DNA from: Winogradskyella sp.
GTDB taxonomy: Bacteria; Bacteroidota; Bacteroidia; Flavobacteriales; Flavobacteriaceae
Assembly: GCF_013042245.1 (NCBI RefSeq)
Contig: NZ_JABDQL010000113.1
Span: 1 to 35,495, forward strand
Length of the DNA stretch: 35,495 nt
Direction: 5' to 3'
Shown: in pieces, positions 1-35,495 of the stretch
Layout: each line of letters starts with the position of its first letter
Numbering within the stretch: position 1 is the stretch's first letter
Program-made: the position numbers and the translations under genes
Notes under the pieces: model-generated
What the model was told of the DNA's origin: nothing
The model's input: the letters and a program-made list of their open reading frames with translations, nothing else
The model's database searches: none

Positions 1-261
1 TGGGATGAGCTAACTGTTTTCTTTGACTTTCCGTTGGAAATTAGAACAATTATTTACACTACTAATTTAATTGAAAACTTAAATGGAAAAATTAGAAAAT
101 ACACTAAAAATAAACTCTCTTATCCAATAGATGATGCAGTGATAAAATCTGTCTTTTTAGCCTTAAGAGAATCCACAAGAAAATGGAAAATGCCTATTAG
201 AAATTGGGGAATCATTTTAAACCAATTTTTAGCTATATTTGAAAACAGGATTAAACTATGA
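1..261 (+). CDS. IS256-family transposase, C-terminal fragment (5' end outside window)
   Basis: The reading frame is open from the first base and ends in TGA at 259-261, so only the last 86 residues are seen. The motifs are typical of the end of an IS256/mutator-type transposase: an EIR-x-IIYTTN-x-IE-x-LN block, then RK-x-TK, a proline-aspartate pair before the final helix, and KW-x-x-PI-x-NW near the C terminus. This part carries the last catalytic region of the DDE enzyme that moves the element by a copy-out mechanism. No ATG in the window is a true start; the gene begins upstream. The final codons overlap a hairpin (245-276). No frameshift is visible, so the end of the gene looks intact, but whether the full gene is functional cannot be judged. 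Confidence 0.9.
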
Positions 262-309
262 AAAAGCTAATCCTGTAAATTTTACTTACACACTTCGCGG
301 GAAAGTGTC
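1..309 (+). mobile_element. Right end of an IS256-like insertion sequence
   Basis: The transposase end is followed by about 50 noncoding bases with two structures. A 9-bp perfect inverted repeat (245-253 with 268-276) overlaps the stop codon. The sequence TTTACTTACACACTT at 281-295 follows; IS256-family ends commonly carry a TGTGTAA-type core some 15-18 bases inside the tip, which would place the tip near 309. Bases 290-308 also form a small palindrome (ACACTT ... AAGTGT). The exact boundary, between 295 and 309, is inferred. The same 15-bp motif recurs in inverted orientation at 35387-35401. Confidence 0.65.
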
Positions 310-330
310 AAATAATATTTTATTATGTGT

Positions 331-369
331 ATCAAAAACGCCGAAGCTCTAAGTTTCGGCGTTTTTGAT
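331..369. terminator. Bidirectional rho-independent terminator
   Basis: A 15-bp perfect stem (331-345 with 355-369) encloses a 9-base loop. The core is ACGCCGAA/TTCGGCGT with A-tracts on the left arm and T-tracts on the right, so it can stop transcription from both strands. It lies just past the stop of the minus-strand metallopeptidase gene (393) and downstream of the transposase, and probably serves both. Confidence 0.85.
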
Positions 370-392
370 TTGTAAGTTTCTACTCTACAGTA

Positions 393-3170
393 CTATTCGA
401 CAATCAGTTTTCTGGTAATGGTTTTCTCTCCATCAGTAACTTTCATAATGTAAACACCAGTGCTTACATTGTTTAACTCAATTTGCTTATTAAATCTTGA
501 TACAGAATCATATTTATTTTCAAATACAAGTTTTCCAGAAATGTCATAGATGTTAACATTTACATCTTTTCCAGAGTTTGAATTAAACTGTAATGTAAAT
601 TCACCTTTGTTTGGGTTGGGGAATAAAGCAAAATCGTTGAGTTCAAAATCATTATCTGCGAGCGTAAATTCATTAACTTCATAACAAATAGTTATTGTAG
701 TCGAATTCCATGTGGAAGTCGTTCCATCAACAACGACATCAGTTAAAAAGAAAACCCAATTTCCATTTGATTGTTCGCCATCAGCAAAGCTTAATGCAAC
801 TTGAGGTAATACATTATCTCCATTGTTAGTAGAATTGCAATCGATGGGAGAGCCTTCATCGTCAAAAACAAAATTGGAATTAGACGTCCCAGGACAAACA
901 CCAGACGCTAATTGTTGGATATCAGCTGGTTGCCAAGGAGCTCTAACAGCATACCATATATCTCCGTTGTTAGGGCTAGTAATATTTACAGCTATATTTA
1001 AATCTGATATTGTCCTAGAGTCAGGTATGTTTAAATTATAGCCTGTGTAGCTACCTCCATCTTCAACAACAGTTGTACCTCCAGTATTAAAAACATAATC
1101 ATCACACACTTCTTGAGTACCAAATGTATAATTTCCAATTGCAAATAGTTCTGGGTTAATAGCAAAATAGATATTTCCTACAGCCTCAACTTTTATTCTA
1201 GAATTAGCAGATGTTACACCTGCAGGAAAAGTAATAGTCTCGCTACCATCATTGATTGTATTTGCTGCTAAAGTAGTATTGAAGTTTTGGCCACCATCTG
1301 TAGATAGTAATATATTTACTTGAGATGTATTAATTCCGTTTGCATTAGTACCAGCTACCACCCATTCAATTGTTGTTGATGAATTTTCTGGATAAACTAT
1401 GCCAGTAGTAGATTGTGAGGTTACCTCAAAAGGTCCTGTATTTGCAACTGTCACAATCATATCATCTCTATTAGTTTGTCCACCATTTGGAGATTGGTTA
1501 TCTCTAACTGTTAAAGCAAAATTCATAGTTCTTGCTACGTTTGGAATAACTTCCCACTGAGGTGTTAAATTACCAGCAAGAACATCACTTAATTGAGGAA
1601 AGGTTCTGTCTCCAATAGGTAACGAAGGCCTAGATCTAAACATTGGTCCATCGGTATCAGTAGGGGAAGGTTGTCCAGCGACGGATCCTGGGTCTACTTG
1701 TTCCCAATTATAAGATAGTACAGCACTACCATCTGGATCACTACCAGTTCCCGAAAGTGTAAAGGCTGTACCAAAGGGTATTGTAAAGTCTAAGCCAGCG
1801 TCTACAATAGGAGCAGTATTACCATTAGAAGTGTTAGTAGAACATGTAGGGAAAGAAGCATATTGGGCAGTACCTGTTATTCTTGCATACATCTCATCAA
1901 TACTTATCGCATTAAAATGGTCGTCACTATTTAGTTGTATATTATCTCCTGAACAAATACCTGCGTATCCCATAATGCTAGTCCCGCTTCCTGGTTCTAC
2001 TGAAGTAGCTGCATTTCTATTTGCACCAGAACAATCGCCTTGACTACCATTAAATATATGATTGGCTCCAAAATGATGACCCATTTCGTGAGCAACAAAA
2101 TCAATATCATATGGATCTCCAACAGGGCTTGGTAATCCAGTAACAGCTCTAGCCTTATTATTTATTCCAGGCGTAACAGTTTCATCTAAGCATATGCCAC
2201 CTAAAGATGCTATACCACCACCGCCAGTTGTAAAAACATGACCAGCATCATAATTAGGCGGACCGATCCTAGTATCTGTTATCGATTGGTTTTGACTTAA
2301 AAGAGCTGTAGCATCATTATCAGTAAATCCGTCTGGTTCTACTAGAGATATAGTACTTGTTCCCGAAAATGGAGGATTAATAATCTCGACTAATTGCATT
2401 GTTAAAGATAAATCACGCTCGAAAAGACCATTTACTCTAGTCATTGTAACGTTCATAGCCGCTAAGACAGTTTGTCTTTTTACTAAATCTGAAGCAGTTT
2501 GTTGTCCAGCAGCGTTTATATGAAAATTTGAGTATTCCTGAGTTGATGATAAAGACAGTCTAAACGTTCTTAAAAGACCATCATTAGCATTTCTTTGATT
2601 TGATATACTGCTTGGATTTGGTTGATAAGGGTTTTCTAAAGCTATTTCATCTGTTAATTGACAACCTATTCTATCGATATCAGAATAAAGGTTTTCTTTC
2701 GCATACAAAATATAAGAGTTTAAATCTTCCGTGTAAGGGTCTATATAGTATGTTTTGCCAATCGTGTAAATCGCCGCGTGGAAACCAAATATAGTGGTAC
2801 TAAAGCGCATTGTCACTCCAGAGTTATCGATATTTATACCAACATAAGATTGAATTTCTGGATATTTAGCCGCAAAATCTGGCTCCATAATAGAAGCTTC
2901 ATAGATTTGGTAGCGCTCTAATTTTCCGTCAATATTTGGAAATTTTATAAAAGTATTAGACACTTCATTGCTAGAGCGACTAACAGCTTGGCTTAATTGT
3001 GTTTTTAATTGTTCTAGCTGTAAGTTGTAAGTATCAAATTTTGATGCAGTAGTAGTTCTATCTAATAATTGTGATTTATTAATTTTAGAAGTTTCAATTT
3101 TTGTCCAATAACTTTTTTGAGAAAAGCAAAATAAAGGTAGAATCAGTAATAAAAAGTAGATTTTTTTCAT
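393..3170 (-). CDS. Secreted reprolysin-like zinc metallopeptidase with P-domain and T9SS sorting domain
   Basis: 925 residues starting with a signal peptide (MKKIYFLLLILPLFCFSQ). A pro-region follows, then a metzincin-type catalytic domain with the zinc site HEMGHHFGANH at about residues 361-371 and a likely Met-turn (SIMGYAG) near 400. The middle (about 445-580) looks like a PKD/REJ-type beta-sandwich domain. Residues about 700-831 resemble a proprotein convertase P-domain. Residues 847-925 are a type A T9SS C-terminal sorting domain (FPNPNKGEF ... GVYIMKV ... KLIVE). The protein should therefore cross the inner membrane by Sec and the outer membrane by T9SS, then be released or anchored at the surface. 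Its role is probably protein degradation; the substrate is unknown. It is likely a single transcription unit ending at the hairpin at 331-369. Confidence 0.9.
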   Translation of the reverse strand: MKKIYFLLLILPLFCFSQKSYWTKIETSKINKSQLLDRTTTASKFDTYNLQLEQLKTQLSQAVSRSSNEVSNTFIKFPNIDGKLERYQIYEASIMEPDFAAKYPEIQSYVGINIDNSGVTMRFSTTIFGFHAAIYTIGKTYYIDPYTEDLNSYILYAKENLYSDIDRIGCQLTDEIALENPYQPNPSSISNQRNANDGLLRTFRLSLSSTQEYSNFHINAAGQQTASDLVKRQTVLAAMNVTMTRVNGLFERDLSLTMQLVEIINPPFSGTSTISLVEPDGFTDNDATALLSQNQSITDTRIGPPNYDAGHVFTTGGGGIASLGGICLDETVTPGINNKARAVTGLPSPVGDPYDIDFVAHEMGHHFGANHIFNGSQGDCSGANRNAATSVEPGSGTSIMGYAGICSGDNIQLNSDDHFNAISIDEMYARITGTAQYASFPTCSTNTSNGNTAPIVDAGLDFTIPFGTAFTLSGTGSDPDGSAVLSYNWEQVDPGSVAGQPSPTDTDGPMFRSRPSLPIGDRTFPQLSDVLAGNLTPQWEVIPNVARTMNFALTVRDNQSPNGGQTNRDDMIVTVANTGPFEVTSQSTTGIVYPENSSTTIEWVVAGTNANGINTSQVNILLSTDGGQNFNTTLAANTINDGSETITFPAGVTSANSRIKVEAVGNIYFAINPELFAIGNYTFGTQEVCDDYVFNTGGTTVVEDGGSYTGYNLNIPDSRTISDLNIAVNITSPNNGDIWYAVRAPWQPADIQQLASGVCPGTSNSNFVFDDEGSPIDCNSTNNGDNVLPQVALSFADGEQSNGNWVFFLTDVVVDGTTSTWNSTTITICYEVNEFTLADNDFELNDFALFPNPNKGEFTLQFNSNSGKDVNVNIYDISGKLVFENKYDSVSRFNKQIELNNVSTGVYIMKVTDGEKTITRKLIVE

Positions 3171-3191
3171 GATCTGTAAATTTTAGTTCCT

Positions 3192-3199
3192 CAAATTTA
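3192..3199 (-). promoter_or_regulatory. Candidate -7 box (TAAATTTG) upstream of the metallopeptidase
   Basis: On the minus strand the sequence TAAATTTG matches the Bacteroidetes -7 consensus TAnnTTTG exactly and lies 22 bases before the ATG at 3170. No convincing TTG -33 element is seen at the usual distance, so this rests on one box only. Confidence 0.4.
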
Positions 3200-3210
3200 A
3201 GATATTTTTT

Positions 3211-3981
3211 CTAGGGTTGTTCACTAGTATTAATATTTTTGATTTCTAAATTTAAGAATAAAAGTTTGTGAGACTTTGGTAAAATTGCCCCAGTTTGTGT
3301 GACTTTCCAATCATCCCATGTTGCTTTTAAACCTCCAATTGGTAATATATTTACCCACATTTGATAAGCTATTGGTTTTCCGCTTTTGTCTAGATGCCAT
3401 AAGTAAGAATCACCAGGTGTTGTACCACCTGAGATGTATGTAACTAAAAGCGCTTCTTTATTTCCTTCAGTTTTTACTAGTTGTCGTTTTGTACCCTTAT
3501 CAAAAATCTTGTAAGGAGCAGCCAACCAAAAGAAATCATTGTTAAAATAAGCTTCTGCTTTATTAATTAGTTTTTGCTTATCCGTACCATTATAATTTTG
3601 ATTGGCTACAAATACAGAGGATTTATTTACGTCTTTAAGTTGGAGTATGACTCTAAAGCCTTTCCATTTCACTTCGCAGTTATCTGCAGACTTATACCAT
3701 TTGTAACTGTGGCTATTTTTAAAAGTCCATTCAATGTAGTCGGTATTTTTGAAGGCTTCAAAATTAAGAGCCTCTAACATTTTTTGAGCCAGTACATCTG
3801 CTTTTGGACTCTCTATAGCTTCAGGAAAAGGTTCGTTGTATTTTAAATATAAAAAACTAAAAAATAGAAGTGTTGGTAATGTTATAAAAATAACGATGCC
3901 AACTAGTATTTTTAGGATGCGTTTAATTTTTTGTTTAATGCTGAGCTTGCTAAATGGTTGGTGTTTTCTTTTTCGTATCAA
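3211..3981 (-). CDS. Membrane-anchored protein of unknown function
   Basis: I do not recognise a named family. The 256-residue product has a strongly basic N terminus (about residues 1-25), one hydrophobic segment (about 26-47) and a large extracytoplasmic or periplasmic part rich in Trp, Tyr and Lys. The C-terminal half reads like a compact beta-rich fold (residues near ISGGTTPGDSYLWHLD and MWVNILPIGG), similar in feel to hypothetical proteins widespread in flavobacteria. The start is TTG at 3979-3981: there is no ATG before the membrane segment and an in-frame stop lies 24 bases upstream, so a non-ATG start seems needed. It lies 40 bp upstream of the metallopeptidase and in the same direction, but that gene has its own candidate promoter. 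Confidence 0.75.
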   Translation of the reverse strand: MIRKRKHQPFSKLSIKQKIKRILKILVGIVIFITLPTLLFFSFLYLKYNEPFPEAIESPKADVLAQKMLEALNFEAFKNTDYIEWTFKNSHSYKWYKSADNCEVKWKGFRVILQLKDVNKSSVFVANQNYNGTDKQKLINKAEAYFNNDFFWLAAPYKIFDKGTKRQLVKTEGNKEALLVTYISGGTTPGDSYLWHLDKSGKPIAYQMWVNILPIGGLKATWDDWKVTQTGAILPKSHKLLFLNLEIKNINTSEQP

Positions 3982-4018
3982 AATATAATTCTTGAATTCA
4001 AAATTACAATAAAGTGAA

Positions 4019-4053
4019 ATAAAAAACGGATTGAAGTTTTTAGGTTGTAATCC
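4019..4053 (-). terminator. Weak candidate terminator after the Tricorn-like gene
   Basis: Read on the minus strand, GGATT and AATCC (4049-4053 and 4028-4032) can pair across a 16-base loop and are followed by GTTTTTTATTT. The stem is only 5 bp, so the call is tentative. Confidence 0.3.
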
Positions 4054-4075
4054 CTTTTACTTTATACTTCAACTA

Positions 4076-7000
4076 TTAATTATCATTCTTGTACCCATCA
4101 GGACGTTTCCATCTTACTGGCGCTTTTGGTTCGGGTTGAAGTCTAAATTCACCATTAATTTTTAATAATTTCATTGCTTCTTGTACGCCACGTTCTAATT
4201 GTGGGTCGTTTCCTTTTGAGGTTTCTTTAGGATGCTGAATAACTTGAATATCTGGCGCAACACCTTCACCTTCAACAGCCCAATTGCCATCAACATCATA
4301 AAATCCTCCGCGAGGTGCCACCATACGACCACCATCAATAAACCTTGGAGTATCCCAAGTACCAACAAGTCCACCCCAAGTTTTAGTACCTATTAATGGT
4401 CCAATATTTTTCATTTTAAACATATATGGTAATAAATCGCCACCAGAACCCGCACGCTCATTTATGAGCATTACTTTTGGACCCCAAATACCTGCCATAG
4501 GTGTAGTCCAAGGTCTATTGTCTTTGGATTTACTGTTAAAGTAACCAAATAGTTCTCTAGACATAATATCTATCATATAGTCTGCGGCAGAACCACCACC
4601 ATTATTACGTTCATCAATGACAACGCCCTTTTTATCTTGTTGTGCAAAATAATAGCGATTAAACGATGTAAATCCGCCACCACCAGTATTAGGCACATAC
4701 ACGTATGCTAGTTTGCCATTAGAAAGTTTATGAACTTTTCTTCTATTGCTTTCTACCCAATTTATTGTCCTTAAACTGCGTTCGCTTCTTACTGGCTTTA
4801 CTAAAATTTCTTTAGCGCCTTGTTTTGAAGCAGATGAATTTACAGTCAATGTTATTTCTCTATTTGCTGTTTGCTCTAAATATTGATATATATTGTCTGA
4901 ACTTGTTATTGACTTTCCGTTTATTGCTAAAATATGATCACCTTCATTAATAGTTATACCAGGTTGCGCTAAAGGTGCAGTTATATTAGGGTTCCAATGT
5001 TCGCCATTATATATTTTTGAAATTTGGTAGCGTCCATTTTTGATTTTAAAATCACAACCTAATAGACCTACAGGAACATTATCCAAATCAGGGAAATCTC
5101 CACCTGAAACATAGGAATGTCCAACAGCAACCTCACCACTCATAATGTCTACAACGTAGTTTAAATCTGTTCTATGACGTACATGGTCTATCCAAGGTGC
5201 ATACCATTTGTAAACATCATCCCAAGGTGCTCCATGTACATTGTCTACATAAAGGAAGTCTCGCATATAGCGCCAACCTTCTTTAAAAATCTGATGCGCT
5301 TCTGCTTTTGGGTCAAGCTTAATTTTTACATTTGCTTTAAGTACATTTTTGCCTGGCTTTGGAGCAGAATTAGTGCCCGTTAAAACCCAGTTGTTACCTT
5401 TTCTCAAAAGAATAGATTTTCTATCGTCTGAGGTTACCATTTGTGAAACACCCTTTTCAAAATCAGTCGCTTTTTCTTTTTCAACATCGTATAAGTGAAC
5501 TTTTAATCCATTCTCATTAGTGATTGACTCAGTAATAAATAATTTGTGTTTAGGTGCCTTAAGAAGTGAAGCGTAATTTCTTGACGGTAAACCCAAAGCT
5601 ACTGCACGGTTAAAGATGCCATCTAAATCAATAGTTACTGAAATATTTTTTGACTCTTTTTCATTTTTATTTTCATTTTCATCTTCGGAAGTACTTTCTT
5701 CACTATCACTTTTTGGAAGGTTAGGGGCTTTACCATCTTTACTTAGCACAATAGCATAAAGGCTTCTGGTTAAGTTAGCTCCTGGGTCGAAATTACTCAT
5801 ATCCAACCAACCAGAAGTTAGACCATAGTTGGTGCTTGCCAAAGTATATATGTATTTTCCAGAAGCATCCCAAACAGGAGAAATAGCATCAGCAATTGGG
5901 TCAGTTAATTGAATGATTTTTTTGGAATCTACATTATAGGCAAATATTGATTTGAAGTGACTTTTTTGCTGTTTAGGATACGCAATCCATTTACTATCAG
6001 GAGACCAAACAGGGTTCATAGTTCGGTTTGGATGCGCGTAACTATCAGAATCTACGATAGATGTTTTTTTAGTTTCTAAATTTATGACCCAAATATTATA
6101 GTGTGTATCTGTATAGGCGATGTGTTTTCCATCTGGTGACCAATCTGGCAGAAAGTAGAACGTTGGGTTTGGCAATTTAATTATTTCTTTATTTTGTCCG
6201 TCTTGGTCAGCAATTACTAATTGATATTCGCCACTTTCGTCAGAAAACCAAGCAACTTTATCACCTTTTGGTGACCAAATTGGTACTCTGTCTGCAACGC
6301 CAGGGGAATTGGTAATATTTATCCAAGTTCCATTTTCCTTTGGAACCGTATATATTTCTCCTCTGTGTTCGAAAATAGCACGTTTACCTTTTGGTGAGAC
6401 GTTTGGATTTATTAATTGACTCGCCCTTACATCTTCCCAACGTGGTCTGTAGAAGGTTAAATCACCATTAACCGTAATGTCTAATTGTTTTGTCTTAGAA
6501 TTTGAAGGATTATAAACATGCAAATAGCCTCCTTGCTCATATATTAACTTATCTTCACTAGCATCTAAGCTCTTAACATCAAACTTTTTGTGAAACGTGA
6601 TTTGTTGCTCTTCTTTTGTGGTAGGATTAAATGACCAAATATTCATTGTATAATCACGCTCTGACATAAAATAAACTAAACCATCTAGCCATACTGGATC
6701 TAGATGTCTTTCTCCTGTTGGTTGTTTTGTACGGATTAATTCTTTGGTTTTTAAATCTACAACCCAAATTGGCATAGCTTGTCCACCTCGGTAATTTCGC
6801 CATTCAGCATCCCATCCGGTAATTGGTGTATATGCCAAATACTTTCCGTCTGGCGATAACTCTCCATAGGCTGCACGGGGAATATCTAAAGGTACTGGAA
6901 GTCCACCATTTAATGAAACGGTAAAAAACTTGTTGGTCATTGTCGGTTGACTTTCCCTTCCTGAACGAAACAGTACTTTTCCATCTGGTGTCCAGCCTTG

Positions 7001-7324
7001 AACAAAATCGCCACCTGGATGATAGGTTAAACGTTTAGGTTCTCCGCCATCATAAGGAATAACAAACACATCAACATTTCCATCATATTCTGCGGTAAAA
7101 GCTATCTGTTTTCCATCCTTTGAAAAATGAGGGCTAGATTCGTAACCTTCGTCACTGGTAAGTCTGATGGCATTACCACCGGTGGTATTGGCTTTCCATA
7201 AATCGTTAGCGTATACAAAAACAACATCATTGCCATGAAGTGTTGGTTGTCTTAACAATTGTGTGCCTTGACTGAAAAGATTTGACGCAAAAACAAGCGC
7301 TAAACCAAGAGTAAAATTTTTCAT
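4076..7324 (-). CDS. Tricorn-like S41 family peptidase, exported
   Basis: 1082 residues with a signal peptide (MKNFTLGLALVFASNLFSQ). The N-terminal half holds repeated PD40/WD40-like blades (recurring SPDGK and WSPDSK motifs, about residues 25-520), as in the beta-propellers of archaeal Tricorn protease that gate peptide entry. An acidic, low-complexity linker rich in Glu, Asn and Lys lies near 540-560. Then come a C1-like helical region with a GHS pair (H736, S737), a PDZ domain (about 760-850) and the S41 catalytic core with the AGSGGD nucleophile motif (S960) and the GTKTWGGLVG block. The family degrades oligopeptides; the signal peptide places this member in the periplasm. It lies between the membrane protein and ggt on the same strand, consistent with a role in scavenging peptides. 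Confidence 0.93.
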   Translation of the reverse strand: MKNFTLGLALVFASNLFSQGTQLLRQPTLHGNDVVFVYANDLWKANTTGGNAIRLTSDEGYESSPHFSKDGKQIAFTAEYDGNVDVFVIPYDGGEPKRLTYHPGGDFVQGWTPDGKVLFRSGRESQPTMTNKFFTVSLNGGLPVPLDIPRAAYGELSPDGKYLAYTPITGWDAEWRNYRGGQAMPIWVVDLKTKELIRTKQPTGERHLDPVWLDGLVYFMSERDYTMNIWSFNPTTKEEQQITFHKKFDVKSLDASEDKLIYEQGGYLHVYNPSNSKTKQLDITVNGDLTFYRPRWEDVRASQLINPNVSPKGKRAIFEHRGEIYTVPKENGTWINITNSPGVADRVPIWSPKGDKVAWFSDESGEYQLVIADQDGQNKEIIKLPNPTFYFLPDWSPDGKHIAYTDTHYNIWVINLETKKTSIVDSDSYAHPNRTMNPVWSPDSKWIAYPKQQKSHFKSIFAYNVDSKKIIQLTDPIADAISPVWDASGKYIYTLASTNYGLTSGWLDMSNFDPGANLTRSLYAIVLSKDGKAPNLPKSDSEESTSEDENENKNEKESKNISVTIDLDGIFNRAVALGLPSRNYASLLKAPKHKLFITESITNENGLKVHLYDVEKEKATDFEKGVSQMVTSDDRKSILLRKGNNWVLTGTNSAPKPGKNVLKANVKIKLDPKAEAHQIFKEGWRYMRDFLYVDNVHGAPWDDVYKWYAPWIDHVRHRTDLNYVVDIMSGEVAVGHSYVSGGDFPDLDNVPVGLLGCDFKIKNGRYQISKIYNGEHWNPNITAPLAQPGITINEGDHILAINGKSITSSDNIYQYLEQTANREITLTVNSSASKQGAKEILVKPVRSERSLRTINWVESNRRKVHKLSNGKLAYVYVPNTGGGGFTSFNRYYFAQQDKKGVVIDERNNGGGSAADYMIDIMSRELFGYFNSKSKDNRPWTTPMAGIWGPKVMLINERAGSGGDLLPYMFKMKNIGPLIGTKTWGGLVGTWDTPRFIDGGRMVAPRGGFYDVDGNWAVEGEGVAPDIQVIQHPKETSKGNDPQLERGVQEAMKLLKINGEFRLQPEPKAPVRWKRPDGYKNDN

Positions 7325-7399
7325 TTTGGTTGAGTTTTAGAAAGATATATAAATATACAACTAAGACCATATCTTATTGATAAGACAATGCTAAAAACT

Positions 7400-9103
7400 T
7401 TAAAATCCAGCCGCGGTATCATCACCTCGTTTATCTGCACCGCCTTCTAATTTACCATTATCTAAAACCAAAATACCGTCAATAATACCTATAATTGGTG
7501 AACGCGACTCGTTAATGATATAGCCTTTGGCTTCTAGTTGTTTTATTGTATTTCTGTCAAAAGAATTAGGTTCCATTCGAATTTCATCTGGCAGCCATTG
7601 GTTGTGAAATCGTGGTGCATTAACGGCTTCTTGCATGGTCATCTCAAATTCATGCACATTCAAAATGGCTTGTAAAACAGATGTTATTATGGTAGAACCT
7701 CCTGGCGTACCTACTGTCATAAATAATTCGCCATCTTTTTCAACTATGGTTGGTGTCATTGAACTAAGCATACGTTTTTCAGGGACTATGCTATTGGCTT
7801 CTGCTCCGATTAATCCATAATAGTTTGGTTTTCCTGGTTTGCTACTAAAATCATCCATCTCGTTATTTAAAAAGAAACCTAGGTCGTCTACAAACACTTT
7901 TGAGCCATAGCCACCATTTAAGGTTGTAGTTACTGCTATGGCATTTCCAAATTGGTCTACTATAGAGTAGTGGGTGGTTTCTTCACTTTCATAACCTAAT
8001 ATTCTTCCATGCGAAATAGAATCTACTGGAGTCGCCTCTTTAAAGCTAAAGTCTTTCATTCTATTGTTTAGGTATACAGAACTGGTTAATGTTTCTGTTG
8101 GAATAGCTATAAAATCAGGATCACCTAAATAATAACTACGGTCAGCATAGGCACGTTTTTCAGCTTCAACTAAGACTTGAATTGTTTTTAATGAATTATG
8201 GCCATAGCCTTTTAAATCAAAGTCCTCAATCATAGTCATAATTTGATTTAAACAAATCCCACCAGAGGATGGTGGAGACATAGATGTAATAGTTAAATTA
8301 TCATAATAAAACTGGATAGGTTTTCTCCATATTGATTCATATTTAGTCAAATCTTCTAATGTAATAATACTTCCTTTTTTCTGAAGAAATTTTACTAAAC
8401 GTTTTGCAGTTTCACCTATGTAAAATTCATCACGACCATTGTTTGCAATGCGTTCTAAAGTTTCTGCTAAAGCAAAGTTGAAAACTTTATCTCCCTTTTT
8501 CAGATTCTCATTAAATACTATTTTTTTTCCATTTACAACTTTAAAAATACTATCGTAAGCCCTAAATCGTCTAGCTTGTTTTTCGGTAACTACAAATCCA
8601 TTATTTGCCAAGTCAATTACAGGTTGTAATATGGTTTTAACATCTAATTTACCGAATTTTTCATGGGCTTTAAATACACCGGCTATGGTACCTGGAATCC
8701 CAATTGCTAATGGTCCAATTGTACTTTTTCCTTTTATTACATTTCCATCTTCATCCAAATACATATATTTCGAAGCTTCTAACGGTGCTTTTTCGCGGTA
8801 GTCTAAGGCGCCAACTTCTCCGTCTGCTAATCTATATACTAAAAATCCACCACCACCTAAATTACCAGCATAAGGATATGCCACCGCTAATGCCATTTCG
8901 GTTGCCATCATGGCATCAAAGGCGTTTCCGCCTTGTTTCATAATTTCAACTCCTATTTTTGATGCTTCTTCACGGGCACTGACGACCAATGCTTTATCTG
9001 TAATAAGACCACGATTATTTATAGTTGCTTTGGTTTTCTTTACTGTTTCTTTGCAGTTAAAAAAAAGGAATAATACTAAAAGCGGGAAAAGGTGTTTTCT
9101 CAT
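7400..9103 (-). CDS. ggt: Gamma-glutamyltranspeptidase (probable lipoprotein)
   Basis: 567 residues, the usual length of the family. The enzyme cleaves or transfers the gamma-glutamyl group of glutathione and related compounds. It matures by self-cleavage before a threonine, here T376 in the motif TTHYSIVD, giving large and small subunits. The substrate-binding signature NNEMDDFSSKPG and the oxyanion-region TVGTPGGS are present. The N terminus is a hydrophobic leader ending in FFNC, which suggests lipoprotein processing at that cysteine, although the residue before Cys (Asn) is not standard. The ATG overlaps the stop of the upstream ACP phosphodiesterase gene by 4 bp (ATGA), so the two are translationally coupled. 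With the Tricorn-like peptidase downstream it fits extracytoplasmic peptide and glutathione use. Confidence 0.95.
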   Translation of the reverse strand: MRKHLFPLLVLFLFFNCKETVKKTKATINNRGLITDKALVVSAREEASKIGVEIMKQGGNAFDAMMATEMALAVAYPYAGNLGGGGFLVYRLADGEVGALDYREKAPLEASKYMYLDEDGNVIKGKSTIGPLAIGIPGTIAGVFKAHEKFGKLDVKTILQPVIDLANNGFVVTEKQARRFRAYDSIFKVVNGKKIVFNENLKKGDKVFNFALAETLERIANNGRDEFYIGETAKRLVKFLQKKGSIITLEDLTKYESIWRKPIQFYYDNLTITSMSPPSSGGICLNQIMTMIEDFDLKGYGHNSLKTIQVLVEAEKRAYADRSYYLGDPDFIAIPTETLTSSVYLNNRMKDFSFKEATPVDSISHGRILGYESEETTHYSIVDQFGNAIAVTTTLNGGYGSKVFVDDLGFFLNNEMDDFSSKPGKPNYYGLIGAEANSIVPEKRMLSSMTPTIVEKDGELFMTVGTPGGSTIITSVLQAILNVHEFEMTMQEAVNAPRFHNQWLPDEIRMEPNSFDRNTIKQLEAKGYIINESRSPIIGIIDGILVLDNGKLEGGADKRGDDTAAGF

Positions 9104-9702
9104 AAGTTATATATTTTTTTTAGAGCTATTTTTTTTATGTTAGAGGCATGTTTTAATTCTTCAAAAAAACTAAAAAAGTCATTTTCAAAATCAATATAAT
9201 AAATTTTTAATTCTTTTGTAGCTTCATTCATTTTCGAGCGGCCTTTTGTGCGACGATTCATACCATTAAGTACTTTTTGTATGCCGTCTATTGTTGCATA
9301 GCTCAAAAGCCAATTATCCTTAATCATAAAAGGTGTTAGATTCTGAAAGCGCTCAGGAAGGAATTCATAATTGTTATTCAAGCTTGTATAAAATTTTTGA
9401 ATATAATTATCTAAAGGCTGAGTGTGATATTTATTCCAGTTTTTTGCTAAAAAGTGGTCGTAAAAAATATCGACTATAACACCGCTATAGTGACCATATC
9501 CTTTATGTAAACGTTTAGTACTTTGCCTGAAAATAGGATGTGCATCCGTGTAAGTATCAATATACCTATGCAGTAAGATACCAGCCTGCATGGCTTTTGG
9601 ATATGTTGTGTATTTTTTACCTCTAATACCATCGGCTGAAAAATTTCCAATAGTCAGTAATTCATTATTTCCTGAAAGGTAAATATGGGCTAAGAAGTTC
9701 AT
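9100..9702 (-). CDS. ACP phosphodiesterase family protein (AcpH/DUF479)
   Basis: 200 residues beginning MNFLAHIYLSG, with a GNFSADGIRGK segment, a LLHRYIDTYTDAHP motif and a YSGVIVDIFYDHFLAKNW motif. These are the signature blocks of the AcpH family, whose E. coli member removes the 4'-phosphopantetheine arm from acyl carrier protein. The conserved His and Asp residues of the metal site (LLHRYID-x-x-x-D and DIFYDHFL) are kept. The protein is probably cytoplasmic; no signal peptide or membrane segment is seen. It is the first gene of a minus-strand unit and its TGA overlaps the ATG of ggt. The link to ggt is positional only. In Bacteroidetes the exact substrate has not been established as far as I know. 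Confidence 0.88.
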   Translation of the reverse strand: MNFLAHIYLSGNNELLTIGNFSADGIRGKKYTTYPKAMQAGILLHRYIDTYTDAHPIFRQSTKRLHKGYGHYSGVIVDIFYDHFLAKNWNKYHTQPLDNYIQKFYTSLNNNYEFLPERFQNLTPFMIKDNWLLSYATIDGIQKVLNGMNRRTKGRSKMNEATKELKIYYIDFENDFFSFFEELKHASNIKKIALKKIYNL

Positions 9703-9747
9703 CGCTCGAATTTACAAATTCATAATCATAAAATCCTATTAACTAAT

Positions 9748-9755
9748 TATATTTG
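9748..9755 (+). promoter_or_regulatory. Candidate -7 box (TATATTTG) for glmM
   Basis: An exact match to TAnnTTTG lies 17 bases before the glmM ATG at 9773, giving a very short leader. No clear TTG is seen around 20 bases upstream. Confidence 0.45.
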
Positions 9756-9772
9756 CGTAAAACAGAAATTAC

Positions 9773-11161
9773 ATGACATTAATAAAATCTATATCAGGAA
9801 TTCGAGGAACTATTGGTGGTAAAACAGAAACGAATCTAACACCTATAGACGCTGTTAAGTTTGCAGCAGCTTATGGCACTTGGTTAAAGCAACAGCGTAA
9901 TAAAGAAAATTACCGGGTAGTTGTTGGTCGAGATGCACGTATCTCGGGAGAAATGATTCAAAACTTAGTGATGAATACTTTGGTTGGTATGGGAATTCAT
10001 GTCATAGATTTAGATTTATCAACCACACCAACTGTTGAAATTGCTGTGCCTCTAGAGCATGCAGATGGTGGAATTATTCTTACAGCAAGCCATAACCCTA
10101 AACAATGGAATGCTTTAAAATTGTTAAATGCTAAAGGCGAGTTTTTAAATGGAATAGAAGGCAAAAAGATTTTGGAAATAGCAGAATCTTTAGATATGAC
10201 ATTTTCTGAGGTAGACGATTTAGGAAAAATTACGAAGAATGAAGCCTATATAGATATTCATATTGATGAAGTTTTAGAATTACCATTGGTAAATAAAGAA
10301 GCTATTGAAGCTGCTAATTTTAAAGTTGTTATTGATGGTGTAAATTCTACTGGAGGAATTGCTATTCCTTTACTATTGGAACGCTTAGGCGTTGAGCCTG
10401 TAAAATTATATTGCGACCCAACAGGACATTTTCCGCATAATCCAGAGCCTTTAAAAGAGCATTTAGGGGATTTGGCAAAAGCAGTGGTAGATAATCATGC
10501 TGATTTTGGTATTGTAGTTGACCCTGATGTAGACCGATTGGCATTTATGGATGAAAAAGGTGAAATGTTTGGCGAAGAGTACACTTTGGTGGCTTGTGCA
10601 GATTACGTTCTTAGCAAAACGCCAGGCAATACTGTTAGCAATATGAGTTCTACTAGAGCGTTAAGTGATGTCACTAAAAAACATGGAGGAAATTATGAAG
10701 CCAGTGCGGTTGGAGAAGTCAATGTTGTGGATTTAATGAAGAAAAATAATGCTATTATTGGTGGTGAAGGTAACGGAGGAATTATTTATCCTGAATCTCA
10801 CTATGGTCGTGATGCCTTGGTTGGCGTGGCTTTATTTTTAAGTCTTTTGGCAGAAAAGAAAATGGATGTTAGCGCTTTAAGAGCAAGCTATACAAACTAT
10901 TTTATGAGTAAAAAGAAGATTCAATTAACACCGAGTTTAGATGTTGATGGTATTTTAAAAACTATGGAAGCCAATTATAGTCATGAAAAATTAACTACTA
11001 TTGACGGTGTAAAAATAGATTTTGCTAACAGTTGGGTGCATTTACGAAAAAGTAATACAGAGCCAATTATCCGTATTTATACAGAAGCACCATCCCAAAA
11101 TGAAGCTGACACTTTAGCGGATAGAATCATTGCAGAAATCAAAGCTGTAGCTAATATTTAA
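9773..11161 (+). CDS. glmM: Phosphoglucosamine mutase (alpha-D-phosphohexomutase family)
   Basis: 462 residues. The family interconverts hexose 6- and 1-phosphates; in this clade the expected reaction is glucosamine-6-P to glucosamine-1-P, feeding UDP-GlcNAc for peptidoglycan and lipid A. Visible motifs: the N-terminal SGIRGTIGG, the phosphoserine loop TASHNP with S106, the magnesium loop DPDVDR (D250, D252, D254), the sugar-binding loop GGEGNGG (about residues 327-333) and the C-terminal phosphate site RKSNTEPIIRIY. Length and motifs fit GlmM, but bacteroidete members of this group are sometimes named phosphomannomutase, so substrate is inferred. The class V aminotransferase follows 32 bp downstream on the same strand. 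Confidence 0.88.
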   Translation: MTLIKSISGIRGTIGGKTETNLTPIDAVKFAAAYGTWLKQQRNKENYRVVVGRDARISGEMIQNLVMNTLVGMGIHVIDLDLSTTPTVEIAVPLEHADGGIILTASHNPKQWNALKLLNAKGEFLNGIEGKKILEIAESLDMTFSEVDDLGKITKNEAYIDIHIDEVLELPLVNKEAIEAANFKVVIDGVNSTGGIAIPLLLERLGVEPVKLYCDPTGHFPHNPEPLKEHLGDLAKAVVDNHADFGIVVDPDVDRLAFMDEKGEMFGEEYTLVACADYVLSKTPGNTVSNMSSTRALSDVTKKHGGNYEASAVGEVNVVDLMKKNNAIIGGEGNGGIIYPESHYGRDALVGVALFLSLLAEKKMDVSALRASYTNYFMSKKKIQLTPSLDVDGILKTMEANYSHEKLTTIDGVKIDFANSWVHLRKSNTEPIIRIYTEAPSQNEADTLADRIIAEIKAVANI

Positions 11162-11193
11162 TATCTTTATAGACAGTAAAATTAGATGTATCC

Positions 11194-12699
11194 TTGATTT
11201 CTAAACCGATAAACAAAACTGTTACAGCATTAGAAACTTATTTTAATAAGTTTCGCGAGCATATTGTTGGGCAAAATCAAACTTTTATATCACCTTATGG
11301 TGAGAAAAAAATAATCTACACCGATTGGACAGCATCGGGACGTTTGTACAGACCAATTGAAGAAAAATTAGTAAATGATTTTGGGCCTTTTGTAGCAAAT
11401 ACTCATACTGAGACCACGGTTTCCGGTACAGCGATGACGAAAGCATACCATGAAGCAAAACACATCATTAAAAAACATGTTAACAGTAATGAAGATGATG
11501 TACTTATAGTTTCAGGTAATGGAATGACAGGTGTGGTTAATAAGTTTCAGCGTATTCTTGGGTTAAAAATTCCTGAAAACTTAAAAGAATACACCATAAT
11601 TCCTGAAGAAATGCGACCTGTGGTTTTTGTATCTCACATGGAGCATCATTCTAACCACACATCATGGTTAGAAACTATGGCAAAGGTTGAAGTAATTCCG
11701 CCTGGTAAAGACGGTTTGTTTAGTCTTCAAAACCTAAAAGCGCTATTGGATGAATACAAAAATTGTACTATAAAAATAGCATCGGTTATAGCGGGTTCTA
11801 ATGTTACAGGAATCCAGACACCATATCATGACATCGCTAAACTAATGCATCATAATGGAGGTGTTTGTTTTGTTGATTTTGCTTGTTCTGGGCCTTATAT
11901 AGATATAGATATGCATCCTGAAAATGAAGCAGAACAATTAGATGCAATTTTCTTTTCACCACATAAATTTTTAGGAGGTCCAGGGACTTCTGGTGTTTTG
12001 GTATTTAATAAGAAACTATATACTAATATGGTGCCTGATTGCCCAGGTGGAGGTACAGTAAGTTGGACAAACCCTTGGGGCGAACATAAATATATTGATA
12101 ACATTGAAGAGCGTGAGGATGGAGGTACACCGGGATTTCTTCAAACTATAAAAACTGCACTTTCTATTAAGTTGAAAGAACAAATGGGTGTTAATAATAT
12201 TCTACAACGCGAACATGAATTGGTAGATATTATTTTTAATCGACTAAAGCCTATAGAAAACATTAATATTCTTGCGAGTCAGCATAAAGACAGGTTAGGT
12301 GTTATTTCGTTTTATATAGACGACTTGCACTATAATCTTGGCGTAAAATTACTGAACGATAAATTTGGGATACAAACACGTGGTGGCTGCAGTTGTGCAG
12401 GTACTTATGGGCACTATTTACTTCATGTAGACCAAAAAACATCAAAGGAATTAACGGATAAAATTTCTATCGGAGATTTGGTTAGAAAGCCAGGTTGGAT
12501 TCGTATGTCTATTCATCCAACAACTACAAACAAAGAGATTGAATTTGTTTGTGATAGTATTATTGATTTATCTAAAAATTATAAACAATGGGCTTTGGAC
12601 TACGAGTATTCAAGAAGTAATAACGAATTTGTAAATAAATCTCTCATCGCAGAACCTTGCACTTCAATAAAAGTTAGTGATTGGTTTAACTTAGATTAA
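11194..12699 (+). CDS. Class V PLP-dependent aminotransferase
   Basis: 501 residues, longer than the roughly 400 of SufS/IscS. The PLP lysine is K258 in SPHKFLGGPG, with the preceding cofactor-binding Asp in the VCFVDFACSG block. A histidine cluster (HMEHHSN) lies near residue 150. A motif RGGCSCAGTYG (C399, C401) sits where SufS-type enzymes carry their catalytic cysteine, so a cysteine desulfurase-like or lyase activity is possible, but the family is not SufS and I assign no substrate. The start is TTG at 11194: an in-frame TAG lies 24 bases upstream and there is no in-frame ATG before the conserved N-terminal region. It shares direction with glmM (32 bp gap). It converges on the acyltransferase gene with only 2 bp between the stops. 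Confidence 0.85.
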   Translation: MISKPINKTVTALETYFNKFREHIVGQNQTFISPYGEKKIIYTDWTASGRLYRPIEEKLVNDFGPFVANTHTETTVSGTAMTKAYHEAKHIIKKHVNSNEDDVLIVSGNGMTGVVNKFQRILGLKIPENLKEYTIIPEEMRPVVFVSHMEHHSNHTSWLETMAKVEVIPPGKDGLFSLQNLKALLDEYKNCTIKIASVIAGSNVTGIQTPYHDIAKLMHHNGGVCFVDFACSGPYIDIDMHPENEAEQLDAIFFSPHKFLGGPGTSGVLVFNKKLYTNMVPDCPGGGTVSWTNPWGEHKYIDNIEEREDGGTPGFLQTIKTALSIKLKEQMGVNNILQREHELVDIIFNRLKPIENINILASQHKDRLGVISFYIDDLHYNLGVKLLNDKFGIQTRGGCSCAGTYGHYLLHVDQKTSKELTDKISIGDLVRKPGWIRMSIHPTTTNKEIEFVCDSIIDLSKNYKQWALDYEYSRSNNEFVNKSLIAEPCTSIKVSDWFNLD

Positions 12700-12701
12700 A
12701 T

Positions 12702-13592
12702 TTACTGAAATTCAACAGGAACTTTATCTCTATGCTTCCATCGCTTATGCGTCCATAGGTAGTATTCAGGAGCTTCATTTATTTGTTCTTCTACACGTTT
12801 AAAAAAATCGTCTGTGATTTCGAAATCTTTATGATTATTTGGGGTTTCAGTAATAATTTCAAAAGTGGTTTCATAGTAACCACGTTTTATTCGTTTTACC
12901 ATAAAAAAGACAACAGCCATATCAAATTTCTTGGCAATAGTTTCAGCCCCAACATACATTGGCACTTTAATTCCCATGAATTCACTCCAGTGGAGAGCTT
13001 TATGAGCTTTAGGAGATTGGTCAGACACAAAACCATTAATAGTTAATTCTCCATTTTGTTGTGTTTCAGTTAGTACATTGTAGGTCTCTTTTGTAGTAAT
13101 GAGGTGAGAATTATATTTTGCTCTTATACGCTTTACAAGCTTGTCAAAGTATTTGTTAGATAGCCTTTTATATACTGCATATCCTTTGTAGTTTATATAA
13201 ATTTGCAATATAAAAATCCACTCCCAACTTCCATAATGTGCACACATGAGCATTATGTTTTTTTGTTGAGACTCAAGATTTTTTATAAGGTCGATATTTG
13301 AAAAAGTCATTCGCTTTTTCATTGAAGCTTCAGAAATAGTCATCGATTTTATAGCTTCTAAAATCATGTCACATAAGTGATGGTAAAACTTAGAAGTAAT
13401 CTTGTTTATTTCTTTTTCTGATTTCTTTGGAAAAACAAGTCTCAAATTGGCCTTAACTGTAGATTTTCTATAGCCAAAAATTTTATAAATAAAAATGTAT
13501 AAGACATCTGAAAGGCCATACAAGAGTCTGAACGGTAAAATTGAAATCAACCACAAAAAAGGGTAAATAATAATATAGGCAAGTAGTTGCAT
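12702..13592 (-). CDS. LpxL/HtrB-type lipid A acyltransferase
   Basis: 296 residues from the ATG at 13590-13592. A longer frame opens at TTG 13613, but that TTG falls inside a perfect -7 promoter box (13611-13618), so the ATG is the likelier start; it places the hydrophobic anchor (LLAYIIIYPFLWLISILPF) at the N terminus as usual. The catalytic HX4E motif is HYGSWE at H119-E124. The SDQSPK block further on is also typical. The enzyme is expected to add a secondary acyl chain to lipid A at the cytoplasmic face of the inner membrane. It is transcribed divergently from the rhomboid protease gene and converges on the aminotransferase gene. Confidence 0.9.
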   Translation of the reverse strand: MQLLAYIIIYPFLWLISILPFRLLYGLSDVLYIFIYKIFGYRKSTVKANLRLVFPKKSEKEINKITSKFYHHLCDMILEAIKSMTISEASMKKRMTFSNIDLIKNLESQQKNIMLMCAHYGSWEWIFILQIYINYKGYAVYKRLSNKYFDKLVKRIRAKYNSHLITTKETYNVLTETQQNGELTINGFVSDQSPKAHKALHWSEFMGIKVPMYVGAETIAKKFDMAVVFFMVKRIKRGYYETTFEIITETPNNHKDFEITDDFFKRVEEQINEAPEYYLWTHKRWKHRDKVPVEFQ

Positions 13593-13610
13593 TAACTTCG
13601 ATTTAGAGCG

Positions 13611-13618
13611 CAAATATA
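13611..13618 (-). promoter_or_regulatory. Candidate -7 box (TATATTTG) for the LpxL-type gene
   Basis: On the minus strand the sequence is TATATTTG, an exact TAnnTTTG match, 18 bases before the ATG at 13592. It stands back to back with the rhomboid box, separated by two bases. Confidence 0.5.
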
Positions 13619-13620
13619 TT

Positions 13621-13628
13621 TATATTTG
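13621..13628 (+). promoter_or_regulatory. Candidate -7 box (TATATTTG) for the rhomboid gene
   Basis: An exact TAnnTTTG match 19 bases before the ATG at 13648. Together with the minus-strand box at 13611-13618 it forms an 18-bp near-palindrome. Confidence 0.5.
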
Positions 13629-13647
13629 GAGCATAACAGGAAGATTT

Positions 13648-14301
13648 ATGCTCAATTTAAGCTTAGTAACTATAATTATCATAGCAGCAAACGTTATTAT
13701 CTCATTTAAAGGTTTTGAAGACCGTTCATTTTTTGAACGCTATAAGTTTAATGTCGGTAGTATTAGACGTAATGAGCACATAAGAATGCTTAGTTCTGGA
13801 TTTTTACATGCAAACCCAACACATTTATTGTTTAACATGTTTACGCTATATTTTTTTGCAGATGTAGTTATTTTGCCATTGGGCAATTTCAATTTTATAG
13901 TTATTTATATTGCAAGTTTGCTATTCGGGAATTTGCTATCACTTTATTTTCACAAAGATGAATATTGGTATAGTGCAATAGGAGCGAGCGGCGCCGTAAC
14001 AGGAGTTTTATATGCTGCAATATTGCTAGATCCTAATATGAGTTTAATTATGTTTTTTGTGCCTGTTCCAATACCAGGCTATGTATTTGGTATTGGATAT
14101 TTGTTATATTCTATATATGGTATGAAAAAACGTATCGGTAATATTGGCCATGATGCTCATTTTGGTGGTGCCATTGGTGGGTATGTAGTTACACTGATCA
14201 TGAAGCCATCTCTTTTGGAAACTAATTTAGGATATGTTGGACTTTTGGCGATACCGATAGTGATTCTTTTTGTAATGCATAAGACAGGGAAACTCTCTTA
14301 A
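13648..14301 (+). CDS. Rhomboid family intramembrane serine protease
   Basis: 217 residues with about six hydrophobic segments. The catalytic dyad is visible: S114 in the GASGAVTG motif and H171 in HDAHFGG. The HANPTHLLFNM motif (about residues 51-61) supplies the conserved His and Asn of the L1/TM2 region. Rhomboids cut substrate membrane helices inside the inner membrane; the substrate here is unknown. Length matches the minimal bacterial form. The gene is divergent from the acyltransferase gene and is followed by about 70 bases before the tRNA promoter. Confidence 0.93.
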   Translation: MLNLSLVTIIIIAANVIISFKGFEDRSFFERYKFNVGSIRRNEHIRMLSSGFLHANPTHLLFNMFTLYFFADVVILPLGNFNFIVIYIASLLFGNLLSLYFHKDEYWYSAIGASGAVTGVLYAAILLDPNMSLIMFFVPVPIPGYVFGIGYLLYSIYGMKKRIGNIGHDAHFGGAIGGYVVTLIMKPSLLETNLGYVGLLAIPIVILFVMHKTGKLS

Positions 14302-14349
14302 ATACGCATAATCAACAAGTTGCTTTTTATTATAAAAAACTCAAAAAAA

Positions 14350-14383
14350 TTGTTGCGTTCTTAAATACTAAAAGTTACATTTG
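14350..14383 (+). promoter_or_regulatory. Promoter of the tRNA operon
   Basis: TTG at 14353-14355 (-33 element; a second TTG starts at 14350) and TACATTTG at 14376-14383 (-7 element, exact TAnnTTTG) are spaced by 20 bases, within the 17-23 range reported for Bacteroidetes. The first tRNA begins at 14456, so the leader is about 65 bases. Confidence 0.75.
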
Positions 14384-14455
14384 CACCCGCATAAATGATA
14401 GAAGTGCTTGTCGAACAGGTTTACAATTTAAGAAACGTTCTTGATTTATTGTATT

Positions 14456-14539
14456 GGAGAGGTGCCAGAGTGGTAATGGAGCAGATTGCTAATCTGTCAA
14501 CGCGCAAGTGTTGCCCGGGTTCGAATCCCGGTCTCTCCG
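14456..14539 (+). tRNA. tRNA-Ser (anticodon GCT)
   Basis: An 84-base type II tRNA with a long variable arm. The acceptor stem GGAGAGG pairs with TCTCTCC (one G-T pair). The anticodon loop TTGCTAA lies in a 5-bp stem, and a canonical GGTTCGAATCC T-loop is present. It reads AGC and AGU. The 3' CCA is not encoded. Confidence 0.95.
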
Positions 14540-14582
14540 CAGAATTTTGTTTACAGAAATAAACAAATTTAGATAATCTATT

Positions 14583-14657
14583 CGGGGTGTAGCGTAGCCC
14601 GGTTATCGCGCCACGTTTGGGACGTGGAGGCCGCAGGTTCGAATCCTGCCACCCCGA
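14583..14657 (+). tRNA. tRNA-Pro (anticodon TGG)
   Basis: A 75-base cloverleaf with a perfect acceptor stem CGGGGTG/CACCCCG, anticodon stem CCACG/CGTGG and loop TTTGGGA. The C1-G72 pair is the usual proline identity pair in bacteria. CCA is not encoded. Confidence 0.95.
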
Positions 14658-14673
14658 CAAAAATAAGAGTTAC

Positions 14674-14747
14674 GGGCTCGTAGCTCAGCTGGATAGAGCA
14701 CCTCCCTTCTAAGGAGGCGGTCATAGGTTCGAATCCTATCGGGCTCA
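14674..14747 (+). tRNA. tRNA-Arg (anticodon TCT)
   Basis: A 74-base cloverleaf. The acceptor GGGCTCG pairs with CGGGCTC through two G-T pairs, the anticodon stem is CCTCC/GGAGG and the loop CTTCTAA. It reads AGA and AGG. CCA is not encoded. It is the last gene of the operon. Confidence 0.95.
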
Positions 14748-14748
14748 C

Positions 14749-14781
14749 AAAAAGTTTTACTAGAAATAGTAAGACTTTTTT
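14749..14781 (+). terminator. Rho-independent terminator of the tRNA operon
   Basis: AAAAAGTTTTACTA (14749-14762) pairs with TAGTAAGACTTTTTT (14767 onward) across a GAAA loop, with one G-T pair, and ends in a T tract. It begins two bases after tRNA-Arg. Confidence 0.85.
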
Positions 14782-14798
14782 GTTTTTAGTACCTTTTT

Positions 14799-15338
14799 TT
14801 ATTTCTTAAGTTCCTTTTTTACTACAAGAGATCCAAGTGTTACGCCTTGGTATATTTTAACGTTTCTACCAATTGTTGTAATTTTACCAATGACTATACG
14901 AGTTATTTGATGTGCATATTCGGTCATTAATCTAGGTTTTAGAGGTATCCCTAATAAATAGAATTCTCCGACCATTCTGTAAACTGAAATAGAGAAAAAG
15001 CCAGGATAAGCCAAATATACCTCGTTAATGGATTCTGCCGCTGAGTCATTTTTATATATTGAAGTGGCATCTTTTTTAAAGCTACAAAATAGGTTTGGAA
15101 TAATGTTGGTAAAATCTTCCTAAGTTTTGCAAGGTTTACCTTTTATTTCTGGACAGGCTAAATCTCTGATTTTAATAAAAAGTACTTCAAGTTCTTCTAA
15201 TGATTTCGTTGTATCAGTTTCACTATCAAAAAAAGAATTGAAAAGTCATTGCGTAAATCGCTGGCATTCTTTCTTTAGAGTAGAAGAAATTTTAATTTCC
15301 TGTTTCTGATTATTAATATTACTAATTAATTCTATTGA
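14799..15338 (-). pseudogene. cysE: Degraded serine O-acetyltransferase (CysE/EpsC type)
   Basis: Read on the minus strand, the frame gives recognisable pieces of an EpsC-type serine acetyltransferase, the enzyme that makes O-acetylserine for cysteine synthesis. The order is: a region around SFFDSDTETTKSLEELEVLF, a TAG at 15120-15122 where homologues usually have Trp, the block ending SINEVYLAYPGFFSISVYRM, then PRLMTEYAHQ, VKIYQGVTLG and SLVVKKELKK. A TGA at 15246-15248 breaks the frame further upstream. Between EYAHQITR and the TTIGRN-VKIYQG block about 20 residues of the left-handed beta-helix are missing, including the IHPGATIG and FFIDHGTG segments with the catalytic histidine. The C terminus (about 60-80 residues) is lost at the TAA at 14799. 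Three lesion types make it a clear pseudogene. Identification is from motif memory, not a search. Confidence 0.82.
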
Positions 15339-15380
15339 TTATCCTTTTTTAATCATAAATTGAAAAATATAATGATTTCT

Positions 15381-15520
15381 CTGTCATTTCGAGCGTGGTC
15401 ACAGAGCATATTCGATATGTAGTCGAGAAATTTAAAGTATTGTTTTACAAAGCATTTCGACTTTAGTTTATGCTGAGCACAGTCGAAGTACTCAGCATAA
15501 ACTAAAGTCGAAGTACTCAA
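15381..15520. repeat. Palindromic interspersed repeat (REP/MITE-like)
   Basis: The stretch starts with a CTGTCATTTCGAGC-type motif, common in scattered flavobacterial repeats, and contains a long inverted repeat: 15454-15477 pairs with 15491-15514, 24 bp with a single G-T pair, around a 13-base loop. A 14-base direct repeat, AGTCGAAGTACTCA, occurs at 15481-15494 and 15507-15520. It has no coding capacity. It looks like one or two copies of a nonautonomous palindromic unit that landed in the decayed DNA upstream of the repair island. Confidence 0.7.
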
Positions 15521-15752
15521 TGCGATAGAATGAGTTTGAAATTTTAATTATTACTCATTACGGACATTCAATTTAATTCTTATCGATTCATTTAAATTGA
15601 AGTAATTATTTTCACAAAGTTGGGTAGACAAACTCACATTTTGTGATAAAGGAAATGAAAATATTCCTAAAGTTTGAGTTACTTTATTTAGTCAAAATTT
15701 TAACAATCCATTACCAAGCTAAAACAAGCTTTTTAAATAGCTTCGTTGCGCT
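15521..15752. other. AT-rich intergenic DNA without a recognisable gene
   Basis: Between the repeat and the exonuclease gene I see no open frame of note, no RNA gene and no perfect TAnnTTTG box. A promoter for the repair operon should lie here or just upstream, but I cannot place it. Confidence 0.5.
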
Positions 15753-16790
15753 ATGTCAAAAGAGAAACAGCTTATAAAATTTACCAAAAAGGGAATCTTT
15801 TGTCCTAAAGGTAAATTTTATTTAGATCCTTGGTATCCTGTAGATTACGCTATCATTTCTCATGGCCATGCAGACCATGCTCGTTGGGGAATGAAACGGT
15901 ATTTGTGTACTGATGATTCTAAAGCTATTTTACAACATCGCTTGGGCGCAGACATATCAATTGAAAGTATACCATACGATGCATCTTTGACTATAAATGG
16001 CGTCAAAGTCTCCTTTCACCCAGCAGGACATGTCATTGGCTCAGCTCAAATACGATTAGAGTATAAAGGTTATATTGTGGTATTTTCTGGTGATTATAAA
16101 ACACAACCCGACTTTATAAGCACACCATTTGAACCTATTAAATGTAATACGTTTATTACTGAGAGTACCTTTGGGTTACCTATTTATAATTGGAAATCAG
16201 AAAATACACTTCAAAACCAATTGCAATCATGGGTAAAGACCAACCAAGCTAACAATAGAACATCAGTATTTTTAGGATATTCCTTAGGAAAAGCGCAGCG
16301 TTTAATGTCTATATTAGATGGTTGTGATGAAATTTACGTACACAGGGCTATTCATAATTTAAATGAGGCTATTTTTAGTTCTGGAATAGAACTGCCAGAG
16401 ACCAAATTGTGGTCAGCAGACTTAGATAAGAAAACACTTCAGAATAAAATCATTATCGCACCACCTGCGTTGTTAGGTTCAAGAATGTTAAAGCGCATTC
16501 CAAATGTAGCCACTGCCATATGTTCTGGTTGGATGCAAATACGAGGTAATAGACGTTGGCAAGCCGTTGATGCTGGTTTTGTAGTTAGTGACCATGCCGA
16601 TTGGAATGGTTTAATTTCAACTGTAAAAGCCACTGAAGCCCAACAGGTGTATGTTACTCACGGCTCACAAGCAGTTTTTTCAAAATATTTGAATGAAATA
16701 GGAATCAAAGCAGACGAACTCAAAACTGAATATGGTGATGAAGCTTTGGCAAAAGCAGAAAAGGAAACTGAAAACATAGAAACCAAATGA
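15753..16790 (+). CDS. Ligase-associated DNA exonuclease (metallo-beta-lactamase/beta-CASP fold)
   Basis: 345 residues. The metal-binding motif HGHADH lies at residues 37-42, as in beta-CASP nucleases of the CPSF73/SNM1 group; HPAGHVIGSAQ and FSGDYK supply the following metal ligands, and a late histidine sits in VSDHADWNG. The family is found next to the ATP-dependent ligase and Lhr-like helicase genes in many bacteria and is annotated as a ligase-associated putative exonuclease. It should trim DNA ends before ligation, which is an inference from fold and context. It starts the operon: its last four bases overlap the ATG of the ligase gene, so translation is coupled. Confidence 0.92.
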   Translation: MSKEKQLIKFTKKGIFCPKGKFYLDPWYPVDYAIISHGHADHARWGMKRYLCTDDSKAILQHRLGADISIESIPYDASLTINGVKVSFHPAGHVIGSAQIRLEYKGYIVVFSGDYKTQPDFISTPFEPIKCNTFITESTFGLPIYNWKSENTLQNQLQSWVKTNQANNRTSVFLGYSLGKAQRLMSILDGCDEIYVHRAIHNLNEAIFSSGIELPETKLWSADLDKKTLQNKIIIAPPALLGSRMLKRIPNVATAICSGWMQIRGNRRWQAVDAGFVVSDHADWNGLISTVKATEAQQVYVTHGSQAVFSKYLNEIGIKADELKTEYGDEALAKAEKETENIETK

Positions 16791-18376
16791 AGCAGTTTTC
16801 AGATTTAATAAGTGCTATAGAAATAACCAATAAAACGAATGCTAAGATTGATGCTTTGGTACATTATTTTAGTACAGCACCAGATAAAGATAAACTATGG
16901 CTGATTGCCTTGTTCACTGGTAAACGTCCATCACGGCCAGTTAAAACAACTTTGATGAAAGAATGGTGCATGGAATTGACCAATATTTCGGAATGGTTGT
17001 TTTTAGAAAGTTACAGCACCGTTGGTGATTTAGGGGAAACCTTAGCGTTGTTATTGCCAGAACCCACATATAATTTAGATTTAAGTTTAAACGAATGGAT
17101 GACCCAACTAAAAGCCTTAAAACCCAAATCTGATGAAGAAAAAAAAGCTTTCGTTTTGAAAGCCTGGAGAGGATTAGAACAGCAAGAACGTTTGATTTTT
17201 AATAAACTCATTGGTGGTAGTTTTAGAATTGGTGTTTCTAAAAAGACATTGGTAAATGCCTTAGCAAAACTGACAAATATCGATGCCAACCAGCTTATGC
17301 ATAGTATCATTGGAAATTGGGAAGTCCATTCCATTGCTTTCGAAGAACTCGTTCATGGTAAACACATCAATTATGATAATTCAAAGCCTTATCCGTTTTG
17401 TCTAGCTTATGCTTTAGAAAAAAATTTATCTGAATTAGGAGAACCTGATGATTGGATGGTAGAGCAAAAATGGGATGGCATTCGTGGACAAATCGTAAAG
17501 CGTAATAATGAAATTTATATTTGGTCACGAGGTGAAGAGTTGGTAACTAAACAATTCCCAGAATTGGTGGAGGCGATGTCTAATTTTAAGAATGATTTTG
17601 TTATTGATGGTGAAATTTTGGCCATGAAAGACAATGATATATTGCTCTTCAATGATTTACAAAAACGCTTGAATCGCAAAAACGTCACAAAAAAACTCTT
17701 GGAAGAGGTTCCTATTGGTTTTAAGGCCTATGATATTTTAGAATATAATGGTAATGATCTTAGGGAACTTCCTTTTGAAGAACGACGTCGACGTTTAGAA
17801 TTCATGTTTAATTTGTTAGCGTTGCCAGAGCATATTGAATTATCATTTTTAGTTGATTTCAAAGATTGGAAAGAGCTTTATACGATTAGGGATAATTCGA
17901 GAACGATAAATAGTGAAGGTCTAATGCTTAAACAGAAGAAGTCTCCATACCATACGGGTCGAAAAAAAGGCGATTGGTGGAAATGGAAACTAGATCCATT
18001 AACCATCGATGCTGTTATGATTTATGCTCAAAAAGGTAGTGGTAGACGCAGTTCTAAATACACAGACTATACCTTTGCAGTTAAGAAAGACGATGCTTTG
18101 GTCACTGTGGCAAAAGCTTATTCTGGATTAACAGATAAAGAAATCACCGAAATATCCCAATGGGTAAATAAGAATGCCATTGAAAAATTCGGACCTGTGA
18201 GAACTGTAAAACCAGAATTGGTTTTTGAAATTGCCTTTGAAGGCATTGCCTTAAGTAAACGTCACAAATCTGGTGTAGCTTTAAGATTTCCGAGGATTTC
18301 TAGGTGGCGCCGAGATAAGCCAGTTGACGAAATCGATACGATCGAAACTGTTAAACAACTAATTACAGCACCTTGA
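16787..18376 (+). CDS. ATP-dependent DNA ligase (repair-type)
   Basis: 529 residues: an N-terminal DNA-binding domain (about 1-200), a nucleotidyltransferase domain (about 210-410) and an OB domain to the end. Motif I is KWDG with the adenylated lysine K228. Other ligase motifs are seen: VIDGEI (motif III), GLMLK (motif IV) and WWKWK (motif V). No polymerase or nuclease domain of the LigD kind is fused. Bacteria replicate with the NAD-dependent LigA, so this ATP-dependent enzyme should act in repair. It overlaps the exonuclease gene upstream (ATGA, 4 bp) and the helicase gene downstream (TTGA, 4 bp). Confidence 0.95.
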   Translation: MKQFSDLISAIEITNKTNAKIDALVHYFSTAPDKDKLWLIALFTGKRPSRPVKTTLMKEWCMELTNISEWLFLESYSTVGDLGETLALLLPEPTYNLDLSLNEWMTQLKALKPKSDEEKKAFVLKAWRGLEQQERLIFNKLIGGSFRIGVSKKTLVNALAKLTNIDANQLMHSIIGNWEVHSIAFEELVHGKHINYDNSKPYPFCLAYALEKNLSELGEPDDWMVEQKWDGIRGQIVKRNNEIYIWSRGEELVTKQFPELVEAMSNFKNDFVIDGEILAMKDNDILLFNDLQKRLNRKNVTKKLLEEVPIGFKAYDILEYNGNDLRELPFEERRRRLEFMFNLLALPEHIELSFLVDFKDWKELYTIRDNSRTINSEGLMLKQKKSPYHTGRKKGDWWKWKLDPLTIDAVMIYAQKGSGRRSSKYTDYTFAVKKDDALVTVAKAYSGLTDKEITEISQWVNKNAIEKFGPVRTVKPELVFEIAFEGIALSKRHKSGVALRFPRISRWRRDKPVDEIDTIETVKQLITAP

Positions 18377-20826
18377 GTTCATTTAGAGACAGCAACGGTT
18401 TACGTATCATTAATAATTGGATGGCAGAAAAAGGTCATGCACCGTTTCCGTTTCAGATGCACACTTGGCAACGCTATGCTAATGGCTATTCAGGTATGGT
18501 TGTAGCACCAACTGGTTTTGGAAAGACCTTTTCTGTTTTCTTAGCGATTGTCATAGACTATCTCAATCATCCTGAAAAGTATCCAAAAGGCTTAAAATTA
18601 CTATGGATAAGTCCGCTGCGCTCATTAGCAAAAGACTTAGCTAAAGCGATGACAGAAGCAGTTGACGATATAGGCTTAGATTGGTCAGTGCAGGTTAGAA
18701 ATGGCGATACACCAACGGCAACACGTCGCAAACAAGAACGCTTAATGCCAGATGTGTTATTAACCACGCCTGAAACCATGCACTTGTTATTTTCACAAAA
18801 AAAAAATTCGAGATGGTTTAAAAATGTAAAATGTGTTGCTATTGACGAGTGGCACGAATTATTGGGAAATAAACGAGGCGTGCTTACCGAGTTAGCCATT
18901 TCCCAATTGAGACATTATGCGCCTAAACTGAAAATTTGGGGAATTACCGCAACCATAGGAAATTTAGAAGAAGCCAAATCTATATTACTACCATATGCTG
19001 ATTTAAAAGTAACTCAAGTCACGGCAAAGCAAAAGAAGACATTAGACATCATTTCTGTGCTTCCAGATGAAATTGAAGTGTTGCCTTGGGCAGGTCATTT
19101 AGGGACTAAGATGGTGGATAAGGTATTGCCAATTATAGCATCCAATACCACAACTTTAATTTTTACAAATACTAGAGGACAAGCTGAATTGTGGTATCAA
19201 GTACTATTGAACGCACAACCTGATTTAGCAGGTCTCTTGGCGATTCATCATGGGTCAATCGATAAGAAACTTCGCAATTGGATTGAAGATAATATTGCTT
19301 CAGGTTATCTCAAAGCAGTAGTTTGTACGTCTTCACTTGATTTGGGTGTGGACTTTAAACCTGTGGATTGTGTCATTCAGATTGGCTCAGTAAAAGGAAT
19401 CGCACGATTTATGCAACGTGCTGGTCGTAGTGGACATTCACCCTTCGAACGTTCTAAGATTTACTTTGTACCTACTCATTCTCTGGAATTGGTGGAAGTG
19501 TCTGCCTTAAAAGAAGCTATCAAGGACAAACAAATGGAAACAAGAGACCCAATGGTGTTGACTTTTGATGTTTTGGTACAGTTTATGGTCACTTTAGCGG
19601 TTGGAAAAGGATTTGATTCTGATGCTTTGTTTCATCGTATTCAACAAGTACACGCCTTTCAGTATTTAACAAAAGACGATTGGCAATGGTGTTTGCATTT
19701 TATCACAAAAGGAGGAAAGACGCTACATTCTTATGAAGAATTCCATAAAGTCATCTTAAAAGAAGATGGAATTTATAAAGTGAAAAGTCGCCGGATTAGT
19801 ATGCTGCACCGCATGAATATTGGAGCGATTGTTAGCGAAGTGAATCTAAAGGTAAAGTATTTTTCAGGTGGATATATTGGAATGATTGAAGAGTTTTTTG
19901 TGTCGAAGCTAAAGCCTGGTGAAAGTTTTATTTTGGCTGGTCGTATTTTAGAATTAGTTCAGATTAAAGACATGACGGTTCTAGTAAGACGAAGTAAAGC
20001 TAAGAAAGCCGTATCACCAAGTTGGTTAGGTGGCCGATTGCCGTTGACCTCACATTTGAGCCATTATTTAAGATTAAAATTATCAGATGCTTTAGAACCA
20101 GGACGTTTAGAAAAGGAACTTCGGTTTTTAAACCCATTGGTGAGCAGGCAAGATAAGCATTCGCATATACCCAAGGCTAATGAGTTTTTGGTTGAATTGA
20201 TTGAAACTAGAGACGGTCATCATTTGTTTATGTATCCTTTTGAAGGGCGTTTGGTACATGAGGTGTTTTCGGCATTAATTGCCTATCGAATTAGTAAATT
20301 AAAACCTTTAACATTTACTATAGCTATGAATGATTATGGGTTTGAATTGCTGAGCGACCAACCTATTCCTGTTGATGATTGTAACATTAAGCAATTGCTA
20401 ACCAAAGATAATCTTATGGATGATGTCATTGCAAGTATTAATGCCTCGGAAATGGCATCAAGAAAATTCAGGGATGTTGCCGTAATAGCTGGGTTGGTTG
20501 TGCAATCACAGCCAGGAACACGAAAGACTAGCAAAAGTTTACAGTCTTCATCAGGACTTATATTTCGAGTTTTGGAAGATTATGAACCAGATAATTTATT
20601 ATTGCGTCAAGCCTATACAGAAGTATTTAATCAGCAGTTAGAAGAAGCAAGATTACAACAAGCATTTGAGCGGATTTCTAAAAGTAAAATTATAGTAAAG
20701 CGTTCTAAATCATTTACACCGTTGAGCTTTCCGCTTAAAGTTGACAGCCTGCGAGGTACAATGAGTAATGAGAATCTAGACAAGCGAATACAGCGAATCA
20801 AAGAACAAGTATATAAGATAGATTAG
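18373..20826 (+). CDS. Ligase-associated DEXH-box helicase (Lhr-like)
   Basis: 817 residues. Walker A is APTGFGKT (K51), the DExH box is DEWH (residues 158-161), the SAT-like motif appears as GITATIG, and motif VI is MQRAGRSGHS. The region after the two RecA-like domains matches the winged-helix and barrel layout of the Lhr core, a 3'-to-5' single-strand DNA translocase. The likely start is TTG at 18373, which overlaps the ligase stop as TTGA; the first in-frame ATG is 48 bases on at 18421 and would drop the N-terminal segment ahead of the helicase motif. Unwinding of damaged ends for the exonuclease, ligase and phosphoesterase is inferred from the operon. Confidence 0.93.
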   Translation: MSSFRDSNGLRIINNWMAEKGHAPFPFQMHTWQRYANGYSGMVVAPTGFGKTFSVFLAIVIDYLNHPEKYPKGLKLLWISPLRSLAKDLAKAMTEAVDDIGLDWSVQVRNGDTPTATRRKQERLMPDVLLTTPETMHLLFSQKKNSRWFKNVKCVAIDEWHELLGNKRGVLTELAISQLRHYAPKLKIWGITATIGNLEEAKSILLPYADLKVTQVTAKQKKTLDIISVLPDEIEVLPWAGHLGTKMVDKVLPIIASNTTTLIFTNTRGQAELWYQVLLNAQPDLAGLLAIHHGSIDKKLRNWIEDNIASGYLKAVVCTSSLDLGVDFKPVDCVIQIGSVKGIARFMQRAGRSGHSPFERSKIYFVPTHSLELVEVSALKEAIKDKQMETRDPMVLTFDVLVQFMVTLAVGKGFDSDALFHRIQQVHAFQYLTKDDWQWCLHFITKGGKTLHSYEEFHKVILKEDGIYKVKSRRISMLHRMNIGAIVSEVNLKVKYFSGGYIGMIEEFFVSKLKPGESFILAGRILELVQIKDMTVLVRRSKAKKAVSPSWLGGRLPLTSHLSHYLRLKLSDALEPGRLEKELRFLNPLVSRQDKHSHIPKANEFLVELIETRDGHHLFMYPFEGRLVHEVFSALIAYRISKLKPLTFTIAMNDYGFELLSDQPIPVDDCNIKQLLTKDNLMDDVIASINASEMASRKFRDVAVIAGLVVQSQPGTRKTSKSLQSSSGLIFRVLEDYEPDNLLLRQAYTEVFNQQLEEARLQQAFERISKSKIIVKRSKSFTPLSFPLKVDSLRGTMSNENLDKRIQRIKEQVYKID

Positions 20827-20921
20827 TTATTTTCGAAATAAGGTCAGCGATTGAGAAATCATATAAAATGATTATTATTAACCTCTTGTAAGATGTCTCA
20901 GGTGCATTCGACATAACAAAA

Positions 20922-21569
20922 ATGAATATTGTAACAGAATATATTACCATAAAAAACGAGGTCTTGACCTTAACAAATCAACGTGCGTTGTATTGGGAAG
21001 CTAAGGATGCTTTAATATTATCAGATATTCATATAGGTAAAACGGCTCATTTTCGACGACATGGTATACCAATGCCAGATGAGATACTTCAAAAAGATTT
21101 AGAACGATTAAAAAAAATGATTAATCATTTTAATGTTGGGCAATTATTAATAGTTGGCGACTTATTTCATGCTGAAACAAATAGTGATATGTTGACTTTT
21201 AAATCATGGTTGAAACAATTTGAAAATTTAAAACTAATACTAATCAAAGGAAATCATGATAGGCAATCACAGCGATTAATGGATGATTTAAATATAGAAG
21301 TTATAAACAAATTAGATTTAGGGTCGTTTACTTTGATTCATGAACATATAGAAAATGACTTAGATTTATTTACAATTTCTGGGCATACACATCCTGGAGT
21401 TCTTATAAAAGGCAAAGGAAAACAGAAACTCAAATTACCCTGTTACCAAGTAAATTCAAAACAATTGATTTTACCAGCGTTTAGTCTATTTACAGGGCTT
21501 AACATCAATTCAAAGCCAGATGATGCTATCTGCTATGCCTTTACAGAATCTTCGATATTTAAATTTTAG
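20922..21569 (+). CDS. pdeM: Ligase-associated DNA damage response endonuclease PdeM (metallophosphoesterase)
   Basis: 215 residues with all calcineurin-like phosphoesterase motifs: DIH (D35, H37), GD (D80), GNHD (N111, H112, D113), a lone His in LIHEH, and GHTH (H155, H157), so the two-metal site is complete. Characterised homologues (MPE of Pseudomonas putida) are manganese-dependent DNA phosphodiesterases linked to Lhr. It follows the helicase gene after a 95-bp gap, longer than the overlaps elsewhere in the cluster, so it may have some separate control. Its 3' end overlaps the convergent methyltransferase gene by 11 bp. Confidence 0.93.
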   Translation: MNIVTEYITIKNEVLTLTNQRALYWEAKDALILSDIHIGKTAHFRRHGIPMPDEILQKDLERLKKMINHFNVGQLLIVGDLFHAETNSDMLTFKSWLKQFENLKLILIKGNHDRQSQRLMDDLNIEVINKLDLGSFTLIHEHIENDLDLFTISGHTHPGVLIKGKGKQKLKLPCYQVNSKQLILPAFSLFTGLNINSKPDDAICYAFTESSIFKF

Positions 21570-22737
21570 TACATACCAGAATTACCCTCTCATCTTTGAT
21601 ATTTGTTGTAAAAAACAAATAGACATTTCCACCATCTTTTATTTTTAATTTTTTCCGAATATCACCCACGCTTAAAGGGAAATTACGAGTTGTCACATTA
21701 GCTTTTTTAATCTTTTCTTTTGCAAATACTTTTTTGTTAAAGGGAATTACTTTTTCAATTTTAAAGCATCGTCCAGGAAACTCAATTAACTTTTCTGAAG
21801 TATACAAATGCGAGTGCTTATGAAGCTTTGGAATTTTAAGTACAGCACTTATAGATTTAAACGCACCTGCTTTTAAAATGGCAGAATTTGGCTCGTAGAG
21901 ATAGGTGAGTGGCTCCACATATTCTGGTTCTGCGTTTAATTCTTCTTCAAAATTAAATATAAATCTTTGCTTTTCTGATTTGGTTAGGTTTATGGTTTTA
22001 ATCTTGAATTCAGCATCATAATTTCGCTCTAAAATCCAGAGCAATTCTTTGACTTCATTGGTTACGGCGATGATATGAAGTGCTTTTACATGTTTTAAAT
22101 CTTTCTTAGTTGCTTTTATATCCAATAAGGGTGATGTTTTAATCATCACGTTCTTGGCATACTTTAAGAATAAGCTTTGAAATGTTTTAATGTTTGGTGT
22201 ACAATCAGATAATAAGAACACTTTTTTCTTAGTATTGTCCCGACGAGATGGATCAACATAAATCCAATCAAAAGGTTTGTCTAGTTGCTTCAAGGCATCA
22301 ATACCATTTTCGTTAAGGCATTCTATATTAGAAATATTTAAGGTTTTATAGTTGTGTTTTACAATTTCAGATAATTGATCATTAATCTCGCAATGTGTAA
22401 CGTTTTCGATGTGTTTCGCAAAATAAAATGCATCAACTCCAAAACCACCTGTAAGGTCAATCAATGAATTTCCTATGACTAATTTTGATTTGTATTTTGC
22501 GGTAGTTTCAGATGAGGTTTGCTCAATATTAAGCTTGTTTGGGTAGTAAATGTTATTAGTTTGAAACCAGATTGGAAGCTTCTTTTTAGAGCGTTTTTTG
22601 GCTTCAATTTGTTCTATAATTTCTTTAGTAGTTACATTATCAAAATTAATGCCTTTTAGCAATAAATTAGTGATGTCTGAATTTAAATTAGAATTTATAA
22701 AATCTTGAATTTCAATATTTAATATTGTCTTATTCAA
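21559..22737 (-). CDS. Class I SAM-dependent methyltransferase with THUMP-like C-terminal domain
   Basis: 392 residues. The SAM-binding motif I is IDLTGGFGVDAFYFAK (about residues 92-107) and a DPSRRD motif follows about 75 residues later. The C-terminal region ending KIKDGGNVYLFFTTN is like the THUMP-like domain found with these enzymes in Bacteroidetes. RNA is the likely substrate, but I know of no defined target. The start is TTG at 22735-22737; an ATG further in would cut conserved N-terminal sequence. It is separated by 7 bp from the AI-2E family gene upstream, so the two are co-transcribed. It converges on pdeM with an 11-bp overlap. Confidence 0.85.
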   Translation of the reverse strand: MNKTILNIEIQDFINSNLNSDITNLLLKGINFDNVTTKEIIEQIEAKKRSKKKLPIWFQTNNIYYPNKLNIEQTSSETTAKYKSKLVIGNSLIDLTGGFGVDAFYFAKHIENVTHCEINDQLSEIVKHNYKTLNISNIECLNENGIDALKQLDKPFDWIYVDPSRRDNTKKKVFLLSDCTPNIKTFQSLFLKYAKNVMIKTSPLLDIKATKKDLKHVKALHIIAVTNEVKELLWILERNYDAEFKIKTINLTKSEKQRFIFNFEEELNAEPEYVEPLTYLYEPNSAILKAGAFKSISAVLKIPKLHKHSHLYTSEKLIEFPGRCFKIEKVIPFNKKVFAKEKIKKANVTTRNFPLSVGDIRKKLKIKDGGNVYLFFTTNIKDERVILVCTKI

Positions 22738-22744
22738 CTTTATT

Positions 22745-23833
22745 TTATAGGCCTTTTGTAAGTTTCTTAACCAGCTTATATTCAGATAAAAACTCTTTTA
22801 GAATTACTTTCATTGCGGTATAAGTTGGTACGGCAATAATCATACCTACAATTCCGAATAAAATTCCTGTAATGATAATAACAAGAAAAATTTCAAGTGG
22901 ATGAGACTTTACACTTTTAGAGAATATATAAGGCTGACTAAAAAAATTATCAACGAGTTGAGCTATTATAAAACCTATCATGACATAGGTGGTTTTTGGT
23001 AAAATGACTTCGCTAAAGCTTTGTCCTAAATTGCTCGACATGCTGAGTAATAGCATTAAAAAGCTACTTATTAGCGGTCCGACATATGGGATAATATTTA
23101 GTAAAGCACATAGAAAAGCAATGACAACAGCATTATTAATTCCAAATGTTAGTAAAATAATGGTGTAAATTATAAACAGAATAAGTATTTGTAATAATAA
23201 ACCACCAAAGTAGCGCGATAGTAAGTCTTTTATGGTATTAAAAGATTTTTTTGTTCTAATTTCTTTGTCATTAGGCACAAAAGTCATTATACCATCTTCA
23301 AACAACTTACTGTCTTTTAGAAAGAAAAATGTAATGAATAATACCGAAAACAAACCGATACTAAAACTTCCTAGTCCGCTAACCAACTTATTGAGATAAT
23401 CTGGGATTAAGGAGAAATCTATTTTAGATAATACACCTGAATCTTTTATAGACTCTTCAACATCTATATTATTAAATTGAAAATAAGTGACCACTTGGTT
23501 GTATAAGTCTTGAACATTGTTTTGTAACTCCTCAATATTTAATAGCGATAAGTTTTGACCTTGCTCAGCAATCAATGGGATAAAAAGGCCAACTAAGCTT
23601 GTCAGTAAACCTATAAATAGCAGCATAGTTACAATTACGGCGATGGTATTATTAAACTTTAGCTTTCGTCTTAAAAACAGAACAATTGGTCGCCCAATTA
23701 ATGATATGACTGCTGCTACTGCAATATAAACTATAACGGATTGTATCTTGTAAATAAAAAATAGCACCAGAGCTATAGCTAGCAATATGCCAACAGCCCT
23801 TAAAATACCATTTGCTATGATTTTAGAGTTCAT
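22745..23833 (-). CDS. AI-2E family transporter (PerM-like permease)
   Basis: 362 residues with about eight hydrophobic segments in the pattern of the AI-2E/PerM family: a pair at the N terminus (about residues 13-30 and 34-56), one near 63-85, a central soluble stretch (about 90-150) with the conserved proline-rich YLNKLVSGLGSF, then the C-terminal bundle containing NIIPYVGPLI (a family hallmark) and a final GIVGMIIAVP segment. Members move small molecules or sodium/protons across the inner membrane; AI-2 export is shown for few. The substrate is not assigned. Confidence 0.9.
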   Translation of the reverse strand: MNSKIIANGILRAVGILLAIALVLFFIYKIQSVIVYIAVAAVISLIGRPIVLFLRRKLKFNNTIAVIVTMLLFIGLLTSLVGLFIPLIAEQGQNLSLLNIEELQNNVQDLYNQVVTYFQFNNIDVEESIKDSGVLSKIDFSLIPDYLNKLVSGLGSFSIGLFSVLFITFFFLKDSKLFEDGIMTFVPNDKEIRTKKSFNTIKDLLSRYFGGLLLQILILFIIYTIILLTFGINNAVVIAFLCALLNIIPYVGPLISSFLMLLLSMSSNLGQSFSEVILPKTTYVMIGFIIAQLVDNFFSQPYIFSKSVKSHPLEIFLVIIITGILFGIVGMIIAVPTYTAMKVILKEFLSEYKLVKKLTKGL

Positions 23834-23886
23834 AAATCAAAGATGCTTAAATATATCGAAATTTAAGAACACAGCGATAAATTATT

Positions 23887-24390
23887 TTAGGATTTGATTT
23901 GCTTTGTGAGTTCGTATAAAGTGATAGCTGTAGCTTGTGCCACATTCATACTGGTATTTTCGCCGTACATATTAATATGAATTGACTTATCTACTTTGTT
24001 TAGAATTTGGTTTGAAATTCCGAAATTTTCATTTCCAATTATCAATGCTAAGGGTTGCTTTGTCTGTAATTTAAAATTATATAAAAGCTGGCTGTCTTCT
24101 GTTATTTCTAGGGCAACTAGATAATAGTCATCAGATTTAAGGCTGTCTATTACTTTTAAAATATCGTCTTCAATTCTGTGTGTAACGTACTTTTCAGTGG
24201 AACGTGATGTCTTTTTCATACGCTTTCCCAGTTGAATACTTTTACCACAAAAGACAACTCCTTCGATGCCAAAGGCATCTGCAATGCGAAGAATACTGCC
24301 AAGATTTGGAGCATTAGTCACATTATCGCAAACCAAAGTAATCGGAAATTTTTGCTTTTTGAATTTACAGTTGTAGTGGGTGAGTTGCAA
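23887..24390 (-). CDS. TrmH/SpoU-family RNA 2'-O-methyltransferase
   Basis: 167 residues forming a single SPOUT domain. The three motifs are visible: NAPNLGSILRIADAFGIE near the N terminus, LALIIGNENFGIS in the middle, and INMYGENTSMNVAQATAITLYEL at the end, which builds the trefoil knot that binds SAM. The target RNA (tRNA or rRNA ribose) cannot be told from sequence. No N-terminal RNA-binding extension is present. The start is TTG at 24388-24390; no ATG lies in frame before the first motif and a stop is a few codons upstream. Confidence 0.88.
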   Translation of the reverse strand: MQLTHYNCKFKKQKFPITLVCDNVTNAPNLGSILRIADAFGIEGVVFCGKSIQLGKRMKKTSRSTEKYVTHRIEDDILKVIDSLKSDDYYLVALEITEDSQLLYNFKLQTKQPLALIIGNENFGISNQILNKVDKSIHINMYGENTSMNVAQATAITLYELTKQIKS

Positions 24391-24433
24391 TTTTAGAAGT
24401 TATAATTAAGGAGTATTTGCTATTATCTCTTTA

Positions 24434-25075
24434 TTAATTAACAAAAACGTATTTTACAATGTTTGCACCCATTTTTAAAGCTTTTTGGCGTACGTCTTCA
24501 GGGTCGTTGTGTACTTCTGGGTCTTCCCAACCATCTCCTAAATCACTCTCAAAAGTGAATATTAAGACTAATCTACTTTCATGGAAAATTCCCAAAGCTT
24601 GCGGTGCTTTAGCATCGTGCTCGTGTATTTTAGGTAAACCATTAGGAAAGTCGAATGCTGAATTGAAAATTGGATGTGTCTTTGGTATTTCGACTAATTC
24701 TTTATTAGGAAAAACCTTTTTGAGTTCTTTCTTAATATAAGGTTCCATACCGTAATTATCATCGATGTGTAGAAAACCACCTGACAGTAAATACTTCCTC
24801 AAATTATCAGAATCATCTTTGCTAAAAAAAACATTACCATGACCGGTCATGTGCAAAAATGGATATTGAAAAACATCAATGCTCCCAACTTCAACAGTTT
24901 CTATATTTTCATTAATGTTCGTTTCAATATTATCATTACAGAATTTAACCAAATTAGGCAAAGCAGTTGGGTTACTGTACCAATCGCCACCTCCTTCATA
25001 TTTTAATACCGCAACGCCTTGTGAAAAAACAACAACAGAAAACAGAATACAGGAAACAGAAAATATTTTTTTCAT
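24434..25075 (-). CDS. DUF4159 domain protein, exported
   Basis: 213 residues from the ATG at 25073-25075; a TTG directly before it (25078) is less likely. A signal peptide (MKKIFSVSCILFSVVVFSQ) is followed by VLKYEGGGDWYSNPTALPNL, LHMTGHGNVFFS, GGFLHIDDNYG and a DGWEDPEVH block, which fits the DUF4159 family, a domain with a glutamine-amidotransferase-like fold and unknown function. The product should be periplasmic. It lies 5 bp or less from the rsmE stop, in the same unit. Confidence 0.85.
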   Translation of the reverse strand: MKKIFSVSCILFSVVVFSQGVAVLKYEGGGDWYSNPTALPNLVKFCNDNIETNINENIETVEVGSIDVFQYPFLHMTGHGNVFFSKDDSDNLRKYLLSGGFLHIDDNYGMEPYIKKELKKVFPNKELVEIPKTHPIFNSAFDFPNGLPKIHEHDAKAPQALGIFHESRLVLIFTFESDLGDGWEDPEVHNDPEDVRQKALKMGANIVKYVFVN

Positions 25076-25079
25076 CAAT

Positions 25080-25784
25080 TTATTCGTTTGTATAAGCTAC
25101 GGATTGACAGGCTACTATAGCTGCAGTTTCCGTTCTTAAACGCGTGTTAGCCAAAGTTACAGGAATAAATTTATTTTCAAGTGCTTCTTCAATTTCTTTA
25201 ACAGAAAAATCACCTTCTGGACCAACGAGAATTGTGATATCTGTATTTGGTTTTAGTTGATATTTTAAAGATTTTTTATCTGTTTCTTCGCAATGGGCTA
25301 TAAATTTTTGTCCATTAAAACTCTGTTTTACAAAATCTTTAAATGGAGTGAGTGGTTTTAGTTTAGGCATATAAAACTGAAGTGATTGTTTCATTGCCGA
25401 TTGTAATATCTTCTCAAAGCGCTCTTGTTTTATAACTTTTCGTTCACTATGGTCGCAGAGTAATGGTGTTATTGTAGAAGCTCCTATTTCTGTTGCTTTT
25501 TCTAGAAACCACTCAAAGCGGTCGTTCATTTTGGTTGGCGCTACTGCCAAATGTAAGTTGTAGCTTCTTTTTTGGTGTGATTTTTTTTCGATAATTTTTG
25601 CCGTACAATGTTTTGACTCTGTAGATATTAACTCTGACGTAAACAACCAACCATTTCCGTTAGTAATATGTAGCACATCACCAACAGACTTACGTAAAAC
25701 CTTTATAATATGTCTACTTTCATCTTTTTCAAAATTAATAATATCATCGTTTTCGGAAATATTTGGGTTGTAGAATAGTTGCAT
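25080..25784 (-). CDS. rsmE: 16S rRNA (uracil-1498-N3)-methyltransferase
   Basis: 234 residues. An N-terminal PUA-like region (HIIKVLR and GDVLHITNGNGWLF) is followed by the SPOUT catalytic domain with KATEIGASTITPLLCDHSER, LVGPEGDFSVKEIEEA and LRTETAAIVACQSVAY, all RsmE signatures. It methylates N3 of U1498 in helix 44 of 16S rRNA. The ATG at 25784 overlaps the stop of the parvulin gene by one base (TAATG), so the two are translationally coupled. Confidence 0.95.
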   Translation of the reverse strand: MQLFYNPNISENDDIINFEKDESRHIIKVLRKSVGDVLHITNGNGWLFTSELISTESKHCTAKIIEKKSHQKRSYNLHLAVAPTKMNDRFEWFLEKATEIGASTITPLLCDHSERKVIKQERFEKILQSAMKQSLQFYMPKLKPLTPFKDFVKQSFNGQKFIAHCEETDKKSLKYQLKPNTDITILVGPEGDFSVKEIEEALENKFIPVTLANTRLRTETAAIVACQSVAYTNE

Positions 25785-26416
25785 TATTTGGACCTAATTA
25801 TTTTTAAAACGTTTACAGATTCTAGGGCTTTATTGTCTTCAGTTTTTACAATGACATAATGTTTGTTTTCTCGGTGTTCGTCAAAACTAAAGACTTGTCC
25901 AACACGCTTATCTGCAATGGCTTTTTCAAATCTTTTAGAAAAGGTACCTTCATTTGTCCAACCCAAACCACCACCAGTTTTGGCAGTTGGATGTGAAGAA
26001 TACACACGTGCTAAATTTTCAAATTTATGTTCACCATTTTTTATACCTTTTAGAATAAAAGACCGGAGCGAGTTAATTTCTGAGATTGACATTTTTTTAC
26101 TATCAAATTCCATAATACTAACCTTATAGCTTGTTGATTTCTCTTTGAGTTTTCCTAAAACTTTAAAGGTTATTTTTCCAGAAGCAGAATCTTCCGTTTT
26201 TTTATCACCTTGTTTTGCTTCAGATAGGTTTAAAGCTGTATAGAGTCTATCTTCAGAGTTAATATTAATGATTTCTCCTTTAAGCTCAGATTTATAACGC
26301 TTCAAAAATAATTCAGCTTGCGTTTTTGATTTTATCCTATCTAACATTTTCTCATAGTTAGACTGCGAAAAGGAAGAAAAGGAAATGAGAAATATAAATA
26401 GATATCTAAACTTCAT
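25784..26416 (-). CDS. Exported parvulin-type peptidyl-prolyl isomerase
   Basis: 210 residues with a signal peptide ending FSSFSQ. The last 100 residues form a rotamase domain: FENLARVYSSHPTAKTGGGLGWTNEG followed by FEKAIADKRVGQVFSF and a beta strand with HYVIVKTED. The N-terminal part is short and does not match SurA, so this is a small periplasmic foldase. Such enzymes assist folding of outer membrane and secreted proteins. The gene is in one unit with rsmE and DUF4159. Confidence 0.87.
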   Translation of the reverse strand: MKFRYLFIFLISFSSFSQSNYEKMLDRIKSKTQAELFLKRYKSELKGEIININSEDRLYTALNLSEAKQGDKKTEDSASGKITFKVLGKLKEKSTSYKVSIMEFDSKKMSISEINSLRSFILKGIKNGEHKFENLARVYSSHPTAKTGGGLGWTNEGTFSKRFEKAIADKRVGQVFSFDEHRENKHYVIVKTEDNKALESVNVLKIIRSK

Positions 26417-26464
26417 CTAGAGATTATGTTTTGTTTTATAATATTTTAGTTAAATATTGGGTAT

Positions 26465-27487
26465 TTAAATTTTTAACCTAGCCGTAGCCATAACATCAAA
26501 ATCTGAAAAATCTTTTTCAAGATATTTTAAATATCCAACAATAGCAATCATTGCGGCGTTATCAGTCGTGTATTCAAATTTAGGAATGTAGGTGGTCCAA
26601 CCAAATTTTTTTTCACCATTTTTAAGTGCTTGTCTAATACCAGAATTCGCCGAAACACCACCACCAATGGCAATATGAGTAATACCTGTTCGCTTTACCG
26701 CATGTTTGAGCTTGTCTATTAATATGCCTATGATAGTGTACTGAATAGAAGCACAAATACTTTCAAGATTCTCCTTTACAAAATCAGGATTCTTTTTTGT
26801 TTCTCGTTGTACAAAATAGAGGATACCTGTTTTTAATCCAGAAAAACTAAAATTTAATCCATCCACTTTAGGCTTGGTAAATTTAAATGCTTTTGGGTTT
26901 CCGGTTTGCGCCAATTTATCAATTTGTGGTCCGGCAGGGTAACCTAACCCTAAAATTTTTCCACTTTTATCATAAGCTTCACCTACAGCATCATCTATAG
27001 TTTCTCCAATGACTTCCATTTCAAAATAGTTAGTAACTTTTACAATTTGTGTATGACCACCCGATATGGTCATCGCTAAAAATGGAAAAGGTGGTTTTGT
27101 ATATCCGTCTTCTTTTATAAAATGCGCCAAGATGTGACCTTGCATATGGTTAACTTCTATGAGCGGAATGTCTAAACCATAAGCTAAAGATTTGGCAAAT
27201 GATGTCCCCACCAAGAGAGAGCCTATTAACCCAGGACCGCGCGTAAAAGCTATAGCATGTAGTTGATTTCTCAAAATCCCAGCTTGTTTTAGGGCTTGGT
27301 CAACCACAGGAACTATATTGGATTGATGTGCTCTTGATGCCAATTCTGGAACAACACCGCCATATTCTGCATGTATTTTTTGGCTAGTAATGACATTACT
27401 TAAAATAGTGTCGTTACAAAGCACAGCAGCCGAGGTATCATCGCATGAAGATTCAATTGCTAAAATGTATGTATTTTCTTTTGTCAT
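26465..27487 (-). CDS. tsaD: tRNA N6-adenosine threonylcarbamoyltransferase
   Basis: 340 residues, the normal length. The ATPase fold of the Kae1/TsaD family is clear: IESSCDDTSAAV at the N terminus, the metal site HMQGH (H114, H118), SGGHTQIV, a DDAVGEAYDK segment and GGGVSANSGIR. With TsaB, TsaE and TsaC it makes t6A at position 37 of tRNAs reading ANN codons and is essential in most bacteria. It is the first gene of the minus-strand unit and is divergent from tamB, an arrangement common in Bacteroidetes. A candidate -7 box on its strand lies at 27565-27572. Confidence 0.97.
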   Translation of the reverse strand: MTKENTYILAIESSCDDTSAAVLCNDTILSNVITSQKIHAEYGGVVPELASRAHQSNIVPVVDQALKQAGILRNQLHAIAFTRGPGLIGSLLVGTSFAKSLAYGLDIPLIEVNHMQGHILAHFIKEDGYTKPPFPFLAMTISGGHTQIVKVTNYFEMEVIGETIDDAVGEAYDKSGKILGLGYPAGPQIDKLAQTGNPKAFKFTKPKVDGLNFSFSGLKTGILYFVQRETKKNPDFVKENLESICASIQYTIIGILIDKLKHAVKRTGITHIAIGGGVSANSGIRQALKNGEKKFGWTTYIPKFEYTTDNAAMIAIVGYLKYLEKDFSDFDVMATARLKI

Positions 27488-27513
27488 TAATTATGATTAG
27501 GCACAATAATTGT

Positions 27514-27521
27514 TAATTTTG
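27514..27521 (+). promoter_or_regulatory. Candidate -7 box (TAATTTTG) for tamB
   Basis: An exact TAnnTTTG match on the plus strand, about 85 bases before the proposed tamB start. No TTG -33 element is visible at the right spacing, and transcription from here would cross that of tsaD. Confidence 0.35.
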
Positions 27522-27564
27522 ATAGCAATAGTCTAAAGCTCAAAATACAACGTACAATCAAATG

Positions 27565-27572
27565 CAAATATA
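27565..27572 (-). promoter_or_regulatory. Candidate -7 box (TATATTTG) for tsaD
   Basis: On the minus strand the sequence is TATATTTG, 77 bases before the tsaD ATG. The -33 element is not clear. Confidence 0.4.
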
Positions 27573-27607
27573 AGGGTTTTACTTTCATCCATTAATACGT
27601 AAATACT

Positions 27608-30600
27608 ATCAAAAGAGTACTCAAAATAATAGGAAAAATAGTAGCTATCATTGTGCTGCTTTTTATTATTTTGGTATTAATTCTTTCTATACCGGCAGTG
27701 CAAACTCGCTTGGGTAAATATGCAACCAAACTTATAAATAATGATTATAAAACAAATATTAATATAGATAGAATTGGGATTCAGTTTAATGCTGATGTTG
27801 AGCTTAAGGATATTTTAATAAAAGACTACAATTTAGATACGCTTTTCAGCATCAAAGAGCTTAATACTTCTATTATTAGTATAAATAATCTTCTAAACAA
27901 TAAATTTACTTTTGGAGATGTAGATATTGAAGATTTAGTATTTAATCTTAAAACATACAAAGGTAAAACAGATACCAATTTAGATATATTTGTAGACCGT
28001 TTTGAAGACGATAACCCTCGGCAAGGCCCAAGTACTTTTTTATTATCATCCAGTGATGTGTCTTTGTATAATAGTACCTTTAGACTTATTGATGAAAATA
28101 AGGAAACACCTCAAATATTAGAATTTACCGAACTTAATGCTAATACTACAGACTTTGTAATCAATGGTCCTGAAGTAAGAACTCGAATAAATAAATTTGG
28201 TTTTCTTGATGCTCGTGGCGTGAGAGTTGATAACCTCATGGCCAATTTTGAGTACACACTAACGCAGATGGTTTTTGACCAACTGAATATTAAAACCAAA
28301 GCTTCAATTCTTGACGGTAATCTTCGTTTTGATTATGAGCGCGAGGATTTTAAAACATTTACAGATAGCGTAAAAGTTTATGCTAACTTTAAAGACTCTT
28401 ATATACAATTGAGTGAATTAAATACCTTCTATAACGAATTTGGAACAAATCAGAAAGCTAGTCTTAACGTAGAGTTGTCAGGTACACTAAATAATCTTAA
28501 AGCAAATAACCTTAATGTAAGTACAACCAGAAATACCAAAATAATAGGCAATATTACATTTAAAAACCTTTTCAATGCTGCAGAGGATAATTTCGTACTT
28601 GACGGGCGTTACAGATATTTATCGTCTAATTACAAAGATTTAACCAAACTTTTGCCAAACGTATTAGGAAATTCTATTCCTTCTTTTTTTTCTAAAGTTG
28701 GAAATTTTAGACTCACAGGAACTTCGGTAATAACAAACAAAGTTATAGATGCAGATTTAGACATGACTACCGAACTTGGTTTTGTAAAATCTAACCTTAA
28801 ACTCACCAATATTGGAAACATTGACAATGCTAATTATGAAGGTAATATCATTCTTGAAGATTTTAATATTGGTATTTTGCTCAATGACCCATTGGTTGTA
28901 GACACATCATTAAATCTTGATGTAAGAGGAAAAAGCTTTAAACTAGATAATTTAGAAACTAATATAAAAGGGAATGTTTCTTATTTAGATTATAATGGCT
29001 ATCGGTATTCTGGTATTGATGTATCTGGAGATGTTGGGAAAAATATCTTTAACGGTAAATTAAATACCAAAGACCCAAATATTAGCATGGACTTTAATGG
29101 TCTTGCAGATATGTCGCAAGAGATTAAAAAATTTGATTTTAAAGCTAATGTTGCTTATGCCAATTTAAAAGCTTTAAATTTTATAGAAAGAGATAGTATT
29201 TCAGAGTTTAGAGGTATAGTAGATATGGCTGTAACAGGCTCTAACTACGATAACCTTCGTGGAGAAATAGATGTTAAAAACACTATTTACAAAAATCAAG
29301 ATAAAACTTATGATTTTAAAGACTTCTCTATAGTTTCTAATTTCGAAGGTGAAGTAAGACGTATAGAAATTAATTCCCCTGATATTATTAGTGGCGAGGT
29401 TAAAGGAAAATTTAAAATTGAAGAGATTGTTAAACTAGCCGAAAACTCTCTAGGAAGTATTTACACCAACTATAAACCGCATGAAATTTCTGAAGGACAG
29501 TATTTAAATTTTAATTTTAGAATTTATAATCAGATTGCAGCCGTATTTGATAAAAACTTAAACCTAGCGCCAAACACAAATGTAAAGGGGCGAATAGAAA
29601 CAGATGAAAAAGGGTTTGAGTTAGAGTTTAATTCGCCAAAGATATCATTCAAAGATTATGTGGCTACTAACCTTAATTTGGAGTTAGATAACAGTAATCC
29701 TGTCTATAACACCTTTTTTGAAGTTGACAAGCTAGATTCTGATATTTATAATATTTCAGACTTTAATCTTATTAATGTAACTAAAAGAGATACACTTTTT
29801 ATAAAATCAGAATTTAAAGGCGGCGCGAACAATACCGATAATTATAATATGAGCTTGTTCTACACTATAACCGAGGAGAATAAATCCGTCGTTGGTTTTC
29901 AGAAATCTGATTTTAAATTTAAAGGCTATGATTGGTTTATAAATTTCAATAAAGATTCATTTAATAAAATAACTTTTGACAGAAATTTTAATGATTTCAA
30001 AATTGAAGATATTAGAGTTAATCAAGGTGAAGAAGAGATTTTACTCGCAGGTGTTTTAAAAGACTCAACGTACAAAGATTTAAACTTAGACTTCAAGAAC
30101 GTGCAGTTAGCCAAAATAACACCAAGGATAGATAGTTTGGCTCTTGCTGGTCGAGTCGATGGAAAGTTAGCACTTTTGCAAAATGATGGAGTTTATCTTC
30201 CAAAATCAGATATTGAAATTGAGCAATTTAACGTTAATCAGTATAATTTAGGAAACTTAAAAGCCATCATTGAAGGTGACAATTCCTTAACCAAATATAA
30301 TGTTGATGTAGAACTGCAAAATACAAATATAAAAACCTTAGATATTCAAGGCTTTGTAGACGTTAACAAGAGTAGACCAATTATTGATGTAGATATTGCC
30401 TTTGATGACTTTTTAATAGACCCGCTTAATCCTTTAGGTGAGGGTGTAATTAGTAATATCCGTGGATTAGTTTCAGGAAATGCAGAAGTTACAGGTAATC
30501 TTAATAAACCAAGCATAGATGGCGAATTATTGCTGGATAAAGCAGGTCTAGGTATTCCATATCTTAATGTAGATTATAGCTTTGATTTTGATTCTAGAGT

Positions 30601-32038
30601 TACTCTAAAGAAACAGCAATTTATATTCAATAATGTAGCCATGACGGATTCAGAGTATTTTTCTAGAGGGTTCTTAAATGGATACATTGAACACAATAAC
30701 TTTAGCGATTGGCAACTAGGTTTAGATTTGACAACCGATAGACTTTTAGTTTTAAATACTGAAGAATCTGAAGATGAGTTATATTACGGTACAGCCTTTG
30801 TTTCTGGCGATGCAAATATAGAAGGATACACAGACAATTTAACCATCTATGTAGACGGAACAACAGAAGATGGTACGGTATTTAATATACCGTTAAATGA
30901 CTCGGAAAGCTTCGGAGACAACTCTTATATAAAATTTCTAAGTCCTGAAGATAAACTAAGAAAAGCAGAAGGTGATTTGTCTACACAAACAGAAATAAAA
31001 GGATTAAATCTAGAATTTAATTTAGAAGTTACACCAGATGCTGAAATAGAAATTGTAATAGATAAAGAGTCCGGTAGCACCATAAAAGGACGTGGTAATG
31101 GAAATCTAGGGATTTATATTAATACCAATGGGAAGTTTGAAATGGTAGGTGATTTTATAGTATCAGAAGGAACATATAAATTTAAATACGGCGCTATTAT
31201 AGAAAAATTATTTACAGTTGAAGAAGGAGGCTATATCAATTGGGATGGTGAGCCACTTAATGCAGAAATTAGTTTGAAAGCATTATACTCAACAACAGCA
31301 AATCCTTCTGCATTATTAGATGCACCAATTAACAGAAGTATTCCCGTTAACTTAGAGATTAACCTTACAGGACGCTTAGAAAAACCAGACCCAGATTTTG
31401 CATTTGAGTTTCCTAACGTAGATTCTGCAATAAAATCCGAATTGGATTATAGACTATCTGCAAAAGAGCAAAGAAGTAATCAAGCCATATTCCTTTTAAC
31501 CTCTGGAAGTTTCTTCGGTGGTTCGCTAGATTTTACAGGAACAATTTCAGAACGTATTAACGGAATTATTGGCAGTATCCTAGGTAATGACAATGATAAC
31601 TTTAAAGTTGGCTTAGATTTGGACTTAGCGCAAAACAATCCAAATTTCGAAACTGAGAGTCGTGTTGGTATAACTCTAGAAACAAAACTTTCAGACAAAG
31701 TAATAATTAATGGAAAAGTTGGTGTTCCATTCGGAAGCACAACTCAAACCACAATTGCTGGTGATGTACAAATAGATTGGCTTCTGAATGATGAGGGAAC
31801 TTTACGGGCAACAGTCTTCAATAGAGAAAATAATATTCAGAATTTTGGAGACCAAATAGGTTTTACCCAAGGCTTAGGTATCGCTTATGATGTAGAGTTT
31901 GACACTTTTAAAGAGTTAATCCGAAAAATCTTATCTGGTAAAAAGAAAGACGAGAAAGAAAAGAAAGAAAAAGATGAGAAAAATATGGTTGAAGAAGTTA
32001 TGCCAGACTTTATGTCGGTGAAAAAAAAACAAAATTGA
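27608..32038 (+). CDS. tamB: Translocation and assembly module protein TamB (DUF490)
   Basis: About 1476 residues if started at ATC 27608, 1461 if at GTG 27653. The N terminus is a short basic segment (KRVLKIIGK) and one membrane helix ending in IPAVQTRLGKYATK, as in TamB proteins. A very long beta-helical or AsmA/TamB-type periplasmic region follows, and the C-terminal about 400 residues contain the conserved DUF490 domain (GSTIKGRGNGNLGIYINTNG, GTYKFKYGAIIEKLF, RLSAKEQRSNQAIFLL). TamB spans the periplasm and works with an outer membrane Omp85 partner in lipid or protein transfer to the outer membrane. No ATG exists upstream: in-frame codons run back to a TAA at 27593-27595. GTG 27653 would start inside the membrane helix, so the basic segment argues for an earlier, non-ATG start (see findings). 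Confidence 0.9.
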   Translation: MKRVLKIIGKIVAIIVLLFIILVLILSIPAVQTRLGKYATKLINNDYKTNINIDRIGIQFNADVELKDILIKDYNLDTLFSIKELNTSIISINNLLNNKFTFGDVDIEDLVFNLKTYKGKTDTNLDIFVDRFEDDNPRQGPSTFLLSSSDVSLYNSTFRLIDENKETPQILEFTELNANTTDFVINGPEVRTRINKFGFLDARGVRVDNLMANFEYTLTQMVFDQLNIKTKASILDGNLRFDYEREDFKTFTDSVKVYANFKDSYIQLSELNTFYNEFGTNQKASLNVELSGTLNNLKANNLNVSTTRNTKIIGNITFKNLFNAAEDNFVLDGRYRYLSSNYKDLTKLLPNVLGNSIPSFFSKVGNFRLTGTSVITNKVIDADLDMTTELGFVKSNLKLTNIGNIDNANYEGNIILEDFNIGILLNDPLVVDTSLNLDVRGKSFKLDNLETNIKGNVSYLDYNGYRYSGIDVSGDVGKNIFNGKLNTKDPNISMDFNGLADMSQEIKKFDFKANVAYANLKALNFIERDSISEFRGIVDMAVTGSNYDNLRGEIDVKNTIYKNQDKTYDFKDFSIVSNFEGEVRRIEINSPDIISGEVKGKFKIEEIVKLAENSLGSIYTNYKPHEISEGQYLNFNFRIYNQIAAVFDKNLNLAPNTNVKGRIETDEKGFELEFNSPKISFKDYVATNLNLELDNSNPVYNTFFEVDKLDSDIYNISDFNLINVTKRDTLFIKSEFKGGANNTDNYNMSLFYTITEENKSVVGFQKSDFKFKGYDWFINFNKDSFNKITFDRNFNDFKIEDIRVNQGEEEILLAGVLKDSTYKDLNLDFKNVQLAKITPRIDSLALAGRVDGKLALLQNDGVYLPKSDIEIEQFNVNQYNLGNLKAIIEGDNSLTKYNVDVELQNTNIKTLDIQGFVDVNKSRPIIDVDIAFDDFLIDPLNPLGEGVISNIRGLVSGNAEVTGNLNKPSIDGELLLDKAGLGIPYLNVDYSFDFDSRVTLKKQQFIFNNVAMTDSEYFSRGFLNGYIEHNNFSDWQLGLDLTTDRLLVLNTEESEDELYYGTAFVSGDANIEGYTDNLTIYVDGTTEDGTVFNIPLNDSESFGDNSYIKFLSPEDKLRKAEGDLSTQTEIKGLNLEFNLEVTPDAEIEIVIDKESGSTIKGRGNGNLGIYINTNGKFEMVGDFIVSEGTYKFKYGAIIEKLFTVEEGGYINWDGEPLNAEISLKALYSTTANPSALLDAPINRSIPVNLEINLTGRLEKPDPDFAFEFPNVDSAIKSELDYRLSAKEQRSNQAIFLLTSGSFFGGSLDFTGTISERINGIIGSILGNDNDNFKVGLDLDLAQNNPNFETESRVGITLETKLSDKVIINGKVGVPFGSTTQTTIAGDVQIDWLLNDEGTLRATVFNRENNIQNFGDQIGFTQGLGIAYDVEFDTFKELIRKILSGKKKDEKEKKEKDEKNMVEEVMPDFMSVKKKQN

Positions 32039-32098
32039 ACCTTTGATTTTGCTATATATTTAAAAAATCACCTAATAAATTATTAACTATAACGTTTG

Positions 32099-32122
32099 AG
32101 ATGCTTTTAGCATCTTTTTTTT
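32099..32122 (+). terminator. Rho-independent terminator after tamB
   Basis: AGATGC (32099-32104) and GCATCT (32110-32115) form a 6-bp stem with a TTTTA loop and are followed by a run of T. Confidence 0.75.
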
Positions 32123-32178
32123 ATGATTTAAGTCCTAATATTGTGTGTTATGTTTCATAATTTTACTGAAATAAATAA

Positions 32179-33171
32179 ATGGAAATGCTTCATACAATAA
32201 AAAAAATAGGCGTTATGACTTCAGGAGGAGATTCTCCGGGGATGAATGCCGCTATTCGTTCTGTTGTTAGAACATGTGCTTTTCACAATATTGAATGCTT
32301 CGGAATATACAGAGGTTATGAAGGTATGATTGAGGGTGACTTTGTCAAAATGGATGCACGTAGTGTAAAAGGTATAATTAACAAAGGCGGAACCATTTTA
32401 AAATCAGCTAGATCTAAAGAGTTTAGAACTAAAGAAGGTAGGGCAAAAGCCCACGAGCAACTAAAAAATGCAGGGATAGATGCCTTTGTGGTTATTGGTG
32501 GTGATGGTAGTTTTACAGGAGCTATGATTTTTAATCAAGAGTTTGATTTTCCTGTTATGGGCATACCTGGTACTATTGATAATGACATCTTCGGAACAAC
32601 TCATACTTTAGGATACGATACGGCTTTAAATACAGCTGTAGAATCCATTGATAAAATCCGAGATACTGCGAGTTCTCACAATCGACTATTCTTTATAGAG
32701 GTGATGGGTCGTGATGTAGGTCATATAGCACTCAATGTAGGTGTTGGCGCTGGTGCTGAAGAAATTTTAATTCCTGAAGAAGATTTAGGTTTAGACAGAC
32801 TTTTAGAATCATTAAGACGAAGCAAACAATCTGGTAAATCTTCAAGTATAGTCGTAGTTGCCGAAGGAGATAAGATTGGTAAAAATGTCTTTGAGCTAGC
32901 AGATTATGTTGAAGAAAATATGACTGAATACGAAGTTAGAGTCTCCGTAGTTGGCCACATGCAACGAGGTGGTTCACCATCGTGTTTTGATAGAGTTTTA
33001 GCTAGCCGTATGGGTGTTAAAGCTGTTGAAAGTCTAATAACAGGAAAAAGCAATTATATGGTTGGTCTTAAAAATGATGTTATGGATCTAACACCATTTG
33101 ACCAAGCTGTAAAAGGAAAATCAAAAATTAATATGGAACTTATAAGAGTTTCAGATATAATGACAATTTAA
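32179..33171 (+). CDS. pfkA: 6-phosphofructokinase (ATP-dependent, group I)
   Basis: 330 residues. TSGGDSPGMNAAIRS forms the N-terminal ATP/substrate loop, GGDGSFTGA follows, and the catalytic motif PGTIDNDI carries D134 (the base equivalent to E. coli D127). The substrate motifs EVMGRDVGHIA and GHMQRGGSPSCFDR are intact. It commits fructose-6-phosphate to glycolysis. The ATG at 32179 is used here; a second ATG two codons on (32185) is possible. gapA follows 22 bp downstream on the same strand, so the two form a glycolytic operon. Confidence 0.96.
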   Translation: MEMLHTIKKIGVMTSGGDSPGMNAAIRSVVRTCAFHNIECFGIYRGYEGMIEGDFVKMDARSVKGIINKGGTILKSARSKEFRTKEGRAKAHEQLKNAGIDAFVVIGGDGSFTGAMIFNQEFDFPVMGIPGTIDNDIFGTTHTLGYDTALNTAVESIDKIRDTASSHNRLFFIEVMGRDVGHIALNVGVGAGAEEILIPEEDLGLDRLLESLRRSKQSGKSSSIVVVAEGDKIGKNVFELADYVEENMTEYEVRVSVVGHMQRGGSPSCFDRVLASRMGVKAVESLITGKSNYMVGLKNDVMDLTPFDQAVKGKSKINMELIRVSDIMTI

Positions 33172-33190
33172 TACAATAAAAATAAGATAG

Positions 33191-34195
<1,005 letters not shown>

Positions 34196-34210
34196 TTTAA
34201 ATTACTAAGT

Positions 34211-34258
34211 ACAAAGAATTCCGTTTGGTTATTGTTGTAATCAACGGAATTTTTTGTG
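34211..34258 (+). terminator. Rho-independent terminator after gapA
   Basis: AATTCCGTT (34217-34225) pairs with AACGGAATT (34243-34251), extended inside by a 5-bp stem after one bulge, and is followed by TTTTTGTG. It lies between gapA and the kinase gene, so that gene probably has its own promoter or depends on read-through. Confidence 0.8.
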
Positions 34259-34272
34259 TTAAAACAACAGTT

Positions 34273-35133
34273 ATGATTTTAATTACAGATGGCGGCTCTA
34301 CCAAATGCGATTGGATTGCGATTAATAGCGACGGACAATTAGCAACAACCAAAATAAGAACTAAAGGACTTAATCCAGCTATACTTGAAGAACGAAAGAT
34401 TAGAAAAATTTTAAAAAAGAGTGATGAGCTTCAAGAGTTAAGAAGAAAAGTTACGCATGTCTATTTTTACGGCGCTGGTTGTGGTACTGAAAAACCAAAG
34501 CAAACATTAACAGAGGTACTTCAAGATGTTTTTATAAATGCTGAAATTGAAGTCCAAGAAGATACAATGGCAGCAGTAAGAGCATCGCTGAATCATAATG
34601 ATGAAGCTGCTGTGGTTTGTATAATGGGTACAGGTTCTAATTGTAGCTATTTTGATGGTAACAAGTTACATCAACGTGTCAAGAGTTTGGGATACACCAT
34701 TATGGACGACGCCAGTGGAAATTACTATGGCAAACAACTAATTAGAGATTACTACTTTAATAAAATGCCAGACACCATAAGATTAGCATTTGAACATAAG
34801 TATAATTTAGACCCAGATTACATTAAAAACAATCTTTATAAGCAGCCTAATCCAAATGCTTATTTGGCAAACTTTGCTGAGTTTATGTTTTTAAATAAAG
34901 ATTCAGATTATATCCACGAACTCATAAAAAAAGGTCTGCGCGTATTTACAGAGAGTATGATTCTTCAATTTAAAGAGGAATTAAAAACAGTTCCAGTTCA
35001 TTTTGCTGGCTCTATCGCGTTTTTTGCTCAAGAAGAAATCTATGAAGTAGCTAAAGAATATGGGTATACAGTAGGTAACTTTGTACGTCGTCCAATAGAC
35101 GGTTTAGTGGACTACCACAAAAAGAATATTTAG
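34273..35133 (+). CDS. N-acetylglucosamine kinase-like ATPase (BadF/BadG/BcrA/BcrD fold)
   Basis: 286 residues from the ATG at 34273. A longer frame opens upstream at 34225, but those codons run through the gapA terminator and do not look like protein. The N terminus ILITDGGSTKCDWIAI is the phosphate-1 loop of the ASKHA kinase fold; the phosphate-2 region is CIMGTGSNCSYFDG, and a GSIAFFAQEEI adenosine-like block lies near the end. Members phosphorylate GlcNAc or related sugars, or act as activator ATPases; the location beside glycolysis genes favours a sugar kinase, but the substrate is inferred. Confidence 0.82.
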   Translation: MILITDGGSTKCDWIAINSDGQLATTKIRTKGLNPAILEERKIRKILKKSDELQELRRKVTHVYFYGAGCGTEKPKQTLTEVLQDVFINAEIEVQEDTMAAVRASLNHNDEAAVVCIMGTGSNCSYFDGNKLHQRVKSLGYTIMDDASGNYYGKQLIRDYYFNKMPDTIRLAFEHKYNLDPDYIKNNLYKQPNPNAYLANFAEFMFLNKDSDYIHELIKKGLRVFTESMILQFKEELKTVPVHFAGSIAFFAQEEIYEVAKEYGYTVGNFVRRPIDGLVDYHKKNI

Positions 35134-35134
35134 T

Positions 35135-35370
35135 ATGGAAATAGCTCTGATAGTACATGATGGTAAAAAAGCAGAGAAGGTCCAGTTTCTTAATGAGTAT
35201 AAAGCTATACTGCATCAAAAGAATGTGACTTTAGTCTCTACATGAACAACAGGAAAACGTGTTGAGTCCGCTGGTCTTGACGTTGAAGCGTTACTTTCGG
35301 GACCATTAGGTGGCGATTCACAAATTAGTGCACGTGTTGCTGAAGGAAAATGTCAAATGGTACTTTTTTT
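35135..35370 (+). pseudogene. mgsA: Methylglyoxal synthase, disrupted
   Basis: The ATG at 35135 opens a frame that reads like MgsA: ALIVHDGKK supplies the His-Asp pair (H8, D9), then VTLVST, then a TGA at 35243-35245 where the TGTTG phosphate loop should have its glycine (GGA to TGA). The frame resumes in the same phase with [20 protein letters not shown] and [19 protein letters not shown], including the catalytic Asp of GGD, and similarity stops at VLF around 35370. The C-terminal third, with the final conserved Asp and His, is absent because IS-like sequence begins. MgsA turns dihydroxyacetone phosphate into methylglyoxal. It starts one base after the kinase gene stop, so the two were probably co-transcribed. 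Both nonsense and truncation make it non-functional as it stands. Confidence 0.85.
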
Positions 35371-35495
35371 AGGGCACCAAACCATAAAGTGTGTAAGTAA
35401 AGTTATTCTGAAATTTTTCTGGGGCAATTTTTCTATTGCCCAATGGGGAAAAATTTCGGAAATAACTTTACGATATAATATTCAGTAACTTTATA
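35371..35495 (+). mobile_element. Probable left end of an IS256-like element (continues beyond the window)
   Basis: Bases 35387-35401 read AAGTGTGTAAGTAAA, the exact reverse complement of 281-295 in the IS right end at the window start, which is what terminal inverted repeats predict. The 15 bases outside this core match only in part (5'-GRCAC at the presumed tips), so the boundary is set between 35370 and 35387. The sequence interrupts mgsA at that point. A large inverted repeat (35397-35471) lies just inside the end. No transposase codons are seen before the window ends. Confidence 0.6.
35397..35471. repeat. 75-bp imperfect inverted repeat (cruciform-capable)
   Basis: The outer arms 35397-35419 and 35448-35471 pair over about 22 positions with one bulge and one mismatch. 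Inside, GGGCAA (35422-35427) and TTGCCC (35436-35441) form a second 6-bp stem around TTTTTCTA. It sits at the inner edge of the IS-like terminal motif. Confidence 0.75.

Follow-up and report, generated by a model that had tools for sequence, protein, structure and literature searches.

The ligase-associated DNA damage response cluster of a Winogradskyella genome, with genes that behave as two separable pairs across Bacteroidota

The window (the whole stretch of 35,495 nucleotides of a Winogradskyella sp. contig that was analysed) contains four neighbouring genes that, judged from their sequence, are this MAG's copy of a cluster that has been published as the ligase-associated DNA damage response (LigB, Lhr-Core, MPE/PdeM and beta-CASP nuclease). 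This copy is an ordinary example of an already known system. When the four genes are followed across Bacteroidota they behave as two separable pairs, helicase with PdeM and exonuclease with ligase, with a looser link between the pairs. From this pattern it can be predicted which mutants would be epistatic, and it sharpens the question of the role of the cluster.

The four open reading frames lie on the + strand, exactly where the original prediction had placed them, and its family identities hold, since every protein exceeds the cut-off of its own NCBIfam model (three equivalog and one hypoth_equivalog). The first gene (15753..16790, 345 aa) codes for a ligase-associated beta-CASP metallo-beta-lactamase nuclease (TIGR04122, 470.3 bits with a cut-off of 325), the second (16787..18376, 529 aa) for an ATP-dependent DNA ligase of the LigB type (TIGR04120, 623.7 bits, cut-off 400), the third (18373..20826, 817 aa) for a DEXH helicase of the Lhr-Core type with RecA1, RecA2, winged helix and Domain 4 (TIGR04121, 1110.1 bits, cut-off 850) and the last (20922..21569, 215 aa) for a PdeM/MPE metallophosphoesterase, a putative Mn-dependent ssDNA endonuclease (TIGR04123, 221.6 bits, cut-off 150). 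Active-site motifs are intact in all four. The predicted 4-bp overlaps between the first three genes were also found on the + strand, ATGA at 16787..16790 between exonuclease and ligase (present too in six Winogradskyella loci) and TTGA at 18373..18376 between ligase and helicase, where the TTG start is shared by the 6 of 6 Winogradskyella loci compared. Such tight spacing suggests that these three genes are expressed jointly. The scans for promoters and terminators were set aside as evidence, since they gave 38 promoter-like sites where shuffling led to an expectation of 32.5. All four genes, with order and strand unchanged, were found in 46 of the 80 genome_contigs loci, and a Comamonas plasmid carries the four genes with overlapping ends in the same order and strand, so that the arrangement is far beyond chance.

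The ligase has the N, M and C ligase domains of Pfam, plus weak RNA-ligase/capping overlaps, and keeps the catalytic lysine of motif I (KWDG). The helicase matches PF00270, PF00271, PF19306 and PF08494 and the PDB entry 5v9x, the Lhr of M. smegmatis; no Pfam match to an HTH_42 tail was found in its 817 aa, which gives it the domain set of bLhr/Lhr-Core. Neither did Pfam detect in it the C-terminal DUF1998/MZB zinc domain of the MrfA/YprA type, and its 79.7 bits against TIGR03817 (versus 874.1) place it outside MrfA/YprA.

As predicted, pdeM follows the helicase. Its start is 95 bp past the helicase stop, beyond a unique insert (20827..20921); in six other Winogradskyella loci the distance is 0-1 bp. 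A dispersed repeat was ruled out, as the genome has no second copy of the insert beyond two matches of ~20 bp (E 0.2-0.4). The protein matches Nuclease MPE (PDB 6nvp/6nvo) with E 9e-35, and its metal-site residues D35, H37, D80, N111, H112, H140, H155 and H157 are invariant in 10 of 10 aligned sequences. An apparent helicase-PdeM fusion in genome G213 was discarded from the coordinates, the long PdeM frame merely overlapping the helicase in another reading frame. A search of 107 sequences (the window and 106 loci) for mfd showed this gene near PdeM in 10, each of them a locus of the 80-genome family sample. The helicases of seven fall in the second Flavobacteriaceae clade of the distance tree, and the other three loci, which have helicase and PdeM only and are outside that tree, have helicases equally far from the one in the window (47-48%). 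Since mfd was found neither in the 80 named genome_contigs loci nor in the window, we read this as lineage synteny and rejected Mfd as a functional partner.

Among 198 Bacteroidota genomes, helicase and PdeM were found together in 53, helicase alone in none and PdeM alone in 2. Exonuclease and ligase were common to 61, with no genome having only the ligase and 5 only the exonuclease, a number that drops once the neighbours are read (see G180 and G165 below). These counts include matches below the curated cut-off (29 of 61 ligases and 28 of 66 exonucleases), a range into which divergent ligase and exonuclease pairs from other Bacteroidota families fall; strict cut-offs leave 32 ligases, every one accompanied in its genome by helicase and PdeM, and 38 exonucleases, of which 32 are so accompanied and 6 are not. 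The phi coefficients were 0.975 for helicase-PdeM and 0.944 for exonuclease-ligase, and 0.69-0.73 across pairs, with 8 helicase genomes without ligase and 16 ligase genomes without helicase. Independent loss, which the original prediction had named as the observation that would speak against it, was thus seen between the two pairs and hardly ever within one, and the four genes do not form one inseparable pathway. As each pair occurs without the other, the four steps of one fixed pathway are not obligatory. Helicase and PdeM keep each other's company even where they are not adjacent, being separated in 17 of the 53 genomes by more than 20 kb (9) or on different contigs (8). Furthermore, the pairwise distances of the four proteins are correlated (Mantel r 0.86-0.96 for 62 rows, with 0 of 999 shuffles as high).

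In four genomes without helicase and PdeM the ligase partner lacks catalytic residues or the catalytic domain, and the exonuclease motifs are intact. Reading of the neighbours showed that in G180 the degenerate ligase adjoins the exonuclease, and in G165 the exonuclease is fused to a ligase shell without catalytic domain. The survey of ligase motifs covered the 61 ligase genomes plus G180, G165 being left out for its missing catalytic domain. Of this shell, the N-terminal piece was detected only with a custom profile (domain E 3e-8), and the support from NCBIfam concerns the C-terminal piece only. Two frames of 825 and 229 aa upstream of the G180 exonuclease, candidates for a hidden helicase-PdeM pair, proved to be KdpD-/KdpE-like and were ruled out. 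The dead ligase of some genomes lacking helicase and PdeM indicates that sealing is not the sole use of the exonuclease-ligase pair, and these relatives, together with the fusion, point to a physical exonuclease-ligase unit. We tentatively consider that the cluster could comprise two separable machines, in which the ligase, besides or instead of sealing, might act as a DNA-gripping subunit for an RNA-type beta-CASP nuclease; in two lineages that lack helicase and PdeM it would have become a pseudo-ligase, once cut down to a piece of the DNA-binding domain plus the OB part fused to the nuclease.

The explanation that we favour, with middling confidence, is that the cluster opens, incises, trims and seals damaged DNA, with helicase and PdeM acting before exonuclease and ligase. 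The Lhr-Core helicase would load on a 3' single strand at the damaged DNA and move 3'-to-5', opening the duplex, and PdeM would cut the single strand so exposed (the opening and incision pair). Trimming of the damaged or blocked end would then fall to the beta-CASP nuclease, filling of the gap to a housekeeping polymerase and sealing to the ATP ligase (the trimming and sealing pair). This explanation rests here on gene content, intact motifs, the co-occurrence in two pairs and the correlated divergence; the order of the steps, the lesion and the contacts between the proteins are inferred. The relatives from P. putida reportedly have helicase activity and Mn-dependent nuclease activity, in work attributed to Ejaz & Shuman 2018 and to Ejaz, Goldgur & Shuman 2019. 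The lesions are probably bulky adducts or cisplatin-type cross-links, going by the NCBI family names. The label of end repair in the original prediction was a guess: what those names suggest is a response to cisplatin/DNA damage, and there is no sign of action on DNA ends. The original prediction also took the pathway to be largely unsettled, and a 2023 paper likewise gives the precise role and target damage of this widespread cluster as not known (PMC10140301).

The step of this scheme that looks weakest is DNA trimming, because the exonuclease looks, from its sequence and predicted model, more like the RNA-processing beta-CASP enzymes than like the SNM1 DNA nucleases. Residues H39, D41, H42, H93, D114, E137, H281 and H303 are invariant across all 24 aligned sequences, and H37 is conserved in 23 of the 24. 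The AlphaFold model (pLDDT 88) has the beta-CASP fold, and its best 50 structural matches, counted one per entry (Z 25-31.5), all belong either to RNA-processing beta-CASP enzymes or to type VII CRISPR. Motif C is His303, the RNA type, and not the valine of the SNM1/Artemis DNA type; His at this position has been taken as a sign of RNA substrates, with Val in DNA-processing members (statement in PMC3095777). The top sequence matches are YSH1/CPSF73, ahead of SNM1A. It could thus be that the cluster acts on RNA-containing lesions or R-loops, the helicase stripping RNA from RNA:DNA hybrids, PdeM nicking the displaced strand, the nuclease removing RNA or ribonucleotide ends as an RNase and the ligase sealing, and the preference of M. 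smegmatis Lhr for RNA:DNA hybrids, as given in PMC8301817, goes in the same direction. We regard this as rather unlikely. SNM1A is also a clear match (Foldseek E 2e-13, sequence E 6e-7), the NCBI name of the protein is that of a DNA-damage exonuclease and, in the results quoted from PMC7458816 and PMC4678830, a Val to His change in SNM1A left its DNA preference unaltered, so that motif C is weak evidence on the substrate. "DNA exonuclease" is in any case a provisional label, given the RNA-type active site.

A Ku-independent pathway of double-strand end joining, at which the title of the original prediction hints, is less probable still. It would account for the presence together of a ligase, an end-processing nuclease and a helicase, and Ku (PF02735) gave no match in the host genome (G000, 86% complete), with one control genome positive as expected. 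But the ligase has no fused polymerase or LigD phosphoesterase domain in the Pfam search, which agrees with the earlier statement that this is not Ku/LigD joining, and within the 80-genome family sample the four genes are found alongside Ku in 5 of the 6 Ku-bearing genomes (Fisher p 0.008, a positive association among genomes that are not independent), so the cluster does not look like a replacement of Ku. An anti-phage defence system built around the Lhr-like helicase is highly improbable: in the comparison of each protein with PADLOC family models the helicase matches several, including SngC, BrxHI and DpdJ, but these are matches of helicases in general, neither the exonuclease nor the ligase matches a family at E 0.001, PdeM has a single weak match (PDC-S10, E 1e-6), the 13 neighbouring genes of the window that were tested appear to be of ordinary chromosomal type (one without any NCBIfam match), those downstream are conserved across Winogradskyella, and 50,697 phage records gave one partial helicase match at E 1e-40. 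At the E 1e-60 level, relatives of the helicase occur on 28 of 72,556 plasmid records, each with less than 60% identity, and the plasmid and phage record searches gave no sign of mobility of the window island.

Compared with known systems, the window has all four of the NCBIfam families TIGR04120-TIGR04123 over the cut-off and nothing different. Among the closest described counterparts is the Lhr-Core/MPE/Exo/LigB cluster of Pseudomonas putida, made of the same four families; an operon of this make-up is described, with the P. putida work cited, in PMC10140301 and PMC8301817. The structures matched by the window proteins are MPE and a mycobacterial Lhr, and P. putida MPE aligns to the window PdeM with ~124 bits. 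The window differs by the insert that sets pdeM apart. The pairing of Lhr with a phosphoesterase in archaea and bacteria, as presented in PMC8301817, unites a helicase and an MPE-type gene as in the window, with MPE located close to blhr in 276 of the 319 bacterial genomes, but the archaeal neighbours are of the TIGR00024 type and the account given there does not describe the ligase and exonuclease pair. Ku/LigD NHEJ also uses an ATP-dependent ligase, and it differs by having Ku and the polymerase and phosphoesterase fusions. Finally, the mitomycin C pair MrfAB of Bacillus subtilis is a parallel in the way of working, with an SF2 3'-to-5' helicase beside an exonuclease in the repair of mitomycin damage (as outlined in PMC12458937 and PMC10889028), although its helicase is from another family and MrfB belongs to the DEDDh exonucleases, while the enzyme in the window is a beta-CASP nuclease.

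An ORF check of the window found the positions of the four genes in the original prediction to be exact, all of them on the forward strand (15753-21569). By hmmscan against NCBIfam the beta-CASP exonuclease scored 470.3 bits to TIGR04122 (cut-off 325), the ligase 623.7 to TIGR04120 (400), the Lhr-Core helicase 1110.1 to TIGR04121 (850) and PdeM 221.6 to TIGR04123 (150), and their respective Pfam matches were metallo-beta-lactamase; ligase N, M and C domains; DEAD, Helicase_C, WH_Lhr and DEAD_assoc; and calcineurin-like phosphoesterase. The cluster is almost certainly the known ligase-associated DNA damage response system, and the window copy is an ordinary one. Its helicase shares 92% identity with the Winogradskyella sp. 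KYW1333 helicase and falls among Winogradskyella in a 62-row tree. The contig (C69) belongs to a 2.58 Mb, 86%-complete genome, and the majority of the 13 neighbours tested belong to ordinary chromosomal or T9SS families of NCBIfam, where one (27653-32038) had no match; the downstream neighbours are also present in other Winogradskyella loci.

Exonuclease and ligase overlap by an ATGA, and ligase and helicase by a TTGA in which the helicase starts with TTG; both junctions were found again in six other Winogradskyella loci. Between the helicase stop and the pdeM start there are 95 bp in the window versus 0-1 bp in those six loci, and a search for a second copy of this insert in the genome gave just two matches of ~20 bp (E 0.2-0.4). 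The upstream DNA contains a tRNA-Ser, tRNA-Pro and tRNA-Arg cluster (14456-14748); upstream DNA was compared for five Winogradskyella loci, and in these the matching DNA is inverted. The tRNA cluster is followed by a gene remnant with several stops on the reverse strand (14775-15350), with a weak Hexapep match (E 0.006, under the cut-off) and, judged by eye, a resemblance to serine-acetyltransferase, and by an inverted repeat in the noncoding DNA before the exonuclease (15451-15517; 30 nt, 90% complementary, 7-nt loop).

We have compared the distribution of the four genes, and they fall into two pairs. Among 80 genomes of the same family, helicase and PdeM were found in an identical 27, and ligase and exonuclease in an identical 24, all inside those 27, so that 3/80 have helicase and PdeM without the other pair. 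In the phylum sample (198 Bacteroidota genomes, filtered at completeness 90 with the window's own genome retained; thresholds E 1e-150 for helicase, 1e-30 for PdeM, 1e-60 for ligase and 1e-40 for exonuclease) helicase was present in 53 and PdeM in 55, with 53 common to both, and ligase in 61 and exonuclease in 66, with 61 in common. All four genes occurred together in 45 genomes, exonuclease and ligase in 14, helicase and PdeM in seven, exonuclease only in four, exonuclease, ligase and PdeM in two, exonuclease, helicase and PdeM in one, and none in 125. Phi was 0.975 for helicase-PdeM and 0.944 for exonuclease-ligase, the other four comparisons giving 0.69-0.73; the co-occurrence p-values are too small because the genomes are not independent. 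Helicase and PdeM lay >20 kb apart on the same contig in 9/53 genomes and on separate contigs in 8/53, indicating that the pattern does not come from physical linkage alone. The helicase-PdeM pairing is already published (PMC8301817), and in the portions of the literature on the cluster that were covered no statement of the two-pair pattern was found.

When the curated cut-offs were applied, the phylum sample retained 38 exonucleases and 32 ligases, and genomes with helicase and PdeM hold 32/38 and 32/32 of them. The six exonuclease genomes without helicase and PdeM (G085, G090, G095, G165, G180 and G184) all retain intact exonuclease motifs. Their ligases are another matter: the catalytic-lysine motif I (KxDG) reads HTYDG in G184, LVEG in G180 and KPSG in G090, which retains the lysine, has lost motifs III, IV and V and carries exonuclease and ligase on separate contigs. 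Three ligase homologues that have lost catalytic motifs, all from genomes lacking helicase and PdeM, lie at L153:3121-4659, L154:2791-4377 and L142:5193-6830. In G165 a 537-aa frame (L141:3713-5326) contains a full exonuclease and, after it, two pieces of ligase (profile 56-125 and 409-522), DNA-binding and OB, the catalytic nucleotidyltransferase domain being missing; NCBIfam confirmed the exonuclease and the second piece, and this fusion, seen in a single genome, could be an assembly error. G085 and G095 showed no ligase at E 1e-60 and none recognised within ~4 kb on either side; a distant one may exist elsewhere. As a yardstick, motif I is present in 62/62 ligases of full four-gene sets, and the lysine is kept in 45/45 phylum-sample ligases alongside a helicase (G160 has N for D in KxDG). 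Ligases without helicase, counted with G180 added, were intact in 14/17, so losing the helicase pair is not in itself enough to kill the ligase; ligase death occurs in two families, f11 and f23. It is the division into pairs and the dead ligases that merit further work.

The active sites of the window proteins are preserved. PdeM hits nuclease MPE, whose structure is solved (6nvp/6nvo, E 9e-35), and its metal-site motifs are invariant in 10/10 aligned sequences; the helicase matches M. smegmatis Lhr, and the ligase retains its catalytic KWDG. The exonuclease has all the beta-CASP motifs; eight motif residues do not vary across the 24 aligned sequences, and H37 occurs in 23 of them. The G031 exonuclease (L040:6578-7591) has P in place of this first metal-binding histidine, its set being complete otherwise. 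At motif C the window copy and 24/24 aligned have histidine, as described for most beta-CASP families, the DNA-repair SNM1 group having valine; the papers also judge one archaeal enzyme likely RNA-specific from this motif (PMC3095777, PMC7458816, PMC4678830), and they report that Val-to-His in SNM1A had no effect (PMC7458816, PMC4678830). Among the matches listed, the AlphaFold model (pLDDT 88.1, 23 rows) was closest to archaeal CPSF, TTHA0252 and CPSF73/Ysh1 (rows 1-13 and 15-17: Z 28.3-31.5, rmsd 2.9-3.4, 313-324 residues aligned). SNM1A matched by Foldseek (E 2e-13) and was absent from the best 50 structural-alignment matches listed, an absence that does not decide between a DNA and an RNA substrate. 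Helicase and PdeM would carry out opening and incision, and exonuclease and ligase trimming and sealing, an order of steps that we consider evenly balanced between right and wrong; the lesions are probably of cisplatin type, going by NCBI family names.

Protein distances correlate between any two of the four genes across 62 full-set rows (Mantel r 0.861-0.964, 0/999 shuffles as high), PdeM being the fastest (mean difference 0.59 vs 0.41-0.43). In a quick tree the Flavobacteriaceae helicases split into two clades, and members from Weeksellaceae and Sphingobacteriaceae lie nearer to the window's clade than the second Flavobacteriaceae clade does. From these sequence comparisons the four genes of a set appear to have been inherited, and perhaps also transferred, as a unit. 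No Ku turned up in the window's 86%-complete genome; Ku is present in 6/80 family genomes, five of which hold all four genes (Fisher p 0.008), and the cluster does not appear to take its place.

All four genes, with order and strand conserved, were found in 46 of 80 named loci, which are the top-ranking 80 among 591 confirmed stretches, each from Bacteroidota according to its title; within their flanks, 16 had helicase and PdeM, 12 helicase only, four ligase and helicase, one ligase, helicase and PdeM, and one exonuclease, ligase and helicase, counts bounded by contig ends, the 10-kb flank and the tblastn limit of 1e-8. A divergent exonuclease-ligase pair under both curated cut-offs occurs in G105, G156, G187 and other genomes of family f22, with and without helicase and PdeM, and a divergent pair lies ~10-18 kb from the helicase in six genomes (G125, G156, G160, G206, G217 and G268). 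A second, unlinked exonuclease paralogue (253-291 bits) was found in G081, G159, G201 and G216, and the sole exonuclease of G178 is of this type. The gene mfd is a few kb from PdeM in some Flavobacteriaceae (L034, L035, L036, L039, L041, L047, L048, L049, L051 and L053), including loci where PdeM is apart from the helicase (L039 and L041), and one helicase match (G073:C1:271327-273753) is interrupted by an in-frame TAG stop. On plasmids, a Paraburkholderia stretch has helicase and PdeM with exonuclease and ligase absent within 6 kb, in Phyllobacterium the two pairs are divergent units, and in Comamonas exonuclease, ligase, helicase and pdeM follow the same order as in the window, with overlapping ends.
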